Shown here piece after piece: positions 1-64,000 of a stretch of DNA of 64,000 nucleotides. The DNA comes from Enteractinococcus fodinae (GTDB lineage Bacteria > Actinomycetota > Actinomycetes > Actinomycetales > Micrococcaceae). The translations under genes and the position numbers were made by a program. Positions within the stretch are counted from its first letter, which is position 1, and each line of letters starts with the position of its first letter. The stretch lies in the NCBI RefSeq assembly GCF_031458395.1, contig NZ_JAVDYJ010000001.1:620001-684000 (forward strand). Reading direction: 5' to 3'. A model generated the notes under the pieces. The model was not told where the DNA came from. It was given only the letters and a program-made list of their open reading frames with translations, and made no database searches.

Positions 1-308
1 ACCGCGGGATGCACATTACCGCGGTGGCCGATAGCGATCCCGCAAAGATCGGACAAATCATCGGCGGGTACACCATTTTGGACATTAACGACATCGGCAC
101 CGACCACGATATGGAACTGGCCATCGTAGCGGTGCCGGGAGAGGTCGCCCAAGACGTCGCCGATATCCTCGTGGACGCTGGGATTACTGGGATATTGAAT
201 TTTGCGCCGCGCAGATTACAGGTGCCCGACCACGTCAGAGTGCAAACCGTGGATCTTTCAGCAGAGCTGCAAATCTTAGCGTTTCATCGGGATGGCACGT
301 CGGGGTAA
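1..308 (+). CDS. rex: Redox-sensing transcriptional repressor Rex, C-terminal part
   Basis: The reading frame is open to the left window edge, so the N-terminal winged-helix DNA-binding domain is missing here. What remains is the Rossmann domain that binds NADH/NAD+ in this family: the ADSDPAKIG segment near the left edge, then VPGEVAQDVADILVDAGITGILNFAP and a VDLSAELQ dimer-helix segment near the end, all in the family order. Rex represses respiratory and fermentative genes and releases DNA when NADH rises. The gene lies upstream of the cytochrome c biogenesis operon, which fits a redox role, though the link is only positional. Its end overlaps the convergent gene by 25 bases. Confidence 0.93.
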   Translation, partial: RGMHITAVADSDPAKIGQIIGGYTILDINDIGTDHDMELAIVAVPGEVAQDVADILVDAGITGILNFAPRRLQVPDHVRVQTVDLSAELQILAFHRDGTSG

Positions 309-1153
309 GCCCGCTTCGCGGCCTTCTGCCAGGCCTTGCGCCGGAAGTACTCGGTCGAAGCCGGCAGCCAAGCATACACAATCCCGACGATGCCCAGAAT
401 CACTGATGCTACGGAGAAGACAGCGGCTAACGGTGACACGAATGTGAAAGAAAACAGCGAGAAGACCGCGAAGATGGTGCCGATGATCCGCATCGAACGC
501 CAACCATGGCGAATGCCGAGCGCCACGAGAATGTAGGCAACCAAGAAGATGACCGCTTGGGCAATCATCGAAGCCGTCATCATCGGTGAGTTGAGGTAGG
601 CCGAGATGCTGTCGACGGGCAGCTCTGCCATCATTGGGCCGATCATATCGTCGAGCATCTGCATCTCTTGCTCACTCATGCCACGGTTTGGCAGGGAGAG
701 CACGATCAACTGGGTGATGAGGTACGAGATGCCGGCAGCAATAATGGACCAAAACGCGAGATTGACGGTTTTGGGCCGTTCCGGTTCCTTGGCCATATCG
801 GGATGCAGCTGCGGTCCACCAAATGGCTGCTGGCCATACGGTGCGCCGCCAGGTTGCTGATACCCAGGCTGCTGGTAGCCTGGCTGCTGGTATCCGGGCT
901 GCTGCGAATATCCGGGGGATTGATAGCCGGGTTGTTGGAAACCGGGCTGCTGATAACCGGGCTGTTGGCCACCTTGTGGCCCGTATTCCGAGGATGCTTG
1001 CTGACCCTGTACTCCCTGTGGGCCGTATTCGGAAGCTGCCGAACTCCCGGACTGGGCTTGCGATTGCTGCAACTTTTGTTGATACTCGGCGAGCTCGTCG
1101 CCGGTGAGTCGAACCCCATAATCGGGATTGTCCTTAGAATGTTTTTCGTTCAT
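284..1153 (-). CDS. Membrane protein with Gln/Pro/Gly/Tyr-rich N-terminal repeats
   Basis: This 289-residue protein has three parts. Residues 1-60 are polar, residues 63-102 are tandem QQPGY-type repeats, and residues from about 130 hold several hydrophobic segments that look like four membrane spans. Such proline/glutamine-rich cytoplasmic tails on small membrane proteins are common in actinobacteria (DUF4190-like and similar families), but no specific function is known to me. The start at 1153 has an AAAGG ribosome binding site six bases upstream. It is convergent with rex, overlapping its end. The membrane assignment rests on hydrophobicity read by eye. Confidence 0.8.
   Translation of the reverse strand: MNEKHSKDNPDYGVRLTGDELAEYQQKLQQSQAQSGSSAASEYGPQGVQGQQASSEYGPQGGQQPGYQQPGFQQPGYQSPGYSQQPGYQQPGYQQPGYQQPGGAPYGQQPFGGPQLHPDMAKEPERPKTVNLAFWSIIAAGISYLITQLIVLSLPNRGMSEQEMQMLDDMIGPMMAELPVDSISAYLNSPMMTASMIAQAVIFLVAYILVALGIRHGWRSMRIIGTIFAVFSLFSFTFVSPLAAVFSVASVILGIVGIVYAWLPASTEYFRRKAWQKAAKRAYPDVPSR
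848..967 (-). repeat. Coding tandem repeat (QQPGY units)
   Basis: About eight degenerate 15-base units encode QQPGY/QQPGF/QSPGY in residues 63-102 of the minus-strand membrane protein. The repeat lies inside an intact frame, so it is a low-complexity protein tail rather than a separate element. Unit number could vary between strains by slippage. Confidence 0.8.
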
Positions 1154-1299
1154 GACAAGCCTTTCCGAAACAACTTTGCTCCTATCCTAACGAGTCAGTG
1201 CTGGTGCGCATGACAGCGGGCAGCAAAATTCTTACCCGGTAGCTTAAGCAGCCCACTGCAGCCAGCTCTGGACAAAACGGACATGAACTCTATGCAAAA

Positions 1300-1953
1300 A
1301 TGAGCTGTATGACTGTTAGCGTGCATTTGGTTCGTCACGGCGAAGTGTTCAACCCCGATAAAGTGCTCTACGGCCGGCTCCCCGGCTTCGGGTTGTCGAC
1401 GCTCGGCCACCAAATGGCCCAAGAATTAGCCGACGGCTGGGAAACCACGCCACAGATTTTAGTATCCTCCCCACTGCAACGCGCGCAAGAAACCATTGCA
1501 CCCCTGGCCCAAAAATTCGCCATGGACATCAGAACCGATGATCGCGTACTGGAAGCCGACAACAGTTTCCAGGGGTTATCCGATATGCGGCGCCAACTGC
1601 GCAACCCGAAACTTTGGCCGCTGGTCCTTAACCCTTTCCGGCCGTCTTGGGGCGAGCCCTACTTCCAACAGGCCGATCGGATGGCCAAAGCTATTCAAGA
1701 GGTGCGAGACGAGCTGATGCTCACCCACGGACCGGGTGCTTCGGCAGTGGTGGTCTCTCATCAGCTGCCCATCTGGGTGACTCGCTTATCCGCAGAAGGC
1801 AAGCAATTGGCCCACGATCCGCGACGCAGACAGTGTTCGCTCGCTTCGGTCACCAGCTTTGAATTTGCCCCTGGCCAGCGCATCCCGACCGTGTCCTATA
1901 GCGAGCCTGTAGAGCACCTCAGCCAACACGCAGCAGCCCTACCAGGCGCCTAA
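1300..1953 (+). CDS. Histidine phosphatase family protein (phosphoglycerate mutase-like)
   Basis: A 217-residue protein with the family signature LVRHGE at residues 10-15 (phospho-acceptor His13), a conserved acidic VLEAD segment in the middle, and a second catalytic histidine in VVVSHQLP. The family removes phosphate from small metabolites or proteins; the substrate here is unknown. It sits directly upstream of the tlpA-ccdA-resB-ccsB operon, the same arrangement as Rv0525-Rv0529 in Mycobacterium tuberculosis. The start is uncertain: an ATG at 1309 would give a product three residues shorter, and neither start has a clear ribosome binding site. Confidence 0.85.
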   Translation: MSCMTVSVHLVRHGEVFNPDKVLYGRLPGFGLSTLGHQMAQELADGWETTPQILVSSPLQRAQETIAPLAQKFAMDIRTDDRVLEADNSFQGLSDMRRQLRNPKLWPLVLNPFRPSWGEPYFQQADRMAKAIQEVRDELMLTHGPGASAVVVSHQLPIWVTRLSAEGKQLAHDPRRRQCSLASVTSFEFAPGQRIPTVSYSEPVEHLSQHAAALPGA

Positions 1954-2016
1954 ACACTCAGGAACTACCCAGTAACCAGAACTAGACTCTTCCGCGGTAT
2001 TTGAAAGGGAGAACTT

Positions 2017-2601
2017 GTGAGGAACAAGACGTCACGCGCACTGATCGGCCTAGCCATTGCGGGGTCCGTACTATTCACCGCGTGCTCGGGTGATGACCCA
2101 TTGGCCGCCCAAGCCGGCAACTCCGGCGGCAAAAACTATATTGCCGGGGATGGCTCCGTCATGGAATTGGCGATCGACGAACGCAGCGAAACCGTCGAAT
2201 TCTCCGGTGAAACCTTCACCGGCGAAACCATCTCGGCAGACACCCTCGACGGGCCAGCGCTAGTGAACTTCTGGTACGCCTCGTGTGCCCCCTGCCGTGT
2301 TGAAGCCCCAGACCTTGCCGAACTCAGTGAACAATACGCCGATGACGTCACCTTCGTGGGTGTCAATGTCCGCGACGGCGCCGATACCGCAGCCGCTTTC
2401 GAACGCAACTTCAACATCGATTACCCCTCCATTGAAGGCCGCGACGGCAAAGTACTCTTAGACTTCGCCGACTACGTGCCGCCCCAGGCTGTCCCAACCA
2501 CCCTGATCCTCGACGATGAGGGTCGCGTTGCAGCTCGCGTGTTGGGTGCCGTGGAGCGTTCGACGCTGAACTCACTGCTCAGCGGCGTGGTGGAGGAATG
2601 A
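2017..2601 (+). CDS. TlpA/ResA-type thiol-disulfide oxidoreductase lipoprotein
   Basis: A GTG start preceded by AAAGGGAG begins a 194-residue protein. Residues 1-23 form a lipoprotein signal with the lipobox ending FTAC (Cys23). The thioredoxin fold carries the active-site SCAPC (Cys90, Cys93) followed by the cis-proline region AVPTTL. In system II cytochrome c maturation this extracytoplasmic protein keeps the apocytochrome CXXCH thiols reduced so heme can be attached. Its stop overlaps the ccdA start by four bases (ATGA), so the two are translationally coupled. A TAGACT hexamer at 1983-1988 could be the operon -10. Confidence 0.93.
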   Translation: MRNKTSRALIGLAIAGSVLFTACSGDDPLAAQAGNSGGKNYIAGDGSVMELAIDERSETVEFSGETFTGETISADTLDGPALVNFWYASCAPCRVEAPDLAELSEQYADDVTFVGVNVRDGADTAAAFERNFNIDYPSIEGRDGKVLLDFADYVPPQAVPTTLILDDEGRVAARVLGAVERSTLNSLLSGVVEE

Positions 2602-3350
2602 ATAACCCGTTCGCCGAGATCGCACTAGACGGGTCCATGTGGCTAGCAATGCCGGTTGCGGCACTGGCCGGACTCGTCTCCTTTTTGTCCCCGTGCGTAC
2701 TCCCGCTGGCTCCCGGGTACCTTGGTTATGTTTCCGGCCTATCGGGTGCCAGCGTGGAAGATACTCGACGCGGCCGAATGCTCACCGGTACCAGCCTGTT
2801 TGTGCTGGGATTTACCGTCGTATTCGTGACCGCCGGCTTGCTGCTGAGCCGGGTGTTCATCTGGCTCAAAGGCGATGGCCAATGGCTCACCCAGGTGCTA
2901 GGGCTGGTCGTCATCCTGATGGGCATCGTGTTTATGGGCGGCCTATCATTTTTCCAGCGTGACCGAAAGCTCCAATACCAACCCACAGCGGGACTATGGG
3001 GCGCACCTGTATTGGGAATGATTTTTGGACTGGGATGGGCCCCGTGCATCGGGCCGACCATGGCGGCCGTGATCGCGATGTCCACCGCAGGCACTGAGAA
3101 TATGTGGCGCGGTGGCATCTTGGCGGTCGTCTATTCGCTCGGGCTCGGCATTCCTTTTATCCTGCTGGCCCTGGGCTTCTCGCGTGGTATGAAACGCCTG
3201 GCCTTTTTCCGCAAACACCGCCTATTCATCATGCGTGCCGGTGGTGTCCTGTTAATTCTGCTCGGTCTGGCCATGGCTACCGGGCTGTGGACTGACTGGG
3301 TTAACCAGCTGCAAGGCTGGTTTACCAACGAGGTGACACTACCGATTTGA
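2598..3350 (+). CDS. ccdA: Cytochrome c biogenesis transmembrane protein CcdA
   Basis: A 250-residue membrane protein of the DsbD-gamma/CcdA family. It carries electrons from cytoplasmic thioredoxin across the membrane to the adjacent TlpA-like protein. The two redox cysteines are visible in the family contexts FLSPCVLPL (Cys33) and GWAPCIGP (Cys150). About six hydrophobic segments match the usual CcdA length and layout. It overlaps tlpA by four bases, and its TGA overlaps the TTG start of resB by four bases. Confidence 0.95.
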   Translation: MNNPFAEIALDGSMWLAMPVAALAGLVSFLSPCVLPLAPGYLGYVSGLSGASVEDTRRGRMLTGTSLFVLGFTVVFVTAGLLLSRVFIWLKGDGQWLTQVLGLVVILMGIVFMGGLSFFQRDRKLQYQPTAGLWGAPVLGMIFGLGWAPCIGPTMAAVIAMSTAGTENMWRGGILAVVYSLGLGIPFILLALGFSRGMKRLAFFRKHRLFIMRAGGVLLILLGLAMATGLWTDWVNQLQGWFTNEVTLPI

Positions 3351-4951
3351 GTACCAAACTAAAACAACCCAAACAGCAGCAGCCCGCCATGCCGGCGCTC
3401 GGCTTCCGGGGTACGCTGCGCTTCGTATGGAATCAGTTGACCAGTATGCGCACCGCGCTGATGCTGCTGTTGCTACTGGCCGTAGCTGCTGTGCCCGGTT
3501 CGTTGTTCCCACAGCGTCGAGCCGGCGCCGACGTCGTCGAAACCTGGATCGAAGATAACCCCACGCTCGGTCCTATTCTGGATGCGGTGGGGATGTTTGA
3601 CGTCTACTCCTCGGTCTGGTTCTCGGCGATCTACCTGTTGCTGATGGTCTCCCTGGTGGGGTGTCTGTGGCCGCGCGGACGCCAACACTTCAAGACCCTG
3701 CGTCAACCTCCAGCCCGGACACCACGCAATCTCAAACGCCTGCCCGAATACGGGCAACTGGTATTGGAAGCCCACGGACCCACCCCGGACCAGGCCCTAG
3801 TAGATGCCCAAGGTATCCTCAAAAAAGCCGGGTACCGCACCGAACTGCGCGACGGCTCCGTGGGAGCCGAACGCGGCTACCTCCGCGAAGTCGGCAATAT
3901 TTTGTTCCACTTCGGGTTATTAGGCGTCATCGTGTTCATGGGGATCGGCGGCCTGTTCAAATACGAGGGCCAAAAGATCATTGTTGAAGGGGACGGGTTT
4001 ACCAACAACCTGGTCTCCTATGACTCCTTCACCCCCGGCACAGCATTCTCCGAAGACCGGCTCCACCCGTTTTCGATACAGCTCGAAGACTTCGACATCG
4101 TCTTCGACCGCGAATCCGAGTCGCACTTCGGGCAGGCACTCGACTACACGGCCAGCATGCAAGTCATTCCGGCACCGGGTGAAGAACCTTATCAGGATGA
4201 GATCAAAGTCAACGACCCGCTGACCATTGATGGAGTCCGGATCTTCCTGGTCGGAAATGGATACGCGCCCAACGTCACGGTGACCGACGGCAATGGCGAT
4301 GTGGCCTACTCCGGCCCGGTCATCGCCCAAATTCAGGACCCCAACGTCAACAGCTCGCTGGTCGTACTCAAGGTCCCCGATGCCCGTCCTGAGCAGCTGG
4401 GCTTTGTCGGGATGTTCTTACCCACCTCATACACCGGCGATGACGGGGTCGCAATATCCATTGACCCCGATGCGTACAATCCCGAGATGATCCTGAACTC
4501 CTACTACGGCGACATCGGACTGGATTCGGGCATCCCACAGAACGTGTACGTGCTCGATACCGAGACTATGACCGAACTGAACTCCCGGAATAACGACTAC
4601 GGGGGCATCACGCTGGGCCTGGGGGACACCTACGAGCTCCCAGAGAACATGGGTAGCATTACCTTTAACTCCTGGGATCGCTACGTCGGCCTTGACCTCC
4701 ACTACGACCCTTCCAAATGGGGTGTGGGCTTCTTCGCGACCCTGGCGCTGATCGCACTGGTCTTCTCCCTGTACGTTCGTCGTCGTCGCGCATGGGTTAA
4801 AGCCAGTGAACAAGATGGTCACACCGTCATCGAATACGGGCTGCTGGCACGCGGGGAGACCTTCGGGCTGCGCGATGAAAATATCAAGCTTCGTCAAACA
4901 TTCGACAACACTTGGCCGGTCATCCCGCCAACCACTTCGGAGGACTCATGA
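3347..4951 (+). CDS. resB: Cytochrome c biogenesis protein ResB
   Basis: A 534-residue protein starting at a TTG that overlaps the ccdA stop. ResB and CcsB/ResC together form the heme-export and apocytochrome ligation complex of system II. The sequence shows three hydrophobic segments in the first 210 residues, including MRTALMLLLLLAVAAVPGSL and ILFHFGLLGVIVFMGIGGLF. A large extracytoplasmic domain of about 250 residues follows, then a last span near residue 465 before a cytoplasmic tail. This is the normal actinobacterial ResB layout. Its end overlaps the ccsB start by four bases. Confidence 0.93.
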   Translation: MSTKLKQPKQQQPAMPALGFRGTLRFVWNQLTSMRTALMLLLLLAVAAVPGSLFPQRRAGADVVETWIEDNPTLGPILDAVGMFDVYSSVWFSAIYLLLMVSLVGCLWPRGRQHFKTLRQPPARTPRNLKRLPEYGQLVLEAHGPTPDQALVDAQGILKKAGYRTELRDGSVGAERGYLREVGNILFHFGLLGVIVFMGIGGLFKYEGQKIIVEGDGFTNNLVSYDSFTPGTAFSEDRLHPFSIQLEDFDIVFDRESESHFGQALDYTASMQVIPAPGEEPYQDEIKVNDPLTIDGVRIFLVGNGYAPNVTVTDGNGDVAYSGPVIAQIQDPNVNSSLVVLKVPDARPEQLGFVGMFLPTSYTGDDGVAISIDPDAYNPEMILNSYYGDIGLDSGIPQNVYVLDTETMTELNSRNNDYGGITLGLGDTYELPENMGSITFNSWDRYVGLDLHYDPSKWGVGFFATLALIALVFSLYVRRRRAWVKASEQDGHTVIEYGLLARGETFGLRDENIKLRQTFDNTWPVIPPTTSEDS

Positions 4952-5952
4952 CACCCGTCAATGAAACGCTGGCTCAGTACAGCGAACTCTTCATGCTGAT
5001 TGCAGCCCTGATCTATTTAGTGGCTTTCCTATTCTTCTCCTGGGATATGGCCACCGCCTCGCGGTCTATTAAAAAACTTGAGGCCGAGCTAGAAACCCAG
5101 GAGTCCAAACAGCTCGTGGGCGCCGGCGGTCCCGGCGTCGATGAGCCCAGTGGCTCGACCAGACGTCATCAGCTGGTCTCTGACGATATGGAATACACCG
5201 ATGGCGTCAAACGGCCCGCGGCCAATATCGCCGTGGCCATCATGGCGGTAGCGACGCTGGCTCACGCCTTCGCGGTCGTTGCTCGTGCCGTGGCGGCCTC
5301 CCGGGCGCCGTGGGGCAACCTCTATGAATTCATGACCTCCGGGGCGCTGGTCATCTCGTTGGTCTACCTGCTGTTTTTGATTCGCAAAGATCTGCGTTTC
5401 GTCGGCACCTTCGTTTCGGGTGTGGTGCTGTTGATGATGATGGCCGCAACCATCGGTTTCCCCACCCCGGTGGGTAACGTCCAACCGGCCCTGCAATCCT
5501 GGTGGCTGATCACTCACGTCTCGGTGGCCGTGATTGCCTACGGGATCTTTGCGATAACCTGTGCGATGTCCCTGCTGCAGCTGATGAAACAACGTGCAGA
5601 AAAACGCGGCCCAGCCACCGGTTTCATGCGCCTGGTGCCATCCTCGCTCGCGTTGGAGAACTGGTCCTACCGACTCAATGCGATCGGGTTCGTGATGTGG
5701 ACCTTCACCCTGATCGCCGGTGCCATCTGGGCCGAACAGGCCTGGGGACGCTACTGGAACTGGGATGCGAAAGAGGTCTGGACGTTCGTCATTTGGGTCA
5801 TCTACGCCGGGTACTTGCACGCCCGTGCGACCCGCGGTTGGACCGGCACTAGGTCAGCGTGGCTGAACATCATCGGATTCTCATCCATCGTGTTCAATGT
5901 CACGATCGTCAACCTGTACTTCCCGTCGCTGCACTCTTATGCCGGGTTCTGA
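4948..5952 (+). CDS. ccsB: Cytochrome c biogenesis protein CcsB/CcsA (heme handling)
   Basis: A 334-residue multi-span membrane protein, partner of ResB. The tryptophan-rich heme-handling signature WGRYWNWDAKEVW lies near the C terminus, followed by a conserved histidine in YLHARATRG. Its early part contains RAPWGNLYEF, which is also typical of the family. The ATG at 4948 is chosen because GGAGGA lies four bases upstream and it forms the same ATGA coupling seen in the rest of the operon; a start 36 bases earlier lacks these features. The gene ends in a 16-base overlap with the convergent gene. Confidence 0.94.
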   Translation: MTPVNETLAQYSELFMLIAALIYLVAFLFFSWDMATASRSIKKLEAELETQESKQLVGAGGPGVDEPSGSTRRHQLVSDDMEYTDGVKRPAANIAVAIMAVATLAHAFAVVARAVAASRAPWGNLYEFMTSGALVISLVYLLFLIRKDLRFVGTFVSGVVLLMMMAATIGFPTPVGNVQPALQSWWLITHVSVAVIAYGIFAITCAMSLLQLMKQRAEKRGPATGFMRLVPSSLALENWSYRLNAIGFVMWTFTLIAGAIWAEQAWGRYWNWDAKEVWTFVIWVIYAGYLHARATRGWTGTRSAWLNIIGFSSIVFNVTIVNLYFPSLHSYAGF

Positions 5953-6359
5953 TCCTCATCGGCGTCGTCAGAGTCAGCTTCTGAATCAGGCTTCTTCTTG
6001 AATTTTTCTTCCCGACGACGAAGCTCTGCTTCGCGTTCCCGCAGTTCTCGAGCCTTGCGCTCTTGGGCCCGCTGGATATCTAACTGGCGGAGAAACTCCT
6101 CGTCGTCGTCAGGATTCGATGGACGAGTGGGCCCGGAGGCCTTCTTGAAACCCTGCACCGTGGACGCCAGGTAGGAGTTCTCGTTGCCAAATAACAGCCA
6201 CAGCACACCACCGACCAACGGGACCAGTACAATGACGACGATCCACACGCCTTTGGGCATGATGCGTATCCGCTCCGACGGCGTCGAAATAGCCTCAATG
6301 AGGGCATAAATCATGATGCCCAGGGATACGAGGATCAGTGGAATTAACAAACGTGGCAT
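5937..6359 (-). CDS. Small membrane protein with phospholipase D-nuclease N-terminal (PLDNc_N) domain
   Basis: A 140-residue protein with two N-terminal membrane spans. The first is LLIPLILVSLGIMIYALIEA and the second WIVVIVLVPLVGGVLWLLFG, the latter in the PLDNc_N context with PKGVW before it. A long charged, probably coiled-coil tail rich in Arg, Glu and Lys follows. The domain name is historical and implies no nuclease activity. The start at 6359 is preferred over 6368 because a TAAGAT hexamer sits exactly seven bases upstream, as at other leaderless starts in this window. Confidence 0.82.
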   Translation of the reverse strand: MPRLLIPLILVSLGIMIYALIEAISTPSERIRIMPKGVWIVVIVLVPLVGGVLWLLFGNENSYLASTVQGFKKASGPTRPSNPDDDEEFLRQLDIQRAQERKARELREREAELRRREEKFKKKPDSEADSDDADEDQNPA

Positions 6360-6366
6360 GGCACCC

Positions 6367-6372
6367 ATCTTA
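6367..6372 (-). promoter_or_regulatory. Candidate leaderless -10 (TAAGAT)
   Basis: On the minus strand TAAGAT is followed by seven bases and then the ATG at 6359. Transcription would begin at or next to the start codon. Confidence 0.5.
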
Positions 6373-6418
6373 CGAACTCGTAGGCTTTAAAGCACACCTA
6401 GCCAAGAATGGAGACTTC

Positions 6419-6742
6419 ATGAAATTTTGGCTGTATACGGCCCTGAGATTCTTACTCTTTGGGGTCGGATTTTTTATCACCGTGTTCTTCACGAACAACG
6501 TGTTTTACGCATTAGCGGTCGGTCTGATCACCGGGTTCGCCCTGACATACCTGTTCACCCCAAAGCTGCGGAAAGAAGCCTCAGAAGACCTCATTCGGGC
6601 CCTGGATTCACGCAAACGCAACAAGGTCGCCGTCGATGATGCCGACGCCGAAGACGCCTACACACGAGGCCGTTTCGCCGACGCGGAAGACCTACAGGAC
6701 AACGCCCAGGGTGAACACAATGGCGTAGAGGATCCCAAATAA
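6419..6742 (+). CDS. DUF4229 domain-containing membrane protein
   Basis: A 107-residue protein with two hydrophobic segments, LYTALRFLLFGVGFFITVFF and FYALAVGLITGFALTYLF. A charged C-terminal tail follows, with the LRKEASEDL motif after the second span. This matches the actinobacterial DUF4229 family, which is often found beside menA and ccsB as here; its function is unknown. The start at 6419 is supported by GGAG six bases upstream. Its last 51 bases overlap the end of the convergent menA. Confidence 0.82.
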   Translation: MKFWLYTALRFLLFGVGFFITVFFTNNVFYALAVGLITGFALTYLFTPKLRKEASEDLIRALDSRKRNKVAVDDADAEDAYTRGRFADAEDLQDNAQGEHNGVEDPK

Positions 6743-7561
6743 ACCGGTCATTTTCAGCACCGGAATCAGCTCACCGCGTTCTTCCGCTTCCAGCATGATC
6801 AACGAGGGCCGGACCGAGGCCACCAGCAGGATCAGCATCAGCCACAACCAGGGATGTTCCTGCGCGTACAGCAGGGGCACACCGATGGCGACGGCCAGCA
6901 TGATCGGATACGACCAGCGGGCTTTCGTGTCACCTAACCGGACGGCCAGCGTCTTCTTGCCGGCCTCGGTATCCGTGGGAATATCGCGGACATTATTGGC
7001 CATCAGCAGTGCGGTAGAGACCAGTCCGGTACCGACCGCCCCCGTGACCGCCAGGCCCGAGATCTCTCCGGCTTGGGTGTAGGTCGTACCCAGCACAGCA
7101 ACCAGACCAAAGAACACGAAAACAAAGACTTCGCCCAGTCCGAGATAGCCATAGGGTTTTTTCCCGCCGGTATAGAACCACGCCGCAACAATAGACGCGA
7201 CCCCGATGATCATCAGCCACCAGGCTTGCGACCACACCGTCAGCGCCAGCCCAGCGACCGCTGCCAGCCCGTAAAAGGCAAAGGCCATATTGCGCACGGT
7301 GACGGGCGCTGCCGCCCCAGAACCGGTCAGCCGGAACGGGCCAACCCGCTGGTCATCGGTGCCTCGAATCCCATCGGAATAGTCATTGGAATAGTTCACC
7401 CCGATTTGTAGGGCTAACGCCACGATCAGGGCCAGCAGGGCTTTGCCCGCGTGAAATGAGTCGAGTTCGGCGGCTGCAGCACTGCCCACCACCACCGGTG
7501 CGATCGCCATGGGCAGGGTGCGTAAGCGGGCGGCTGCCACCCACTGAGAAAACGAAGCCAA
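6692..7561 (-). CDS. menA: 1,4-dihydroxy-2-naphthoate polyprenyltransferase
   Basis: A UbiA-family membrane prenyltransferase of 289 residues that attaches the polyprenyl side chain to DHNA, giving demethylmenaquinone. The first Asp-rich motif is NYSNDYSDGIRGTDD and the second region is NNVRDIPTDTEAGKKTLAVRLG, both diagnostic. The TTG at 7561 is chosen because AAAGGA lies six bases upstream and the product then begins ASFSQWVAAARLRTLP, the usual MenA N terminus. An ATG at 7582 inside menE is the alternative. It is the last gene of a menB-menE-menA run. Confidence 0.93.
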   Translation of the reverse strand: MASFSQWVAAARLRTLPMAIAPVVVGSAAAAELDSFHAGKALLALIVALALQIGVNYSNDYSDGIRGTDDQRVGPFRLTGSGAAAPVTVRNMAFAFYGLAAVAGLALTVWSQAWWLMIIGVASIVAAWFYTGGKKPYGYLGLGEVFVFVFFGLVAVLGTTYTQAGEISGLAVTGAVGTGLVSTALLMANNVRDIPTDTEAGKKTLAVRLGDTKARWSYPIMLAVAIGVPLLYAQEHPWLWLMLILLVASVRPSLIMLEAEERGELIPVLKMTGLFGILYAIVFTLGVVL

Positions 7562-7563
7562 TA

Positions 7564-8628
7564 CTATTCCTTTGCTAACCATTCGGTGAGAGTGATGCGA
7601 TCCGGTTTGCCGTTGTCTAACATCGGCAATGACTCGACGCGTAACCACGTCTTGGGCACCGCGGGGGCACCCAGTGCTGACCGAATCGCGTCCGCTAAGA
7701 CCTCCTGCGAGGTGTCTCCGGTGATCACAGCGCTGACCCGTTGCCCCCACCGGTCATCGGGCAGGCCGGTCACAAATGCTGCTGGCATCCAATGCTGCAA
7801 GACGTTTTGCACCTGGGCGGCCGATACTTTGACCCCACCGGTGTTGATCACATCATCTAAGCGACCAAAAACCTGAACCGTCCCGTCGGTGACGGTCCCG
7901 TAGTCATCGGTCAGATACGAGCCGGCGGAGAAATGGGCGGCGGTGAGCTCGGGATCATCAAAGTAACCTGCGGCCACCATCGGACCGGTGATACGCAGTC
8001 GCTCGACCCCGTGGTGTTCGACCGTATCCACGGTCACGCCCGGCAGGGGAATACCGTCATAAACACAGCCACCGCAGGTTTCCGACATCCCGTAGGTCTT
8101 ATACAGCTTCAGGCCATATTGCTGTGCGGCGTCCGTGATGCGCGCAGGGATGGCTGCGCCACCGACCAGGATCGCCGAATACGACTGCAAAGCAGTTATC
8201 GCCTCATCGTGGTCAAGCAGCTGCAGCATCTGGGTGGGCACCATTGAGACCGCGGTGAAGTCATGGTCTAACTGTTGCGTCCCGGCAACGAATGCTTCGG
8301 GACCAAAACTTGGGTCGATGACCACCGGCGTGGTGCCGGCTTGCACCGAGCGGGACACCACTGCCAGTCCGGCTACGTACTGGGTGCCCACGGCGAGCAG
8401 CCACTGACCTTCGCCACCGATATGTTCAGCGGTAGCTTTGGCAGATGCGGCCAGTGCGGAGGCAGTGAGTATGGTCTGTTTTGGGGTGCCAGTAGAACCC
8501 GAGGTTCGGACGACGGCGACTGCCTCAGGGTGGCCCCGAACCGGGTCGGTAATGTCCGGGCGGGGCATGACACCCGTAGCGGTGGCCTCGAACGGTGTGC
8601 CCGATGCGAGTGCTTGATAGACGTCCAT
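7564..8628 (-). CDS. menE: o-succinylbenzoate-CoA ligase
   Basis: An ANL-superfamily adenylate-forming enzyme of 354 residues, short but normal for actinobacterial MenE. It activates o-succinylbenzoate with CoA for ring closure by MenB. Visible motifs are the phosphate loop TSGSTGTPK at residues 42-50, KTYGMSETCGG (A5 region), the hinge GRLDDVINTGGVKVS, and the C-terminal catalytic lysine in NGKPDR. The ATG overlaps the menB stop by one base (TAATG), so translation is probably coupled. Confidence 0.94.
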   Translation of the reverse strand: MDVYQALASGTPFEATATGVMPRPDITDPVRGHPEAVAVVRTSGSTGTPKQTILTASALAASAKATAEHIGGEGQWLLAVGTQYVAGLAVVSRSVQAGTTPVVIDPSFGPEAFVAGTQQLDHDFTAVSMVPTQMLQLLDHDEAITALQSYSAILVGGAAIPARITDAAQQYGLKLYKTYGMSETCGGCVYDGIPLPGVTVDTVEHHGVERLRITGPMVAAGYFDDPELTAAHFSAGSYLTDDYGTVTDGTVQVFGRLDDVINTGGVKVSAAQVQNVLQHWMPAAFVTGLPDDRWGQRVSAVITGDTSQEVLADAIRSALGAPAVPKTWLRVESLPMLDNGKPDRITLTEWLAKE

Positions 8629-9581
8629 TAGAAGTAATACGGGAACTGTGACCAGTCTGGATCGCGTTTTTCTAAGAAAGCATCCCGGCCTTCGACGGCC
8701 TCATCGGTCATGTACCCCATGCGGGTAGCTTCACCGGCGAAGACCTGTTGACCGGCCATTCCGTCGTCAGCGAGGTTGAACGCATATTTCAGCATCCGAA
8801 TGGCCTGCGGGGACTGGGCATTGATATCTGCCGCGTATTCGAGCGCGACGGTTTCAAGCTGTTCGTGGTCGACCGATTCGTTCACCGCGCCCATCTCCAC
8901 CATCTGATCTGCAGAATACTCGCGCGCAGTGAAGAAGATCTCGCGGGCACGCTTTTGCCCAACGTGGCGCGCCAACAGTGCCGATCCGTACCCGGCATCG
9001 AAGGACCCGACGGTCGCATCGGTCTGTTTGAATTTCCCGTGCTGTTTCGAGGCAAGGGTCAGGTCTGAGACCACGTGCAGCGAGTGACCGCCCCCTGCCG
9101 CCCATCCATTGACCACCGCAATGACGACTTTGGGGCTGGTGCGCATCAGGCGCTGGACTTCTAGAATGTGGAGTCGCCCGGCGCGTGCTGGATCGACGGA
9201 TTCTGCGGTCTCCCCTTCGGCATACCGATAACCATCGCGGCCGCGAATGCGTTGGTCACCGCCGGAGCAGAAGGAATGTCCGCCGTCTTTGGGAGAGGGG
9301 CCGTTGCCGGTGAGTAACACGGTGCCTACATCTGAGGTCATGCGAGCGTGGTCGATGGCTCGGTAGAGTTCATCCACGGTTCCGGGTCGGAAGGCGTTGC
9401 GCACTTCGGGACGGTCAAAGGCGATACGCACGGTGCCCAGGTCGCGGACCCAGTTGCCGTCGCCGTCGCGTTCAACATGGCGGTGGTATGTGATGTCTTG
9501 GAAATCGAAACCTTGGACGGTACGCCACTGGTTCGGGTCGAAGATATCGGAAACTTTTTCTGGCACAGGATAGTTACTCAC
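8628..9581 (-). CDS. menB: 1,4-dihydroxy-2-naphthoyl-CoA synthase
   Basis: A 317-residue crotonase-fold enzyme that cyclises o-succinylbenzoyl-CoA. The oxyanion-hole regions HSFCSGGDQRIRG and VNGWAAGGGHSLHVVSDL and the active-site stretch TVGSFDAGYGS are typical of MenB. The GTG at 9581 is chosen because a TAGACT hexamer lies exactly seven bases upstream and the product then begins VSNYPVPEKVSD; an upstream ATG at 9602 would read through that hexamer. It is the first gene of menB-menE-menA and is divergent from a tyrosine phosphatase. Confidence 0.95.
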   Translation of the reverse strand: MSNYPVPEKVSDIFDPNQWRTVQGFDFQDITYHRHVERDGDGNWVRDLGTVRIAFDRPEVRNAFRPGTVDELYRAIDHARMTSDVGTVLLTGNGPSPKDGGHSFCSGGDQRIRGRDGYRYAEGETAESVDPARAGRLHILEVQRLMRTSPKVVIAVVNGWAAGGGHSLHVVSDLTLASKQHGKFKQTDATVGSFDAGYGSALLARHVGQKRAREIFFTAREYSADQMVEMGAVNESVDHEQLETVALEYAADINAQSPQAIRMLKYAFNLADDGMAGQQVFAGEATRMGYMTDEAVEGRDAFLEKRDPDWSQFPYYF

Positions 9582-9587
9582 ATGGCA

Positions 9588-9594
9588 TAGTCTA
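9588..9594. promoter_or_regulatory. Shared bidirectional leaderless -10 (TAGTCTA)
   Basis: On the plus strand TAGTCT (9588-9593) is seven bases before the ATG at 9601. On the minus strand TAGACT (9594-9589) is seven bases before the menB GTG at 9581. The two hexamers overlap by five base pairs, so polymerase could occupy only one direction at a time. Confidence 0.6.
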
Positions 9595-9600
9595 TACAAC

Positions 9601-10299
9601 ATGGTCAGGTCTCAAGTGCAGTATCTTCACCCAGCAAAGTGGTCCGGAGCCCGCAATGCCTGGCAGGTCCGAGACGGCCTGTGGCGAATGGGGCGTGCCG
9701 AGTGGGTGGACGCCACCGGGTGGCAACAAATGCTTGCCGACGGCGTGGCAACCGTGATTGATGTTCGGACCCCACCGGAGATCAAAGCCCGCGAACACGA
9801 TCCAGCCCCGGCGGTCCCGGCAGCAATTGAGCGGATTCACTTACCGGTTGAAGACATCCATCACGAGTCCTTTTGGCAACGTCATGCGCCGTATCCGATG
9901 CATCCGGACGCGTATCACGACACCATGGAGACCTTTGGTGACCGGGTCGCTACTGCCATTGCAACGGTTTTGGAATCCTGGGAAACAGGCGGGACCGTCT
10001 TACACTGCACTGCCGGCCGAGATCGTACCGGCTTGGTGCTGGGCTTGATGCTGCAGTTACCCGACATTCCCGGTGGTGCCGCCGATTGGGAAGAACAAGC
10101 CCGGGTTTATGCCTCAGGTGCGCACGGGATCAACGAACACCACCGAACCAGCCCGATTCCGCACCCGTATGAGTCATACTTAGAGCCGGCAGAGTTTCAA
10201 CGGGAACTCGAGGACCGTCTGGCCAGCTACCGGAGGTTCTTAGCAGAGTGGCCGGGTGCGCGAGTCCAAGAGTTACTCGCGACGTCTCGAAACGACTGA
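9601..10299 (+). CDS. Tyrosine-protein phosphatase family protein
   Basis: A 232-residue protein with the cysteine phosphatase loop LHCTAGRDRTG (CX5R, catalytic Cys and Arg) and an upstream GVATVIDVRTPPE segment. This matches the Y_phosphatase3 family of bacterial tyrosine/lipid phosphatases. The natural substrate cannot be read from sequence. The start at 9601 is backed by a leaderless -10 seven bases upstream. It is divergent from menB and close to the unrelated gene at 10323. Confidence 0.85.
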   Translation: MVRSQVQYLHPAKWSGARNAWQVRDGLWRMGRAEWVDATGWQQMLADGVATVIDVRTPPEIKAREHDPAPAVPAAIERIHLPVEDIHHESFWQRHAPYPMHPDAYHDTMETFGDRVATAIATVLESWETGGTVLHCTAGRDRTGLVLGLMLQLPDIPGGAADWEEQARVYASGAHGINEHHRTSPIPHPYESYLEPAEFQRELEDRLASYRRFLAEWPGARVQELLATSRND

Positions 10300-10322
10300 C
10301 ACCATCCGTGACGGGTAGGGAA

Positions 10323-10967
10323 TTACCTGCGCGCTTTGGTGAAAAATTCAGTCGGCTGCGGTGCATTCAGCAATGACTCGATATACGTGAAGCGTCCCTT
10401 GGTCCGGTACCGAGCCAGTGCCCAACCGGTGAAAATTGCCGGGGAGGTGCCAAGGATCATGTCGGTCATGGTGTCAAAGTTGTGGTCCTGAGCCGAGGTT
10501 CCTAGCACCAAATCCCACACGAACTCAGCGATCTCCCACACCAGAGCAACGAAACCTTTCGCAACCACGAGGATGGCCACTTCGAACCACAGTGGCAGCC
10601 ACAGTTGATATTTGCGCAAGATGAGACCCAATGCAAAGACCAGACCAAAGCCCACGGCAAACCCGGAGTACAGGTGGACCAACTTATCCCATGGGCCTCG
10701 CTGGTACATGCCTAAATATTCACCGCCATAGGGTCCGGCCAGGAGCAGGGCGGCATATTGCCACTGCAGGTTCAGCGGAATATGTATCTTCGCCCACTTT
10801 TCGACAATCCACGGTGCGATGGTCGGGATCATGGTGAGCACGGCCACGATGGCCCGGTACCAGTGGCCGATACTTGCGGCAAGAATGGCTGAAACCAATG
10901 CGATGACCGCTGTGGTCAGCATCGGGATATGACGTCTGATCGTTGCGTAACGGGTTGTGGGTTCCAT
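10323..10967 (-). CDS. Multi-span membrane protein, DUF2238-like
   Basis: A 214-residue protein with about five hydrophobic segments. The spacing of WDKLVHLYSGFAVGFGL, VWEIAEFVWDLVLGT and the DTMTDMILGT stretch resembles the DUF2238 inner-membrane family, whose function is unknown. A GGAG sits five bases before the ATG at 10967. A TAGCGT hexamer also lies nine bases upstream, but that spacing does not fit the leaderless class. Family assignment is by motif pattern from memory. Confidence 0.7.
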   Translation of the reverse strand: MEPTTRYATIRRHIPMLTTAVIALVSAILAASIGHWYRAIVAVLTMIPTIAPWIVEKWAKIHIPLNLQWQYAALLLAGPYGGEYLGMYQRGPWDKLVHLYSGFAVGFGLVFALGLILRKYQLWLPLWFEVAILVVAKGFVALVWEIAEFVWDLVLGTSAQDHNFDTMTDMILGTSPAIFTGWALARYRTKGRFTYIESLLNAPQPTEFFTKARR

Positions 10968-11030
10968 TACGTCTCCACGCTACAAGAGCGCCTATATAGA
11001 GACGATCATTCATCGACGACGTCTAGCAAA

Positions 11031-11063
11031 ATGCCCCCGCTCCAGTACGTGGAGCGGGGGCAT
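11031..11063 (-). terminator. Rho-independent terminator of ddh
   Basis: A perfect 13-base-pair stem (ATGCCCCCGCTCC with GGAGCGGGGGCAT) closes a seven-base loop. On the minus strand it is followed by a short T run. It lies 20 bases beyond the ddh stop. Confidence 0.85.
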
Positions 11064-11082
11064 AGGGTGTTGGAAGAGTGAG

Positions 11083-12045
11083 TTAGACCAGTCCGGTCTC
11101 CATCATCTCCTGCAACGACTGTTGGCTAAGGAGGTACAGTGGCACTTCCAGCACGGTGTACGCGCCTGAGTTGCCCTGGTCTTTCAACCGAGCTGCTGCC
11201 CGACCGAAAGCAACCATGGCGGCTGCGGTGAAGTTTGGGTTTGATTCGAGTGCGAGGCTGAACTCGACGCTGGCATTATGGCCCTGCAGATCACCAGTCG
11301 TGATGACATATCCACCATGTGGTGCGCCCTGGTGATCGCGTTCGAATTCCTCGTTGGACACGAAATGCACGGTGGTGTCGTAGGGTTCGAAGTAGTCGGG
11401 CATCGTGGTGATTTCTTCACGAATCCGATCGTGATCTGCTGCATCAGCCACGATGTAGACGATCCGCTCGTGGGAGGTGGTCTTCGATAGGCCCTGCCCG
11501 TTGCCGGCCCGGGCCTGATCAATGGCATCTTGTGCCGGGATGGTGTATTGCACCCCGCGTCTCACCCCGGCAACCTGACGAACCGCATCTGAGTGACCCT
11601 GCGACAGGCCCTTCCCCCAGAACGTGTTCTGGATGGGCTCGGGAAACAGCGATAGTCCAAGCACCCGATTCATGGAGAACAGGCCTGGATCCCAACCGGT
11701 CGACACGATGGCTACGTTGTCGTTGGCTTTGGCTGCTTGATCCATTGCCGCATAATGTTCGGCCACCTTGGAGTGGTTATCGTAAGTGTCCACGGTGGTG
11801 AAGTGTTCGGCGAATCCAGCAGCTTGTTCTGGAATGTCAGTGGCTGAACCCACGCACAAAAACAACACGTCGATGTCGTCTTTGTACTTGTGCGCATCGG
11901 CTACCGGGTAGACGGTCGCGTTCGTGTCGAGGGTCTCGCGGCGGGAGAAAATGCCGAAGAGTTCGAAGTCATCGAGCTTGCCGATGAGGTATTCCACGGC
12001 TTGGCCGAGGTTTCCGTAGCCTACGATGCCGGCTTTGATGTTCAT
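11083..12045 (-). CDS. ddh: meso-Diaminopimelate dehydrogenase
   Basis: A 320-residue NADPH-dependent enzyme, exactly the usual length, making meso-diaminopimelate directly from tetrahydrodipicolinate for lysine and peptidoglycan. The dinucleotide motif GIVGYGNLGQAVE is at the N terminus. VSTGWDPGLFSMNR and the substrate-binding stretch FWGKGLSQGHSDAVRQ are family hallmarks. The start at 12045 has GGAGGA directly upstream and overlaps the stop of the upstream peptidase gene by four bases (ATGA). An alternative start further upstream lies inside that gene and is rejected. Confidence 0.96.
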   Translation of the reverse strand: MNIKAGIVGYGNLGQAVEYLIGKLDDFELFGIFSRRETLDTNATVYPVADAHKYKDDIDVLFLCVGSATDIPEQAAGFAEHFTTVDTYDNHSKVAEHYAAMDQAAKANDNVAIVSTGWDPGLFSMNRVLGLSLFPEPIQNTFWGKGLSQGHSDAVRQVAGVRRGVQYTIPAQDAIDQARAGNGQGLSKTTSHERIVYIVADAADHDRIREEITTMPDYFEPYDTTVHFVSNEEFERDHQGAPHGGYVITTGDLQGHNASVEFSLALESNPNFTAAAMVAFGRAAARLKDQGNSGAYTVLEVPLYLLSQQSLQEMMETGLV

Positions 12046-14219
12046 GTGTCCTCCTGTGGGAATTTGAGGTCTTGGGCGTTGAGGGCGGTCAGGATGAAGG
12101 CGAAGTCCCAAGCCCGGTCTTCCCAGGCGCGGTACCGACCGGAGGCTCCGCCGTGGCCGCCTTCCATTTCGGTTTTCAGCACGATGGGGGAGCCGCCTTC
12201 AGCCAGCGCAGTGTCCTGGTCGTTGGTTGCGGTGGCTCGCAGTTGTTGGACCCATTTGGCGGGTTCGACGTAGAGCACTCGGGTGTCGTGCAGCGAGGTG
12301 ACGGCGGCGATCGCCGGATAGTTGGTTTCGCGCACGTTGTGGTACGGGGTGTAGCTGAGCATGTAGTCGAAGACTTCCTTATCTTCGATTGGGTTACCCC
12401 ATTCTTCCCACTCCAGCGCGGTCAGCGGCAGGTCGGGATCCAAAATCGAAGTCAGCGCATCAACGAAGGGTACTTGGGCCACGCAGACCCGGTAGAGCTC
12501 TGGTGCCATATTCAGTACGCCACCCATGAGCAATCCGCCGGCTGAACCACCCATGGCCGCGATCCGATTAGGGTGGACCCAGCCGGAGGAGGCCACGAAG
12601 CGGGTCGCGTCGATGAAGTCGGTAAACGAATTCTTTTTCGCAAGCTTTTTACCGTTTTCATACCAGGCGCGCCCCAGTTCGCCACCGCCGCGGACGTGGG
12701 CCACCACGTAGATCACGCCACGGTCCAACAGCGATAACCGTGATGGACCAAAAGCCGGGTCCATGGACATCTCATAAGAACCGTAGCCGTAGATCAGCGC
12801 TGGGTTATCGCCGTTCCATTCGACATCTTTGTGCCGGATGACGGTCAGGGGGATAGCCACTCGGCGGTCGGTGGATTCTGCCGGGGCCCACCAGCGTTCG
12901 ACCAGGTATAGGTCGGGATCGTAGCCGGGAACTTCGGTGGCGCGACGTAAGTGGGAGGAATTGGTTGCCGGATCGTAGTCCAGGATTTGCGCCGGGGTGA
13001 TCCAGGAGGTGTAGGCCAAACGGATATAGGGCGAGTCGATGTGCTGGCCCACCGGTGAAGCAGAGTAGAGCTCTTCGGGGAATGCCGGTTCGACGACCTC
13101 GGCTTGGGCCTGGGTGCCAAGTCCCGCTAACGGGAGAACCCACATGCGCGGGGTGGTTTCGGCGCGCACCGCAGCAAAGAGGTATTCGCGCGTCACGCCG
13201 ACCCCGTCGAGTTTGATGGTCTCGGAGTGGGCGAATACGGTGCGCCATACGGAACGGTCGGCCACCTGATCAGCATCCACGATCGAGACCTGATTATTGG
13301 GCAGCTGGGTGCCGTCGGCGGCACGGTTATGCGTGATCAGATACTGGTCGCCCACCGGCAGCACGTCGTGCAGTGAGCGTTCGGAACGGCTGATGACCAG
13401 CTCCAACGGGGCGGCGATGGTTTCCAGATCCAGGACGTGGGTTTCGGTAACTTCAGAGTTGCCAAGTTCCAAGATCAGTTTGGTTTTATCCGGGCTCAAG
13501 CCGAATCCGCCCCACATTTGGGGGTCATCTTCCTGGTAGAGCAGCGCGTCGATGGCCACATCGGTGCCGATGCGGTGAGACTTGAGCCGGTACGGACGCC
13601 AGGCTTCATCGGGTTCCATATAGAACACGCGGGTGCCCGAGGGGTCAAAGGCGATGCCGTAGGCCAGGCCGGAAATCTCGTCGGGGAGTTGTTCCCCGGT
13701 GCGTAAATCCCGGATACGCAGGGTGAAGCGCTCATCGCCGGTTTCGTCCACCAGGTAGGCCAGCAGGTTTCCGTCGGGTGAGACTGTCATGCCGCCCAGG
13801 GAGAAGAACGGAACCTTTTCGGCTTCAACGTTGCCGTCGAGGATGACCTGTTCGCCCTCCAGCGGTTCACCGCGCTGGATCTGGGGTGGCTCCCACGAAT
13901 CATCGACGACCGGTACGCGGCAGTGCACGCTGTACTGGGCACCTTCTTCGGTCCGGGTGAAATACCACCAGTCGTCAATCCGCGACGGCACCGACATGTC
14001 GGTTTCTACCGTGTGGGATTTGATCTCAGCGAATATGGTCTCGCGCAGTGCTTGTTGGTCTGCGGTCACCGCATCGGTGTAAGCGTTCTCAGCATTGAGA
14101 TGGGCAATGGTGTCTGGGTTGTCTGGGTCTTTGAGCCAGTCCCAGTCATCCGTAAGTTCCACGCCGTGGTGGACCGTGGTAACGGGGACTCGTGTGGCTT
14201 TTGGAGGGGTAGCAGTCAT
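12042..14219 (-). CDS. S9 family serine peptidase (oligopeptidase B / protease II type)
   Basis: A 725-residue protein with an N-terminal beta-propeller region and a C-terminal alpha/beta-hydrolase domain. The nucleophile motif is GGSAGGLLMGG. The charge-relay histidine lies in EGGHGGASGRYR near the end, and an earlier VYGYGSYE-like segment and GGELGRAWYENGK are typical of oligopeptidase B. Such enzymes cut short peptides after basic residues in the cytoplasm. The ATG at 14219 is chosen since TATAGT lies seven bases upstream. It is translationally coupled to ddh. Confidence 0.9.
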   Translation of the reverse strand: MTATPPKATRVPVTTVHHGVELTDDWDWLKDPDNPDTIAHLNAENAYTDAVTADQQALRETIFAEIKSHTVETDMSVPSRIDDWWYFTRTEEGAQYSVHCRVPVVDDSWEPPQIQRGEPLEGEQVILDGNVEAEKVPFFSLGGMTVSPDGNLLAYLVDETGDERFTLRIRDLRTGEQLPDEISGLAYGIAFDPSGTRVFYMEPDEAWRPYRLKSHRIGTDVAIDALLYQEDDPQMWGGFGLSPDKTKLILELGNSEVTETHVLDLETIAAPLELVISRSERSLHDVLPVGDQYLITHNRAADGTQLPNNQVSIVDADQVADRSVWRTVFAHSETIKLDGVGVTREYLFAAVRAETTPRMWVLPLAGLGTQAQAEVVEPAFPEELYSASPVGQHIDSPYIRLAYTSWITPAQILDYDPATNSSHLRRATEVPGYDPDLYLVERWWAPAESTDRRVAIPLTVIRHKDVEWNGDNPALIYGYGSYEMSMDPAFGPSRLSLLDRGVIYVVAHVRGGGELGRAWYENGKKLAKKNSFTDFIDATRFVASSGWVHPNRIAAMGGSAGGLLMGGVLNMAPELYRVCVAQVPFVDALTSILDPDLPLTALEWEEWGNPIEDKEVFDYMLSYTPYHNVRETNYPAIAAVTSLHDTRVLYVEPAKWVQQLRATATNDQDTALAEGGSPIVLKTEMEGGHGGASGRYRAWEDRAWDFAFILTALNAQDLKFPQEDT

Positions 14220-14226
14220 GATTTCC

Positions 14227-14232
14227 ACTATA
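14227..14232 (-). promoter_or_regulatory. Candidate leaderless -10 (TATAGT)
   Basis: TATAGT on the minus strand is followed by seven bases and the ATG at 14219 of the S9 peptidase, so the peptidase-ddh mRNA would be leaderless. Confidence 0.5.
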
Positions 14233-14237
14233 GGGAC

Positions 14238-15707
14238 TTAGAGTCCCAACAGGTCCTCGAAGACGCCCATCCCGAAATAGAACACAAACGCGATGGCCAC
14301 GACCCACAGCAGGGGGTGGACTTCGCGGAAGCGGCCTTGTCCGGTCCGGATCACCGCGTAAGCGACCAGCCCGGCACCAATGCCGTTGACGATTGAATAG
14401 GTAAACGGCATCAGCGCGAACGTGAGGAACGCTGGGATCGCAGCGCCCACGTCGTTCCAATCAATTTGGGTTACCTGCGAGACCATCATAAAGCCCACCA
14501 CGACCAGTGCCGGGGCGACGGCTTCGAAGGGCACCAGGTAGATCAGCGGGGTCAAGAACATGGCGGCCAAGAACAGCACCCCGGTCACCACCGAGGCCAA
14601 ACCGGTGCGGGCGCCTTCGCCGATCCCGGTACCGGATTCGACGAAGATCTGGGTTGAGGAGGCCGAACCGGCGCCACCGGCCGACACGCCCACCGCATCG
14701 ACGAGTAGTACGCGGTGCAGGTTCGGAATGTTGCCGACCTGGTCTACGTTGCCGGCTTCGCGGGCCAGGCCCACCGAGGTGCCCATGGCATCGAAAAATA
14801 CCGACAGCAAGATCGCAAAGACGAGCAAGGACGCCGCGATAGCGCCGATGGAGGAAAACGCGCCAAAAGAGAATTCGCCCAGCAGGCTCAAATCCGGAGC
14901 ACTCCAGCCGGGCATCGACGGGGCAACCAGGCTCCAGCCTTCGGGGTTGACGTTGCCGGCCTCGTCCACGGAAGGGCCAATGTTGAAGACGGCTTCAACA
15001 ATGTTGGCGAAAACCGTCGAGACAACAATGCCGATCAGGATCGCGCCGGGCACTTTCCGAGCCACCAGGATGGCGGTGAGTAACAGGCCGACCACAAAGA
15101 CCAATACGGGCCAGCCGGTCAGCTCCCCGCCGATACCGAGCCCAAGGGGCACCGTGGTGCCGGCTTCATCGGGGAGGCGACGGACGAACCCGGAATTCAC
15201 CAATCCGATCAGGGTAATAAACAGACCGATGCCCACCACAATGCCGGTCTTGATCGGGTCGGGGACCGCCCGGAAGACGGCGGTTCGAAACCCGGTGAGC
15301 ACCAGCACGACCATGACCAGCCCGGCTAAAACTACCAGACCCATGGCCTCTGGCCACGTCAGTTCCGGGGTGGTGGCAATGGTGATGGCTAACAAAGCGT
15401 TGACGCCCAGCCCGGCGGCCAGCGCGAAGGGGTGGTTGGCCCACAGGCCCATCAGGACCGTGATCAGTGCGGCAATCAACGCCGTGGATGCTGCGACCGC
15501 CGAGATGCCGAGTTGTCCACCCGAGCCGTCGGGCCCGGATAAGACCAGGGGGTTGAGCACAATGATGTAGCTCATGGCCAGGAAGGTGGCGAGCCCGCCA
15601 CGGAGTTCAGCACCGAGGGTCGAACCACGTTGGGAAATTTTGAAAAATTTGTCGAGTTTATTTTTTGGTTCGACGTCCTGCTGATTCACTGTGCGCAACG
15701 ATGACAT
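14238..15707 (-). CDS. NCS2 family purine permease (AzgA/PbuG type)
   Basis: A 489-residue multi-span transporter of the AzgA subgroup (adenine, guanine or hypoxanthine with protons). It begins with STLGAELRGGLATFLAMSYIIVLNP, the N-terminal signature of this subgroup. The second hallmark is FFDAMGTSVGLAREAG, followed by DAVGVSAGGAGSASSTQIFVESGTGIGEGARTGLASV. The real start is near 15707; an in-frame start 300 bases upstream would add a non-transporter extension and run into the PAP2 gene. Either a leaderless TAGGAT at seven bases or its internal AGGA as ribosome site could drive this start. Confidence 0.92.
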   Translation of the reverse strand: MSSLRTVNQQDVEPKNKLDKFFKISQRGSTLGAELRGGLATFLAMSYIIVLNPLVLSGPDGSGGQLGISAVAASTALIAALITVLMGLWANHPFALAAGLGVNALLAITIATTPELTWPEAMGLVVLAGLVMVVLVLTGFRTAVFRAVPDPIKTGIVVGIGLFITLIGLVNSGFVRRLPDEAGTTVPLGLGIGGELTGWPVLVFVVGLLLTAILVARKVPGAILIGIVVSTVFANIVEAVFNIGPSVDEAGNVNPEGWSLVAPSMPGWSAPDLSLLGEFSFGAFSSIGAIAASLLVFAILLSVFFDAMGTSVGLAREAGNVDQVGNIPNLHRVLLVDAVGVSAGGAGSASSTQIFVESGTGIGEGARTGLASVVTGVLFLAAMFLTPLIYLVPFEAVAPALVVVGFMMVSQVTQIDWNDVGAAIPAFLTFALMPFTYSIVNGIGAGLVAYAVIRTGQGRFREVHPLLWVVAIAFVFYFGMGVFEDLLGL

Positions 15708-15714
15708 GGGAAAC

Positions 15715-15720
15715 ATCCTA
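15715..15720 (-). promoter_or_regulatory. Candidate leaderless -10 (TAGGAT)
   Basis: TAGGAT on the minus strand ends seven bases before the ATG at 15707. The same bases contain AGGA at Shine-Dalgarno distance, so this site is ambiguous. Confidence 0.4.
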
Positions 15721-15765
15721 GAACGTTTTGTTCGCGCGCGGTTAACGCACCGATTGTCGGATCGG

Positions 15766-16716
15766 TCACTCCGCTTCTCGGCCGGCCTCCCAGCGGAAGA
15801 AACTTGCCAACAATGCACACACGGCCGCTGACGCGCCGCCAATGAGTAGGGCTCCGAAGCCAAACCATCTGGTCGATGGCACGACTTCGGAGAAGTCAGC
15901 GGGCACCTGACCGAGTCCACCGGTGAGCAGCACAACGGCCAGGGCGCCGCCCAGACCGGCGATCGCGAGCAACCATAAGAGAATTTCGGATAGTGAGGCA
16001 TACCGGGCACGAGAGCGCGGGGAGATGAGGTTGTAATCCACCGAAACTCGGTAAATGATGAAACCCCCCAGGAGAGTCCAGAAGCCCACCACGAGGTAGG
16101 CGGCCACGATGTCTGCGGGGCGGTGCCAGCCGTTCAAGAAGGTTGCCACGCCCACGGTGGCCGAAAAGAGCATGCCGATCAGTGCTACAAAAGAGCGCCA
16201 GCGCGGGGCCACTAATAAGAACACGGCCGCCGCGGTGGCGGTAGCAAACGTCACGTGACCCGAGGGCAACGAGTTGCCCGTGTAGTAGGGCACGCCATTG
16301 GCCAGTTCGGGACGATCCAGGAGCACCTTGAGCGCCTGGGTGGTCAAGTTTGCTGCCGCAAAGGTCAGCGCCACAATCAGTGAGGCGGCCCAGCGTCGTC
16401 GCCACAAGGTCAAGACCAAGAACCCCACGGCGGCTACTGAGGCCACCACGATGGGCAGGTCAGCCAATAGTCCGATCGAGGCCTCATGGAGGGATCGCAG
16501 CTGCAACTCGGCTGAGGCCAGGGCCGCATGATCCAGCACTTGGCCAGTCGAGGAGAGCACAAAGTTCGTGTAGATCGCCCACAGTCCACCGGCCATTAGC
16601 ACGAGCATGATCAACCACGCCCAGATGCGCGATCCGGGCGCGCGAACGACCCGGCGGCGTCGCCGGGTGGCCGGCAAATTATCATCCGGCAGCTGATGGA
16701 CAGAATCAGGGTGCAT
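15766..16716 (-). CDS. Phosphatase PAP2 family membrane protein
   Basis: A 316-residue protein with six to seven hydrophobic segments. The lipid-phosphatase motifs appear in order: KVLLDRPEL (KX6RP-like), NSLPSGHVTFA (PSGH) and GWHRPADIVAAY (SRX5HX3D-like, with the catalytic His-Pro-Ala-Asp). It probably removes phosphate from a lipid such as undecaprenyl diphosphate or phosphatidate at the outer face of the membrane. The ATG at 16716 is seven bases from a leaderless -10 shared with divergent menC. Confidence 0.9.
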   Translation of the reverse strand: MHPDSVHQLPDDNLPATRRRRRVVRAPGSRIWAWLIMLVLMAGGLWAIYTNFVLSSTGQVLDHAALASAELQLRSLHEASIGLLADLPIVVASVAAVGFLVLTLWRRRWAASLIVALTFAAANLTTQALKVLLDRPELANGVPYYTGNSLPSGHVTFATATAAAVFLLVAPRWRSFVALIGMLFSATVGVATFLNGWHRPADIVAAYLVVGFWTLLGGFIIYRVSVDYNLISPRSRARYASLSEILLWLLAIAGLGGALAVVLLTGGLGQVPADFSEVVPSTRWFGFGALLIGGASAAVCALLASFFRWEAGREAE

Positions 16717-16722
16717 GGGGCC

Positions 16723-16729
16723 TAGACTA
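16723..16729. promoter_or_regulatory. Shared bidirectional leaderless -10 (TAGACTA)
   Basis: On the plus strand TAGACT (16723-16728) is six bases before the menC ATG at 16735. On the minus strand TAGTCT (16729-16724) is seven bases before the PAP2 ATG at 16716. The start codons of the two genes are only 18 bases apart, leaving no room for separate promoters. Confidence 0.6.
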
Positions 16730-16734
16730 ACGAC

Positions 16735-17745
16735 ATGGTCGACAACGCACACATCTTACCGCTAAACGCTGACGTTGCCCTGGAGGAGCTCGCCGCCAAT
16801 GCCGTAGCCGTCGGATTGCCGATGAACACCCCGTTTCGCGACACGACGCTGCGAGAAGTCATGCTCATCAAGGGCCCGATCGGATGGGCTGAATTTTCGC
16901 CATTTCCCGAATACGGCGCCGAAGAATCCGCCCGCTGGCTATCTGCCACGATTGAGGCCGGGTGGCACGGTTGGCCCGAACCGGTGCGCCAGAGTGTGCC
17001 CGTCAATGCGACGGTCCCGGCCGTAGCCCCCGAGGATGTGGAGACGGTCTTGGCTCGGTTTGGACCGGTCACGGCGGTGAAAGTCAAAGTCGCCGAGGAT
17101 GATGTGGCCACCGATATCGCGCGGGTGCAGCGCGTGCGAGAACTGCTTCCAGACGCTGACATACGCATCGACGGCAATACGAAATATAGCCACGACGAAG
17201 CTTTCGAAGTGATCACCGCGTTGCCCTTTTTGGCCTATGCAGAGCAACCGGTCCCCGGTATTGAACCGTTAGCCAAACTGCGTGCTGCGCTGCGTGACGC
17301 CGGCAGTTCCGTGCTGATCGCCGCAGATGAGGCCGTCCGCAAAGAAACCGATCCGTTAGCCGTCGCCCAAGCACAGGCCGCCGATCTGATTGTGGTCAAA
17401 GTCCAGCCCTTGGGTGGGGTTCGCCGAGCGCTGTCAATCGTGCAACACGCCGGGTTAGATGCCGTTGTGTCGTCTGCGTTAGATTCCTCGGTGGGGATTG
17501 CCGCCGGGGTGGCCTTGGCTGCGGCACTACCGAGCCTGGACCACGCCTGTGGTTTAGCTACCGCAGCACTGTTTCGCACCGAACCGGCACAACCGGCACT
17601 GCCCGTCAACGGGGTGCTGACCCCGGGGCCGGCGCCCGTCCCCGATGCTCAGCTCATTGAACAGCTGAAACTGCCAGATGAGCGGCAGCGATGGTGGCAG
17701 ACCCGACTAGCAAAAGCACACAGTGTGCTGACCCAAAACGCGTAG
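16735..17745 (+). CDS. menC: o-Succinylbenzoate synthase
   Basis: An enolase-superfamily enzyme of 336 residues that dehydrates SHCHC to o-succinylbenzoate in menaquinone synthesis. The catalytic lysine region VKVKVAEDD, metal ligands in RIDGNTKYS, AYAEQPVPG and IAADEAV, and the distal lysine in LIVVKVQPLGG are all visible in order. Its TAG stop forms the first half of the probable -10 of menD, which starts 11 bases downstream. Confidence 0.93.
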   Translation: MVDNAHILPLNADVALEELAANAVAVGLPMNTPFRDTTLREVMLIKGPIGWAEFSPFPEYGAEESARWLSATIEAGWHGWPEPVRQSVPVNATVPAVAPEDVETVLARFGPVTAVKVKVAEDDVATDIARVQRVRELLPDADIRIDGNTKYSHDEAFEVITALPFLAYAEQPVPGIEPLAKLRAALRDAGSSVLIAADEAVRKETDPLAVAQAQAADLIVVKVQPLGGVRRALSIVQHAGLDAVVSSALDSSVGIAAGVALAAALPSLDHACGLATAALFRTEPAQPALPVNGVLTPGPAPVPDAQLIEQLKLPDERQRWWQTRLAKAHSVLTQNA

Positions 17746-17748
17746 GAT
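17743..17748 (+). promoter_or_regulatory. Candidate leaderless -10 of menD (TAGGAT)
   Basis: TAGGAT begins at the TAG stop codon of menC and ends seven bases before the ATG at 17756. menD may therefore have its own leaderless mRNA besides read-through from menC. Confidence 0.5.
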
Positions 17749-17755
17749 GGACCGC

Positions 17756-19522
17756 ATGGATTCCATGGATACCGCCCGCGCCATCGTCACCGCACTGCGC
17801 GACTCCGGTGTACGCCACGTGGTCATTGGCCCCGGTTCACGTTCCGCACCGCTGGTTTATGCACTGGCCGAAGCCGCCCACCCCGACCGGCTGCGACTCC
17901 ACGTCCGTGTTGACGAACGCTCAGCGGCGTTCACCGCCCTGGGGATGGCACTAGCTTCCGGACGTCCCGCCGCGGTCGTCACCACCTCTGGCACGGCCAC
18001 CGGTAACCTGCTGCCCGCCATGATGGAAGCCTCCCATGCGGACATCCGACTCGTGGCCGTCACCGCCGACCGACCCACTGAGGTTCAGTTCACCGGCGCC
18101 AATCAAACCACCGACCAGCGCGATATGTTCGGAGTACATGCGCGCACTTCGATCACCGTGACCGGTGATACTGCCGATTACGCCAAAACCCACGCCTCAG
18201 TGATGGGAGCACTGGCCGTCGGTGCCGGAACCGACAGCTCACCAACCGGCCCGGTCCACATCAACGCCCGCTTCCGCGAACCACTGATCCCAGAACCCGA
18301 TACGCTGGCGGTTAAACGTGAAGCCGAGACCGGCGTGCAGCCGGTGATTACCCCCTCCCAGGCACAACCCCGATTTACTGCTGACAAGCGGTGGCAACAG
18401 CGCGGTGCGTCCTATCAGGATCAACTGGTTGAGGCCACGGGCTTACGGGAACGCCACACGGTGGTGGTTGCCGGTCATGGTGCCGGACCCATCGCCCACG
18501 ATTTCGCCTTAGCCCTGGGACTGCCGCTCTTTGCCGAGCCGTCATCCAACGCCAGGTTTTCGCGCAACGCCATCGCAGCCTATCCCTATCTATTGGGGCC
18601 CGAAGGCGGCCACGGCGAACATGCCCACCGGTTGGGTAAACATATTCGTCGCATCGTGCTGTTTGGACGGCCCACCCTGTCGCGACAGCTTCAAGCCCTT
18701 CTCAAACGCGATGACATCAAATCCGCCATGTATTATCCGCGACCGGTCGGCTGGTTCACACCGGGCGCTCGCAGAGAAGAACTGATCACTGAGCTGCAAT
18801 CTTTGGCAGAGTTCGCCGGCACCGGCCCACCGGGGTGGCTGGGGTCCTGGCAATCGGCCGCACTGCGTGCCCAACGCGCCCTAGAACAGGCGCTGACCAA
18901 ACGACAGCATGTCGTCGGCAAGCCCGGAGCGATGCGTACCGCGCAATTAGTCTCGGCGACTGCCCTGGGTCAGCTGGTGTTGGGGTCCTCGTCGGTGATT
19001 CGCGATGTGGATCTCGTGTGGCGCCCACCGTCTGAGGCGACCGCGACGGTCTTTGCGCATCGCGGGTTGGCCGGCATCGATGGGACCATCTCGACAGCAA
19101 GCGGCATCAGTCTGGCGACCGGAGAACGCACCACAGTCATGGTTGGGGATCTGACGTTCCTCTACGACACCAACGGTCTGCTGATGGGCCCGACCGAGCA
19201 AGAACCCCACCTGGACATTGTGGTGATTAACGATTCTGGCGGGGCGATCTTCCACGGCCTGGAACACGGTGAAGTCGCGCAGCGTCCGGGCATGGCATCG
19301 GTGGTGGAACGTTTCTTCGGCACGCCCCACACCGTAGATATCGGCGCGATCTGTGCTGCCCACGGCATCAGACACGAGCGGTTAACTTCGGAACAACAAC
19401 TTATCCATATGCTCGGAGACCCCACCGAAGGTCGACGAGTCCTCGAAGTGGTCTCAGATCGTAGCCAACGCTCTGACGTGCACGCCGCAGTCCAAGCCGC
19501 CGTTCGAGCCACCTTCGTCTAA
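17756..19522 (+). CDS. menD: 2-Succinyl-5-enolpyruvyl-6-hydroxy-3-cyclohexene-1-carboxylate synthase
   Basis: A 588-residue thiamin-diphosphate enzyme condensing isochorismate with 2-oxoglutarate. The N-terminal signature VIGPGSRSAPL and the VDERSAAFTALGMA stretch (conserved ThDP glutamate) are present. VGDLTFLYDTNGL and VVINDSGGAIFHGLE give the ThDP/metal-binding region. Three ATGs occur at 17747, 17756 and 17765; the middle one fits a leaderless promoter. The protein is longer than E. coli MenD by about 30 residues, with no sign of breakage. Confidence 0.95.
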   Translation: MDSMDTARAIVTALRDSGVRHVVIGPGSRSAPLVYALAEAAHPDRLRLHVRVDERSAAFTALGMALASGRPAAVVTTSGTATGNLLPAMMEASHADIRLVAVTADRPTEVQFTGANQTTDQRDMFGVHARTSITVTGDTADYAKTHASVMGALAVGAGTDSSPTGPVHINARFREPLIPEPDTLAVKREAETGVQPVITPSQAQPRFTADKRWQQRGASYQDQLVEATGLRERHTVVVAGHGAGPIAHDFALALGLPLFAEPSSNARFSRNAIAAYPYLLGPEGGHGEHAHRLGKHIRRIVLFGRPTLSRQLQALLKRDDIKSAMYYPRPVGWFTPGARREELITELQSLAEFAGTGPPGWLGSWQSAALRAQRALEQALTKRQHVVGKPGAMRTAQLVSATALGQLVLGSSSVIRDVDLVWRPPSEATATVFAHRGLAGIDGTISTASGISLATGERTTVMVGDLTFLYDTNGLLMGPTEQEPHLDIVVINDSGGAIFHGLEHGEVAQRPGMASVVERFFGTPHTVDIGAICAAHGIRHERLTSEQQLIHMLGDPTEGRRVLEVVSDRSQRSDVHAAVQAAVRATFV

Positions 19523-19553
19523 TGCACTCACAGAACAGGATGATGACAGGCTC

Positions 19554-20399
19554 ATGACGCAAAAGCTCCAGCACGCACCCCAGCGTGTCCTTTTGGTTGG
19601 ATGTGGGCAGGTCGGCACCGAACTCGGACAACGGCTCATCGCCGAGGGGGCGCAAGTTTACGGCCTGCGCCGAGACGCGCGTCAGTTACCGGTCGAATTT
19701 GAGCCCTTGTCCGTGGACCTGCTACAACCGGTGACCCAGGCGTTACCTACCGTTGATGCGATGGTGATAACCCTGACGCCGTCGATCAAAGACACCACCG
19801 GGGCAAACGGTTATCTGGCAGCGTTGCACCAATTGGCGCAGGCCCTGCCGCAGGTCCCACCTCGTGTGCTCTTTGTATCCTCCACTCGAGTCTTCGAAGG
19901 CGTAACCACCGAGCAGGCCATTACTGAGTCTGATCCGGTAGCCCCCGTGTCCGAACGCGGTGAAACCCTGGTTGCCGGCGAGGCTCTCGCAACCCAGCTG
20001 TTCAACGCGCATATCGTGCGCCCCGCAGGGATCTACGGGCCAGGACGCGAAATGTTACTTCGAAAAGTACTGGATCAAAAACCGGTTCAATATGCCCGTC
20101 GCACCAATAGGATCCACCAGACCGATCTCGTGCGAGCTCTGCATACACTCCTGATGCTCGACACTGCGCCCAACGTGCTGCATGCAATCGACCGCACCCC
20201 GGGTGTACTGCTAGGTGACGTGGTCAAATACCTTGCCGATCGCCTGCATGTGGCCCCGCCCCCGCCGGTCGAACCCGTCGAATCCGGTGGACGAATACTG
20301 AGCGGCGATCGATTAGCGGAGCTTGTGGGAACGTTGACCTACCCGACGTATCGGCACGGTTACGATCAGATCATTGCGGCTCGCGAAACGACACTGTAA
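19554..20399 (+). CDS. NAD(P)-dependent epimerase/dehydratase-like protein
   Basis: A 281-residue short-chain-dehydrogenase-type protein. The Rossmann motif VLLVGCGQVGTELGQRL is at residues 12-28, followed by LFVSSTRVFEG and a VRPAGIYGPGRE segment. It most resembles the YeeZ-like atypical subgroup, in which the usual YXXXK catalytic pair is not evident, so it may bind a dinucleotide without classical epimerase chemistry. It follows menD by 31 bases and could be co-transcribed, but no link to menaquinone is known to me. Confidence 0.78.
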   Translation: MTQKLQHAPQRVLLVGCGQVGTELGQRLIAEGAQVYGLRRDARQLPVEFEPLSVDLLQPVTQALPTVDAMVITLTPSIKDTTGANGYLAALHQLAQALPQVPPRVLFVSSTRVFEGVTTEQAITESDPVAPVSERGETLVAGEALATQLFNAHIVRPAGIYGPGREMLLRKVLDQKPVQYARRTNRIHQTDLVRALHTLLMLDTAPNVLHAIDRTPGVLLGDVVKYLADRLHVAPPPPVEPVESGGRILSGDRLAELVGTLTYPTYRHGYDQIIAARETTL

Positions 20400-20474
20400 G
20401 GCATTCCTGTTGGCTTCTCAGGATCTCAAGATAAGCTAGGGCAGGTCCTTCCCCAACCAACAGAGATGTGAATT

Positions 20475-21437
20475 ATGCCGCGACTACCTCGTGCCATTGC
20501 TGCTCTGATGGCAGCTGCTGTGATGTTTGCTGGATGCAGTGCCGACCCGTCTGCCGCGCCTGCAGAGTCGACGCCTTCGTCCACCGGTGACAACACCGCG
20601 CAGCCTAGCCCGGAGCCCACGCCAACTCCTACCGAAGAGCCACCAGAACTCATCGGTGGTGGCACCGAGCTGTTCCCAGATAAGCGGTTCATCGCGCTCT
20701 ACGGACACCCCACCTATCCCGAGCTTGGTGCGCTCGGAGAGCAAGGGCCCGAGGAAGCAGTCGAACGTGCTAAAGACCTCGCAGAATACTATGAGAAGCA
20801 TACTGACGCCAAGATTATCCCGTCATTTGAGATCATCGTGACGATGGCGTCCGCTGCGCCCGGTAATGATGGCAACTACTCTGCGGTCGTAGATTTTGAC
20901 GACCTGGATCCCTACATTGAAGCTGCAGAAGAACACGATGTGTACGTCGTCTTGGACTTACAGCCGGGCCACAATGATTTCCTGACCCAGGCCAAATTGT
21001 TTGAGGATTATCTCAAAGAACCCAACGTCGGCCTCGCTTTAGACCCAGAATGGCGCCTGGCCCCCGGTCAGGTGCATATGCAACAGATCGGCTCTGTTGA
21101 CGCGGCGGAAATCAACGAGACCACCGAATGGTTGGCCGAGCTCACTGCCGAGCATGAACTGCCCCAGAAGATGGTCATCCTGCATCAGTTTCAATTGGCC
21201 ATGATCCAAGACCGCGAAGAGATCAATACAGATCATTCCGAACTGGCCATCGTGCTCCACGCTGACGGCCATGGCACAGCAGAACAAAAACTCGACACGT
21301 GGGAAGCGTTGCAACGGGATTTGCCCGACGACATCTACATGGCGTGGAAGAACTTCTACCGCCAAGACAATCCGATGTTCTCTCCCAAGGAGACCTTCGA
21401 GGTTGAACCAAAGCCGTGGTTCGTGTCCTACCAGTAG
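20475..21437 (+). CDS. Lipoprotein of unknown function with a probable barrel-like domain
   Basis: A 320-residue secreted protein. Residues 1-21 are a lipoprotein signal ending AGC, then comes a Ser/Thr/Pro/Glu linker to about residue 60. The folded part contains RFIALYGHP, VYVVLDLQPGHNDF, VGLALDPEW, MVILHQFQ and IVLHADGHG, spaced like successive beta strands of a TIM-barrel hydrolase with acidic and His/Gln residues at strand ends. I recognise the pattern from actinobacterial lipoproteins but know no assigned substrate. It is convergent with the oxidase at 21463. Confidence 0.72.
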   Translation: MPRLPRAIAALMAAAVMFAGCSADPSAAPAESTPSSTGDNTAQPSPEPTPTPTEEPPELIGGGTELFPDKRFIALYGHPTYPELGALGEQGPEEAVERAKDLAEYYEKHTDAKIIPSFEIIVTMASAAPGNDGNYSAVVDFDDLDPYIEAAEEHDVYVVLDLQPGHNDFLTQAKLFEDYLKEPNVGLALDPEWRLAPGQVHMQQIGSVDAAEINETTEWLAELTAEHELPQKMVILHQFQLAMIQDREEINTDHSELAIVLHADGHGTAEQKLDTWEALQRDLPDDIYMAWKNFYRQDNPMFSPKETFEVEPKPWFVSYQ

Positions 21438-21462
21438 CTTCCGCGCGGTCGCGTGCCACCGA

Positions 21463-22704
21463 TTAGTCGTTGGCGTTTAGTCCGTGGGTCGCTGAGACCT
21501 CATCAACGATGTATTCGGCAATTGCCATCGAAGAGGTCGCACCGGGGGAGGGCGCGTTGCGAATAAACGTGGCCCGCCCCAGGTGTTCGATGACAAAATC
21601 ATCGACTAACTGACCGTCTTCGTCCATGGCTTGTGCACGAATGCCACGGGTGATGGGCGTGGCCTGTGCTCCGTCGAGTTTGGGCACGTAAGCGGTCGCG
21701 CCATTGAGAAATTTTTTCCGAGAGACCACGGCAGTCAGCTCTCGGATCGCTGCTTTCATATTCCGTGCGGCAAACTTCCAAAAACCTTGATTGGTCAGGA
21801 CTGCTGCGGTGTCTTTGAGCCCGATCTGCCAACCGGTGTAATTTTCTCGGCCAAATGACAAAAACGCGTTGGGCCCGACCAGCATTTCCCCATCGACGCG
21901 CTTGGTGAGATGCACCCCTAAGAAGGGGTAGGCGGGATCGGGTACCGGGTAGACCAGGCCGTTGAGGATCTGTCGGTGGGTCGGTGCTAACTGCGCGTAC
22001 TGACCAAAAAACGGTACGATCGCGGGGAAAGCAGCTCCGCCCGCCATCCGGGCGAGCCGGTCTGACTGCAGACCGGCGCAGCCGATCACATAATCGAACT
22101 GCTCCGTCTGCTCATTATCGTCGGGTCCTCGCGTGGTGAGGACACACCCCTGCGCATCCACGCTGACATCGGTCACCTCGGTTGCTAACCGGATTGTTCC
22201 GCCTCCGGCCTGCACGTCATCGATCAGGGCTCGAGTGACCCCAGCAAAATCAATGATCGCAGTGTGCGGGGAGTGCAATGCCAGCACGCCCACCGCGTTG
22301 GGCTCAAGGCGACGAAGCTCATCGGGACCGATCAGTGCAACATCTGGCACCCCGTTGGCAACTGCCCGTTCAAAGATGGCCTCTAGACGCGGACGCTCGT
22401 CGGGGTCCAGCGCCACAACGAGTTTTCCGCAGGCCTCATAGGGCACACCCTTTGCCTGAGCGTAAGCAGTCATGAGCTCCACACCTCGGCGACAGAGCCG
22501 GGCTTTGAGACTGCCCGGCTGATAATACAACCCGGCATGCACGACGCCGGAATTATGCCCGGTCTGATGCGCCGCGACCGTTGCGGCTTTCTCAAAGACC
22601 GTGACCTTCGCTGCTGGGAAACGACGGGTGAGTTCGTTAGCGACTGCTGCACCGTTAATACCCGCACCGATAACGGCAAACGACGAAGAGCGCACAGAAT
22701 TCAT
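21463..22704 (-). CDS. lhgO: L-2-hydroxyglutarate oxidase
   Basis: A 413-residue FAD protein of the DAO fold. The FAD-binding motif FAVIGAGINGAAVANEL starts at residue 9, followed by HNSGVVHAGLYYQPGSLKARLC, the hallmark of LhgO. FFGQYAQL and HLTKRVDGEMLVGPNAF also fit. It converts L-2-hydroxyglutarate, a side product of 2-oxoglutarate reduction, back to 2-oxoglutarate and passes electrons to the quinone pool. The position directly after menF is consistent with that electron acceptor. Its -10 overlaps the menF stop codon. Confidence 0.9.
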   Translation of the reverse strand: MNSVRSSSFAVIGAGINGAAVANELTRRFPAAKVTVFEKAATVAAHQTGHNSGVVHAGLYYQPGSLKARLCRRGVELMTAYAQAKGVPYEACGKLVVALDPDERPRLEAIFERAVANGVPDVALIGPDELRRLEPNAVGVLALHSPHTAIIDFAGVTRALIDDVQAGGGTIRLATEVTDVSVDAQGCVLTTRGPDDNEQTEQFDYVIGCAGLQSDRLARMAGGAAFPAIVPFFGQYAQLAPTHRQILNGLVYPVPDPAYPFLGVHLTKRVDGEMLVGPNAFLSFGRENYTGWQIGLKDTAAVLTNQGFWKFAARNMKAAIRELTAVVSRKKFLNGATAYVPKLDGAQATPITRGIRAQAMDEDGQLVDDFVIEHLGRATFIRNAPSPGATSSMAIAEYIVDEVSATHGLNAND

Positions 22705-22710
22705 ACCAGG

Positions 22711-22716
22711 ATCCTA
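22711..22716 (-). promoter_or_regulatory. Candidate leaderless -10 of lhgO (TAGGAT)
   Basis: TAGGAT on the minus strand starts with the TAG stop of menF and ends six bases before the ATG at 22704, the same device as at menC/menD. Confidence 0.5.
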
Positions 22717-23994
22717 GAGTGCTTGGACACGCAGCGCTTTTTTCATCGGCCGCATTTTGGCATGGGTCTCAGCTAGCTCTGCAGCCGGATCTGAGCCATC
22801 GACAATCCCGCCACCGGCATACACTCGCACGTGATAAGCGTCTTCGATGAGACTGCCACGCAGTGCGATCCCAAATTCACCTTGACCATGGGCATCTAAC
22901 CAGCCGACGGCCCCGGCGTAGAGGCCACGGTCCATCCCGTGGGTCTCGGCTTCTAGTTGCCAGATTGCATCCATTGCGGGCTGGCGTGGAGTACCACCCA
23001 CGGCAGCCGTTGGGTTGATTTCCGCCACAAGATCCAGAATGGACGTTTCTGATGTCAGCTCAGCTGAGACATCTGTGGCTAAGTGATACACATTCGGCAG
23101 GGACAGGACAAACGGTTGGTCAGAGGTGCGCAATTGGGTGGCAAATGGCGCCAGCTTATCGACCAAGGAATCCACAGCGGCCTGATGTTCGAAGATCTGT
23201 TTGGGATGATCTGACAACTGCTCTGCAATGAGATCTTCATTGACTGCTACATTGCGATCCACGGTCCCAGCCAGCACCCGGGCTTTGGCAGCATTGGCCT
23301 GGCGGGCGATCAATAACTCCGGGGTTGAGCCAATCAGGTTTTCAACCTTATACGTCCAGGCGGTGGGATTATCCGACGCCAAGGCACGGATGGTGGCCGG
23401 GATATGGAATGGAGCGGCACCGGTGAGTAACTCGTCGCGAGCCAAGACGATTTTTTCAAAGTCTTGTTGCGCCAACATCTGGACCGCTTTCGCCACCGAG
23501 CGCTCAAACGCAGCTTCCGACAACTGGGCGGACACCGTTTTTAGCCCATTGTGTTCGGCGGCAGGTGGTTCTTGGGGGAGCTCTTCGAGGAAAGTCGTAA
23601 AGAGTGTTTCGGCGCTCGGGGGTGTTGCGGTTGATTCGTAGGTGTAGCGCAACCAAACGCCGTCAGTCGATCGATCTAACACAAATTTCGGCACGGTCAC
23701 GATGGAATCAACTGCCGAACGAGCATCAAAAGTGAAAGCCGCAAAACAGATCGGAGCGGCAGCGGTCAGGGATGCAGGGAGCTCAGGGCCCGCCTCAGCG
23801 GTGAGCTCGGTCCAGCGATCCCGCGCGGCAGTGAATCGTTCTGGGCCACGTGTGGTGAAGCGGAATCGTTGGCCAAAGCCGAGTTTGCCCATCCGGTGTC
23901 GCGAAAATGCACAGGTGGCCTTGCCTATGATTTCGGTAGGCAATTGGGCCACTTGTGCCTCAGACAGTTGAAAAGCTGCGGCGGTAAAAGACAT
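22714..23994 (-). CDS. menF: Isochorismate synthase
   Basis: A chorismate-utilising enzyme of 426 residues making isochorismate, the first menaquinone step. The C-terminal domain shows FEKIVLARDELL, the GSTPELLIARQ motif, VLAGTVDRN, NVYHLATDVSAEL, LNPTAAVGGTPRQPA (as INPTAAVGGTPRQ) and YAGAVGWLDAHGQGEFGIALR. The ATG at 23994 is preferred over a TTG at 24003. No clear Shine-Dalgarno or TANNNT at 6-7 bases is seen, so its promoter is undefined. Confidence 0.93.
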   Translation of the reverse strand: MSFTAAAFQLSEAQVAQLPTEIIGKATCAFSRHRMGKLGFGQRFRFTTRGPERFTAARDRWTELTAEAGPELPASLTAAAPICFAAFTFDARSAVDSIVTVPKFVLDRSTDGVWLRYTYESTATPPSAETLFTTFLEELPQEPPAAEHNGLKTVSAQLSEAAFERSVAKAVQMLAQQDFEKIVLARDELLTGAAPFHIPATIRALASDNPTAWTYKVENLIGSTPELLIARQANAAKARVLAGTVDRNVAVNEDLIAEQLSDHPKQIFEHQAAVDSLVDKLAPFATQLRTSDQPFVLSLPNVYHLATDVSAELTSETSILDLVAEINPTAAVGGTPRQPAMDAIWQLEAETHGMDRGLYAGAVGWLDAHGQGEFGIALRGSLIEDAYHVRVYAGGGIVDGSDPAAELAETHAKMRPMKKALRVQAL

Positions 23995-24003
23995 GATAGG
24001 CAA

Positions 24004-24400
24004 TAATGTACCGGTTTTTTCGCTGGTGCGGGTTCGGTAGTCTGAGACATCATTGCCAACGGGAAGGCTGGGCTATCAGGGAGAGTGCGATGAACCAGCA
24101 CAAGGGTCTCATCTGGCCGCGCCGAACTGTCCTGTGGGCGTGGCTGCGAAAACGGCGGCATGGTGCGCCACAGTCTCAGCGGCAACGCCTGCGGAAAATG
24201 CGCTGATCGATGCGGCCTGGTGACTAACACGTGCGGGACCTTGGTATGGCTGCGATAGCAGATGCTGCTCGCACAGCTGAAATACGGGGTACTGCGGGGT
24301 AACCTCTGTTGATACGGGCCATGACAGCGGTAAGTTTATGTGCCATACGAGCACAAGTTCGTACAACGGTGATTCCAGGGGCCTAAATGGGCCGCTAGTG
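24004..24400. other. Gene-free stretch between menF and the polyprenyl synthase
   Basis: About 400 bases hold only short open frames on both strands with no recognisable motif, repeat or strong hairpin. In relatives menG and a geranylgeranyl-reductase-like gene often lie in this position, and neither is present here. Only the leaderless promoter at its right end is identifiable. Confidence 0.6.
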
Positions 24401-24406
24401 TAGGGT
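24401..24406 (+). promoter_or_regulatory. Candidate leaderless -10 (TAGGGT)
   Basis: TAGGGT is followed by seven bases and the GTG at 24414, supporting that GTG as the start of the polyprenyl diphosphate synthase. Confidence 0.55.
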
Positions 24407-24413
24407 TATACGG

Positions 24414-25460
24414 GTGGACATTTCTATTTCGCTGCCTCCGGGTATTGACGCGCTGCGAGAGCACGAGCAGCTATTTGATGCGCTGTTGACCAGCTTATCG
24501 AAGATCGAAGATGATCTCGCTGACGCGCTAGTGTACGCGGACCAGTTGGCGCATCTGACGACGCGGCACTTACTGGATGCCGGCGGTAAGCGAGTCCGCC
24601 CCATCGTGACCGTTCTATCCTCAATGTTGGCGGATGAAAATGTCGGGTCTGGACTGGTTACAGAGCCCAACGACAACATTCGTAAGGTTGCCGTCGCGTT
24701 AGAATTGACGCATCTGGCCACGTTGTACCACGATGATGTCATGGACGAGGCTGATCAACGTCGCGGTGTGACAGCAGTTCATCAGCAATGGTCCAACTCG
24801 ATTGCTATTCTTGCCGGCGATCTCATCTTTGCCCGAGCCTCAGGTGAAATGTCGTCGCTGGGAACTCGTGCGGTGCGGGAGCATGCTCGCACTTTTGAGA
24901 AACTGGTCATGGGCCAGCTGTGGGAAACCGTCGGTCCCGAAGCCGATGATGATCCCCTGGAACACTATCTTCGCGTTATAGACGGCAAGACGGCATCCCT
25001 GCTCGCTACGAGCGCTTATCTAGGGGCACTGCTTGCCGGCGGGTCCGAAGAGCTCATTGAGATCGCAGCGACCTATGGTGGCAACGTCGGGATGGCATTC
25101 CAGCTGGCCGATGACATCATTGATGTCACCAGCCCGTCCGATACCTCGGGCAAAGTCCAGGGCACGGATCTGAAAGAACGCGTCGAAACCTTACCGGTCT
25201 TGTTGTTGCGTGAAGCAGCATCCCAGGGCGATGCCGATGCGGTAGAAGCCCTGAAACTCGTCGACGGGCCACTGGACACTGATGAGCAATTAGAAAATGC
25301 GGTGCGCGCGGTGGCCACCCATCAGGTGATTGAGCGCGCCTGGGAACTCACCGATCAGTGGGCACGCAAAGCCATCGACGCCTTAGACGGTTTAGCTGAT
25401 TCACCCGTCAAAACTGCCCTACAGCTCTTTGCCGAATATGTCGTCTCTCGGGACGCTTAG
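24414..25460 (+). CDS. Polyprenyl diphosphate synthase (menaquinone side chain)
   Basis: A 348-residue trans-isoprenyl diphosphate synthase. The first aspartate-rich motif is LYHDDVMDEADQRRG and the second is FQLADDIIDV. GGKRVRP and GKTASLLATSA are also family marks. It elongates farnesyl or geranylgeranyl diphosphate with isopentenyl diphosphate to make the chain that MenA attaches; chain length cannot be read reliably here. The GTG start fits a leaderless promoter. Its end overlaps the convergent HIT gene by four bases. Confidence 0.92.
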   Translation: MDISISLPPGIDALREHEQLFDALLTSLSKIEDDLADALVYADQLAHLTTRHLLDAGGKRVRPIVTVLSSMLADENVGSGLVTEPNDNIRKVAVALELTHLATLYHDDVMDEADQRRGVTAVHQQWSNSIAILAGDLIFARASGEMSSLGTRAVREHARTFEKLVMGQLWETVGPEADDDPLEHYLRVIDGKTASLLATSAYLGALLAGGSEELIEIAATYGGNVGMAFQLADDIIDVTSPSDTSGKVQGTDLKERVETLPVLLLREAASQGDADAVEALKLVDGPLDTDEQLENAVRAVATHQVIERAWELTDQWARKAIDALDGLADSPVKTALQLFAEYVVSRDA

Positions 25461-25990
25461 TTCTCTGGTAAGAAGGTTTTGGCCGGATTCAAGGTGGCCT
25501 TGATATCTTGGGCGATCTCGGCCCGGTAGGCCACATCCATCGGTTGCCGAAGGTGGCGGTATAACATGTCGTTTGCATACCGCGGGAACACATGCAGGTG
25601 GTAGTGCCACACGTGCTGGTTCCCGGAGGGCTCATTATGTTGCCGAGTGGAGATGCCTTCAGGATTCCATGCCCGTTTCATCGCAAACGCTACTTCGCGC
25701 ACCATCAACGAGATACGCATCAGTACTCGGTCGGGCAAATGATACAGGGCCTCATAATGCTCGGTCGGACAGATCATGACGTGCCCGGCGCGCGGCCCGA
25801 ACCCATCGGCCGCGGCGAAGACGATGAGATCGTCATCCTGATAGATCACATCGGAGAGTTCGCATCGATTGTTCGGGTCAGCTACGTCCCCGTTAACCAG
25901 ACCACAGAACGGGCAAACGTACCCGGCAGGAGCATGCGATTGGATCTGCGGCGGCGTGGGATGCGGCCCGTGGCCGGTGTAGTCAGTCAA
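25457..25990 (-). CDS. HIT domain protein
   Basis: A 177-residue nucleotide hydrolase/transferase of the HIT family. The histidine triad motif is HVWHYHLHVFPRY. An N-terminal CPFC pair suggests a zinc site as in related HIT proteins. FGPRAGHVMICPTEHYEAL precedes the triad in the usual way. The TTG start at 25990 has GGAGGA five bases upstream and overlaps the preceding gene by eight bases, so the two are coupled. The specific substrate is unknown. Confidence 0.88.
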   Translation of the reverse strand: MTDYTGHGPHPTPPQIQSHAPAGYVCPFCGLVNGDVADPNNRCELSDVIYQDDDLIVFAAADGFGPRAGHVMICPTEHYEALYHLPDRVLMRISLMVREVAFAMKRAWNPEGISTRQHNEPSGNQHVWHYHLHVFPRYANDMLYRHLRQPMDVAYRAEIAQDIKATLNPAKTFLPEN

Positions 25991-26480
25991 GGTCGTCCTC
26001 CGTGTAGTTCCAGGTCAAAGTCTCTGTGATGAATTCTGACACAGTTGAGTCCGTGGATTTCCACGTTCCAGCACCGTCTGGCTCATCGGCCCCGACAGTG
26101 CGGTGAAAAATAATTGGGTCGGGCAGCGTGACCTGATCCAGCGGGACGGCCCAGACGGTCGATTCATTGGCGTCTTCGACGAACATCACCATGTTGTCAC
26201 GGATCTCGAGTTCGTCTGGATCGAAAAAGAAATGATTCGTTTCCATCATCTCTGAGGTCCCCAAGGCCAAATAAAATTCTTGCAACGACAGGGGAATAAG
26301 ACGGTCTGCTGTGGGCTCGTTCCCCAGTTCCTGTAATTGTTGTGCAGCAATTGACTGTTGCACTTGGTGTTGCAGCTCGGCCGGCGGCATGCCGTCTGAT
26401 GCTTGCCACGGGCGATCCAAGAGTTTTGAAACTAACCCTTGAAATCCTGGATAAAATACTGGTGTATCGCGTCGAGCCAT
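25983..26480 (-). CDS. Uncharacterised protein with possible SMI1/KNR4 (SUKH) fold
   Basis: A 165-residue acidic protein. The layout LIPLSLQEFYLALGTSE, NHFFFDPDELEIRDNMVMFVEDANESTVWAVPL, LPDPIIFHRT and WKSTDSTVSEFITETL resembles SUKH proteins: a helical start, an LP..L.EFY segment, then strands reading out light-binding aromatic residues around a DPP-like turn. Many SUKH proteins are toxin immunity proteins, but no toxin gene is seen nearby. The start at 26480 is chosen because TACACT lies seven bases upstream; a start 36 bases earlier is the alternative. The assignment is by pattern only. Confidence 0.6.
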   Translation of the reverse strand: MARRDTPVFYPGFQGLVSKLLDRPWQASDGMPPAELQHQVQQSIAAQQLQELGNEPTADRLIPLSLQEFYLALGTSEMMETNHFFFDPDELEIRDNMVMFVEDANESTVWAVPLDQVTLPDPIIFHRTVGADEPDGAGTWKSTDSTVSEFITETLTWNYTEDDLD

Positions 26481-26487
26481 AGCTACT

Positions 26488-26493
26488 AGTGTA
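26488..26493 (-). promoter_or_regulatory. Candidate leaderless -10 (TACACT)
   Basis: TACACT on the minus strand is followed by seven bases and the ATG at 26480. Confidence 0.45.
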
Positions 26494-26621
26494 GTCACGA
26501 ATTTTGTCCCAGCCACTGTTGCTGATCGCTGAATTCATGGCTGACAGCCAGCATTAGGGGATACGGTAGTTACGTAATTAGCATTGCTAGTACTTGTGTC
26601 TCTATGAACAAAGGGAAATTA

Positions 26622-28043
26622 GTGTCCGAAACTATGCATCGTCCATTGCGGATCGCCATCATCGGTGCCGGTCCGGCCGGTGTGTACACCGCTGATTCAC
26701 TCCAGAAAGCCGATATCGATTTTGAGGTGTCCATCGACCTCTTTGATCGATATCCAGCGCCTTTCGGGTTGATTCGGTATGGTGTGGCACCCGATCACCC
26801 ACGGATCAAGGGCATCATCAAAGCCCTCCATCGGGTCATGGATCGTGGCGACCTTCGGTTTATCGGCAACGTCGACTATGGCACCGACATTCATTTAGAC
26901 GAACTGCGCACATACTACGACGTGATTGTCTTTGCTACCGGAGCCATCAAGGATGCCCGGCTAGATATTCCGGGGGTAGACGCCCAAAACTCCTTCGGAG
27001 CCGCCGACTTCGTCAACTGGTATGACGGTCATCCCGATGTAGATCGGCACTGGGACTTGTCAGCAAAAGAAGTTGCCGTCATTGGCAATGGCAACGTCGC
27101 GTTAGACGTGGCCCGCGTGCTGGCCAAACCTGCCCGTCAAATGCTCGAGACCGAGATCCCCGATAACGTCTACCAGGGCCTCGCCGCATCACAGGTCACC
27201 GACGTCCACGTATTCGGGCGTCGTGGTCCCGCACAAGTGAAATTCACTCCGCTCGAGCTGCGGGAACTCAACAGCATTGAAGACTGCGAAATCGTCTTGT
27301 ACGAAGACGATTTCGAGTTTGACGAAGCTTCCGAAAAAGCCGCCGAAGAGTCCAACCAGGTGCGCAACATGGTCAACACCTTGACCAACTGGTTACTCGA
27401 ACAAGAAGACAGACCAGAAGGCAGTGGCGCGTCCCGTCGACTCCACCTGCACTTCTTGGAAGCGCCAGAAGAGATCCTGACCGAACACGGCAAGGTTGCT
27501 GGTCTGCGGATGCAGCGCATGGAGCTCGACGGCACCGGTAACGTCCGGCCCACCGGCGAAATGAAAATGTACCCCGTCCAGGCCGTCTATCGTGCCATTG
27601 GATACTTCGGTTCTGCCGTGCCGCAAATTCAATTCGATGAAGAACGCGGCATCATCAAAAACGAGGAAGGCCGAGTCTTGGGTGCTGATGGGCAGCCGGT
27701 CCCGGGGCTTTACACCGCAGGCTGGATCAAACGTGGGCCGGTTGGACTTATCGGACACACGAAGGGTGATGCTTTAGAGACGATTGGTCACATCATCGAA
27801 GATGTCGACCATCTCTACACGGCAGAAAACCCTGATGAGCAGGCCATTTTAGACCTGTTAGCGAGCCGTGGCATTGAATATAGTGACTGGCACGGCTGGA
27901 AAAAACTGGATAATTACGAGATCCAACTGGGTGATATGAAAACAGCCAACGGCCCGGTCGAACGTGAGCGAGTGAAGGTAGTCGATCGTGAAGAACAGCT
28001 TCGACTAGCTGCGGCTCGAGCTCGCGAAGCAGCACATAGTTAG
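26622..28043 (+). CDS. fprA: Ferredoxin/adrenodoxin-NADP+ reductase (FprA type)
   Basis: A 473-residue FAD- and NADPH-binding reductase. RIAIIGAGPAGVYTADSL is the FAD motif, followed by FDRYPAPFGLIRYGVAPDHPRIK, the signature of the adrenodoxin-reductase/FprA group. VAVIGNGNVALDVARVL is the NADP motif and GWIKRGPVGLIGHTKGDA closes the active site. It would feed electrons to ferredoxins, and the P450 at 57415 is one candidate end user. The GTG at 26622 has AAGGG six bases upstream; an ATG at 26604 is the alternative. Confidence 0.92.
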   Translation: MSETMHRPLRIAIIGAGPAGVYTADSLQKADIDFEVSIDLFDRYPAPFGLIRYGVAPDHPRIKGIIKALHRVMDRGDLRFIGNVDYGTDIHLDELRTYYDVIVFATGAIKDARLDIPGVDAQNSFGAADFVNWYDGHPDVDRHWDLSAKEVAVIGNGNVALDVARVLAKPARQMLETEIPDNVYQGLAASQVTDVHVFGRRGPAQVKFTPLELRELNSIEDCEIVLYEDDFEFDEASEKAAEESNQVRNMVNTLTNWLLEQEDRPEGSGASRRLHLHFLEAPEEILTEHGKVAGLRMQRMELDGTGNVRPTGEMKMYPVQAVYRAIGYFGSAVPQIQFDEERGIIKNEEGRVLGADGQPVPGLYTAGWIKRGPVGLIGHTKGDALETIGHIIEDVDHLYTAENPDEQAILDLLASRGIEYSDWHGWKKLDNYEIQLGDMKTANGPVERERVKVVDREEQLRLAAARAREAAHS

Positions 28044-28057
28044 AGGAACACGTCTGT

Positions 28058-28927
28058 ATGCAACGCGCAACGCGAAATCGTACGAAAACCTGGTTTCTAT
28101 TTGCCCTCATGTTGGGCATTCTGGTTGCGATCGGTGGTGTGATCTCTGGTTCCACCGGCAACGGTATGTGGATCATCCTGTTCACCGGGATCGGACTCGT
28201 GACCACTGCGGTCACCTACTGGAATTCCGATAAGATCGCGTTGCGCAGCATGCAGGCCTACCCGGCCGACCCGCAGCAGTTCAAGGGCCTCTACGATATG
28301 GTCTACGATCTTGCTCAAAAGGCTGGCGAACCGGCCCCGCGGATCTACATTGCTCCAACACATCAGCCCAACGCGTTTGCCACCGGCCGCAATCCAGAAA
28401 ACGCGGCGATCTGCTTTACCGAGGGCATCATGCATTTGCTCACGCCGCGTGAACTGCGTGCGGTGACCGGACATGAGCTGATGCACGTCTACAACCGCGA
28501 CATCCTGACCTCATCGGTTGCCGCAGCCCTGGGCACCATCATCCAAGGTGTGGCATACATGCTGATGTTCAACCGCGGAAATAACAGTAACGCCTTGCTG
28601 AATCTGCTCGGTGCGATTCTCGCACCGCTTGCCGCCGGTTTGATCCAGGCCGGGATTTCGCGGGACCGGGAGACCTCGGCCGACCATGATGGAGCGTTGT
28701 TAACTGGCGATCCGCTGGCACTGGCCTCAGCCCTGCAAAAGATCTCTGGGGGAGTGCAACGACATCCGATGCCGGCAGAGGATCATCGGGTAAAATCCGC
28801 TTCGCACATGATGATCGCCAACCCCTTCGCCGGCCGAGTCCGCAACTGGTTCTCTACGCATCCTGCGATGGAGGACCGGGTGGAACGGTTGACCCAGCAG
28901 GCCCGGGACATGGGTCAGAGCCGTTAG
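28058..28927 (+). CDS. htpX: Zinc metalloprotease HtpX
   Basis: A 289-residue membrane-bound M48 protease that degrades misfolded membrane proteins. Two N-terminal spans (FLFALMLGILVAIGGVISG and MWIILFTGIGLVTTAV) are followed by the zinc motif VTGHELMHVYNRD. The third ligand is the glutamate in SRDRETSADHDGA. Two more hydrophobic segments lie between these. Length and order match HtpX homologues. It follows fprA by 14 bases. Confidence 0.94.
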   Translation: MQRATRNRTKTWFLFALMLGILVAIGGVISGSTGNGMWIILFTGIGLVTTAVTYWNSDKIALRSMQAYPADPQQFKGLYDMVYDLAQKAGEPAPRIYIAPTHQPNAFATGRNPENAAICFTEGIMHLLTPRELRAVTGHELMHVYNRDILTSSVAAALGTIIQGVAYMLMFNRGNNSNALLNLLGAILAPLAAGLIQAGISRDRETSADHDGALLTGDPLALASALQKISGGVQRHPMPAEDHRVKSASHMMIANPFAGRVRNWFSTHPAMEDRVERLTQQARDMGQSR

Positions 28928-29412
28928 TGCGAGTGTGCGCTGCTACCGGTAGGACGTTGTTCCCAGTGCCGTTGCAGCTCGTCATCAACCGGCCGCTCTA
29001 AGAGTTCATTGCGCGTATTCTGTGCCCATCGCAGGGCTTCTTCATGATCGAGGCGCGCTTTGCGGGAGAGCTGATCAACCTGATGCGCATGCGTGGCATC
29101 TGTAACCGGGATCGGGTCGGTGTGCAGTTCTTCCAGCTGCGATTCCAGAGCTGACTGTGCTTGTGCGGCCATTTCTAGACGCTGGGGTGCGGTCATAATA
29201 TCGACGAGGCTCTCATCCACCAAAAGGCCCTCAGGGTGCCGGAACCCATTGCGTAGCGCGGGCTGGAGCACATCGTCAATATCGATATGGACTTCGGGTT
29301 CGGTCAGGGTCATTTGTTCAAACGCATCACCATCTTCTCGGGACACGAGGAACTGTCCGACGGACATCGGCGTGGTGTAGATGATCTTGTTGAAGGTGAT
29401 GAGGTACATCAT
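28924..29412 (-). CDS. Hypothetical protein, helical C-terminal half
   Basis: A 162-residue protein of unknown function. The first 70 residues look like mixed beta sheet (MMYLITFNKIIYTTPMSVGQ). From about residue 80 it is rich in Ala, Gln, Glu and Leu, suggesting a coiled coil, and the last 20 residues are Gln/Arg/His rich. The start at 29412 has AGGAG eight bases upstream. It lies 19 bases after yajQ on the same strand and is probably co-transcribed. I recognise no family. Confidence 0.65.
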   Translation of the reverse strand: MMYLITFNKIIYTTPMSVGQFLVSREDGDAFEQMTLTEPEVHIDIDDVLQPALRNGFRHPEGLLVDESLVDIMTAPQRLEMAAQAQSALESQLEELHTDPIPVTDATHAHQVDQLSRKARLDHEEALRWAQNTRNELLERPVDDELQRHWEQRPTGSSAHSH

Positions 29413-29431
29413 CGCAAAGACTCCTAAGCGG

Positions 29432-29920
29432 TTATTTGAAGTTAATGAACTGTAGCGGGGCGTCCTCGAAGTCACGCAGGAGGTTGATGGTGGCCTGCAG
29501 GTCATCTCGAGACTTCGATGACACGCGCAACTGATCGCCCTGAATGTTGGCTTTAACAGACTTCGGTGCCTCATCGCGGATTAATTTCGAGATCTTCTTG
29601 GCGGTGGGCTGGTCGATGCCTTCTTTAATCGTGGCGGTGATTTTGTGCTGTTTGCCCGTGGCCACAGGTTCTGAAGCGTCGAGGGCTTTTAAAGAAATGC
29701 CACGGCGAATCATCTTCGACTGCAAAACGTCCAGCGCCGCATTGACGCGTTCTTCGGCGTTTGCCGTGAGCGTGATGGTGTTTTCGGTGTGCTCAATCTC
29801 GGCACCGGTGTCTTTAAAGTCGTAGCGCTGTTGAAGTTCCTTGGCGGCTTGGTTTACAGCATTGGCAACTTCTTGTTTGTCCACTTCGGACACGACGTCA
29901 AAAGTCGATTCCTTGGCCAT
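29432..29920 (-). CDS. YajQ family nucleotide-binding protein
   Basis: A 162-residue protein, close to the usual 160-163 for this family. It begins ESTFDVVSEVDKQEVANAVNQAAKE and contains RYDFKDTGAEIE, IKEGIDQPTAKKISKLIRDE and the terminal DFEDAPLQFINFK, all strongly conserved. YajQ proteins bind nucleotides, and c-di-GMP in some proteobacteria. The ATG at 29920 has AGGAGG four bases upstream; the longer frame is rejected. Confidence 0.94.
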   Translation of the reverse strand: MAKESTFDVVSEVDKQEVANAVNQAAKELQQRYDFKDTGAEIEHTENTITLTANAEERVNAALDVLQSKMIRRGISLKALDASEPVATGKQHKITATIKEGIDQPTAKKISKLIRDEAPKSVKANIQGDQLRVSSKSRDDLQATINLLRDFEDAPLQFINFK

Positions 29921-30091
29921 CTGGCCTCCTTGCACACGTGATAACTGGTTCTGGTCAAAGTTTAGCTTGAATCCCTGACTCACCATATGACTCGGACTCT
30001 AGCCTGCCCGCCGAGCACAGGTAGGGCACCGATTCGCAAAAACAAAAAAGTGCTGGTAAGGTAAACACTCGTGCACGCAAGACGTGGACAT

Positions 30092-30176
30092 GGCAGATTA
30101 CCCAAGCGGCCAACGGGGGCTGACTGTAAATCAGCTGGCATTGCCTTCACTGGTTCGAATCCAGTATCTGCCACCA
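30092..30176 (+). tRNA. tRNA-Tyr (anticodon GTA)
   Basis: The acceptor arms GGCAGAT and ATCTGCC pair, followed by discriminator A and an encoded CCA. The anticodon stem-loop GCTGA-CTGTAAA-TCAGC carries GTA. The T arm is ACTGG-TTCGAAT-CCAGT. The 13-base variable region makes it a type II tRNA, as expected for bacterial tRNA-Tyr. Confidence 0.97.
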
Positions 30177-30191
30177 ATGCTTCATAGCAGC

Positions 30192-30219
30192 AAAACCTCG
30201 GTGTAAACCGAGGTTTTTT
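30192..30219 (+). terminator. Rho-independent terminator after tRNA-Tyr
   Basis: A stem AAAACCTCGG with CCGAGGTTTT closes a six-base loop and runs into a T tract. The opposite strand also ends in TTTT, so it can serve the convergent IclR gene as well. Confidence 0.9.
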
Positions 30220-30235
30220 CGTTTCCTGCAAGGTC

Positions 30236-30982
30236 TCAGTCCAGCAGCCGCCCGTGTTGGGCGACCACGGTCTGGAGTTCCTGCGCGCGGGCCGCAAAAG
30301 TCTCCGGTGGGAGATCGTGGGTAAACCCAGTAACTGTAACGGCCGCAACAATCCGGTCTTGACTGCCGAGCAGGGGCACGCCGATTGCTGTCATATCTTC
30401 ATCCCACTCATTATTCGACACCGCCCAGCCTCGCTGCCGCGCCAGCTCAAGATCAGCCATCAGAGCCGAAGTATCCGTGATGGTGTGAGGGGTAAACCGG
30501 TGCAGGGACTCGGAGGCTATCCGGTCACGGATCTGCTGGTCGGCAAATGCTAGTAAGACTTTGCCGCTACTTGTGGCGTGGCCAGGGGTACGACGCCCCA
30601 CATATTGCCGCGGAGTAAAGAATTTATCCGGTGGATCTGACTGTGCGATGTTCACCGCATAGGTGTCGTCCAAAATCGCCACGTTTGCTGTGAGATTGAA
30701 GTGCTCAGCCACTGCCTCCACGAGCAGTTGAGCGGATCTGGTCAGGTCGTATTGCGAATTCACGGAGCTAGCGAGCTGCAAGATGCCATGCCCAAGTTCA
30801 TAGGCTAAGCTGTCGGGCTGTCGAGTTACCAGCCGGTGTCGTTCAAGTGCTGTCAGCAGCCGCGAGGCAGTCGACTTATGGACGTGGAGCTCTTGGGCAA
30901 TCTGGGTAACCGTGGCGTGCTGTAGTCCGTTGAGGGTCCACAAGATCTGTAGTGCTCGGTCGACTGATTGGTTCGAGCTCAT
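30236..30982 (-). CDS. IclR family transcriptional regulator
   Basis: A 248-residue regulator. The N-terminal winged helix-turn-helix is ATVTQIAQELHVHKSTASRLLTALERHRLV. The C-terminal effector domain contains PGHATSSGKVLLAF and WAVSNNEWDEDMTAIGVPL. IclR proteins usually bind a catabolic intermediate and control an adjacent operon. It is divergent from the dimethylglycine-oxidase-like gene and is the only regulator in the creatinine island, so it is the best candidate for binding the GTTGC-N7-RCAAC repeats. The start at 30982 avoids an unrelated N-terminal extension. Confidence 0.92.
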   Translation of the reverse strand: MSSNQSVDRALQILWTLNGLQHATVTQIAQELHVHKSTASRLLTALERHRLVTRQPDSLAYELGHGILQLASSVNSQYDLTRSAQLLVEAVAEHFNLTANVAILDDTYAVNIAQSDPPDKFFTPRQYVGRRTPGHATSSGKVLLAFADQQIRDRIASESLHRFTPHTITDTSALMADLELARQRGWAVSNNEWDEDMTAIGVPLLGSQDRIVAAVTVTGFTHDLPPETFAARAQELQTVVAQHGRLLD

Positions 30983-31042
30983 TCGTCTCGCCCCTTCCGG
31001 TTGTTCATCGCGACCCCCTTGTCTGCGCAGCGGGCCACTGAC

Positions 31043-31100
31043 TACACTGAGTGACACACATCACAGTTGCACTTTATGCATAAGTTGCAACATGCGCAAC
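31043..31100 (+). promoter_or_regulatory. Control region of the oxidase: promoter, CRP-like site, GTTGC-N7-GCAAC repeat
   Basis: A TACACT hexamer (31043-31048) has TTGTCT 18 bases upstream. Directly after it is AGTGA-N6-TCACA (31050-31065), nine of ten matches to the CRP/GlxR consensus TGTGA-N6-TCACA. Then comes the inverted repeat GTTGC-N7-GCAAC (31084-31100), which also occurs at the creatininase and creatinase promoters. A palindromic TTATGCATAA lies between them. The functional reading is inference. Confidence 0.5.
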
Positions 31101-31121
31101 CCCGGCTTGGAAGGTAGTTCG

Positions 31122-33617
31122 ATGGCGGTAACAGAACTCAAGATACTGATAATCGGCTCGGGTGTGGTTGGCGCTGCACTGGCTGATGAACTCACACAAC
31201 GCGGTGTACGAGACGTCACGGTCGTGGATCAAGGTCCCTTATACACCACCGGTGGCTCCTCATCCCATGCTCCGGGGTTTGTTTTTCAGGTCAATCCGTC
31301 CAAAGCGATGTCGGAGCTGGCCCAGCGCACACTGAACAAGCTTGATGAACTTGATCCTGGCGGCGACGACGAATGGCTGCTCAAACGCGTTGGCGGTCTT
31401 GAGCTTGCGTATACCGATGAGCAGATGCGGGAGTTGAAACGCCGACACGGTTTCGCTCAGTCCTGGGGTGTGGAATCAGCACTCATCGATGCCGACCGCG
31501 TGCACCACCTCTGGCCAGCGATCAACACCACCGATTTGGTCGGTGCGTTACACACCCCCACCGACGCCGTGGTGCACTCGGCGCGAGCCGTGGCTGCTCA
31601 AGCCAAGCGCGCGATAGCTCATGGGGCCACGTTTCACGAATACACCCAAGTGGTCGACCTGGTCACCGAAGACGGGGCCGTTACCGGCGTCAGGGTAGTC
31701 GATGCTCTAACCGGCGAGCGCCAACGTATCATCGCAGCGGATCTGGTGGTCGCGGCCGGCGGTATCTGGGGCCCTACGATCGGTCGATGGCTGGGTCGCA
31801 ATTTACCGATGCAACCCATTGAACACGGTTTGGGCTTCAGCCACGAACTGGATGAATTTCAAGATGCGGTCAATGATGAAGCTTGCGATTTCCCGATGGT
31901 CCGTCACCAGGGTGCAGGAATCTATTTCCGACAACAGGGCAAGCGCCTGGTCATCGGTGCCTATGAGCACCGCCCTCTTGAGGTGCGGCAAGATGAAATC
32001 GCAACACCAGCTGAAGCGCTCCGTACCGGACGCCAACCGTCCATCCATGAATTCACCTATGACGAATACGAACCCACCTGGCAAGAAATGCAACGGGTCT
32101 ACCCTTCCGTGCAAGAGGTTGGACTCGATACGCAGCGGTCCTTCAACGGCCTGTTTTCCTTTACCCCCGATGGCGGCCCATTGTTGGGGCCTTCACAAAC
32201 TGTGAACGGTGTATGGCTAGCCCAAGCAGTCTGGGTGACTGCCTCCGCGGGGGTGGCTCAAGTCGTAGCTGACTGGATCACCACCGGACACCCGGGAATC
32301 GATACGGCTGATCTCGATGTGGCTCGGTTTGATCGCCAGTTGCTCTCCCCGGAATTCGCCCGCCAAAAAGGGCTGGAATCTTACGACGAAGTGTATGACA
32401 TTCGCCATCCACGCGCGGCGTCGGTCAAGCTGCGTCGGCTACGCACCTCACCGTTTTATTTCCATCAGAAGCTCGCCGGGGCACACTTTGTTGAAGCCAA
32501 CGGTTGGGAGCGACCCCTATGGTTGGACGATAATCGTCGCGTGCTCGACGAAGCAGACCTGACCTTCCCGAAAATCCCGCCCTGGGATGCTGCTGAGTTC
32601 TCGCCGGTCGCCGTTGCTGAAGCGTGGGCGACTCGTCATCGTGTGGCCATGTATGACATGACGTCGCTGATGCGATTCCGGGTCGCTGGCCCTGACGCTA
32701 CGGCCCTGCTAGAGCGGGTGTGCACCAATACCATCGCTAAAGCGCCGGGCAGCGTCATCTATACGTTAATGCTCGATGAGCGCGGGGGCATCCTGTCGGA
32801 TATCACGGTGACGCGACTTGACGACGAGGAATACTTCCTGGGCGTCAATAGTCACCGCGATCTGGTGCATCTGCGCAACCAAGTTCGTGACAGTGAACGT
32901 GTCGCAATCACTGATGTCTCGGCGGGCACATGCTGTATCGGCCTGTGGGGCCCTCATGCGCGCGATGTGCTCAGTCAGCTGACCGATGACGACATCAGTC
33001 ACGAAGGGTTCGGGTACTTTACTGCAAAGCATCTCTACGTTGCAGCCGTGCCGGTCCTTGCCCTGCGGGTGTCCTATGTTGGGGAGCTCGGATGGGAACT
33101 GTATACCACCGCCGACCATGGGGCGCGTTTATGGGAGGAAATCCAGACGGCAGGGAATGCCTTTGGGCTTGTGATCGGTGGGCGGTTAGCCTTCAACGCC
33201 CTCCGGCTGGAAAAAGGCTATCGGGCGTATGGTGCCGATATTACGCGCGAACACCGACCCGAACAGGCCGGGCTAGGCTTTGCGGTGTCGAAAAATAAGA
33301 CCGCGTTTCTCGGCAAGGAAGCGCTGTCTACATCCCCGATGACTCAACGCCGGATGGTGTCGCTCACCTCAGATTTTCCCTTCGGGGCGCCGAATCCTGG
33401 TTCGCCGGTGCGTGATGCCGGCGGGCAACTGGTCGGCTATACCGCCTCGTCAGATTTCGGCTACACAGTCGGCAAGACCATTACTTACGCCTGGGTGGAT
33501 CCACAGTACGCACAACCTGACACGGAGCTGATCATCAAGCATTTTGATCGCTGTGTCCCAGCGGTGGTCGCAGCTGATCCCTTGTATGATCCAGCCGGAG
33601 AGAAGCTGCGCTGCTAA
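31122..33617 (+). CDS. Dimethylglycine oxidase / sarcosine dehydrogenase-like flavoprotein
   Basis: An 831-residue two-domain enzyme, nearly identical in length and motif order to Arthrobacter dimethylglycine oxidase (830 residues). The N-terminal DAO domain has IIGSGVVGAALADEL, the GGSSSHAPGFVFQ stretch that contains the flavin-attachment histidine in relatives, and GIYFRQQG with a conserved tyrosine. The C-terminal half is a GcvT-like tetrahydrofolate domain (SYVGELGWELY, LRLEKGYRAYGAD). It oxidises an N-methylglycine and transfers the methylene to folate. Here, downstream of creatinase chemistry, sarcosine is a likely substrate. The start at 31122 has AAGG seven bases upstream. Confidence 0.9.
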   Translation: MAVTELKILIIGSGVVGAALADELTQRGVRDVTVVDQGPLYTTGGSSSHAPGFVFQVNPSKAMSELAQRTLNKLDELDPGGDDEWLLKRVGGLELAYTDEQMRELKRRHGFAQSWGVESALIDADRVHHLWPAINTTDLVGALHTPTDAVVHSARAVAAQAKRAIAHGATFHEYTQVVDLVTEDGAVTGVRVVDALTGERQRIIAADLVVAAGGIWGPTIGRWLGRNLPMQPIEHGLGFSHELDEFQDAVNDEACDFPMVRHQGAGIYFRQQGKRLVIGAYEHRPLEVRQDEIATPAEALRTGRQPSIHEFTYDEYEPTWQEMQRVYPSVQEVGLDTQRSFNGLFSFTPDGGPLLGPSQTVNGVWLAQAVWVTASAGVAQVVADWITTGHPGIDTADLDVARFDRQLLSPEFARQKGLESYDEVYDIRHPRAASVKLRRLRTSPFYFHQKLAGAHFVEANGWERPLWLDDNRRVLDEADLTFPKIPPWDAAEFSPVAVAEAWATRHRVAMYDMTSLMRFRVAGPDATALLERVCTNTIAKAPGSVIYTLMLDERGGILSDITVTRLDDEEYFLGVNSHRDLVHLRNQVRDSERVAITDVSAGTCCIGLWGPHARDVLSQLTDDDISHEGFGYFTAKHLYVAAVPVLALRVSYVGELGWELYTTADHGARLWEEIQTAGNAFGLVIGGRLAFNALRLEKGYRAYGADITREHRPEQAGLGFAVSKNKTAFLGKEALSTSPMTQRRMVSLTSDFPFGAPNPGSPVRDAGGQLVGYTASSDFGYTVGKTITYAWVDPQYAQPDTELIIKHFDRCVPAVVAADPLYDPAGEKLRC

Positions 33618-33691
33618 CGCGGTCGCGAACCCTCAAATCACAGGGTCGGAACCGCACGGGTCCCCACCCTGGATGTGGTGTGGAGGGCTCG

Positions 33692-34954
33692 TTAACCGTA
33701 AGTCGGGTCTGCGGCTTTCGGAGCGCCCATGCCGGGATCAATTTGATGGGGACCGTTGGCTGATGGACGGACATCAAAATCGAAAATCGCCGTGGGAATG
33801 TAGACCGTCGAACACGAGTTTGGGATATCGACAACCGAGGAGAGCCGACCCTCGATCGGTGCGGCTCCTAGCAGGAGGTAGGCCTGCTCTTTGGAGTAAC
33901 CAAACTTCGATAAGTACTCGATGGCATGCAGAATCGCGCGCTGATATGACAGGTGCGAGTCAAGATAGCGCTGCTCACCGTCAAGGGTCACCGAGGTGCC
34001 CGAGAATGAAATCCATTCGCTGAAATGCGGGTCCTGACGTCCCGGCATGAAAATCGCATTTTCGGCCACCCCGTAGGTTTCCATGCCACCTTTAATCAGG
34101 TCCACGTGCAGCTCGATGTATCCTCCCATCTCAATGCCACCGCAAAAGGTGATCTCACCGTCCCCCTGGGAAAAGTGGAGGTCGCCAATCGAGAAGTTCG
34201 CGCCGTCGACGAAGACGGGATAAAACACTCTACTGCCCTTGGTGAGGTTTTTAATGTCCTGGTTGCCGCCATTTTCTCGTGGCGGCGCGGTCCGGGCGGC
34301 TTCTGAGGCCACGCGGTCCCAATCATCTTGGGAGATACCGCCCAGCACTGCCTCATCGGGTTCGGGCGGTAGCGCCAATGGGGGCACACGGTTCGGATCG
34401 GTGGCAATCAGATCGCCTTCGCGTTTATTCCACCTTGCTAATAGTTCAGGGCTGGGGGCGGTGGCCATAATGCCCGGGTGGATGAGGCCCTCGAATTTTA
34501 CTTCGGGGATGTGACGGGAGGTAGCCCACGGACCGTGGAAATCCCACACCGCCTTGTAGGCGTCAGGGAATTGCTCTACCAGGAAGCTGCCGCCGTTGGA
34601 TTTTGCAAAGATTCCGGTGTAACCCCATCCTTGACCGGCTAATGGGCCTTCTTCTTGAGGTATTGGTCCGACATCGAGAATATCGACGATGAGCAGGTCA
34701 CCGGGCTCGGCACCTTCGATACGAAACGGGCCTGTGAGTCCGTGAACTTTGTTCATCGGGGCGTTGAGAATATCATCTGCTGAATCATCATTTTTGATAG
34801 CCCCGTCAAACCATTCACGGGAGTCTACTCTGAAGCTATCACCGGGCTTGACGGTTGCTACCGGCGGGATCTCGGGATGGTATCGATTGTGGCCGACCTT
34901 TTCTTGGTCAGTAAAGGGTTTGTCAGAATTCAGGGGGAACAGATTGCCAAGCAT
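33692..34954 (-). CDS. fmdA: Formamidase / acetamidase family amidohydrolase (copy 1)
   Basis: A 420-residue enzyme of the FmdA/AmdA family that hydrolyses formamide or small amides to the acid plus ammonia. The family core is visible as HNRYHPEIPPVATVKPGD, REWFDGAIKNDDSADD, the GWGYTGIFAKSNGGSFL stretch, PPRENGGNQDIKNL, DLHFSQGDGEITFCGGIEMGG and LSSVVDIPNSCSTVYIPT. GGAAGG lies six bases before the ATG at 34954; a longer frame runs through fmdB and is rejected. fmdB lies 52 bases upstream on the same strand. Confidence 0.94.
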   Translation of the reverse strand: MLGNLFPLNSDKPFTDQEKVGHNRYHPEIPPVATVKPGDSFRVDSREWFDGAIKNDDSADDILNAPMNKVHGLTGPFRIEGAEPGDLLIVDILDVGPIPQEEGPLAGQGWGYTGIFAKSNGGSFLVEQFPDAYKAVWDFHGPWATSRHIPEVKFEGLIHPGIMATAPSPELLARWNKREGDLIATDPNRVPPLALPPEPDEAVLGGISQDDWDRVASEAARTAPPRENGGNQDIKNLTKGSRVFYPVFVDGANFSIGDLHFSQGDGEITFCGGIEMGGYIELHVDLIKGGMETYGVAENAIFMPGRQDPHFSEWISFSGTSVTLDGEQRYLDSHLSYQRAILHAIEYLSKFGYSKEQAYLLLGAAPIEGRLSSVVDIPNSCSTVYIPTAIFDFDVRPSANGPHQIDPGMGAPKAADPTYG

Positions 34955-35006
34955 GCTGGACCTTCCTCTGCGTGAATAAACAGCTACGAGTTGGACAGAC
35001 TGCCAA

Positions 35007-35300
35007 TTAGGGCCGAGGCAGTTTCTGGTGCAGTGGGTTGGTGGAGTATTGCGGTGAGTGGTGGCGCCCATTGGGAGTACCGGTAAGGGAATTGACCACC
35101 TGGGGCGTTTCCGCGGTGGCGTTGGTGGCATCGAGAATTCGCATTTGCGCGGAATTACGTTGTGAGGGTCCGATGGCTGGTAACTTACTGGTGGCCCGTT
35201 GACCACAGTGCGGGCAATCCAGGGTGTCCGGTTTGTCATGCATCGTAAAGAATGCTTCGAAAACATCTCCTTGCGGACACCTGTAATCGTAGAGGGGCAT
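35007..35300 (-). CDS. fmdB: FmdB-type zinc ribbon protein
   Basis: A 97-residue protein starting MPLYDYRCPQGDVFEAFF, the FmdB N terminus, with a second pair CPHCG at residues 29-32. In most members the first knuckle is CXXC; here Cys8 is followed by Pro-Gln-Gly, so the expected second cysteine is Gly11. The rest is polar and disordered-looking. FmdB is a putative regulator of formamidase in Methylophilus, and its position upstream of fmdA fits that pairing. AGAGGA lies eight bases before the start. Confidence 0.85.
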   Translation of the reverse strand: MPLYDYRCPQGDVFEAFFTMHDKPDTLDCPHCGQRATSKLPAIGPSQRNSAQMRILDATNATAETPQVVNSLTGTPNGRHHSPQYSTNPLHQKLPRP

Positions 35301-35348
35301 GGAAAAGTTCCTCTCGTTGACGACATGCGTCTGACAATTTGAGCCAAG

Positions 35349-35371
35349 CACAATGCGCCGGGGCGCACAAT
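35349..35371. promoter_or_regulatory. Inverted repeat upstream of fmdB
   Basis: TGCGCC-GG-GGCGCA (35354-35367) is flanked by two direct copies of CACAAT (35349-35354 and 35366-35371), about 50 bases before the fmdB start. It could be an operator. No gene ends here, so a terminator role is unlikely. Confidence 0.35.
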
Positions 35372-35538
35372 GGGGCTGACTTGGGCTGGTATCGTCGTTG
35401 GTCTTTCAACGGTGCTAAAGCATGCGGTCCGCTCGGCTAAGGGTAGTGACGTAACCGGTGAGATACGCCGGGTATTTCATTGAACAAACTGGGCTCACCA
35501 TCGGATGCTGGCCGGTTGTAGCTGGTTAAACAGCGGCG

Positions 35539-35544
35539 TAGGGT
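35539..35544 (+). promoter_or_regulatory. Candidate leaderless -10 (TAGGGT)
   Basis: TAGGGT is followed by six bases and the ATG at 35551 of the DUF488 gene. Confidence 0.55.
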
Positions 35545-35550
35545 ACGCAT

Positions 35551-35919
35551 ATGAGCAGACCGAAAATCGTGCTGAAGCGGGTCTATGATGATGCTGCTGA
35601 AGAGGACGGCCAGCGCGTGCTGGTCGATCGATTATGGCTCCGCGGACTCAGCAAATCGCAGGCACAGATCGATTTGTGGCTAAAAGACATTGCCCCGAGC
35701 CCTGAACTGCGCACCTGGTGGGACCACGACCCAGACCAGTTTGATACTTTTGCGCAGCGATATGAACACGAGCTCGAAGATGAGGATCACACCGAAGCCG
35801 TCGCGCAGCTGCTCTCTCTGATACATGATCACGACCGGGTGACGCTGCTCTATGCAGCCACAGACGAGCAGGTCAACCATGCACGGATACTCCAGGACTA
35901 CCTCAGGCGGAAAAGCTAA
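35551..35919 (+). CDS. DUF488 family protein
   Basis: A 122-residue protein with the DUF488 pattern: LKRVYDDAAEEDGQRVLVDRLWLRGLSK at the start, LWLKDIAPSPELRTWWDHDPDQF in the middle, and VTLLYAATDEQVNHARIL near the end. The function of the family is unknown. The TAA stop overlaps the ATG of the next small gene (TAATG), implying coupled translation of the two products. A leaderless promoter precedes it. Confidence 0.87.
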   Translation: MSRPKIVLKRVYDDAAEEDGQRVLVDRLWLRGLSKSQAQIDLWLKDIAPSPELRTWWDHDPDQFDTFAQRYEHELEDEDHTEAVAQLLSLIHDHDRVTLLYAATDEQVNHARILQDYLRRKS

Positions 35920-36074
35920 TGGGCGACCCCGCATGTTGGCTTGACCAGCTGTGTCCCGAATGCTCTGCCATGCTGGAGCCGCCCGCCGAAGGTGCGACCA
36001 CAGTGCAATGCTGGCGTTGCAAAGCCACCGTTCGATTTGGTGACGAGGGCCCCGAAGTCCTGCCCGATTCGTAG
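35919..36074 (+). CDS. Small zinc-ribbon protein (51 residues)
   Basis: This short frame begins in the stop codon of the DUF488 gene (TAATG). The product carries two CXXC pairs, CPEC at residues 12-15 and CWRC at residues 31-34, spaced like a zinc ribbon, followed by KATVRFGDEGPEV. The coupling and the paired cysteines make it a likely real gene. No specific family is recognised, and it may act with the DUF488 protein. Confidence 0.62.
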   Translation: MGDPACWLDQLCPECSAMLEPPAEGATTVQCWRCKATVRFGDEGPEVLPDS

Positions 36075-36148
36075 AGTGTCGCTCCCTGCGGTATCGTCGG
36101 TCGCTGCACGAGTTGTTGTGGCTACCTTACCTTCGTACTCCAGCAGGC

Positions 36149-36207
36149 TTGACTGTGAGATAGACCACTCGATATATTTGCTGCAACACTGTTGCGTTAA
36201 AGGCAAC
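36149..36207 (+). promoter_or_regulatory. Creatininase promoter with operator-like repeats
   Basis: TTGACT (36149-36154), an 18-base spacer and TATATT (36173-36178) form a good promoter. The spacer begins GTGAG and includes a half CRP-like site TGTGA (36154-36158). GCAAC-N3-GTTGC-N7-GCAAC (36183-36207) starts four bases after the -10, over the expected transcription start. The same arrangement occurs at the creatinase promoter. Confidence 0.65.
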
Positions 36208-36282
36208 TCAGTGTTCGAAGTTCAGTCCAGCATTCTGCTGGCCGTCACCGCCCCAGCTAGTTGGGGAAGCCAAGGAGAGCAC

Positions 36283-37083
36283 ATGTCTTCAGTCTTTCTC
36301 GAAGATCTCGATGCAGATACGTATGCGGCCTATCTTCGTCAGTCCACGTCCACGGTCATCATCCCCACCGGTGCCACCGAACAGCATGGACCGCATATGC
36401 CGATCGGCGTCGATGCGATGTTGTCATCAGACATCGCAGCTGCCGTTGCCCAACAGACTGGTGCCCTGGTGGCCCCGGTTTTTGCCTATGGGTACAAGTC
36501 ACAGCCGCGTTCGGGTGGAGGCGACCATCGGATTGGCACCACCAGTTTGAGCGCAGCCACGCTCATTGGTCTGGTGGAAGACGTGGCCTCGTCCTTCCTC
36601 GCGCAAGGCTTCAAGAATGTGGTCGTGCTCAATGGGCACTACGAGAATTATCAATTTGTCTACGAGGGCTTGGACAAAGCCGTCAAACAGGCCCACACGG
36701 CTGGCAATGCTGGACGGGCCATGCTGATGTCTTATTGGGATTTTGTCGACGACCAGACCCTCGAAGCTGTTTTCCCAGATGGATTCCTCGGCTGGGACAT
36801 CGAACACGGCGGAGTGCTGGAGACCTCGCTGATGTTATTACTCCACCCTGAAAAGGTCGACATGGATCGGGTGGTCGATCATCCGCCGGCTCAGCTGACC
36901 TCTTACGATGTTTTTCCCGAAGATCCCACACGGACCCCGGCCAGCGGGTGCCTCTCCTCTGCCACAGGAGCCACGGCGGCAAAAGGCCAGCTCTTACTCG
37001 ATGCGGTGACGCGTGCGGTCTCCGATGCCTTGATCTCCGAACTTCACCTCCCCCTTCCAGTAGCCTCACGAAAGGCAAACTAA
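36283..37083 (+). CDS. Creatininase family protein (creatinine amidohydrolase)
   Basis: A 266-residue metal-dependent amidohydrolase that opens creatinine to creatine. The metal-ligand pattern is IPTGATEQHGPHMPIGVDA near residues 28-45 (Glu33, His35, Asp44), followed by LNGHYEN and GWDIEHGGVLETS. The ATG at 36283 has AAGGAG six bases upstream; the longer in-frame extension lacks family similarity. Members can act on other cyclic amides, but creatinase and a BCCT carrier next to it support creatinine here. The BCCT gene follows after one base. Confidence 0.9.
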   Translation: MSSVFLEDLDADTYAAYLRQSTSTVIIPTGATEQHGPHMPIGVDAMLSSDIAAAVAQQTGALVAPVFAYGYKSQPRSGGGDHRIGTTSLSAATLIGLVEDVASSFLAQGFKNVVVLNGHYENYQFVYEGLDKAVKQAHTAGNAGRAMLMSYWDFVDDQTLEAVFPDGFLGWDIEHGGVLETSLMLLLHPEKVDMDRVVDHPPAQLTSYDVFPEDPTRTPASGCLSSATGATAAKGQLLLDAVTRAVSDALISELHLPLPVASRKAN

Positions 37084-37084
37084 C

Positions 37085-38869
37085 ATGTCTAAGGGACAAG
37101 TAACGATGAAACCTCCGGATGCCGACGAACCATACGCAGGCCAACAACCGGCAGATAATAGCGACAAATCACCGGTTGAAGTGCCACGTTTTATGGGTCG
37201 CCAGATCCCGCCGTTAGACCGCGTGTTGATCATGGTCATTCCGCCGGTGCTCATCGTGGCGGCGGTCATTTGGGTCATCGTGGACTCAGACGGAGCCGCG
37301 CAGGCCATCTCGACGATGCGTACCTTCGTGACCAGTGAATTCACCTGGCTATTTATTCTTTACTCCCTGGTCGCGCTCATCGTATGTATCTGGGCTGCTT
37401 TTAGTAAGTTTGGTAAAGTCCGCCTCGGCGGGCCCGCAGCTAAACCCTTGCACGGTCGTTTCGCCTGGTACTCCATGTTGTTCGCCTGCGGGCAGGGCAT
37501 CGGCCTGATCTTCTGGTCCGTGGCCGAACCGATCATGCTCCGGGACGAAAACCCGGTCATTCCGGTCACGCCCACTAGCGGAGCAGAAGAAGGCGCCATT
37601 GTCTGGACCTACTTCCACTGGGGTCTGACCGCTTGGGCCATGTACTGTGTCGTGGCGCTCTGTCTAGCGTACTCACACCACAACCTCGGCAAGACCTTAA
37701 CCTTCCGTGAGGCCACGGTCGATATCTTGCCCAAGAAAGCACAACGTCCAGCTGGTGTCGTGATCGAGTTGCTGGCCATTATCGCCACCGTGCTCGGATT
37801 GGCCACGTCCTTCGGGTTCGCTGCAATGCAATTCAGCTCGGGCGTGACCTCTTTTACCGGCCTGGACTCGGGGCCGGGCATGTGGATGATCGTGATCGGG
37901 GTATTCGCCACCATTACCGGCATCTCCGCCTATATCGGCATCAATAAAGGTATGGCCCGCCTGTCAGTGATCAACTCGATTCTGAGCATCGTGCTGGTGG
38001 GGGCGGTCTTTATTTTCGGACCGACGATCTACATGATCTCGACCATGACGCAAACCTTCGGTTCCTTTGGCCAGCATTTCTTATCGATGAGCTTCTTCAC
38101 CGATTTCCAGCTCGCAGCAACCTCGCTGGATACCTGGCAGGACAGCTGGAACGGTTGGTGGACGGTCTTCATTTGGTGCTGGGTTATTGCCTTCTCCCCA
38201 TTTGTTGCAGGCTTCGTCGCCCGGATCTCGCGTGGTCGTACCATTCGCGAATTCGTTATCGGTGTCACCGTGGTGCCATCGTTGATTGTGATGTTCTGGG
38301 TCGGCGTCATCGGCGTCGCCTCGATCTACTATGATGACCAAACCGGACGAGCCATCAGCGAGGGTGTCGCCAGTGATACGTCCAGCGGGTTGTTTCTGAT
38401 GTTGGACCAACTGCCTTTGGTGGGCACGGTCATGTTGGTTGTGGCAACGATCTTGGTGGGGACCTACTACGTCACGTCGCTCGATGCCGGGTCCTATGCC
38501 CTGGGTGAGTTCGTCACTGCCCCGCGCAAATCCAGCCCGTTTTTCCGCGTCATCCTCGTCATTAGCATTGGCACAGTAGCCACCGTGTTGCTCTCCATCG
38601 GCGGAGAAGCCGTCGTGGATACGGTTCAAACCGGCACGATTATCGGTGCCTTCCCGTTCTCCTTTGTGATCTTGCTGATGATCGCCAACTTCATCCGACG
38701 ACTGCACAAGCGCAATCAACAAACGCGCAAAATGGAGCGCGCCATTAACGATCCCGATCCCGACCGAGTACTTATTCCAGATCCGGAAGGGGAAGGTTTT
38801 GTGGAGCCTGCGGAGCAGGACACCACGGTGGCTTCTCGACCGCCTCGTGACGAGACACCTCCCTCCTAA
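37085..38869 (+). CDS. BCCT family transporter (betaine/carnitine/choline type, perhaps creatine or creatinine)
   Basis: A 594-residue transporter with about 12 spans. The quaternary-ammonium-binding regions WTYFHWGLTAWAMYC and WWTVFIWCWVIAFSPFVAGFVARISRGRTIREF are the BCCT signatures. The N terminus is about 40 polar residues and the C terminus another charged tail, both typical of osmo-sensing members. It directly follows creatininase, so the substrate is probably a creatine-pathway compound or a betaine that is demethylated to dimethylglycine. It ends before a strong hairpin at 38904. Confidence 0.9.
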   Translation: MSKGQVTMKPPDADEPYAGQQPADNSDKSPVEVPRFMGRQIPPLDRVLIMVIPPVLIVAAVIWVIVDSDGAAQAISTMRTFVTSEFTWLFILYSLVALIVCIWAAFSKFGKVRLGGPAAKPLHGRFAWYSMLFACGQGIGLIFWSVAEPIMLRDENPVIPVTPTSGAEEGAIVWTYFHWGLTAWAMYCVVALCLAYSHHNLGKTLTFREATVDILPKKAQRPAGVVIELLAIIATVLGLATSFGFAAMQFSSGVTSFTGLDSGPGMWMIVIGVFATITGISAYIGINKGMARLSVINSILSIVLVGAVFIFGPTIYMISTMTQTFGSFGQHFLSMSFFTDFQLAATSLDTWQDSWNGWWTVFIWCWVIAFSPFVAGFVARISRGRTIREFVIGVTVVPSLIVMFWVGVIGVASIYYDDQTGRAISEGVASDTSSGLFLMLDQLPLVGTVMLVVATILVGTYYVTSLDAGSYALGEFVTAPRKSSPFFRVILVISIGTVATVLLSIGGEAVVDTVQTGTIIGAFPFSFVILLMIANFIRRLHKRNQQTRKMERAINDPDPDRVLIPDPEGEGFVEPAEQDTTVASRPPRDETPPS

Positions 38870-38903
38870 ACCATAGATCGACCGCACTGTAAGCGGTCAG
38901 TCC

Positions 38904-38940
38904 AAGCGGGCGTAACCCAGCAATCGGGTTGCGCCCGCTT
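38904..38940 (+). terminator. Terminator-like hairpin after the BCCT gene
   Basis: A 15-base-pair stem (38904-38918 with 38926-38940, one G-U pair) closes a seven-base loop. It lies 34 bases after the BCCT stop but lacks a T run. Confidence 0.6.
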
Positions 38941-39012
38941 TGCTGTGTGGCGCGATTCGAGCTGGTCATGCGGCACTCTCAAAGCCGGCCCGAAAATACT
39001 GTGGCCGCGTGC

Positions 39013-39083
39013 TTGACAGTGAGTGATCTCACACCTATCCTGAATGCAACGGTGTTGCGCTGAATACAACTTCTGCGTGTTGC
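39013..39083 (+). promoter_or_regulatory. Creatinase promoter with CRP-like site and operator-like repeats
   Basis: TTGACA (39013-39018), 17 bases and TATCCT (39036-39041) form a strong promoter. AGTGA-N6-TCACA (39018-39033) lies between the two boxes. GCAAC-N3-GTTGC-N7-ACAAC (39046-39070) begins four bases after the -10, with a further GTTGC at 39079. Order and spacing mirror the creatininase promoter. The rest of the 320-base gap before creatinase (38870-39189) holds the hairpin at 38904 and no gene. Confidence 0.7.
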
Positions 39084-39189
39084 ACTGCTTTCTATCCGAG
39101 CGGCGGGGCTGTTCCTGCGTGGCTCACCCTTTTCTTATCAGTACGTTTCAGACCGAGCACGCGGGCTGAGAAAATCAAAGGAGAATCGT

Positions 39190-40431
39190 ATGGCTAATGT
39201 CACCAGCGTCGGCGAACTTGAGCGCTTGAAGACCCTCCATAACGGCGAAAAACAACCACTGACCTTCTCGGACGCCGAATTCGAACGCCGCCTGAGCGGG
39301 CTGCGCTCAATTATGGCCGAAAAAGACCTTGACGCTGTCATTCTGACCAGCTACCAGAACATCAAGTACTACTCCGATTTTTTGTTCACCTACTTCGGCC
39401 GCTCCTACGCGTTGGTAGTCACCCAGCAGGAATCCATCACGATCACCGCCAACATTGATGCGGGCATGCCATGGCGCACCAGCTACGGTGACAACATCGT
39501 TTACACCGACTGGAAGCGCGACAACTTCTACTACGCGTTACAGGAAGCACTGAACCGTCAGGGCATCAGCGCCAAGCGCATCGGCGTCGAAGACGACACC
39601 GTGCCGACCATGCAGCGCAAAGCCCTGCAGGATACCTTCCCGGACGCCGAACTGCTGGACGTTTCCCAGGCCGCCATGCGCCAGCGCATGATCAAATCCG
39701 CCGAAGAAATCGAAGTCATCAAACACGGCGCTCGGATTGGTGACATCGGCGGTGAAGCCATCAAGGCTGCCATCCGTGAAGGCATCACCGAATACGAAGT
39801 CGCCCTCATCGGCGTCGAAGCGATGACCCACGAGATCGCCAAGACCTTCCCGGATCGCGAAGTCCGTGACACCTGGGTCTGGTTCCAGTCGGGTATTAAC
39901 ACTGACGGCGCACACAACTGGGCGACCACTCGCAAACTGCAGCGCGGGGATCTGCTGTCGCTCAACTGCTTCCCGATGACCTCGGGTTATTACACCGCTT
40001 TGGAACGCACCCTGACCCTGGGCCAGCCAGATGCCCGGACGCTGGAATTGTGGAAGGCTAACGTCGAGGTCCACGAAGCCGGTCTTGAATTGATCAAACC
40101 GGGCGCGGTCTGCAAGGACATCGCCCACGAACTTAACGAAATCTTCATCGGTCACGGACTGCTATCAAACCGGACCTTTGGCTATGGCCACTCCTTCGGT
40201 GTGCTGTCCCACTACTACGGCCGTGAAGCCGGGTTGGAATTGCGCGAAGACATCGACACCGTCCTGGAGCCCGGCATGGTCGTATCGATGGAACCGATGA
40301 TCACCGTGATGGAAGGTGAACCCGGTGCCGGTGGCTACCGTGAACACGACATCTTGGTCGTTGGCGAAGACGGTGCCGAGAACATCACCAAGTTCCCATA
40401 CGGTCCAGAACACAACATCATCGATGCCTAA
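39190..40431 (+). CDS. Creatinase (creatine amidinohydrolase)
   Basis: A 413-residue enzyme of the pita-bread fold, close in length to known creatinases (403-411). It splits creatine into sarcosine and urea. The N-terminal stretch TSYQNIKYYSDFLF, the catalytic histidine in SGINTDGAHN (His242, the counterpart of His232), NCFPMTSGYYTALERTL, TFGYGHSFGVLSHYYGREAGLELREDIDTVLEPGMVVSMEP and PYGPEHNII all match. Metal ligands of the M24 peptidases are not conserved, as expected for creatinase. A purine-rich AAAGGAG site precedes the ATG. Confidence 0.95.
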   Translation: MANVTSVGELERLKTLHNGEKQPLTFSDAEFERRLSGLRSIMAEKDLDAVILTSYQNIKYYSDFLFTYFGRSYALVVTQQESITITANIDAGMPWRTSYGDNIVYTDWKRDNFYYALQEALNRQGISAKRIGVEDDTVPTMQRKALQDTFPDAELLDVSQAAMRQRMIKSAEEIEVIKHGARIGDIGGEAIKAAIREGITEYEVALIGVEAMTHEIAKTFPDREVRDTWVWFQSGINTDGAHNWATTRKLQRGDLLSLNCFPMTSGYYTALERTLTLGQPDARTLELWKANVEVHEAGLELIKPGAVCKDIAHELNEIFIGHGLLSNRTFGYGHSFGVLSHYYGREAGLELREDIDTVLEPGMVVSMEPMITVMEGEPGAGGYREHDILVVGEDGAENITKFPYGPEHNIIDA

Positions 40432-40466
40432 TCTCACCGCTTGATCAGGTGGTGATACCGCCTGGT

Positions 40467-40500
40467 AAGGCCCCGAGCAGGATATCTTGCTCGGGGCCTT
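40467..40500. terminator. Bidirectional terminator between creatinase and the hydroxylase operon
   Basis: A perfect 13-base-pair stem (AAGGCCCCGAGCA with TGCTCGGGGCCTT) closes an eight-base loop between two convergent genes. The T run is only two bases long on each strand. Confidence 0.75.
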
Positions 40501-40515
40501 GGCGTAAGTACACGA

Positions 40516-41763
40516 TTATCGCGGTATCTGTGTTTCGGGCCCGCCCAGGGGCTGGCGCATGCTAAAGGCCTTGGCCAACCGGTGACGCAACCCGGTGGCA
40601 AGCACGGAGCGCAAGACAACGTCGCGAACTGTGACGGTCAAGGGACGCATCGGTCGTCCCAGGGCCATGTTGAGCTCGGCCTGTCGAGCCACGGCTCGCG
40701 CTGCGGACAGTCGTTGGTGTGCGAAGCGCTGCACGGATTCCAGGTGCTGCAGCGGCGCGGGGTTGCGTTCGGCCAGCATGTGTACGATCAGCGGGGCCAG
40801 ATGCCAGGCATCGAGCCAGCCCAACGTCATGCCCTGACCTCCGATGGGACTGACTTCATGGGCCGCATCTCCGATAATGACACATCGCCCGGCTGCCATC
40901 TGGTGCGCTAGGCGCCGACGGACAGCAAAAGCGCTCATCATCGTTGACGTGCTGGGATCGACCTGCTCACCGGTGCGTTCGGCAATGAGACGCGTTAAGG
41001 TTTCTGGTCTCTCTGGCAGGAATTGGGTGCCGGTGTGCGCGACCCAGCGCCGCATATTGCCCGGCAACGGAAACGACTCAACGACTCCGGTGGGGGCTAA
41101 AAAGATTGCGGCGGCCGCATCATCGTGGTGGGGCACGACCCGTGCGTGGTGTTGTGCGAAATCGCCCATGATGTAGGTGTCGTCTAAGGGCTGGGTGTGC
41201 AGGCCGATGCCGGCGGTGCGGCGCACCAGACTGCGTGGCCCATCGGCACCGATCACGAGATCGGCAGACCAGGTGCGTTCAACGGCCTGGCCAGGCTCGA
41301 TCGTGCTGCGGGCATGCACCTGAACTTTGGCTCCGGGACGGTCGGTGCGTGCGGGATCCCTGACCTCGAGCACCTCCCACCCCGGGTGCAGTGCGCCTGG
41401 CGACAGGTCGGATAGCCGCTGGGACAACAGGGCTTCAGTGCGGTTCTGCGGCAACGTTAGAACAAAGGGCCGATCCGGCCAGGCCTGTTCGAAACTCAGA
41501 CCGCCGAGCCGACGGCCACGACTATAGGCAGCACCGGTATGCACCCGCTGTCCTTCGGCCACGGCGGCCTCTTCGAGCTGCACAGCGTTGAGCACTGCGA
41601 GCGCCGGGGGGTGCAGTCCGATGGCTCGAGAATACTGTCGCGGGTGCGTACGACGTTCCAGTACGGCGACGTCCACCCCCTGTTGGGCCAGCAAACTGGC
41701 CATGACTAAGCCGACCGGGCCGCCACCGACGATCAGCACCTGGCAGGTGTGCTGTTGGGTCAT
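40516..41763 (-). CDS. FAD-dependent aromatic hydroxylase/monooxygenase
   Basis: A 415-residue class A flavoprotein monooxygenase. VLIVGGGPVGLVMASLLAQQG is the FAD fingerprint, VIGADGPRSLVRR the DG motif, and CVIIGDAAHEVSPIGGQGMTLGWLDAWHLAP the GD motif. It is the last gene of a type III polyketide synthase operon and overlaps the methyltransferase gene by four bases (ATGA). By comparison with Streptomyces srsABC it may hydroxylate an alkylresorcinol to a quinone precursor. Confidence 0.88.
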   Translation of the reverse strand: MTQQHTCQVLIVGGGPVGLVMASLLAQQGVDVAVLERRTHPRQYSRAIGLHPPALAVLNAVQLEEAAVAEGQRVHTGAAYSRGRRLGGLSFEQAWPDRPFVLTLPQNRTEALLSQRLSDLSPGALHPGWEVLEVRDPARTDRPGAKVQVHARSTIEPGQAVERTWSADLVIGADGPRSLVRRTAGIGLHTQPLDDTYIMGDFAQHHARVVPHHDDAAAAIFLAPTGVVESFPLPGNMRRWVAHTGTQFLPERPETLTRLIAERTGEQVDPSTSTMMSAFAVRRRLAHQMAAGRCVIIGDAAHEVSPIGGQGMTLGWLDAWHLAPLIVHMLAERNPAPLQHLESVQRFAHQRLSAARAVARQAELNMALGRPMRPLTVTVRDVVLRSVLATGLRHRLAKAFSMRQPLGGPETQIPR

Positions 41764-42497
41764 GGTCGGTTGGGCTCCGTGGCCGCAGGTGAGACGGCGT
41801 CGTAGATGAGCAGGTTGCGCCAGGGATGCTGGGCATGGACGCGCCAGCCAGCAGGTGCCACAGCGTGAAGTTCCAGGGCGGTATAGCTGCGCCGGATGGA
41901 GGTCAGACCATCTTCACGAATAAACGACCCCCGGAAGAACGGCCGGGTGCCCACCGAGAACAGCGTATAGGCGATGCGACTGCGCCGAATATCGCTGTGC
42001 ACAACACGGCTCTTTGCTAATTGTTCAGAGTCGTGGAGAAGGCTCTGAAAGTCGGTGGCTGTGAGGTGATGCAACAGGTGGTTGGAGATCACCACATCAA
42101 AGCTGCGGCCCTGGGACACGAGTTCTGAACTCAACGCCGGACAGAATTCCATATCGACTGACGGGTGGTGGCGCATGGCCCACGCGTAGGCTCGCTGATC
42201 CGGATCGGCGGCGGTGATCTTCAACCTGAACCCGTCACGGTGTGCCCAGCGGGCAATTGCCCGGGTGACGTCTGCACCCCCGGCGCCAATGTCCAACAGG
42301 GTGTTCAGCCGATCGTGACGCAACACCGGGCGCACGTGGTGGCGATAGGCCTGCTGCCAACCGGCCACCAGCCGATTGACGGTCTCAAACTGTGCATAGG
42401 TGCGGTGCAGCGCGGCTATATCGCACTGCGGGTCATCCATGCGTTCTGTCGCCTCATGATCCCGATGGGCGAGGTCTCGCAACAGCGGAAACCTCAC
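41760..42497 (-). CDS. Class I SAM-dependent methyltransferase
   Basis: A 245-residue methyltransferase. Motif I is LLDIGAGGADVTRAIARWA, motif II the acidic ITAADPDQRAYAWA, and VVISNHLLHHL is the post-II strand. The GTG at 42497 is chosen because GGGGAG lies six bases upstream and it overlaps the polyketide synthase stop by four bases (GTGA). Sandwiched between a type III synthase and a hydroxylase, it probably O- or C-methylates the ring product. Confidence 0.87.
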   Translation of the reverse strand: MRFPLLRDLAHRDHEATERMDDPQCDIAALHRTYAQFETVNRLVAGWQQAYRHHVRPVLRHDRLNTLLDIGAGGADVTRAIARWAHRDGFRLKITAADPDQRAYAWAMRHHPSVDMEFCPALSSELVSQGRSFDVVISNHLLHHLTATDFQSLLHDSEQLAKSRVVHSDIRRSRIAYTLFSVGTRPFFRGSFIREDGLTSIRRSYTALELHAVAPAGWRVHAQHPWRNLLIYDAVSPAATEPNRP

Positions 42498-43636
42498 GAA
42501 TTTCTCCCCACGGTCGTGAACAGGCCGGTTTCCACGGTCAGGCCCGGCCCGAAGGCCATACTGCACACCCGTTCTCCCGCCTTAGAGTCTGGGTCATCCA
42601 AGATCGTTTTGAGGACGAACATGACGGTGGCACTGCTCATATTGCCGTAGTGCTGCAGGACATCGCGTGAGGGCTCCAGTTGGGCGGGGTCCAGCTCAAG
42701 CTTGGCTTCGACTTTATCGAGGATGCTGCGCCCGCCGGGGTGGATCGCCCAGTGCTCGATATCGCGATATTGACGATCCGTCAGCGACGCATCGTGTGCC
42801 AGTAGGGGTGCGAGTGCGTCGACAATGTGGGCGTCAATAATCTTTGGCACATAGGTTCCCAAGACCATTTCGAACCCGTTGTCACCGATGTTCCAGGCCA
42901 TGGCTTCTTCCCCGACGGGAGTCAGTACGGTTTCAAAATGATCTAGCTGTAGCGCACGCCCACCATCGTGGTCACGGCCGGTAATGACGGCAGCTGCGGC
43001 ACCGTCGCCAAATAGTGAGGAACCCAGGATCGTGTCGGGATCATCTGAGACGCGCACGTGAATACTGCACAGCTCGACGCTCACCACCAGCACGACGGCG
43101 TCTGGGTTCGCATCACAGATCGTCTTGGCCTGGCGCATGGCGGGAAATGCCGCATAGCAGCCCATGAATCCCAGATGGCAACGCTGCACAGCAGGATCCA
43201 GGTCCAGGCCGCGGACGATGAGGTAGTCCGGGCCGGGGGAGAAGAACCCGGTGCACGACACGGTGATGACATGGGTGACGTCGGTTTTGTCGATACCGTC
43301 GGCTGATGCCAGGGCTGCCGCAGCGGCATCGACGTACAGGCGCGAAGCTTCTTGCACGTAAATCTCGTTCCGTGCCCCCGTGGTGGGGTTCAGAATCTGC
43401 CGGGTTGCGGCATCAAAAAATTGTGGGGTGTTTGAGCCGTCGGCATCGGCTGAGAGATCCATTTCGGTTACGGCACTGTGGCGGCGTTCGATGCCGGAAG
43501 AGTCGAACGCTGCTCCCACCAGGCGAGTCGCCAGTCGGCTCATCCCGGGCTGGGACGCGAAAACCTCACGAACTTGGTCTTGATGCAACACGGTGTCGGG
43601 GACGGCAACTTCTAAGGATCTCAGCGTAACGGGCAT
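42494..43636 (-). CDS. Type III polyketide synthase (chalcone synthase-like)
   Basis: A 380-residue thiolase-fold enzyme with the full catalytic triad: Cys160 in LGFMGCYAAF, His299 in HWAIHPGGRSILD and Asn332 in HYGNMSSATV. SCTGFFSPGPDYLIVRGLDL and SSLFGDGAAAAVITG are also typical. It condenses an acyl-CoA starter with malonyl-CoA to a pyrone or resorcinol; the starter cannot be read with certainty. First gene of an operon coupled by 4-base overlaps. No clear ribosome binding site precedes its ATG. Confidence 0.92.
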   Translation of the reverse strand: MPVTLRSLEVAVPDTVLHQDQVREVFASQPGMSRLATRLVGAAFDSSGIERRHSAVTEMDLSADADGSNTPQFFDAATRQILNPTTGARNEIYVQEASRLYVDAAAAALASADGIDKTDVTHVITVSCTGFFSPGPDYLIVRGLDLDPAVQRCHLGFMGCYAAFPAMRQAKTICDANPDAVVLVVSVELCSIHVRVSDDPDTILGSSLFGDGAAAAVITGRDHDGGRALQLDHFETVLTPVGEEAMAWNIGDNGFEMVLGTYVPKIIDAHIVDALAPLLAHDASLTDRQYRDIEHWAIHPGGRSILDKVEAKLELDPAQLEPSRDVLQHYGNMSSATVMFVLKTILDDPDSKAGERVCSMAFGPGLTVETGLFTTVGRNS

Positions 43637-43695
43637 GGTTCATTGTCTCAGTGGCCCCAGACACGCTGCAAGACAACACCGGCGCCCGATCTCGG

Positions 43696-44169
43696 CTAGA
43701 ACACGGAGTAGGCGGCACCCCAGGAAGCGGCGAGCTCTTCCAGGTCGCGGGACTCCGGGTGATCGAGGCTAGCGGCGTCGCCATCTTCTGCGACCTCAGT
43801 GATGTCCATGATCAGCCAATTGGTATTGTGCACCAGCGGGATGGACCCGCCCTGAACCGTAGCCATCATGTTCTGAATTTCGGTGATGACGGTGGGATCT
43901 TCGGAATGTGCCAAGATGATGCTGTCGCCGCAGGTGTGACCGTAGAAAAAATCCTGTTCATGGTTCGGAAGGGTAAACCCGTAATGGTCGCTTGAGGGTT
44001 CAGGGCAGGAGAGCTCATCGTCGACGGCCTCGTATAAGGCCTCAAGATCTTCAAAGGTTACCGGTTCAATTTTGCCGACCTCGTCGGACATCCCGGTACA
44101 ACCGGTGAGCACGAGCGTCGCGAGAGCGATCAGGAGGCTTCCTTGGGACAAGAGCTTGGGTTGTGTCAC
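43696..44169 (-). CDS. Lipoprotein of unknown function
   Basis: A 157-residue secreted lipoprotein. The signal LLIALATLVLTGC ends in a lipobox at Cys24. The mature part is acidic and holds two cysteines (SCPEPSSDHYGF and GHTCGDSIIL) likely to form a disulfide, then ITEIQNMMATVQGGSIPLVHNTNWLI. The GTG start at 44169 has AGGAGG six bases upstream. It is 24 bases from the next upstream lipoprotein gene and probably co-transcribed with it. Confidence 0.75.
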   Translation of the reverse strand: MTQPKLLSQGSLLIALATLVLTGCTGMSDEVGKIEPVTFEDLEALYEAVDDELSCPEPSSDHYGFTLPNHEQDFFYGHTCGDSIILAHSEDPTVITEIQNMMATVQGGSIPLVHNTNWLIMDITEVAEDGDAASLDHPESRDLEELAASWGAAYSVF

Positions 44170-44193
44170 TGGTATCCTCCTGCTCCTTCCGTG

Positions 44194-44766
44194 CTATCTG
44201 CCGACCCGGCGAAGTGCAATATCGGTGTCGTTTGCTACGGTTCCTTCGAGCTCGACCTGGGCTGCCGGATCCGTCAACACGACCACATAGTCGCTGGCGC
44301 GGTGCCAGCCGTCGGCATCTTGGAGCGCTGTGGCAGCGGGAACCAGGAACGCGTGCACTGCCCCGCCGGTGGATCCGACCCGCACGCTGACGGTCGGTTC
44401 GGTGGGATCGTAGGGATCAGTTGAACAGGACGCCCCTGCGACCTCGAGTTCGTGTGCTGCAATGATCAGACACACCACCTGTGCTGTCTCCTCGACTTCT
44501 GAGGGGCCCAAGGTGGCATAGAACTCGGTGTCGTTATGCGTCCCAACCCACCGAACCTCCTCGGCCGGTAGGTCCATGTCCTGGGCCAGATCCTCACTGT
44601 GGGCCATCTCCGGGACGTCTTGATCAGTCGCTGGCTCGGTGAACACCGGGTAATCGTCCACGGCTGTGCGATCCGGGGATGCAGCACAAGACGTCAACAC
44701 CACTAGGCAAGCCCCCATGATGGCAGGGACGAAGCCTGGGGCTGAGTTGAGGGAATGACGGGCCAT
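44194..44766 (-). CDS. Lipoprotein of unknown function
   Basis: A 190-residue lipoprotein. The signal PAIMGACLVVLTSC ends in a lipobox. The mature domain has an acidic, Pro-rich linker and then WVGTHNDTEFYATLGPSE, CLIIAAHELEVAGASC with a probable disulfide, and DYVVVLTDPAAQVELEGTVAN. The start at 44766 is backed by TAGGGT seven bases upstream. No family is recognised. It forms a two-gene unit with the lipoprotein at 43696. Confidence 0.75.
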   Translation of the reverse strand: MARHSLNSAPGFVPAIMGACLVVLTSCAASPDRTAVDDYPVFTEPATDQDVPEMAHSEDLAQDMDLPAEEVRWVGTHNDTEFYATLGPSEVEETAQVVCLIIAAHELEVAGASCSTDPYDPTEPTVSVRVGSTGGAVHAFLVPAATALQDADGWHRASDYVVVLTDPAAQVELEGTVANDTDIALRRVGR

Positions 44767-44773
44767 ACTGTCG

Positions 44774-44779
44774 ACCCTA
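44774..44779 (-). promoter_or_regulatory. Candidate leaderless -10 (TAGGGT)
   Basis: TAGGGT on the minus strand is followed by seven bases and the ATG at 44766 of the lipoprotein gene. Confidence 0.55.
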
Positions 44780-44829
44780 GTCACTTGGGTGGAGGGCGTC
44801 ACTACTCCACACTTGGCGCGCTGGCGAAA

Positions 44830-46449
44830 TTATGCACGACCCTTCCAGGTGGGTGCTGCCGCGACGAGTTGTTGCGTATAAGGATGGGCTGGACGGTGGA
44901 GAATTTGATCGGCGGTGCCGGTCTCGACCAGCTGACCCTCGGTCATCACCGCAATGTGATCCGACATGTGCTCGACCACCGCCAGGTCATGAGTGATAAA
45001 CAGGTAACTGGTGTCGGTTTCGAGTTGCAGTCGATCCAGTAAGTCCAGCACCGTCGCCTGCACTGAGACATCAAGGGCGGAGACCGGTTCATCCAAAATC
45101 AGCACATCGGGCGCTGGCGCCAGCGCACGGGCGATCGCTAGCCGCTGACGTTGGCCTCCGGACAGCTCCCGCGGGTTGCGAGACAATACAGTCGAGTCCA
45201 GTTCCACCATGTCCAGCAGCTCGATGGCACGCGGCCGATAGGTTCGTGAACGTGAGGTCTCGCCACCCGATAACGCATTGATCAGCACCTGGGAGACCGA
45301 GTAGCGCGGGTCAAACGAGGCCAACGGATCCTGGTAGATCGCACCCAGCCGGTTGCGCAGCTTCCGTCGCTCGGATTCTTTGGCCGGGGCGAACTGTTGG
45401 CCGAAAATTTTCACCGTGCCGGTATCGGGTGCGGTCAATCCCAGCATCATGCGAGCAGTCGTGGTTTTCCCAGACCCGGATTCTCCCACCAGGCCCAGGG
45501 TGGTGCCGCGCGGAATGGCCAGTGAAACGTCCACCACGGCAGCGTGCTCCGCAAAGGCTTTTGACAACCCGGTCACCTCGACCGCCAGCTCGTCTGATAC
45601 CTGCCTAGAATGCTGGGCCGGTCGCGTTCGGGGCGCAGGGACATCGCTGGTGCCGCGGGTCAGCGGCGTGAAACGCGGGACACCGCTGGGTATCGCGGCA
45701 AGTAATTGTTTGGTGTAGTCATGCTCCGGAGCGTGCAGAATTTGGGCGGTGGGACCCGATTCGACAATTTCACCGGAGCGCATCACGATGACCTCATCGG
45801 CGACCTGAGCAATCTGGGCCAGATCATGCGAGATGACAGCCAAGGCAATGCCCTGTTGCGTCAGAGCTGCCAGTTCGTCCAAGACCAGCCGGGTCAATCT
45901 GGTGTCCAGGGCCGTCGTGGCTTCATCAGCGACCACCACCGTAGGATTCCGAATCATGGCTTGTGCGATGAGCGCTCGTTGACGCATCCCACCGGACAGC
46001 TGCGGGCTGCGTTGGTTGGCCCGCAGCTCGGGGTTGGGCATTTCGACTTCTCGAAGCGCTTCGATCGCGGCCTGTTTGCGCCGTGTGCTCGAGCCCGGCA
46101 GTACATCGGCAATCTCGCGGTGTATCGGACGCAGCGGATCCAAACTGTTGAGGGCATCCTGCATAATCATCGCGACCTGGCTGCCACGAAGAGCGCGCCA
46201 CTGGTTTTCGGGCAGGTCTCGTGCATCGGTGCCCAAAATGTTCAGCGTATCAGCGGTGACGGTGCCACCGGTGAGCCCTAAGAGGGCGCGTGCGGTGACG
46301 GATTTACCAGACCCTGATTCGCCTACGATCCCCAACGCTTTGCCCGGCGTCAGCGTCAGCGACACGTTCTTGACGGCTTCAATAACCGTCCGCTGGGGGC
46401 CCGGGAAGGTCACCGAGAGGTTTTTGATATCGACAGCTGGTTGGGTCAT
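44830..46449 (-). CDS. ABC transporter ATPase with two fused nucleotide-binding domains (peptide/nickel type)
   Basis: A 539-residue protein carrying both ATPases of a family-5 importer in one chain. Each half has a P-loop GESGSGKS (near residues 44 and 325) and a signature motif, LSGGMRQRALIA in the first and LSGGQRQRLAIA in the second, with Walker B VVADEAT and LILDEPVSAL. The ATG at 46449 has GGAGG upstream and overlaps the permease stop by four bases. The longer in-frame N-terminal extension is rejected. Confidence 0.93.
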   Translation of the reverse strand: MTQPAVDIKNLSVTFPGPQRTVIEAVKNVSLTLTPGKALGIVGESGSGKSVTARALLGLTGGTVTADTLNILGTDARDLPENQWRALRGSQVAMIMQDALNSLDPLRPIHREIADVLPGSSTRRKQAAIEALREVEMPNPELRANQRSPQLSGGMRQRALIAQAMIRNPTVVVADEATTALDTRLTRLVLDELAALTQQGIALAVISHDLAQIAQVADEVIVMRSGEIVESGPTAQILHAPEHDYTKQLLAAIPSGVPRFTPLTRGTSDVPAPRTRPAQHSRQVSDELAVEVTGLSKAFAEHAAVVDVSLAIPRGTTLGLVGESGSGKTTTARMMLGLTAPDTGTVKIFGQQFAPAKESERRKLRNRLGAIYQDPLASFDPRYSVSQVLINALSGGETSRSRTYRPRAIELLDMVELDSTVLSRNPRELSGGQRQRLAIARALAPAPDVLILDEPVSALDVSVQATVLDLLDRLQLETDTSYLFITHDLAVVEHMSDHIAVMTEGQLVETGTADQILHRPAHPYTQQLVAAAPTWKGRA

Positions 46450-47237
46450 GAGCTCCTCCGGGTTGCCGAGCGTCCCAGTAGCGTGGCCCCGGCGGCAACG
46501 CCCACGATGGCCAGCCCCGGGAACACGGTTAGCCACCACGCGAAGTGTAAATAGGTGCGGCCCGAGGCAAGCATCGCGCCCCATTCGGGTGCCGGTGGGG
46601 GAGTGCCCAACCCCAGAAACGACAGTGCAGAGGCCCAGATGACCGCCTGTCCGATCCCTAGGGTAATGAGTGCCAACAGGGTGGTTAGCGTATTGGGGAT
46701 CAGATGGTTGCGCACTTTATGCCAGGTCGAATGGCCCAGCACGGTCGCGGCATCAAACATTTCGGAATTGACCAAGGTGCGCAGATGGGTCCGGATCAAC
46801 CGCGAGTATCCCGGCGCGGTGGACAGCCCAACGGCGATAATGGCCGGAGTGGTTCCGGGGCCGGTGAAGGCAATAATAATCAGGGCCATCAGTAGGGTCG
46901 GGATCGCATAGAGGACCTCGAGCGCTCGCAGAATCACGGCATCGATCCAGCGCGGACCAAAGGCCGTGATGACCCCCAGGACCACGGCAATTCCCATGCC
47001 CAGCGCGGTTGCCGCAAGCCCGATCGTCAGCGAGTCAGACGTGCCGTGGATGACCCGCGTGTACACATCACGACCAGACTCATCGGTACCGAAGGGGTGT
47101 TGGAATGATGGTGCTTGGAAAGCTTCGGCTGGGCTGACCGCAAGCGGGCTGCCAGGCGCCAGAAGTGATGGAAACAGGGCTGCGACGAGAATCAACCCGA
47201 CGAAGATCGACGCAACGATTTTTGCGATACGGCTCAT
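46446..47237 (-). CDS. ABC transporter permease (DppC type)
   Basis: A 263-residue inner-membrane permease. The N-terminal FQHPFGTDESGRDVYTRVIHGTSDSL is the DppC/OppC signature, and the coupling segment DAATVLGHSTWHKVRNHLIPN gives the EAA-like loop that contacts the ATPase. About six hydrophobic segments. It overlaps neighbours on both sides by four bases, so the four-gene importer is a single operon. Confidence 0.92.
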   Translation of the reverse strand: MSRIAKIVASIFVGLILVAALFPSLLAPGSPLAVSPAEAFQAPSFQHPFGTDESGRDVYTRVIHGTSDSLTIGLAATALGMGIAVVLGVITAFGPRWIDAVILRALEVLYAIPTLLMALIIIAFTGPGTTPAIIAVGLSTAPGYSRLIRTHLRTLVNSEMFDAATVLGHSTWHKVRNHLIPNTLTTLLALITLGIGQAVIWASALSFLGLGTPPPAPEWGAMLASGRTYLHFAWWLTVFPGLAIVGVAAGATLLGRSATRRSS

Positions 47238-48175
47238 TGGTCATCACCTCGAGCTGCCGCCGGGTTAATGAAGGCCTCAATCGCTTCGACGATCAACATC
47301 ACGACCATGTAGATCAGTGCGGAAAACAACGCGATGCCGGTGACCATTGGCATGTCCCTGGCCAGGACCGCACCCAGCAGGGAGCGACCCAGCCCAGGAC
47401 GGGCGAAGACCTCTTCGACCACCACGGCCCCCGAGATGGAAGCGGCCACCGCCCACCCGGTGAGGTTCAGTGCCGGTAGTGCTGCGTGGCGAAAACCGTG
47501 CCGGAAAAAGACCTGCCCCTCGGAAGCGCCCCGGGCTCGGGCTGCCAGCGCAAACGGTGAGCTCATGGCAGTCATTAGGCTGTCTCGCATGAGTTGGGCC
47601 AGAAACCCAGACAGCGGAACGGCCAGGGTAACGGCCGGCAAAATGATCCCGCGGACCGTTCCGGTATCAACCGCCGGAAGCCACCCCAACCAGGTCGAGA
47701 AAATAATAATGAGCATCGCCCCGAGCCAGAAGTGTGGGACGGCTGCTGCCACGACCTCGATGATCGTCCCCATAACCCGACCGAGCCGTGAGGCTCGGGC
47801 TGCGATGGCGGCCATCACAAAGGGGATGACCCACGCTAAGACCAAAGCGATCAGCGTCAGCTGCAGGGTAGCGGGCAAGACTTCGGCCATGATCTGAGCC
47901 ACGGGCCGATGCTGAGCGTACGAGGTGCCCAAATCGCCGGTGGCAAGTTGCCCGAGATAGAGCCCATATTGGACCAGGATGGGCTCGTTGAGATGGTACT
48001 GCTCGCGGGCCGCCTCCAGGGCTTCAGCCGAAGCCTGGGAGCCGGGTCCTCCCATGATTGCTTCGGCTGGGTCACCCGGGATCAGCCGGATGGCAATGAA
48101 AATGACGGTGGCCACCAGCCACAGCAAAATGACTGCGGCACCGACCCGGCGGGCCAACCTGGTAATAATATGCAT
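47234..48175 (-). CDS. ABC transporter permease (DppB type)
   Basis: A 313-residue permease beginning ITRLARRVGAAVILLWLVATVIFIAIRLIPGDPAEAIMG, the DppB/OppB N terminus. YGLYLGQLATGDLGTS and the EAA loop ARARGASEGQVFFRHGFRHAALPAL are characteristic. It follows the binding-protein gene by three bases and overlaps the DppC-type gene by four. Confidence 0.93.
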   Translation of the reverse strand: MHIITRLARRVGAAVILLWLVATVIFIAIRLIPGDPAEAIMGGPGSQASAEALEAAREQYHLNEPILVQYGLYLGQLATGDLGTSYAQHRPVAQIMAEVLPATLQLTLIALVLAWVIPFVMAAIAARASRLGRVMGTIIEVVAAAVPHFWLGAMLIIIFSTWLGWLPAVDTGTVRGIILPAVTLAVPLSGFLAQLMRDSLMTAMSSPFALAARARGASEGQVFFRHGFRHAALPALNLTGWAVAASISGAVVVEEVFARPGLGRSLLGAVLARDMPMVTGIALFSALIYMVVMLIVEAIEAFINPAAARGDDQ

Positions 48176-48178
48176 CCG

Positions 48179-49831
48179 TTATTGCTGGTTGAGCCAGACG
48201 TTGTCGTATTTCGGAGCGGCGATTGCAGATGTATCGCCCATGTTTTGCACGTCTTCGGCGTAGAGGAAGTGATTTTGCTGATCGTAGAGAGGTAGGACGT
48301 AGTAGTCCTCTAGGACGATCTGCTGCGCCTGTTCATAGAGTTCGGCGCGTTCAGCATCATCGGTGGTCTCTTCGGCTTCCATCAAGATCTCATCCAGTTC
48401 CGGGATGTTGACCTGGGCATTGTTTGCAAAATAGCCGGATGGGGCTGGTTCGATCGAATCCGAGTGATACAGGATTCGCAGCACGGAGGGCCCCACCTTG
48501 GTGTAGGGGGCTGATACGAGGTTGTAGTTGTGTTCGGCAAGGGCGGCATACCAGCTGGACAGATCCAGCAGGTTGATTTGCATGTCGAACCCGACCTCGG
48601 ATGCTTGAGCTTGGAATTGTTCAAATAATGATTGTTCAGCGGGTACTGACTGGTTTGTGGAGACCGGCATGACAATTTCGAGGCGTTCGCCGTCTTTCAT
48701 TCGGATGCCGTCATCGTCGCGTTCAGTCCAGCCGGCTTCATCCAGCAGCTCGTTGGCTTCGTCGATGTCTTGGGTGAACAACGACTCATCGGAGTATCCC
48801 AGGGGTTCGACCGAGGACAGCAACGAGTGCGAACGTTCTGCGGTGTCGAAGAATAACGCGTCGACACCGCCATCGACGTCAACGGCGCGGATGAACGCTT
48901 CTCGGACCAGCGCGTCATCGAAGGGGGCCTGCGAGGAGTTCAGTTCGATCCGGTTCGACGCACCGGGACGTGGCGAATCCAAGTGGCCAAGACTGGTATC
49001 CTCAGCCGACTGAATCGTGTCTGGCTGCGCATTGTCGATGACATGGACTTCGCCCGACTGCAATGCCGCATAGCGGGTGGCAGCTTCCGGGATCATCCGC
49101 CACGTGATGCCATCCAAATAGGCCACAGCGTCCTCGTCGTCAGTATCGACCGGCGAGACGTACTCCTCGTTGCGAACCAAGTTGATCTGTTGCTCACGAT
49201 CCCACGATTCCACTTGAAACGGGCCGGTGCCAACTGGTGAGGCACAATTTTCTTGCACATCGCGGTCAAGTGCTTCAGGCGACTGGATCGCGGTCCAATG
49301 CATCGATAGCGACTCTTCCAACGCATTATCCGGGGCACTCAAATGTAGATCCGCGGTCAATTCATCGATGATTTCGACTTCTTCGACTTTTTCGACCGCT
49401 AGAAAACCAGTGGAAGAGGCGGTATCTGGATCTTGGAGGTGCTCGACGTTGGCTTTAATGGCTTCCGACGTCAGCGGTGTGCCGTCATGGAAGGTGATGC
49501 CCTCGGTCACGCTAATGGTGTGCGTCAAGCCGTCGTCAGACACTTCGGAAGTCTCGGCCAACCAGGGGACGGTTTCGCCATCCTCGTTTTTGGTGAACAG
49601 AGTTTCCAGATATTGGGTAGCAATAAGCCCCTGTGGGTAGTTACCCCCGTAGTGCGGGTCTAAACAATCTGGTTCGGCGTCACCGGAAGCATAAATCAGC
49701 GTGCCACCGGCCTGGGGTTCCCCGGTGGTTTCGTTCTGTTCCGCGTCGGGGCTGCCACAACCTGCGAGTACTAAGCCACCTATTGCGGCGGTAGCCAAGA
49801 TCTTGAAATGTGAGGATGAGTATTTTGCCAT
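48179..49831 (-). CDS. ABC transporter substrate-binding lipoprotein, family 5
   Basis: A 550-residue solute-binding lipoprotein. The signal ILATAAIGGLVLAGC ends at a lipobox, followed by an Asn/Glu/Gly linker. LTHTISVTEGITFHDGTPLTSEAIKANVEH and ASPVGTGPFQVESWD are family-5 signatures. Substrates of this family are peptides, nickel or opines; none can be chosen from sequence. First gene of the importer operon, with a leaderless -10 seven bases upstream of the ATG. Confidence 0.92.
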   Translation of the reverse strand: MAKYSSSHFKILATAAIGGLVLAGCGSPDAEQNETTGEPQAGGTLIYASGDAEPDCLDPHYGGNYPQGLIATQYLETLFTKNEDGETVPWLAETSEVSDDGLTHTISVTEGITFHDGTPLTSEAIKANVEHLQDPDTASSTGFLAVEKVEEVEIIDELTADLHLSAPDNALEESLSMHWTAIQSPEALDRDVQENCASPVGTGPFQVESWDREQQINLVRNEEYVSPVDTDDEDAVAYLDGITWRMIPEAATRYAALQSGEVHVIDNAQPDTIQSAEDTSLGHLDSPRPGASNRIELNSSQAPFDDALVREAFIRAVDVDGGVDALFFDTAERSHSLLSSVEPLGYSDESLFTQDIDEANELLDEAGWTERDDDGIRMKDGERLEIVMPVSTNQSVPAEQSLFEQFQAQASEVGFDMQINLLDLSSWYAALAEHNYNLVSAPYTKVGPSVLRILYHSDSIEPAPSGYFANNAQVNIPELDEILMEAEETTDDAERAELYEQAQQIVLEDYYVLPLYDQQNHFLYAEDVQNMGDTSAIAAPKYDNVWLNQQ

Positions 49832-49838
49832 AGCGATT

Positions 49839-49844
49839 ACTCTA
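49839..49844 (-). promoter_or_regulatory. Candidate leaderless -10 (TAGAGT)
   Basis: TAGAGT on the minus strand is followed by seven bases and the ATG at 49831, the first gene of the ABC importer operon. Confidence 0.55.
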
Positions 49845-50045
49845 CGGCCAGCGGCCCCGATGGGCCGCTGTAGAAGTCACATACTGTTCAAGGTTCGGCA
49901 GGAACGAAATTGATCCAGCAGCGTTACAACCAGCGAGCTTGCATCGGTTATGAGGGGGAGAACTGGCTGGTGAGCTCTTGTCACTCCACGTTGGCACGCG
50001 TAGCGTCGAAAAAACCTGAACCAATACATGTTTTAGGAGGATCGT

Positions 50046-50324
50046 ATGCCATCCGAAAGCCATACCACCACCGACCACGATGAGATCCGCAAATGGGCAG
50101 AACAGCACGGCGGCCAACCCGCTGTGGTACGCGGGACTGATTCCTCAAACACCAGCGGCATCCTGCGGATTGATTTCCCAGGCGGAGCCGGTGAAGACGA
50201 ACTCAAACCCATCGAGTGGGACGACTGGTTCGAACGGTTCGAAAAGGAAAACCTCGCCTTCCTCTATCAGTCCGAAAAGGCTGATGGCAGTCACAGCACA
50301 TTCTTCAAACTCGTCTCGCGATAG
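50046..50324 (+). CDS. Small conserved protein (about 90-residue family often mislabelled as a branching enzyme)
   Basis: A 92-residue protein with the pattern TTTDHDEIRKWAEQHGG, GILRIDFPGG, IEWDDWFERFEKENLAFLYQ and FFKLVSR. I recall a widespread small family with this order that databases often call 1,4-alpha-glucan branching enzyme, without evidence for such activity. AGGAGG lies five bases before the start. It is a single-gene unit ending at the hairpin at 50343. Confidence 0.78.
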   Translation: MPSESHTTTDHDEIRKWAEQHGGQPAVVRGTDSSNTSGILRIDFPGGAGEDELKPIEWDDWFERFEKENLAFLYQSEKADGSHSTFFKLVSR

Positions 50325-50342
50325 TCGCTAAACATCGCACAC

Positions 50343-50379
50343 TCACCCAGCCGCTTTCCACTCGTTAGCGGCTGGGTGA
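50343..50379 (+). terminator. Terminator-like hairpin
   Basis: A perfect 13-base-pair stem (TCACCCAGCCGCT with AGCGGCTGGGTGA) closes an 11-base loop 18 bases after the small gene at 50046. No T run follows. Confidence 0.65.
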
Positions 50380-50452
50380 ATCGTGATGTAGGAACTGGTT
50401 GTAGCGCGGCTCGTTTCGTTAGAGACGCGACGGCTGGTGAAAGGAAGCAGCC

Positions 50453-50947
50453 ATGGCCCGATTCATTACCATCACGTTGGAACAGCGAGCGGTCAGCTGT
50501 CGAGCGCGACTGCTCGATGATCAGGCGCCGGGGACCTGCCAGGCCGTGTGGGATGCGCTGCCGGTGACCGGGGATGCGGTGCACGCGAAGTTTGCGCGCA
50601 ATGAGGTCTACGCTCTGCTGCCTCGCATTACGGCAGCACCCCGACGAGAGAACCCCACCGTGACACCTATCCCCGGAGATGTGTGCCTGTTCGACTTCGA
50701 ACCCTGGGAAATTAGCAATCCCGCCTTTGGGTACGAACCAGGGTCAGCGGCCTACGCCGAGCAGGGCGCCACCGACCTGGCGTTATTTTATGGCCGGAAC
50801 AACCTGTTGATCAACGGGGATGTCGGCTGGGTGCCAGGCAATGTTTTTGGCGCCGTGGTCGAAGGCTTCGATGCGATGGCGGCGGCCTGTAATGATCTAT
50901 GGCGTCATGGTTTCGCCGGCGAACGGCTCACCTTCGCCCGTGCATGA
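50453..50947 (+). CDS. DUF3830 family protein (cyclophilin-like fold)
   Basis: A 164-residue protein matching the DUF3830 pattern: FITITLEQRAVSCRARLLDDQAPGTCQAVWDALPV at the start, VHAKFARNEVYALLP, ENPTVTPIPGDVCLFDF and a mid NLLINGDVGWVPGNVFGAV. Function is unknown, but in my recollection it neighbours amidases and racemase-like enzymes, as here. GGAAG lies before the ATG. It converges with the amidase gene with four bases between stops. Confidence 0.83.
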   Translation: MARFITITLEQRAVSCRARLLDDQAPGTCQAVWDALPVTGDAVHAKFARNEVYALLPRITAAPRRENPTVTPIPGDVCLFDFEPWEISNPAFGYEPGSAAYAEQGATDLALFYGRNNLLINGDVGWVPGNVFGAVVEGFDAMAAACNDLWRHGFAGERLTFARA

Positions 50948-50951
50948 AGCT

Positions 50952-52319
50952 TCAATCCAATAGCCACTCCACAAAACGGGCGACAGCAAGTACCAGGTCG
51001 TCAGAGTGGCGCGGCCCGACGATCTGTAAGCCCACGGGCAACCCGGCCTGCGTGGTACCAACCGGGATACTGATTGCCGGTTGCTGGGTCAGATTGAACG
51101 GGTAGCTGAGGGTGGCCCACTGCGGCCAACGGTCCAAGCCACTACCCACCGGTACCTCGTGTCCTGCTTCGAAGGCTGGGATCGTCACCGTGGGCGTCAA
51201 CAACACGTTATGACGCAGATGAAACGCCCCCATCGTAATTCCCAGCTGCGCCGCCACCTCGCGGGCTTGTAAATATTCCACCGCGGTGTGTTCTTCGCCC
51301 TTGTCCCAGAGCTGACTCAGCCCAGGCTCTACGGTCTGTCTGGCCCCGGGAAGCGTGTTCAACAGGGCGGCCGCACCGCTGGCCCAGAGTACCTCGAAAG
51401 CCTCCAGCGGATCGGTGAACCCGGGGTCTTCTTCAGTGACCTTCAGCCCGGCCTCATCGATCCGTGCGACCACCGCCTCAATGATGTGTGCTACTTCAGG
51501 ATCAACGGAGGCAAAACCGAGATCGCGCGAATACGCGACGTGCAGGCCGGCCACCTCCCGGTTGAACTCCCCGCGGTACGTGCTCTGCGGGGGAGCCAAG
51601 GAGGTAGGATCCCGGTAATCCGGCAGCGATAAGATATCCATGAGCAGTGCGGCGTCTTCGACGCTGCGCGTCATCGGTCCGGCATGGGCCAGCGGACCAA
51701 ACGGGCTGGCCGGAAACATCGGAACACGTCCGTGGGTGGGTTTAAACCCGACGATGCCACAAAACGCCGCCGGAATCCGGATACTTCCGCCCCCGTCCGT
51801 CCCAATAGCACACGGGCCCATCCCTGCGGCCACGGCGGCGGCAGCCCCACCGGAGGAACCCCCGGGAGTCAGCTGCGGATCCAGTGGATGACGGGTGACG
51901 CCGGTCAGTGGGCTATCCGTTACAGCCTTCCACGCGAGCTCGGGTGTGGTGGTTTTGCCCACCAACACCATCCCGTCGGAGCGCAACCGTGCCACTGCCG
52001 GCGAGTCCACCTCCCACGACTGCTCGCGGTCGACTGCCCGAGAACCGCGCAGCGTGGGCCAGCCAGCAGTCAGGAACACATCTTTGATAGAGATCGGCAC
52101 GCCATCGAGGAGTCCTTGAGGATACCCCGAATGCCAGCGGGACTCAGCTGCCCGAGCCTGTTGCAGAGCGGCGTCATGATCCACCAGACAGTACGCGCCC
52201 AGTTGCCCGTCGACTTGATCAATGCGCTCCAGCACCGCTGTGATTGCCTCGACGGGGGACAGCTCGCGAATCGCGTAGGCGGCAACCAACTGGGTCGCGG
52301 TCATCTCAGTAGGATTCAT
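50952..52319 (-). CDS. Amidase signature family enzyme
   Basis: A 455-residue amidase. The catalytic Ser-cisSer-Lys set is visible: lysine in GVPISIKDVF, the Gly/Ser-rich TPGGSSGGAAAAVAAGM, and the serine in GTDGGGSIRIPAAFCGIVGFKPTHGRVP. It hydrolyses an amide to acid plus ammonia; the absence of gatB/gatC neighbours argues against the tRNA amidotransferase subunit. TTGACA (52421-52416) and TACGTT (52398-52393), 17 bases apart, form its promoter on the minus strand. It is divergent from the maleate-isomerase-like genes. Confidence 0.91.
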   Translation of the reverse strand: MNPTEMTATQLVAAYAIRELSPVEAITAVLERIDQVDGQLGAYCLVDHDAALQQARAAESRWHSGYPQGLLDGVPISIKDVFLTAGWPTLRGSRAVDREQSWEVDSPAVARLRSDGMVLVGKTTTPELAWKAVTDSPLTGVTRHPLDPQLTPGGSSGGAAAAVAAGMGPCAIGTDGGGSIRIPAAFCGIVGFKPTHGRVPMFPASPFGPLAHAGPMTRSVEDAALLMDILSLPDYRDPTSLAPPQSTYRGEFNREVAGLHVAYSRDLGFASVDPEVAHIIEAVVARIDEAGLKVTEEDPGFTDPLEAFEVLWASGAAALLNTLPGARQTVEPGLSQLWDKGEEHTAVEYLQAREVAAQLGITMGAFHLRHNVLLTPTVTIPAFEAGHEVPVGSGLDRWPQWATLSYPFNLTQQPAISIPVGTTQAGLPVGLQIVGPRHSDDLVLAVARFVEWLLD

Positions 52320-52386
52320 TGTTGCTCCCGCTCATGGATGCTCAATGTGAAGCGTATGGAGTCGCTGCAGAACACAGCCACGATAT

Positions 52387-52422
52387 GTTGTCAACGTATA
52401 ATCGGCGCTACGTATTGTCAAT
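52387..52422. promoter_or_regulatory. Divergent promoter region with two TTGTCAA palindromes
   Basis: GTTGTCAAC (52387-52395) and ATTGTCAAT (52414-52422) are near-perfect palindromes 27 bases apart. The second contains the -35 and the first overlaps the -10 of the minus-strand amidase promoter. TATAAT on the plus strand (52397-52402) lies between them and could serve the gene at 52499. A dimeric repressor binding both would shut both directions. Confidence 0.55.
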
Positions 52423-52498
52423 CACTTTCTGGCTTGAGACCATAGTGTGAAAGCCCCTTAAAGGCGTCGCTGTCCTGTGAGTAAAGGGAGGCTCGAAG

Positions 52499-53284
52499 GT
52501 GGACCTGACTGACATCGAATTCGACGGTCCACTGGCCCAGCGCGGCATCGGGATCATTGCCCCCTTCGACCTTGCTCTGGAACGCGAGCTGTGGCGGTGG
52601 GCCCCGCTGGATGTCAGTCTTCACTTGGCACGCACCCCGTACGAGGATCTTGCCGTCAGCCTGGCCATGGCCGACCTCGTGTCGCGACCGCAGGTGGTAC
52701 AAACAGCCACCCGCGATGTGCTCGCGGTCGACCCCGAAGTCGTGGCTTATTTATGCACTTCGGGGAGTTTCATCCACGGAGTCACAGGCGAAGCAGCGTT
52801 GCGTCAGGCGATGCTCGATGCAGGCGCTCCCGCTGCCGTGACGACCTCAGGGGCCCTGGCCGAAGCCGTCCGGGAGCTTGGGTTGACCCGGATATCGGTC
52901 ATCACCCCGTATGACGCGGTCCTCACCGAACGACTGATCGCGTTCCTCAATGAACTGGGCGTGACAGTGACCAGCTCCGCGTATTTGGGTCTCGGGGGCG
53001 GGATCTGGCGAGTCAACTATCGCACCGTGGCCGACCTGATTTTGAAAGCCGAGGATCCCGAGGCAGAAGCAGTATTCGTGTCATGCACCAACCTGCCCAC
53101 CTATGACATCATCGCCCCGCTAGAACGCAAGCTCCGCAAACCGGTCCTCACCGCCAACCAACTCACCGTGTGGGCCTGCTTGGGCCACATGGGACTGCCC
53201 ATGGTGGGTCCAGGTCGCTGGCTCCGAGGAGTCTTCGAGGAGGAAAATAGCTATGACCACGACGCCCAATCCCACGACGTCTAA
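52499..53284 (+). CDS. Maleate isomerase / Asp-Glu racemase superfamily protein (two cysteines)
   Basis: A 261-residue protein of the fold shared by maleate cis-trans isomerase, arylmalonate decarboxylase and amino-acid racemases. The two active-site cysteines of the fold are present: Cys86 in YLCTSGSFIHG and Cys196 in VSCTNLPTYD. Two cysteines usually mean racemase or isomerase activity. The GTG start is preceded by GGGAGG. It overlaps its paralogue at 53253 by 32 bases, so both come from one mRNA. Confidence 0.85.
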   Translation: MDLTDIEFDGPLAQRGIGIIAPFDLALERELWRWAPLDVSLHLARTPYEDLAVSLAMADLVSRPQVVQTATRDVLAVDPEVVAYLCTSGSFIHGVTGEAALRQAMLDAGAPAAVTTSGALAEAVRELGLTRISVITPYDAVLTERLIAFLNELGVTVTSSAYLGLGGGIWRVNYRTVADLILKAEDPEAEAVFVSCTNLPTYDIIAPLERKLRKPVLTANQLTVWACLGHMGLPMVGPGRWLRGVFEEENSYDHDAQSHDV

Positions 53285-53987
53285 TCCCACAATTGGCATT
53301 ATCTACCCGGATCACGCCGCCGAAGACGACTACCAAATAGCAGGCGACTGGTTGACGGTGCACCTACCCGTTGAGCACATCTACGGCACCGACCTGCATG
53401 CCGTGCCCGAGCTGTTAGACCTCGGCCGGGCAGATCGACTGGCCGAGGCAGCCACTCGTCTGGCCGCCCAACATCCGAAAGCTGTGATGTGGGCCTGCAC
53501 CTCGGCAAGCTTCGTCTACGGTCTCGACGGGGCTCGCCAACAGGCCGAACAGCTCGCCACAGCCGCCGGGGTGCCCGCGGCGAGTACATCACAAGCCTTT
53601 GTCGCAGCACTGGACACGCTCAACATCACGAACGTGGCCGTCGCCGCCAGCTATCCGCAAGAGGTGGCCACCTTATTTGTCGACTACCTGGCGGCCCACG
53701 GCATCGAAACCACCGCGATGGTCAGCGCCGGAATCGAGACCGCGGCCGCAGTCGCTAACCTCACGCCAGAGGATGTGTTTGAGCTCGCCGTGCGACATGA
53801 CGATCCGAGCGCTGATGCGTTACTTATTCCCGACACGGCGATGCGGACCGTTGACGTGCTAGCCGAACTTGAAACTCGGGTGGGCAAACCCGTGCTGACC
53901 GCCAACCAAGTCACCATCTGGTACGGGTTGCAGCTGGCCGGCGTAGTGCGATCAGATGCCCGGCTCGGCACACTGTTTACCCGCTAA
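53253..53987 (+). CDS. Maleate isomerase-like paralogue lacking the second cysteine
   Basis: A 244-residue paralogue of the preceding gene. Its first cysteine is retained (Cys82 in WACTSASFVYG) but the position of the second is Asp193 in LLIPDTAMRT. KPVLTANQVTIWYG near the end matches KPVLTANQLTVWACLG of the neighbour. With only one active-site cysteine it may have a different chemistry, or form a mixed complex with the upstream protein. A clear ribosome site (CGAGGAGG) precedes its ATG inside the neighbour. Confidence 0.83.
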   Translation: MTTTPNPTTSNPTIGIIYPDHAAEDDYQIAGDWLTVHLPVEHIYGTDLHAVPELLDLGRADRLAEAATRLAAQHPKAVMWACTSASFVYGLDGARQQAEQLATAAGVPAASTSQAFVAALDTLNITNVAVAASYPQEVATLFVDYLAAHGIETTAMVSAGIETAAAVANLTPEDVFELAVRHDDPSADALLIPDTAMRTVDVLAELETRVGKPVLTANQVTIWYGLQLAGVVRSDARLGTLFTR

Positions 53988-54151
53988 ACAACAACCAGCT
54001 CGCTCCGGATACCACAGCCTGAACGTGCGCGACACAGCCGCGCTCGGGCACGGGAATTATTGGGGGGCGATTCCTTGACACGCAGAAACCAGAAGTGTGA
54101 GTCTGACCCCAGAATCAACCAGCCCTGTGAGCTACAAGTTGAGGTGATGTG

Positions 54152-55300
54152 GTGCGAGCGATGGTGTACCGCGGCCCGTATAAGATCCGGGTCGAAGACA
54201 AACAAATGCCCTCTATTGAACATTCCAACGATGCCATTATCCGGGTGACAAAAGCTGCGGTGTGCGGTTCCGATCTCCACCTCTACCACGGGATGATGCC
54301 CGACACCCGCGTCGGCATGACCTTTGGCCACGAGTTCGTCGGCGTGGTCCATGAAGTCGGCGCCTCGGTGCGGTCGCTCAAACCCGGCGACCGCGTTATG
54401 GTCCCGGCCAATATCTATTGCGGGTCATGTTTCTATTGCGCTCGCGGACTCTACTCGAACTGCCATAACGTCAACGCCAACGCGACCGCTGCGGGTGCGC
54501 TGTATGGCTATTCCCATACGGTCGGAGGCTACGATGGCGGTCAGGCAGAATACGTTCGGGTGCCCTTTGCTGATGTGGGCCCCAGTGTCATACCCGAATG
54601 GTTAGATGATGAAGATGCGCTGATGATGACGGACGCGCTGGCCACCGGGTACTTTGGAGCCCAGTTAGGTGAGATCACCGAAGGCGATACCGTGGTGGTC
54701 TTCGGCGCCGGACCGGTCGGGCTCTTTGCCGCCAAATCTGCCTGGTTTATGGGAGCCGGGCGGGTGATCGTGATTGATCATCTGAACTATCGGCTCGAAA
54801 AAGCCCGAACCTTCGCGCATGCAGAAACCTATAACTTCGTCGAGATCGACGATATCGTAGTGCATCTGAAGCGCGCTACGGACTATTTCGGAGCCGACGT
54901 CGCTATCGATGCCGTTGGCGCTGAAGCAGACGGCAATGTTATCCAACATGTCACCGCTGCCAAGCTCAAGCTGCAGGGCGGCTCACCGGTCGCGTTAAAC
55001 TGGGCGATCGATTCGGTTCGCAAAGGTGGCGTCATTTCGGTGATGGGCGCTTACGGTCCGATATATAGCGCGATCAAATTTGGTGATGCGATGAATAAAG
55101 GTTTGACCCTGCGCATGAACCAGGCCCCGATGAAACGCCAATGGCCCCGGCTGTTAGAGCACATCAAAGCCGGATATCTCAAGCCCAATGAGATCGTCAC
55201 GCACCGTTTCCCATTGGAGGACATCGCAGAGGCGTATCACGTGTTCTCCGCAAAACTCGATGGTTGTATTAAACCGGTCATTATCGTTGGCGATCAGTGA
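54152..55300 (+). CDS. Zinc-dependent alcohol dehydrogenase (formaldehyde-dehydrogenase-like group)
   Basis: A 382-residue medium-chain dehydrogenase. The catalytic zinc site is in KAAVCGSDLHLYHG and GHEFVGVVHEVG. Structural zinc cysteines lie in the NIYCGSCFYCARGLYSNC region. The NAD motif is VVVFGAGPVGLFAA. The insert between the zinc lobes and the sequence around NYRLEKA resemble the glutathione-independent formaldehyde dehydrogenase/dismutase group. The GTG at 54152 has GAGG seven bases upstream. TTGACA at 54075 may be its -35 box. Two genes follow closely. Confidence 0.87.
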   Translation: MRAMVYRGPYKIRVEDKQMPSIEHSNDAIIRVTKAAVCGSDLHLYHGMMPDTRVGMTFGHEFVGVVHEVGASVRSLKPGDRVMVPANIYCGSCFYCARGLYSNCHNVNANATAAGALYGYSHTVGGYDGGQAEYVRVPFADVGPSVIPEWLDDEDALMMTDALATGYFGAQLGEITEGDTVVVFGAGPVGLFAAKSAWFMGAGRVIVIDHLNYRLEKARTFAHAETYNFVEIDDIVVHLKRATDYFGADVAIDAVGAEADGNVIQHVTAAKLKLQGGSPVALNWAIDSVRKGGVISVMGAYGPIYSAIKFGDAMNKGLTLRMNQAPMKRQWPRLLEHIKAGYLKPNEIVTHRFPLEDIAEAYHVFSAKLDGCIKPVIIVGDQ

Positions 55301-55315
55301 CAGGAGGAGCAGAGC

Positions 55316-55891
55316 ATGCCGTATACCCCGAACAAACCCCAACCCCCTGAGACCCCCGAGCAGTTACGCGCACGGATCCCAGGCTGGGGTGTCGACCTGG
55401 ACCCGAAGGATCGACCATCAGTACCCCGAGAGCGGTTCGACCCGGGTGCCACGGGAGCGCACTGGGAATTCCCCGAACGACAGCCTGAGACTGTTCCGCG
55501 CGAACGCTCAGTTGAACACCAGTTCCTCACCCCGGTCTTTGGCACCTCGGCGCCGCTGAAATGGTGCTCGGGACGGATCCGCCGCATGGCCTATCGTCTC
55601 GGTGAGGATCGCGCTGCTCGCTGGCTCATCTTGCTTGGCGCAGACCGAGTCGATGCGTGGGAGAACCACCTTGCCTCATTCATCACGCTGCGCCCGGATA
55701 ACCCCGTAACCCAGACCGGCGTGACCAGCGAATTCAATCATCACGGTGTCTCCTCGCGGGTGGGTCAGCAACGTGCCGATGTGCGCCACCACTGGATGGA
55801 CCCCATCATCGTCGCGGGCCCCTGGGTGGTCGGTGCGGGAGCTGCCATAGCGCTGGGTCTCAAGGCTGCTGCGCGTTTCCGAAACCGATAA
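55316..55891 (+). CDS. Hypothetical protein with a C-terminal membrane segment
   Basis: A 191-residue protein. The first 70 residues are Pro-rich and basic-acidic; the middle WCSGRIRRMAYRLGEDRAARWLILLGADRVDAWE is more regular. The end has a glycine/alanine-rich hydrophobic stretch, PIIVAGPWVVGAGAAIALGL, followed by KAAARFRNR, a typical C-terminal anchor. AGGAGG-type site before the ATG; 15 bases after the dehydrogenase and 43 before formamidase copy 2, so it is part of that operon. No family is recognised. Confidence 0.68.
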   Translation: MPYTPNKPQPPETPEQLRARIPGWGVDLDPKDRPSVPRERFDPGATGAHWEFPERQPETVPRERSVEHQFLTPVFGTSAPLKWCSGRIRRMAYRLGEDRAARWLILLGADRVDAWENHLASFITLRPDNPVTQTGVTSEFNHHGVSSRVGQQRADVRHHWMDPIIVAGPWVVGAGAAIALGLKAAARFRNR

Positions 55892-55934
55892 GACAGCGGG
55901 AACAGGTTGCTCGATCCCGTGAACAAGGAGCATC

Positions 55935-57356
55935 ATGCCGGACACGATTTTTGCACTCAACGATGACCGATCCTTCGAGGACCAAGAGGTCGTAGGGCAT
56001 AACCGGTGGCACCCGGAGATCCCACCGGTGGCGACGATCGAACCGGGACAAGCGGTACGCATCGAGTGTCGCGAATGGTTCGACGGGTTCATCAAAAATG
56101 ACGACTCAGCAGCAGACGTGCTCAACGCCCCGTTTCATGCTGGACACCAGCTCAGCGGCCCGTTCAGAGTTCCCGGAGCGCGACCGGGAGATCTGCTCGT
56201 GGTCGACATCCTCGACGCCGGACCGATCTCTTATGATCACACCGGTTCGTTAGCTGGCATGGGGTGGGGCTACACCGGTATTTTCGCGCACAATAACGGC
56301 GGCGGTTTTCTCGGCGAGCATTTCCCCGATGCGTATAAAGCCATCTGGGATTTTGCCGACGGGAAAGCCACATCGCGTCATATCCCCGGTGTTTCCTTCC
56401 AAGGGGTGGTGCATCCGGGATTGATGGGCACAGCGCCCTCGCCGCAACTGCTCAAGACCTGGAATAAGCGTGAGGCTGGACTCATCGCCACCAATCCGTT
56501 GCGGGTGCCCCCGCTTGCGCTGCCACCCCTGCCCAAGGGAGCCCTGCTTGGCGCAGTCCCTGCCGATGACGCCGCACGCATCGCATTAGAGGCTGCACAA
56601 ACCGCGCCACCACGAGAAAATGGCGGCAACCAGGACATCAAAAATCTCACAGCGGGAAGCCGCGTCTATTTCCCGGTCTTTGTCGACGGAGCGAACCTCT
56701 CCGTCGGGGATCTCCACTTCTCGCAGGGGGATGGCGAAATTACCTTCTGCGGCGCCATCGAGATGGGCGGCTATATTGACCTGCGAGTCGACATTCTTCG
56801 GGGCGGCATGGAAACGTACAAAGTGCGCCACAACCCGATGTTTATCCCGGGCCACCAAGCGCCGCAATACACTGACTGGATCTCCTTTTCGGGAACCTCA
56901 GTGACCACCAAGGGCAAACAAAAATATCTCGACGCGCGCTTGGCCTATCAACGAGCTTGTTTGCACGCTATCGAATACCTCACCACCTTTGGGTATTCGC
57001 CCGAACAGGCCTACCTGTTGCTCGGGGCGGCCCCTATTGAAGGTCACCTGTCCAGCGTGGTTGATATCCCAAATGCCTGTGCCACGGTGTATATCCCAAC
57101 GGAGATCTTTGATTTTGATATCAAACCCAGCAGTGGCGGACCGCATCAAGTGCATAGCGGGATCGATGTGCCCCGCGCAGCTGCGGCACAACTACCGAAA
57201 GAAAACATTCTGCGAGCAGTCCCGAAAAAGAAACGCGCCCTGCTGCCATCCTCCTCGGCTGCGACCGTCGACGGTAGCACGAGCCCGATCCGCCAAGTTG
57301 CCCACCTCGTGGGGGATCGGCTCCAAAATATCGCCCGTCGGGTCCGAGGCCGTTAA
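55935..57356 (+). CDS. Formamidase / acetamidase family amidohydrolase (copy 2)
   Basis: A 473-residue paralogue of the enzyme at 33692 with the same core motifs (HNRWHPEIPPVATIEPG, REWFDGFIKNDDSA, PPRENGGNQDIKNL, DLHFSQGDGEITFCGAIEMGG, LSSVVDIPNACATVYIPTEIF). It has an added C-terminal extension of about 50 residues that is basic and Ser/Arg rich (VPKKKRALLPSSS, then IARRVRGR). No fmdB partner is adjacent. It is the third gene of a dehydrogenase/unknown/formamidase unit. Substrate may differ from copy 1. Confidence 0.93.
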   Translation: MPDTIFALNDDRSFEDQEVVGHNRWHPEIPPVATIEPGQAVRIECREWFDGFIKNDDSAADVLNAPFHAGHQLSGPFRVPGARPGDLLVVDILDAGPISYDHTGSLAGMGWGYTGIFAHNNGGGFLGEHFPDAYKAIWDFADGKATSRHIPGVSFQGVVHPGLMGTAPSPQLLKTWNKREAGLIATNPLRVPPLALPPLPKGALLGAVPADDAARIALEAAQTAPPRENGGNQDIKNLTAGSRVYFPVFVDGANLSVGDLHFSQGDGEITFCGAIEMGGYIDLRVDILRGGMETYKVRHNPMFIPGHQAPQYTDWISFSGTSVTTKGKQKYLDARLAYQRACLHAIEYLTTFGYSPEQAYLLLGAAPIEGHLSSVVDIPNACATVYIPTEIFDFDIKPSSGGPHQVHSGIDVPRAAAAQLPKENILRAVPKKKRALLPSSSAATVDGSTSPIRQVAHLVGDRLQNIARRVRGR

Positions 57357-57360
57357 ACTG

Positions 57361-57388
57361 TGCCGACAGAGATGCCTCTCTGTCGGCA
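57361..57388. terminator. Hairpin between convergent formamidase and P450 genes
   Basis: A perfect 12-base-pair stem (TGCCGACAGAGA with TCTCTGTCGGCA) closes a four-base loop just after the formamidase stop. There is no clear T run. Confidence 0.65.
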
Positions 57389-57414
57389 TAGGATGCGGTG
57401 CGTGAGGTTGTGCC

Positions 57415-58770
57415 TTAGCGGCGCGTTACCGCAAAGCGCGAGGAGAACGGGCTGAGCGTTCCCGGGAGGTTTTCCAAATCGAGCGGCTCGGAAACGTTTT
57501 TCGTCGAGCTGGCCGGCTCAAAGTCGTGGTGCTGCAGCAGTTCGCCGAGCACCGCAGAAGCAGTCAGCAGCACGACGTTACGTCCCGGACAGAAACCGGG
57601 CCCGCCACTAAAGGGCACCAATGGCCAGTCTGAATCATCTCGGTTTTCCAGCCACAACTGTGGGCTAAACCGATGCGCTTCGGGGAGGGTTTCGTCGTCT
57701 CGGTGGAAGAACGGCGCAAAAATCACGATCGAGGTGCCTTCTTGTAATGTGCCGTTACGCCAGGTTGTAGGTTCTTCAGCCTCTCGAAGGATCAGTGGGG
57801 TAGTAGGCCACAGGCGTAACGATTCCAACATGACGGCACGTAACTGCGGCATGTCGGGGAAACTCTCCTGAGTTTCAGCCCGTGCAGCTGCACTGGTTTC
57901 TGGGTCCACGGACAGCAGACTCAAGGCGCGGAATGCGCCCCACGATGCAGCGTCAAAGGCGAACATCCACTGTGGGATTTGTTGTTCGGGGACGGTCTTG
58001 TCGGTACTGGCTGTGTGCGCCGCCATTGCGGCCAGGCTGCCGGGTTCGGCACGCTCGAGGTAGTGCTGCAAGGTGGTCAAGAACCGTTTTCGTTGCTTCC
58101 GGTTTTTCGGGACAAGGTACGAAACGTTGCCTCGCGCCCGCAGTTCGTTGAGGTAAGTGGTGACTTGTTCATCATCACGGGCCGAATCGCCTAACGTAAT
58201 ACGTCGGACGAGGCGCCACCACATCTGGCTGAAGGCTTTCCACTCCAAGGCTTGGGTGAAGTCAAGATGTCCGCGCAGCGCATCAACCTCTTCACGAATT
58301 GCGCGAGTCATGGTCTCGGCGTGCGAATGCACCGTCTTGCCGGCCTCGAGTGCTTCTTCATTGAACGGACGGCGGATCTTTCGTTGTTCAGGATTGGAGA
58401 CCAGCACGCCGGATGGCTGGAAATGATTCAGGGCGCCGCGTTTCTCCATACTTGCCGGGCTAAAAGGTTCTGGAGTGTTATTTAGGACCCGATGTACATC
58501 CTCAGGATCTAGTAACAGTGCGATGCGCCGGCCCGGGAACAACTGGAGTTGGACGGGGCCCGGACCGTATTTAGCGCGCAGTTTTTTGAGCTCATCAACC
58601 CCGGCGCTGTCGAGGTCCATCCGTTCAGCCATGTCAACGGCCTTGGGCCGACGAATAATAGGCCCTTTAATAACCGGGGAAGCCAGCACACGGGTGAGGA
58701 CGCGGGCATGTTCTGTTGGGGTGAGTTGGGGGACAGGATCATTTGGATGCTGGTATGACGTGTCTCTCAT
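57415..58770 (-). CDS. Cytochrome P450
   Basis: A 451-residue P450. The heme-ligand loop is FSGGPGFCPGRN with Cys394. The EXXR motif is in MLESLRLWP and the PERF-like region is HRFSPQLW. The I-helix stretch MFAFDAASWGAF lacks the usual threonine of the AGxxT motif, with Ala/Ser in its place, so oxygen activation may be altered. Substrate unknown. It starts at a leaderless ATG (TAGCGT six bases upstream). A ferredoxin reductase (26622) lies in the window but no ferredoxin. Confidence 0.9.
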   Translation of the reverse strand: MRDTSYQHPNDPVPQLTPTEHARVLTRVLASPVIKGPIIRRPKAVDMAERMDLDSAGVDELKKLRAKYGPGPVQLQLFPGRRIALLLDPEDVHRVLNNTPEPFSPASMEKRGALNHFQPSGVLVSNPEQRKIRRPFNEEALEAGKTVHSHAETMTRAIREEVDALRGHLDFTQALEWKAFSQMWWRLVRRITLGDSARDDEQVTTYLNELRARGNVSYLVPKNRKQRKRFLTTLQHYLERAEPGSLAAMAAHTASTDKTVPEQQIPQWMFAFDAASWGAFRALSLLSVDPETSAAARAETQESFPDMPQLRAVMLESLRLWPTTPLILREAEEPTTWRNGTLQEGTSIVIFAPFFHRDDETLPEAHRFSPQLWLENRDDSDWPLVPFSGGPGFCPGRNVVLLTASAVLGELLQHHDFEPASSTKNVSEPLDLENLPGTLSPFSSRFAVTRR

Positions 58771-58776
58771 AGTTCC

Positions 58777-58782
58777 ACGCTA
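58777..58782 (-). promoter_or_regulatory. Candidate leaderless -10 (TAGCGT)
   Basis: TAGCGT on the minus strand is followed by six bases and the ATG at 58770 of the P450 gene. Confidence 0.5.
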
Positions 58783-58876
58783 CTGGCCGGCTGAACTGTG
58801 ACGAAAGGGCCCACATCCGCCCGGTAGTTCGCGCTCGACTGATGGACCTCGACTAGGCACCGGGCGGTGGTACAAG

Positions 58877-58882
58877 TAGGCT
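58877..58882 (+). promoter_or_regulatory. Candidate leaderless -10 (TAGGCT)
   Basis: TAGGCT is followed by six bases and the ATG at 58889 of the thioredoxin gene. Confidence 0.5.
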
Positions 58883-58888
58883 GGCGGC

Positions 58889-59272
58889 ATGGCAACAGTA
58901 GATTTAACCCAAGAAACATTCCAAGAGACCATCGAAGGTAACGACATCGTGCTCGTTGACTGGTGGGCCGACTGGTGTGGACCGTGCAAAATGTTTGCAC
59001 CCGTCTACGACGAAGTCTCCCAAAAGCACGACGACATCGTCTTCGGCAAGATTGATACCGAAGATCAGCAGCAGCTGGCGGCCGCTGCCGGAATCTCCTC
59101 GATTCCAACCCTCATGGCCTTCCGTGAGAACGTGTTGGTGTTCTCCCAGCCCGGCGCGATCAACGCCCAACAGCTGGACCATCTCATCGAACAGGTCCGC
59201 GATCTCGATATGGCAGAGGTCCACAAGCAAGTGGAGGAAGCCCGGTCGAAAGCCGAGCAGAACAACAACTAA
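58889..59272 (+). CDS. Thioredoxin family protein
   Basis: A 127-residue thioredoxin with the canonical active site WCGPCK (Cys30, Cys33) and cis-proline in SSIPTLMAF. It is somewhat longer than E. coli thioredoxin, with a Glu/Lys-rich helical tail of about 20 residues. It has no signal peptide, so it is cytoplasmic and could supply electrons to CcdA. Its end overlaps the convergent glycosylase gene by four bases. Confidence 0.93.
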   Translation: MATVDLTQETFQETIEGNDIVLVDWWADWCGPCKMFAPVYDEVSQKHDDIVFGKIDTEDQQQLAAAAGISSIPTLMAFRENVLVFSQPGAINAQQLDHLIEQVRDLDMAEVHKQVEEARSKAEQNNN

Positions 59273-60252
59273 CGATCCCGAAAATCGGTTGCCGCCATGC
59301 GGGGACCGAAACGCGAAAAGCGGATCCCCGAGACATAGATCAGCCTGACAATCCGTTGCCGATGACCGACCCAGGGCTCTAGCAGCTCCAGCATCCCGTC
59401 ATCATCGGTGCGGCGCCCCGTCAGTGCTTCGCCGACGTGATGTGCGACGTGGAAATCACCCACGGCCACATAATCGGCCGCCCCGTGGGTCCGCTGTAGT
59501 GTTTCTGCGACCGTCCACGGTCCGATCCCGGGCAATGAATTCAATCCCGTACTGATCTGGTCCACCGGCTGGTGCGCTAATCGGTGCAATGCCGAAGCCC
59601 GCGAGGCGACAGTCTTGAGGGTCCGGGCCATAAAAGGTTGGACCCACCCGGCATGCCACTGCCACGATGCGATGCCTAGTACCGTTTGCGGTTTTGGTGC
59701 CGTTTTCGAAACAGGCTCACCACCGGGGGAAGGGTCACCGTAGGTATTTGCCAACCAACCCCACGTGGCGCGTGCTTGCTGCTGGGTGACTTTCTGTTCC
59801 AGCACCACGGTCAGTAACTCGTCGACGAGTTGGCCGGTGGCCATAAAACGCATCCCGGGATTTCTTCGGCGGGCCTCTACGACGCGTTCCGGCAGCAGAT
59901 GCGCGGTTTGATCCAACAGCTCATCAAACTGAGCCCAACCGTCCAGCGATTGTTCATCAACGCCCAACAGCACCGGCATGCGCTGGACAACGTACTCAAT
60001 GGCGGAACGATCACCGTGCGCCCACACGTGATAGCGGATCTCGGCTGGTTGCACCGAAGAGCGCGGATGCACGATCGCGATGGTGACCGGGCCGGTAGTC
60101 ACCGGATGAAATGATAACCAACTGACACCGTTGATCGTTGCCGCGGTCGGATCGGCTCTGCCGCGAATCAGGGGCGCCATGTTCGCCGCCACGTCAACGG
60201 CTACGCCGGGGTGCAGCACATCCGAGTAGTCCGGCTGCTGTGTAAAGTTCAT
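59269..60252 (-). CDS. AlkA-like DNA-3-methyladenine glycosylase (HhH-GPD)
   Basis: A 327-residue base-excision glycosylase. The helix-hairpin-helix is in LNSLPGIGPWTVAETL and the catalytic aspartate in AVGDFHVAHHVG, the hallmark of HhH-GPD enzymes. LLTVVLEQKVTQQQARATWGWL is the preceding helix pair. No four-cysteine iron-sulfur loop is present, consistent with AlkA-type rather than MutY/Nth. It is divergent from cystathionine beta-synthase. Confidence 0.88.
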   Translation of the reverse strand: MNFTQQPDYSDVLHPGVAVDVAANMAPLIRGRADPTAATINGVSWLSFHPVTTGPVTIAIVHPRSSVQPAEIRYHVWAHGDRSAIEYVVQRMPVLLGVDEQSLDGWAQFDELLDQTAHLLPERVVEARRRNPGMRFMATGQLVDELLTVVLEQKVTQQQARATWGWLANTYGDPSPGGEPVSKTAPKPQTVLGIASWQWHAGWVQPFMARTLKTVASRASALHRLAHQPVDQISTGLNSLPGIGPWTVAETLQRTHGAADYVAVGDFHVAHHVGEALTGRRTDDDGMLELLEPWVGHRQRIVRLIYVSGIRFSRFGPRMAATDFRDR

Positions 60253-60297
60253 GGCGATTTATAACCTCCCTCATCGCCGTGGTGACCCTGAACCAGG

Positions 60298-60303
60298 TAG
60301 CGT
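60298..60303 (+). promoter_or_regulatory. Candidate leaderless -10 (TAGCGT)
   Basis: TAGCGT is followed by seven bases and the ATG at 60311, deciding the start of cystathionine beta-synthase. Confidence 0.55.
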
Positions 60304-60310
60304 GGTCCAT

Positions 60311-61834
60311 ATGAGCCAAAATCAGCCTACGTCAGTCACGCCCAAGTACGCCGAAACCATCCTCGACCTCATTGGTAACACGCCGTTGGTAAAACTCAAC
60401 TCCATCGGAGCTGATCTCAAACCAACGATCCTGGTCAAATGCGAGTTTTTGAACCCTGGTGGTTCCATTAAAGACCGCATTGCGCTGAAGATGATCGAGC
60501 GGGCAGAAGCTGAAGGCAAACTCTCCGAGGGCGGAACCGTGGTGGAACCCACCTCCGGTAACACCGGGGTCGGCCTGGCCATGGTGGCTCAGCAGAAAGG
60601 GTACCGCTCGGTCTTTATTACCCCGAGCAAAGTGGCTCAGGAAAAGCGCGACGTGCTCAAAGCCTACGGCGCTGATGTAGTGGTCTCCGAAACCGCAGTG
60701 CCGCCAGAATCAGAAAACTCCTATTACGGGATTACCAACCGGTTAGAGGAAGCAATTGAGGGCGCCTACCAGCCAAACCAGTTCTTCAACTCGGCCGCTC
60801 CAGAGTCGCACTACGAAACCACCGGGCCCGAGATCTGGGAAGATACCGCCGGCCAAGTCACGCACGTGGTGATCGGCGCGGGGACGGGCGGCACGATGAC
60901 TGGTACCGGCCGCTACCTTCACGAAGTCTCGGCCGACCGCGAGTCCGGGCCAGTAAAAGTCGTGGTCGCTGACCCCTCCGGGTCGGTCTACTCCGGTGGC
61001 AGCGGACGGCCATATTTCGTCGAAGGCGTGGGCGAGGACATGTGGCCCGGCAACTACGACCCGGAAGTCCCAGACTCCATCCACGAAATCACCGATGCCG
61101 AGGCTTTCCACTACACCCGGCGTCTGGCTGCCGAGGAGGGGATACTGGCCGGTGGCTCATCCGGGATGGCGCTGGCAGCCGCACTCAAAGAAGCCGAAAA
61201 CCTCACCGAAGACGATGTGATGGTCGTGATCCTGCCTGATTCCGGACGCGGTTACCTAGGCAAAATCTTTTCCGAAACCTGGATGGAAGAACACGGTTTC
61301 GACACCAACGCACCCGAACCGGTCGCGCCTCAGCGCATTGGCACCGCCTACCTGGACGGCACCGATCCCGCCGCACCCGAAGCTGACACCGACACCGTCG
61401 AAGTACCGGGGCTAGCGGCCCAGATCGGTGACCTGCTGGATACCAAAGCCCAATGGTTGCCCGGTTCGCTGCCAGAAGTGGTGGTCGCCGTGCTTGATGC
61501 GCCCGTTTCGGATGCAATTTCGACCATGAACCGCTACGGCATCGACGCGCTGCCCGTCGTGGGTGGCATCCAAGAGGCATACCGGATCGGCGAGGTTCGG
61601 GGTGCTGTTACCGTGCGTGCACTCATGGACCAGTTGGCGTCCGGTGCGATCACCGCAGACAGCAGCCTTGCCGAGACCAAGCTGACGGAACTGCCAAAGG
61701 TTGGGTACATGACCTCGGTAGCCGACACCAAAACCGTACTGGAAACCGCACCCGCAGCGCTGGTCACCCGCGATGGCAATATCGCCGGGATCATTTCAGC
61801 CCACGATATCTTGATGCACCTGATTGCCAAGTAA
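60311..61834 (+). CDS. Cystathionine beta-synthase
   Basis: A 507-residue PLP enzyme joining homocysteine and serine into cystathionine. The PLP lysine is Lys54 in NPGGSIKDRIAL; the phosphate-binding loop is GTGGTMTGTGR; TSGNTGVGLA binds the cofactor. Residues after about 390 form two CBS domains (VVAVLDAPVSDAISTMNRYGIDALPVV, ALVTRDGNIAGIISAHDILMHL) that regulate such enzymes. A start 60 bases upstream is rejected in favour of the leaderless ATG. A gamma-synthase/lyase gene follows after 20 bases. Confidence 0.94.
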   Translation: MSQNQPTSVTPKYAETILDLIGNTPLVKLNSIGADLKPTILVKCEFLNPGGSIKDRIALKMIERAEAEGKLSEGGTVVEPTSGNTGVGLAMVAQQKGYRSVFITPSKVAQEKRDVLKAYGADVVVSETAVPPESENSYYGITNRLEEAIEGAYQPNQFFNSAAPESHYETTGPEIWEDTAGQVTHVVIGAGTGGTMTGTGRYLHEVSADRESGPVKVVVADPSGSVYSGGSGRPYFVEGVGEDMWPGNYDPEVPDSIHEITDAEAFHYTRRLAAEEGILAGGSSGMALAAALKEAENLTEDDVMVVILPDSGRGYLGKIFSETWMEEHGFDTNAPEPVAPQRIGTAYLDGTDPAAPEADTDTVEVPGLAAQIGDLLDTKAQWLPGSLPEVVVAVLDAPVSDAISTMNRYGIDALPVVGGIQEAYRIGEVRGAVTVRALMDQLASGAITADSSLAETKLTELPKVGYMTSVADTKTVLETAPAALVTRDGNIAGIISAHDILMHLIAK

Positions 61835-61854
61835 CTTCTCCAGGAGACACCTTC

Positions 61855-63033
61855 ATGACGTTCATCGATAAGCACAGCTCCGGTTTTAACACCCGGGCCA
61901 TCCACGCCGGTCAAGAGCTCGACCCCGTCTACGGTGCGGTCGTGCCACCAATCCATCTATCGTCCACCTACGCGCCAGAAGCCATCGGCAAACTGCGCAA
62001 AGGCTACGACTATGGCCGCGGCACCAACCCCACCCGTGATGCCCTCCAAACCCAAATCGCCCAACTCGAAACCGGAAACGCCGACACCGGTTTCGCCTAC
62101 ACCTTCTCCTCAGGACTGGCGGCTGAGACCGCTTTGCTCATGGCTGCTTGTGTACCCGGTGACCGGGTTATCGTGGGCAACGACGTCTACGGCGGGACGT
62201 ATCGGTTGCTGGATAAAGTGCTGGGCCCGTGGCAACTAAAACACCAGGTTGTCGACATGTCGGACTTGGATCAGGTGCGTGAAGCACTTGCCGGTGGTAA
62301 GACTCGAGTGTTGTGGGTGGAAACCCCGACCAACCCGATGATGAAAATCGCCGACATCGCCGCCCTGGCCGAACTCGCCCACGAATTCGACACTTTATTG
62401 GTCGTCGACAACACCTTCGCCACCCCGTATCTGCAGTTGCCCTTGACCCTGGGCGCTGATGTCGTCGTGCACTCGACCACCAAATACATGGGTGGTCACT
62501 CCGATACCATCGGTGGGGCAGTGGTGACCGAAGACGAAGAACTGGCTAATGCGATTAATTTCCAACAGTTTGCGGCCGGCGCCTCGAATTCGCCGCTGGA
62601 TTCCTATCTGGTCACTCGCGGCCTGAAGACCCTGGGGGTCCGAATGGACCGCCACGTCGCCAATGCCGAAGCGATCGTTGCCTGGTTGGTCGAGCAGCCA
62701 GGTGTCGAAAAGGTTCACTATCCGGGCCTTGAAGACCACCCCGGGCATGAAATCGCCAAAAAACAGATGTCCGGTTTCGGTGGGATGGTATCCGTCCAAT
62801 TCAAAGCTGGCGTTGAAGCCACCCGGAAGGTAGCCGAATCAACACACGTCTTCCGGCTGGCCGAATCCCTCGGCGGCGTCGAGTCGTTGTTGAATTACCC
62901 AACCGCTATGACGCACGCCTCAGTTGAAGGCACAGAGCTGGCGGTTCCAGGGAATTTGATCCGGTTATCTGTCGGTATTGAAGACATTGATGATCTCATT
63001 GGTGACCTCGACCAGGCTTTGAAGGGCCTGTAA
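61855..63033 (+). CDS. Cystathionine gamma-synthase / gamma-lyase (PLP-dependent)
   Basis: A 392-residue enzyme of the Cys/Met metabolism PLP family. The PLP lysine is Lys210 in HSTTKYMGGHSD, and SSGLAAETALL, VYGGTYRLLDKV and VDNTFATPYLQLPL are the family signature. Sequence does not separate gamma-synthase from gamma-lyase. The adjacent cystathionine beta-synthase supports reverse transsulfuration, that is cysteine made from homocysteine, as in mycobacteria. AGGAG precedes the ATG and the 20-base gap implies an operon. Confidence 0.92.
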   Translation: MTFIDKHSSGFNTRAIHAGQELDPVYGAVVPPIHLSSTYAPEAIGKLRKGYDYGRGTNPTRDALQTQIAQLETGNADTGFAYTFSSGLAAETALLMAACVPGDRVIVGNDVYGGTYRLLDKVLGPWQLKHQVVDMSDLDQVREALAGGKTRVLWVETPTNPMMKIADIAALAELAHEFDTLLVVDNTFATPYLQLPLTLGADVVVHSTTKYMGGHSDTIGGAVVTEDEELANAINFQQFAAGASNSPLDSYLVTRGLKTLGVRMDRHVANAEAIVAWLVEQPGVEKVHYPGLEDHPGHEIAKKQMSGFGGMVSVQFKAGVEATRKVAESTHVFRLAESLGGVESLLNYPTAMTHASVEGTELAVPGNLIRLSVGIEDIDDLIGDLDQALKGL

Positions 63034-63056
63034 GACGCACCTCGATTATCGAAAAT

Positions 63057-63098
63057 GCCGGATTTGGCCTAGACTAGAAGAGTTCAGCCAGATCCGGC
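63057..63098 (+). promoter_or_regulatory. Hairpin and promoter elements upstream of the DEAD-box helicase
   Basis: GCCGGATTTGGC (63057-63068) pairs with GCCAGATCCGGC (63087-63098) as a 12-base stem with one G-U pair and an 18-base loop. TTCTTCCTTT follows, so it may terminate the upstream operon. A TAGACT in the loop (63070) and another at 63113 are candidate -10 boxes. Either would give the helicase a leader of about 90-130 bases. The two roles cannot be separated here. Confidence 0.45.
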
Positions 63099-63210
63099 TT
63101 CTTCCTTTAACTTAGACTCCAGTCATTGGGACTGTTGAGTGGTACGTAGCGTGCATTGCAAGGAATACATCCGGATCCTTACATCACCTTACGAAATCTA
63201 GGAAGTCTTT

Positions 63211-64000
63211 TTGACCGAACAATCTTCGCTGCCCGAAACCGAAACAACTTTTGCCTCGCTCAACCTTGCCGATCCGATAACCAAGGCACTCGAAGGGTTG
63301 GGCTATGAGAAACCCTCCCCGATCCAGGCACGGACTATCCCGCTGCTGCTAGAAGGCCGCGACGTCGTAGGTCTTGCACAAACTGGTACCGGTAAAACCG
63401 CTGCGTTCGCGCTGCCTGTCCTCTCCAATCTGGCCGATGCAAACCAAAACCATAAGAGCCCTCAGGTGCTGGTGCTGGCTCCAACCCGCGAGCTGGCTTT
63501 ACAGGTCGCCGAAGCCTTCAACTCGTATGCCGAACACGTCCCATCTGTGAGCGTGCTTCCGGTCTACGGCGGTTCGTCATACGGACCACAGCTGGCCGGT
63601 TTGCGTCGCGGTGCCACCATCGTGGTTGGTACTCCCGGTCGTGTCATTGACCACCTGGAACGGGGATCCCTGGATCTTTCCGACCTGAAATATCTGGTGT
63701 TGGATGAAGCCGACGAGATGCTGCGCATGGGCTTTGCTGAGGACGTGGACCGCATTTTGTCCTCAGCGCCAAAAGAAAAACAGACCGCGTTATTCTCAGC
63801 AACGATGCCACGTGCGATCCAACGCATCACCGGTGATTACCTCAACGATCCCGTACAGGTTCAGGTCGAAGGGCAATCCAAACCCGCCCAGAACATTCGT
63901 CAGCGGTACTTGCAAGTCGCTCAGCCTTGGAAGCTCGAAGCGATGACCCGTTTACTGGAAACCGAAGATACCGATGGCATCATCGCGTTTGTGCGTACCC
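63211..64000 (+). CDS. DEAD-box ATP-dependent RNA helicase, N-terminal part
   Basis: The frame is open to the right window edge; 263 residues are visible. The Q motif (SLNLADPITKALEGLGYEKPSPIQ), motif I AQTGTGKT at residues 56-63, Ia APTRELALQV, Ib TPGRVIDHL, II VLDEADEML and III SATM appear in order. The second helicase domain and any C-terminal extension lie outside. The TTG at 63211 has AGGAAG five bases upstream. It is most like the DeaD/CsdA cold-shock group, which unwinds structured RNA. Confidence 0.93.
   Translation, partial: MTEQSSLPETETTFASLNLADPITKALEGLGYEKPSPIQARTIPLLLEGRDVVGLAQTGTGKTAAFALPVLSNLADANQNHKSPQVLVLAPTRELALQVAEAFNSYAEHVPSVSVLPVYGGSSYGPQLAGLRRGATIVVGTPGRVIDHLERGSLDLSDLKYLVLDEADEMLRMGFAEDVDRILSSAPKEKQTALFSATMPRAIQRITGDYLNDPVQVQVEGQSKPAQNIRQRYLQVAQPWKLEAMTRLLETEDTDGIIAFVRT

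Follow-up and report, generated by a model that had tools for sequence, protein, structure and literature searches.

The window, that is, the whole 64,000-nucleotide stretch analysed here (bases 620001-684000 of a genome of 2.93 Mb), contains a locus that begins with an IclR-family regulator on the reverse strand, IclR1 (30236-30982), assigned from its Pfam domains HTH_IclR (48.9 bits) and IclR_C (113.5 bits), both above the Pfam cut-off. It is followed on the forward strand by a dimethylglycine oxidase-like enzyme (DMGO, 31122-33617) with Pfam domains DAO, FAO_M, GCV_T, and GCV_T_C, whose top PDB match is the dimethylglycine oxidase 1pj5 (E = 8.9e-215), by creatininase (36283-37083; NCBIfam equivalog creatininase, 339.6 bits vs a cut-off of 235), by an adjoining BCCT transporter (37085-38869; Pfam BCCT), and by creatinase (39190-40431; top PDB match 1chm, creatine amidinohydrolase, E = 6.7e-169). 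Genes for an FmdA-type amidase, a zinc-ribbon protein, and a DUF488 protein are also found at the locus. The order IclR1-oxidase-FmdA-creatininase-BCCT-creatinase is kept in five relatives (L039 to L043) and, as far as BCCT, in L044, where the contig ends; contig ends cut both remaining loci (L045 and L046). Since the core gene order is kept in these relatives, the creatine/DMGO locus is a settled feature of Yaniella in the genomes compared and no recent island.

The pattern GTTGC-N7-RCAAC matches exactly at 31084-31100 (oxidase), 36191-36207 (creatininase), and 39054-39070 (creatinase) and nowhere else in the window, in agreement with the original prediction. The right box reads GCAAC at the first two sites and ACAAC at the third, and the spacing GTT-11-AAC is present at all three. 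Judged by their boxes, the three sites most likely represent two kinds of operator, a two-box form at the oxidase and a three-box form at creatininase and creatinase. The two-box operator GTTGC-N7-GCAAC, recognized from motif scans, alignment, and locus linkage, lies between IclR1 and DMGO and overlies both the predicted DMGO transcript start and the predicted IclR1 -35 box; it is not a three-box site, a third box matching at one of five letters. The predicted DMGO promoter, TGACAC-17-TATGCA (31052-31080, forward strand), comes from sequence reading and aligned relatives, and the predicted IclR1 promoter, TTGCGC-17-TAAAGT (31071-31099, reverse strand), with its -35 box inside the operator, from sequence reading. 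A degenerate second palindrome with two mismatches (31066-31082) is located 18 nt from the first. At the other two genes, the larger arrays previously proposed were confirmed on the forward strand by alignment, linkage, and pattern counts as three-box operators, GCAAC-N3-GTTGC-N7-GCAAC for creatininase (36183-36207) and GCAAC-N3-GTTGC-N7-ACAAC for creatinase (39046-39070). Each begins four bases past the -10 box of a promoter predicted from sequence reading on the same strand, namely TTGACT-18-TATATT (36149-36178, kept in seven Yaniella genomes) and TTGACA-17-TATCCT (39013-39041, kept in six).

The three sites count as five strand-matches in the window scan, with a shuffle mean of 0.51 and at least five in 1 of 100 shuffles. 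Once one mismatch is allowed, the window is not enriched: 11 matches were found vs 8.95 expected, and 36 of 100 shuffles were equally high. The whole genome holds 11 strand-matches, which are eight distinct exact sites, three at these promoters and the other five all within ORFs of 241 to 534 aa; the motif read backwards, as a whole-genome control, gives 30 strand-matches. The extended form GCAAC-N3-GTTGC-N7-RCAAC occurs exactly twice in the genome, both times in the window, and its reversed control is absent. In alignments of the Yaniella promoters (oxidase, n = 8; creatininase, n = 7; creatinase, n = 6) the boxes are kept and the flanks drift. Both the genome scan for frequency in coding regions and the conservation check in relatives, which had been proposed along with the motif, leave it standing. 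Across nine Yaniella genomes, RCAAC-N3-GTTGC-N7-RCAAC has 22 exact matches (in eight of the nine genomes) and its reversed control none. All except one directly precede a gene for creatininase (7), creatinase (8), or a ProP-like MFS transporter (6), and the remaining one (L299) has no creatininase, creatinase, or MFS neighbor within 3 kb.

IclR1 loci of other genera were fetched by similarity to an IclR1 alignment, one of the two search peptides being the recognition helix. In 77 non-Yaniella loci, which we take from their genus names to span several orders of Actinomycetes and to which the motif derived from the window was then applied, the IclR flanks, taken as 350 bp upstream and 400 bp downstream of each IclR gene (57,750 bp in all), contain exact GTTGC-N7-GCAAC 43 times, vs 4 times for the remaining 1,399,949 bp. 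When spacings of 2 to 12 were tried on these 77 loci, flank enrichment appeared only at 7, the other spacings giving 0 or 1, and in a comparison of all 1024 half-sites the runner-up was GTTGT, with 7 in flanks vs 0 elsewhere. Among the best 80 of 584 relatives, some of them close kin, DMGO adjoins the IclR gene in 25 loci, 23 of which have a site with at most one mismatch; such a site is also present in 41 of the 55 loci without adjoining DMGO. Among the neighbors of IclR1-type sites are genes for components of a Rieske oxygenase (L071) and for a BCCT transporter (L132), which suggests the use of betaine-like compounds as the older role. In a rough tree built from 99 IclR proteins, the site label, which takes in one-mismatch sites and near copies, is clustered (14 changes vs a shuffled mean of 25.5, with 0 of 500 shuffles as low). 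From the motif linkage, IclR1 very probably reads the oxidase site.

A second regulator, IclR2, is encoded at genome positions 690803-691594, 6.8 kb beyond the window end, and has HTH_IclR (60.6 bits) and IclR_C (114.5 bits) domains above the Pfam cut-off and 27% identity to IclR1. Of 394 genomes of the class, 8 have creatinase (at an E threshold of 1e-60) and 7 have IclR2, all 7 together with creatinase. In the widened creatinase loci of other genomes (L226 to L231; L166, with the creatinase of G398, begins where its contig does and is not among them), an IclR2 ortholog (45-55% identical) adjoins creatinase in six of six, and sites of the three-box form are present, mostly upstream of a transporter-creatinase or transporter-creatininase-creatinase run. 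The view that, among sampled creatinase genomes, the motif stands at creatinase only in Yaniella proved wrong; flanks of ~1.5 kb were too short and missed the sites because in most loci the site sits before the transporter gene ahead of creatinase. Within the order, 41 of 396 genomes gave an IclR2 match, and 34 IclR2 loci (28 new and six earlier) were examined, leaving out eight of the 41 genomes, with weaker or partial matches (G636, G681, G721, G729, G801, G810, G899, and G907). Creatinase is present in 33 of the 34, and every one of these 33 has a three-box site, defined by a palindrome mismatched at no more than one position and by at least four of five letters in the third box. No three-box site was seen in the sole locus without creatinase (L285), which is cut by a contig end, and no DMGO was seen across the 34 stretches. 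Fifty of the 52 three-box sites, in 32 of 33 loci, lie at most 350 bp upstream of a creA, crnA, MFS, or BCCT start; the sites of L231 stand away from a recognized gene start.

These 52 sites in 440,279 bp of IclR2 loci compare with 7 in 1,457,699 bp of the 77 IclR1 loci taken as control, all 7 being mismatched, with four of five letters in the third box. Two of the 7 (L078 and L124) belong to IclR1 flanks, which makes the division between three-box and two-box forms sharp yet imperfect once a mismatch is tolerated. At the exact IclR1-flank sites the third box never exceeds three of five letters (46 of 46), vs all five letters at the Yaniella sites of creatininase (n = 7), creatinase (n = 6), and MFS (n = 6). 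Two genomes (G416 and G498) combine IclR2 with a three-box site and lack an IclR1-type protein at an E threshold of 1e-30. In Yaniella, the creatininase and creatinase promoters have IclR1 as their neighbor rather than IclR2, which is ~31 kb from creatinase. The original prediction of one repressor operator read by the IclR protein at 30236 thus holds in part: the sites appear to be of IclR type, lie over the predicted start, and are conserved in the aligned promoters, but are probably of two kinds, and linkage over 77 loci ties the protein at 30236 to the oxidase site, whereas in other genera the three-box sites go with IclR2 (33 of 33 IclR2 loci with creatinase). Here the regulator that more probably reads two of the three sites is encoded just beyond the window, which shows that the regulator next to a site need not be its reader.

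The creatininase and creatinase promoters share the stretch GCTTGAC[T/A]GTGAG at the -35, as had been noted before. TGTGA-N6-TCACA is the consensus of CRP/GlxR-type regulators, and GCTTGACWGTGAG reads as a -35 box merged with the left half of such a CRP-like site; it would be common to the promoters because a CRP-like site overlaps each of them. A CRP pattern scan places these candidate sites, each imperfect in the window, on the forward strand at 31050-31065 (DMGO, AGTGA-N6-TCACA), 36154-36169 (creatininase, with two mismatches here and one in four relatives), and 39018-39033 (creatinase, AGTGA-N6-TCACA). A CRP-like site within two mismatches is present at 27 of 27 Yaniella promoters vs 12 of 4000 random 45-mers of the window and, in other genera, at 22 of 52 three-box sites vs 21 of 4000 random 50-mers. 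The genome holds two strong CRP-type HTH matches, and the location of the predicted sites around the -35 box and spacer suggests that a CRP-type protein would repress.

In the model that we consider probable, its CRP-type control included, two IclR regulators would use one GTTGC half-site in different arrangements. IclR1 would bind the two-box palindrome between itself and the DMGO gene and shut off both, and a methylated glycine (dimethylglycine or sarcosine) would release it. IclR2 would bind the three-box sites over the transcript starts of the creatininase-transporter operon and of creatinase and would prevent the use of creatine as long as substrate is absent. A second, common control would come from a CRP-type protein bound around the -35 box and spacer. 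The computations show the operator sites, how well they are conserved, that they are linked separately to IclR1 and IclR2, and the CRP-like sites; binding by the IclR proteins is inferred, as are, from position and pathway, repression over activation, the inducers, and the role of CRP. Being the product of creatinase as well as of dimethylglycine oxidation, sarcosine could be the natural shared signal.

The recognition helices read HKSTASR in IclR1, which has His35-Lys36, and HKSSVSR in IclR2, which likewise has His-Lys at the corresponding place. Within the IclR family, a His in position 27 of the HTH is associated with G/C at motif positions 10/22, and a Lys in position 28 with G/C at motif positions 7/25 (PMC8222616). 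If motif positions 7 and 10 correspond to box bases 1 and 4, which is our reading of the gap scheme, these residues weakly support a fit of both proteins to the GTTGC box. The letters of the recognition helix do not separate site-bearing IclR proteins from others, and the same letters occur without a nearby site.

Three other readings were weighed. Chance or low-complexity repeats near promoters would agree with the one-mismatch scan, in which the motif is no commoner in the window than expected; however, the genome-wide, IclR1-flank, Yaniella three-box, and control-locus counts, which extend across genera and have their own controls, contradict such an origin together with the promoter alignment, and we rejected it as having next to no probability. 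A different case is that of a single regulator, IclR1, binding all three sites and so coupling creatinine breakdown to sarcosine and dimethylglycine oxidation. Identical half-sites and spacing at the three promoters, the position of IclR1 beside the locus in relatives whose contigs cover it, and the tie of the IclR1 family to the GTTGC-N7-GCAAC palindrome would all fit, but other genera pair three-box sites with IclR2 and creatinase, even in genomes without an IclR1-type protein, and the exact IclR1-flank sites are without the third box. It was dropped as the main reading when the widened creatinase loci showed three-box sites with IclR2, and we now regard it as improbable.

Slightly better placed, though still doubtful, is cross-talk, in which IclR1 and IclR2, and perhaps a paralog at genome position 2106519, would bind all three operators and bring in several signals. 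The common half-site, the alike recognition helices, and the creatine genes that adjoin the IclR1 locus in Yaniella are consistent with it; against it, the arrangements are separate in all 46 exact IclR1-flank sites and all 19 checked Yaniella three-box sites. Because the two-box and three-box arrangements are kept apart in this way, distinct readers are suggested, and we prefer the model of two regulators with separate operators. As both share the half-site, IclR1 may nevertheless bind at three-box sites and IclR2 at the oxidase site, and the paralog may take part in such cross-binding too. This paralog is 44% identical to IclR1 and has a diverged site at its own neighboring operon.

The original prediction knew of no published motif of this form, but one exists: PMC8222616 describes, within IclR motif group 1, a subgroup GTT-11-AAC that has the same palindrome of GTT, 11 bases, and AAC, as well as three-box sites. 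The consensus of the subgroup is GTTYC...GRAAC (in full GTTYCRYW3RYGRAAC), whereas the sites here read GTTGC...GCAAC, the search pattern itself fixing G as the fourth base of every exact site, so that the full consensus is not matched and the oxidase and creatine sites are best read as a variant of the subgroup. The same paper reports palindromes in tandem at distances of 18-22 nt (PMC8222616), as with the degenerate second palindrome of the oxidase. Three-box IclR sites of alternating direction were reported for 32 orthologous groups, with PcaU as the named precedent, and combine a group 1 pair with a group 2 pair (PMC8222616), as does GCAAC-N3-GTTGC-N7-RCAAC; the alternating third box is found at creatininase and creatinase and not at the oxidase. 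The main text of that report does not appear to take up creatine or creatinine use, whereas here the three-box sites head those genes, nor does it mention sarcosine, betaine, or dimethylglycine, and its supplement may hold such groups.

Two regulators named elsewhere for creatine genes are assigned to other families. In Corynebacterium glutamicum ATCC 14067, AmtR is likewise an actinobacterial repressor of creatine and creatinine genes, but differs from IclR1 and IclR2 in being a TetR-family protein that responds to a nitrogen signal and binds CTAT-N6-ATAG (PMC8864220); control of the present locus by AmtR was rejected, with no exact match to CTAT-N6-ATAG in the window. SoxR of Arthrobacter sp. 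TE1826 is, like the proposed regulators, a negative regulator clustered with creatininase and creatinase genes, but is called a LysR-family protein and was shown acting on soxA, as described in PMC4941409. Along with it, SoxR of Bacillus thuringiensis and SouR are given there as creatine/sarcosine gene regulators, none called IclR (PMC4941409). A literature search for IclR with creatinase, sarcosine oxidase, or dimethylglycine oxidase found no report of this creatine regulon. As far as our searches show, the form of the operator is already known and the IclR creatine regulon is new.

We lean slightly toward a still broader statement, that IclR2 and a fixed three-box operator would form a widespread creatine regulon governing creatine and creatinine uptake and breakdown in many actinobacterial genera, and that in Yaniella the arrangement of the boxes alone would separate two related repressors. 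If true, the two IclR operators of Yaniella would be a natural test of the two dimerisation modes proposed for the IclR family, and the IclR1/IclR2 pair would make this published idea directly testable. Creatininase, creatinase, and sarcosine oxidase serve in serum creatinine measurement (PMC4941409), and with so sharply defined an operator the regulator could become a part for creatine or sarcosine sensors once the inducer is known.

In sister species, IclR2 would also bind at a fourth promoter, that of the ProP-like transporter. An ortholog of this gene (84-100%) is found in seven sister genomes, in all of which a site lies upstream, six being exact three-box sites and one a mismatched palindrome (G110). 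The gene stands between IclR2 and a glyA-sox cluster in the five genomes whose contigs show it, split at a contig end in L199 (G125). In the genome of the window, other genes occupy this place and the best match elsewhere is 44% identical and has in-frame stops, which suggests that the ProP-like gene and its site were lost together.

All three promoters, those of dimethylglycine oxidase, creatininase and creatinase, are overlapped by CRP-like TGTGA-N6-TCACA sites (31050-31065, 36154-36169 and 39018-39033, one at each promoter), which are kept in relatives.

The three-box operator GCAAC-N3-GTTGC-N7-RCAAC of creatininase and creatinase is also found at a ProP-like transporter in sister Yaniella genomes (fetched loci L196 at 6829, L198 at 7205, L199 at 650, L200 at 1982, L201 at 9555 and L209 at 53); the window's genome is without both this transporter gene and its three-box site. 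A further exact three-box site lies in a Yaniella relative (L299, genome G073, contig C94, 27904-27928), with no creatininase, creatinase or MFS transporter in the 3 kb of sequence covered.

Creatinase is adjoined by an FAD monooxygenase, a methyltransferase and a protein resembling chalcone or stilbene synthase, of the type III polyketide kind (40516-43636). A second, creatinase-like M24 protein with 58% identity to creatinase is encoded shortly beyond the window end (genome 685363-686640; L194:1363-2640), and no site with at most one mismatch was found across the 4.2 kb of locus L167.

The regulator IclR1 is immediately adjoined by a tRNA-Tyr gene (30092-30176), which is no evidence of recent insertion because this neighbourhood is common to relatives. 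An IclR paralog with 44% identity to IclR1 is located near genome position 2106519 (L056:7700-10300). It neighbours an operon that encodes a GCV_T-type protein as well as a luciferase-like monooxygenase, and the DNA between this paralog and the operon carries diverged sites in tandem, with a CRP-like stretch ahead of them.

Follow-up and report, generated by a model that had tools for sequence, protein, structure and literature searches.

Candidate operators of two IclR-family regulators, built from one GTTGC half-site, at oxidase, creatininase and creatinase promoters of Enteractinococcus fodinae

Introduction

Binding sites of IclR-family regulators have been described as 17-bp palindromes of the type GTT-11-AAC, as three-box sites, which were reported for 32 orthologous groups of the family, and as tandem sites with palindrome centres 18-22 nt apart (Suvorova & Gelfand, 2021; PMC8222616). 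The operators of PcaU, PobR and HmgR combine a palindrome with an external direct repeat, and it was proposed that proteins of the family use alternative arrangements of one half-site (PMC8222616). Transcriptional control of a creatininase and a creatine transporter in actinobacteria is known from AmtR of Corynebacterium glutamicum, a TetR-family protein of nitrogen control with the site CTAT-N6-ATAG (PMC8864220), and regulated sarcosine catabolism from the sox genes of Bacillus thuringiensis, which are controlled by SoxR and Sigma54 (PMC4941409). Creatine and sarcosine genes of Arthrobacter were described in PMC3534580, the text of which contains no term beginning with IclR. In a literature search that reached few subscription papers no published IclR control of creatine or creatinine genes was found; PMC6904314 was set aside, its motif resemblance being a primer match only. 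The main text of PMC8222616 contains no GCAAC string, TTGC once and in another motif, and neither creatin-, sarcosine nor dimethylglycine, and its supplement may already list the group.

In the present study a window of 64,000 nt of the Enteractinococcus fodinae genome (NZ_JAVDYJ010000001.1, positions 620,001 to 684,000) was analyzed, in which an initial annotation had seen one repressor operator at three promoters of an 8 kb island. The locus is of interest for three reasons: the breakdown of creatine and creatinine gains a candidate dedicated regulator and operator within a large family of actinobacteria, adjacency can here indicate the wrong regulator, and the island offers a natural test case for the proposal of Suvorova & Gelfand (PMC8222616).

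Results and Discussion

Genes and the shared palindrome

The genes concerned are that of the IclR-family regulator IclR-A (30236..30982, minus strand, ATG start at 30982), for which PF09339 and PF01614 scored above cut-off and the top model TIGR02431 (PcaR/PcaU/PobR) below it; an FAD/GcvT-type, dimethylglycine oxidase-like oxidase (31122..33617, plus strand; best PDB match 1pj5, N,N-dimethylglycine oxidase, E 9e-215); a creatininase (36283..37083, plus; TIGR04448 above cut-off, PDB 1j2t) with a BCCT transporter directly 3' of it (37085..38869, plus; PF02028); and a creatinase (39190..40431, plus; PDB 1chm, creatine amidinohydrolase, E 7e-169).

GTTGC-N7-RCAAC lies exactly where it had been claimed, at 31084-31100 (oxidase), 36191-36207 (creatininase) and 39054-39070 (creatinase), and these are three distinct places in the window, whereas 200 dinucleotide shuffles averaged 0.31 and never gave more than two. 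The genome scan and the comparison with relatives proposed in the initial annotation were both carried out. In 2.93 Mb the motif was found at eight distinct places, namely the three promoters and five others, all of which fall within mechanical ORFs of at least 100 aa; the island thus holds three of eight places, where a uniform spread expects 0.02 (Poisson P(>=3) = 1.7e-6), and each of the three sites is found again in congeneric species. Genome-wide the motif is not over-abundant, with 11 strand matches against 30 of the reversed pattern; its signal is position and conservation and not abundance. On the evidence of scan, ORF placement and shuffles, the reading as a chance palindrome was dropped.

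All three sites are 17-bp palindromes GTT-N11-AAC of the IclR-family type, GTTGCN7GCAAC at 31084 and 36191, while ACAAC at 39054 still keeps AAC. The inner letters differ from the family consensus GTTYC...GRAAC in the main text of PMC8222616, position 4 of the half-site GTTGC being G and not Y in all three. The earlier remark that no published motif of this form was known was mistaken as to the kind of site, the operator architecture being a known one of the family (PMC8222616).

Three-box arrays at the creatininase and creatinase promoters

At the creatininase and creatinase sites the palindrome is part of the larger array GCAAC-N3-GTTGC-N7-RCAAC, as had been noted earlier, and none of 200 window shuffles contained one. 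The predicted operator of the creatininase and BCCT genes (36183..36207, plus) is GCAAC-N3-GTTGC-N7-GCAAC with 0 mismatches, that of the creatinase gene (39046..39070, plus) is GCAAC-N3-GTTGC-N7-ACAAC with one mismatch to GCAAC, A for G. Both begin four bases past a -10-like hexamer, as described before. The creatininase core promoter (36149..36178, plus) consists of -35 TTGACT (36149-36154), spacer TGTGAGATAGACCACT (36154-36169) and -10 TATATT (36173-36178), and that of the creatinase gene (39013..39041, plus) of -35 TTGACA (39013-39018), spacer AGTGAGTGATCTCACA (39018-39033) and -10 TATCCT (39036-39041); GCTTGACWGTGAG is indeed common to their -35 regions.

With a third box of at most one mismatch, the three-box form was present in 14/14 sites at creatininase and creatinase genes of the genus, those of the window among them, in 28 of 29 exact sites of creatinase loci in other genera, and in all five sites at an MFS transporter adjoining a second IclR gene, iclR-C, in congeners (a sixth, in G021, precedes a 450-aa ORF and was found separately). 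In the 14 sites the third box points in the opposite direction, at group-2 spacing, beside a group-1 pair. As in the three-box sites of PMC8222616 the boxes alternate in direction, with one pair spaced as in the 17-bp GTT-11-AAC type and the other as in the TGRAACA-N1-2-TGTTYCA type. Regulator family and site differ from those of AmtR (PMC8864220). Within the own genome one further array place was found at a single mismatch (883800-883824, inside a 251-aa ORF), and at up to three mismatches the array was no commoner than the reversed control (74 and 74 versus 75 and 76).

A scan of 240 family genomes found exact three-box arrays in 105 of them, against one match of the reversed pattern. Among 150 listed places in 92 genomes, none from the own genus, 116 have a creatinase gene no more than 5 kb away, although such stretches make up about 0.3% of the sequence. 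Of the 22 creatinase genes retrieved from outside the genus, only eight carry an exact core at up to 500 nt; in others the core sits at a different place of the cluster.

The oxidase/iclR tandem site

The predicted operator between the oxidase and iclR-A genes (31066..31100, plus) is built differently, as GTTGC-N13-GTTGC-N7-GCAAC with boxes at 31066, 31084 and 31096, so that two GTTGC boxes stand 18 nt apart and the three-box form is lacking; it includes the 17-bp palindrome GTTGCAACATGCGCAAC (31084..31100, unstranded). The upstream GTTGC at 31066 and the missing three-box form had both escaped the initial annotation. Like the operators of PcaU, PobR and HmgR the site is a palindrome with a third, direct-repeat box; half-site sequence and target genes differ from theirs (PMC8222616).

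The 18-nt repeat is found in 8/8 IclR-A sites of the genus, but of the second palindrome that a tandem site would have, a single good half is retained. The repeat is found in two of 17 sites in other genera, of which 13 are at iclR-oxidase pairs and four are one-mismatch sites at two IclR-A homologs for which the 16-17 kb examined contained no oxidase match. On its own the 18-nt pattern is unspecific: at least 20 matches were listed in 240 genomes, ten of them adjoining an IclR-A gene, and 22 for the reversed pattern. The three-box form was absent from all eight oxidase sites of the genus and was found in 0/25 sites at IclR-A genes (the window's IclR and homologs, third box at most one mismatch). 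The 17-bp core travels with the iclR-oxidase pair into other genera. Among the best 30 oxidase loci, with oxidase matches existing in 111 genomes, a core of at most one mismatch was found within 500 nt in 11 of 13 that have an IclR-A homolog at a distance of up to 1.5 kb and in none of 16 testable loci that lack one (L147, a partial gene with its true start missing, was excluded). Since the core follows the pair across genera, IclR-A is the best candidate for this site.

Of the earlier interpretation it is supported that the sites are operator-like, conserved and of IclR type, two of them over the expected start of transcription. One repressor operator is not supported: with 14/14 sites against 0/25, a single operator class for the three promoters was dropped in favour of two architectural classes.

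Two candidate regulators

IclR-A had been named as the only candidate regulator. Among the ten IclR_C proteins of the genome it is the only one in the window, but IclR-C, encoded beyond it (G000:C1:690803-691594), fits the three-box arrays. IclR-C (HTH_IclR and IclR_C above curated cut-off) lies 6.8 kb past the window end and about 31,000 bases from the island, near the sarcosine genes glyA-soxB-soxA. Outside the genus IclR-C is present in 95/97 array-bearing genomes and IclR-A, at E <= 1e-50, in 2/97; over all array-bearing genomes the figures are 103/105 and 9/105. These counts come from related genomes and are not independent events, and IclR-A may be undercounted, its threshold being stricter than that of IclR-C, for which listed places down to E 2.4e-64 were taken, plus G214 (5.5e-48). 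One genome search covered 245 genomes and the others 240, with 17 of 19 IclR-A genomes in the later set; L013 and L018 were excluded from the profile for finding IclR proteins. Outside the genus 106 genomes have creatinase, and in 101 of them IclR-C is encoded no more than 5 kb from it. Ten family genomes possess IclR-C and lack the exact three-box array, and at the promoter of IclR-C itself no site of 0-1 mismatch was found in this genome.

In the phylogenetic tree one clade (support 0.999) unites the window's IclR with IclR-B and the oxidase-linked IclRs, and IclR-C groups with a second related clade and the IclRs linked to creatinase (0.98), the clade of creatinase-adjacent IclRs alone having a low support of 0.29. 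IclR-B, a paralog beside a GcvT-domain gene (G000:C1:2106480-2106983), was set aside, as its nearest site has one mismatch; at IclR-B loci of congeners only two-mismatch sites were seen. When core and flank letters were scored by leave-one-out, with identical cores merged first, the assignment was correct for 21 of 24 sites of class A and for 28 of 33 of class C. All 14 sites from creatininase and creatinase promoters of the genus leaned to C, four of the 14 with weak core scores (log odds 0.19 to 0.82), and the window's oxidase site to A.

Taken together, the arrays suggest that the three promoters probably carry operators of two IclR-family regulators, which would use one half-site, GTTGC, in different arrangements, with IclR-A serving the oxidase gene and itself and IclR-C the creatininase-BCCT and creatinase genes. 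We infer that IclR-A would act at the tandem array 31066-31100 on the gene of the dimethylglycine oxidase-like enzyme and on iclR-A itself, and IclR-C at 36183-36207 and 39046-39070. As the latter arrays start four bases past the -10 and so extend over the place where transcription is expected to begin, IclR-C would most likely block transcription, and a compound of the pathway (creatinine, creatine or sarcosine) may release it. Regulation of sarcosine catabolism as such is shared with Bacillus thuringiensis, where, unlike here, the sox promoter is Sigma54-controlled and the regulator, judged by the title, is a different one (PMC4941409).

That IclR-A alone regulates all three promoters, its regulon having captured the creatinine genes on their arrival next to it, seems quite improbable. 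The core is of identical type at all three, the adjacency of the creatinine genes to IclR-A is complete in five congeners and in a sixth is preserved as far as the contig reaches, and the recognition helices are alike (IclR-A VHKSTASR, IclR-C LHKSSVSR); however, none of the 25 IclR-A sites is three-box, 95 non-genus genomes have three-box arrays without an IclR-A match at E <= 1e-50, and IclR-C is kept in eight of nine genus genomes, the ninth, G155, being 71% complete. The neighbouring IclR of the earlier proposal is the best candidate for the oxidase/iclR site, while arrays of the creatininase and creatinase class co-occur with IclR-C outside the genus.

The similar helices make cross-binding of the shared 17-bp core by both proteins plausible. 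Joint control, in which IclR-A and IclR-C would bind all three sites and respond to different ligands, is nevertheless unlikely, since in congeners the flanking boxes cleanly separate two classes, as if there were one protein per site. It would draw on the identical half-sites and 7-nt spacing, the close helices and the position of the creatinine block, which in the genus adjoins IclR-A and lies 20-32 kb from IclR-C where one contig carries both (5/8), and which in 17 of 19 non-genus loci examined adjoins another IclR, so that such a merged regulon would have arisen as an innovation at the level of the genus.

Other regulators were sought by eye in ORF lists of 24-64 kb, by family searches on eight window proteins and among all IclR_C proteins of the genome, the first 24 kb of the window being covered for IclR_C only. 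A regulator outside the IclR family, such as the GntR/FCD protein encoded close to IclR-C or a protein of the Crp/GlxR type, appears very improbable: a GntR/FCD gene adjoins the MFS site in congeners, a Crp homolog is encoded in the genome and a Crp-like element overlaps the promoters, but the length of 17 bp and the arrangement in three boxes or as an 18-nt tandem fit published IclR-family sites (PMC8222616), and the Crp-like elements stand apart from the GTTGC arrays.

Crp/GlxR-like elements

Returning to two IclR-family regulators, an extended version can be offered tentatively and with some doubt: box arrangement alone, an outward pair plus palindrome versus a palindrome plus 18-nt direct repeat, may separate two IclRs with the same GTTGC half-site, the regulons being joined in one 8 kb island in the genus, and a GTGA-N6-TCAC in the spacer may add Crp/GlxR catabolite repression. 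A conserved element of this kind lies between -35 and -10 of the creatininase and creatinase promoters. At one to two mismatches TGTGA-N6-TCACA is present in all 14 of these promoters of the genus, but other genera often lack the T of TCACA. In the own genome it has 73 matches at up to one mismatch, versus 31 for the reversed pattern. A further palindrome of this type, AGTGACACACATCACA (31050..31065, unstranded), with one mismatch to TGTGAN6TCACA, adjoins the tandem operator.

Conservation and genomic context of the repeat

The window (G000:C1:620001-684000) belongs to a genome of 2.93 Mb on one contig. On the minus strand its island encodes an IclR-family regulator (IclR-A; 30236-30982). The other island genes are those for a dimethylglycine oxidase-like enzyme (31122-33617), formamidase (FmdA, 33692-35368, between oxidase and creatininase), creatininase (36283-37083), a BCCT transporter (37085-38869) and creatinase (39190-40431), and a DUF488 gene. 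The nearest named relatives belong to Enteractinococcus; in E. helveticum the IclR protein is 72% identical. The inverted repeat GTTGC-N7-RCAAC, initially annotated at three promoters as an apparent single repressor operator, was confirmed at the oxidase (31084-31100), creatininase (36191-36207) and creatinase (39054-39070). A whole-genome scan located it in eight distinct places, the three island promoters and five others, all of the latter falling within mechanical ORFs that reach 100 aa or more; outside such ORFs only the island promoters carry it. Its genome-wide abundance does not exceed that of the reversed control (11 vs 30 strand hits), and the formamidase promoter is without an exact copy in the window and the congeners read.

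All three sites recur in relatives: with the window included, the oxidase site is conserved in 8/8 genus genomes with that region, the creatininase site in all seven whose creatininase was read (as an ACAAC form in E. helveticum) and the creatinase site, with at most one mismatch, in 8/8. Alignments revealed conserved sequence larger than the palindrome at all three promoter types. The creatininase and creatinase promoters share the order CTTGACWGTGA, -CAC- half, -10 hexamer and three-box array (GCAAC-N3-GTTGC-N7-RCAAC), and the conserved oxidase unit is a GTTGC box with GTTGCAACATRYGCAAC 18 nt on. In one congener (G021, L083:8200-8760) the match of the IclR-A gene is confined to residues 1-100 and 186-204, so that the effector domain is largely missing, and the oxidase and creatinase sites are retained. 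In two congeners GTTGC-N7-GCAAC (L086:2967, L087:3214) closely precedes the probable start of a gene that was identified by eye as a UmuC/DinB-like polymerase.

Two classes of sites

Sites were grouped by the gene served and scored for two features, a third box in opposite direction eight bases outside the palindrome and an 18-nt direct repeat. The third box is found in none of 25 sites at IclR-A genes (eight from the genus, 17 from other genera, i.e., 13 at iclR-oxidase pairs and four at homologs without nearby oxidase), but in all genus sites of creatininase (7/7) and creatinase (7/7), as well as in 28/29 exact sites of 19 other-genus creatinase loci, 17 of which possess an exact site. The direct repeat is present in 8/8 genus oxidase sites, 2/17 other-genus IclR-A sites and 0/48 creatinine-type sites. 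In a further test, restricted to the seven spacer letters plus two flanking letters per side, leave-one-out assignment was correct for 21/24 and 28/33 sites. All 14 genus creatininase and creatinase sites score towards the creatinase class (weakly in four cases), and the oxidase site of the window scores towards the other.

Proposed regulators of the two classes

IclR-A had been regarded as the only candidate regulator of all three promoters. The oxidase-type core is exact at 9/9 other-genus iclR-oxidase pairs read and occurs with one mismatch at two further IclR-A homologs without oxidase. Among the best 30 oxidase loci, the core (allowing one mismatch, in the 500 nt upstream) was detected in 11/13 whose nearest IclR-A homolog is no more than 1.5 kb away and in 0/16 testable loci without one at this distance. 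As far as sequence comparison indicates, the oxidase-type core follows IclR-A; the three-box arrays do not, and across genomes they co-occur with a different IclR-family protein.

In 17/19 other-genus creatinase loci read, the cluster holds its own IclR-family gene, the helix being mostly LHKSSVSR or LHKSTVSR and identity to IclR-A 19-25%. Creatinase is encoded in 114/240 family genomes, and homologs of IclR-C, a second IclR-family protein of the E. fodinae genome, are, among the matches listed, in 111 of these (112 counting a weaker match in genome G214) and within 5 kb of creatinase in 101/106 non-genus genomes with creatinase. Exact three-box arrays exist in 105/240 family genomes (reversed pattern: a single hit), and creatinase is within 5 kb of 116 of the 150 places listed. 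With unequal E-value cut-offs (1e-40 for IclR-C, a stricter 1e-50 for IclR-A), 103 of the array-bearing genomes have IclR-C among the matches listed and nine IclR-A; outside the genus these are 95/97 and 2/97. Eight of 17 IclR-A genomes are without an exact array, and only G214 among them has IclR-C at E <= 1e-40. However, ten genomes with IclR-C have no exact array, and only 8/22 non-genus creatinase genes have an exact core within 500 nt.

Further three-box arrays of the form GTTGCT-N5-AGCAAC lie away from creatinase (e.g., G151:C1:539682, G136:C4:267286, G085:C2:794914), and of the 34 listed places that are separated from creatinase by more than 5 kb, 13 are within 8 kb of a second-clade IclR. 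A single contig of genome G038 carries homologs of IclR-C (L101:231-965) and IclR-A (L101:4410-5138) with roughly 3.4 kb between them; the 16 kb read there contained no match to creatinase or the oxidase.

In E. fodinae, IclR-C (G000:C1:690803-691594) is encoded outside the window, 6.8 kb beyond its end and at a distance of 31.6 kb from creatinase, near glyA, soxB, soxA and a second creatinase-like gene (G000:C1:685363-686640, L189:9364-10641; 58% identical), which is present in 8/9 genus genomes; the remaining genome is 71% complete. Phylogenetically IclR-C groups with creatinase-linked IclRs from other genera together with a second, related clade (0.98), IclR-A falling into a separate clade (0.999). 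In five congeners an MFS transporter adjoining IclR-C is preceded by a three-box array, which in one of them has a mismatch in the core, and in a sixth congener the corresponding place also carries an array; in the window's genome the transporter is absent between its two neighbouring genes. In this genus the creatinine genes thus appear to lie away from the regulator they usually have and to adjoin a different member of the same protein family, so that adjacency would mislead as to the regulator.

Comparison with known sites and proposed mechanism

IclR-family sites were described as 17 bp GTT-11-AAC; 32 groups have three-box sites, and 94 have tandem sites with a spacing of 18-22 nt (Suvorova & Gelfand, 2021, PMC8222616). 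The creatininase and creatinase arrays have the three-box layout, and the oxidase array resembles the tandem one, with the 18-nt direct repeat but a single good half in its second palindrome; the half-site has G instead of Y. Creatin-, sarcosine and dimethylglycine are absent from the main text of that article. By layout the arrays are probable IclR-family sites of a kind already described, with the regulator assignment of the creatinine genes corrected to IclR-C as the more likely candidate. In Corynebacterium, creatine genes were reported to be under AmtR (PMC8864220).

Starting four bases past the -10, the creatinine arrays extend over the expected +1, and regulator binding would therefore be predicted to block transcription, with release of the repressor presumably by a pathway compound. 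Measured from the centre of the oxidase palindrome, the oxidase gene starts at 30 nt and iclR at 110 nt; as this array stands between two divergent genes, control of both is suggested.

A second palindrome

GTGA-N6-TCAC-like palindromes resembling Crp/GlxR sites lie in the -35/-10 spacers of creatininase (36154-36169) and creatinase (39018-39033) and beside the oxidase array (31050-31065). The GCTTGACWGTGAG formerly noted as shared at the -35 indeed contains the -35 hexamer, its remainder being the left half of this TGTGA-N6-TCACA-like element, which is found between -35 and -10 in 14/14 genus creatininase and creatinase promoters with one to two mismatches. Its right half is less regular in other genera. 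The genome encodes a close Crp/GlxR-type homolog (best matches the Crp/Fnr-family structures 3mzh, 3d0s and 4byy) and contains such sites in excess over the reversed pattern (73 vs 31, up to one mismatch); judged by its form, the spacer palindrome is a candidate Crp/GlxR-like element.
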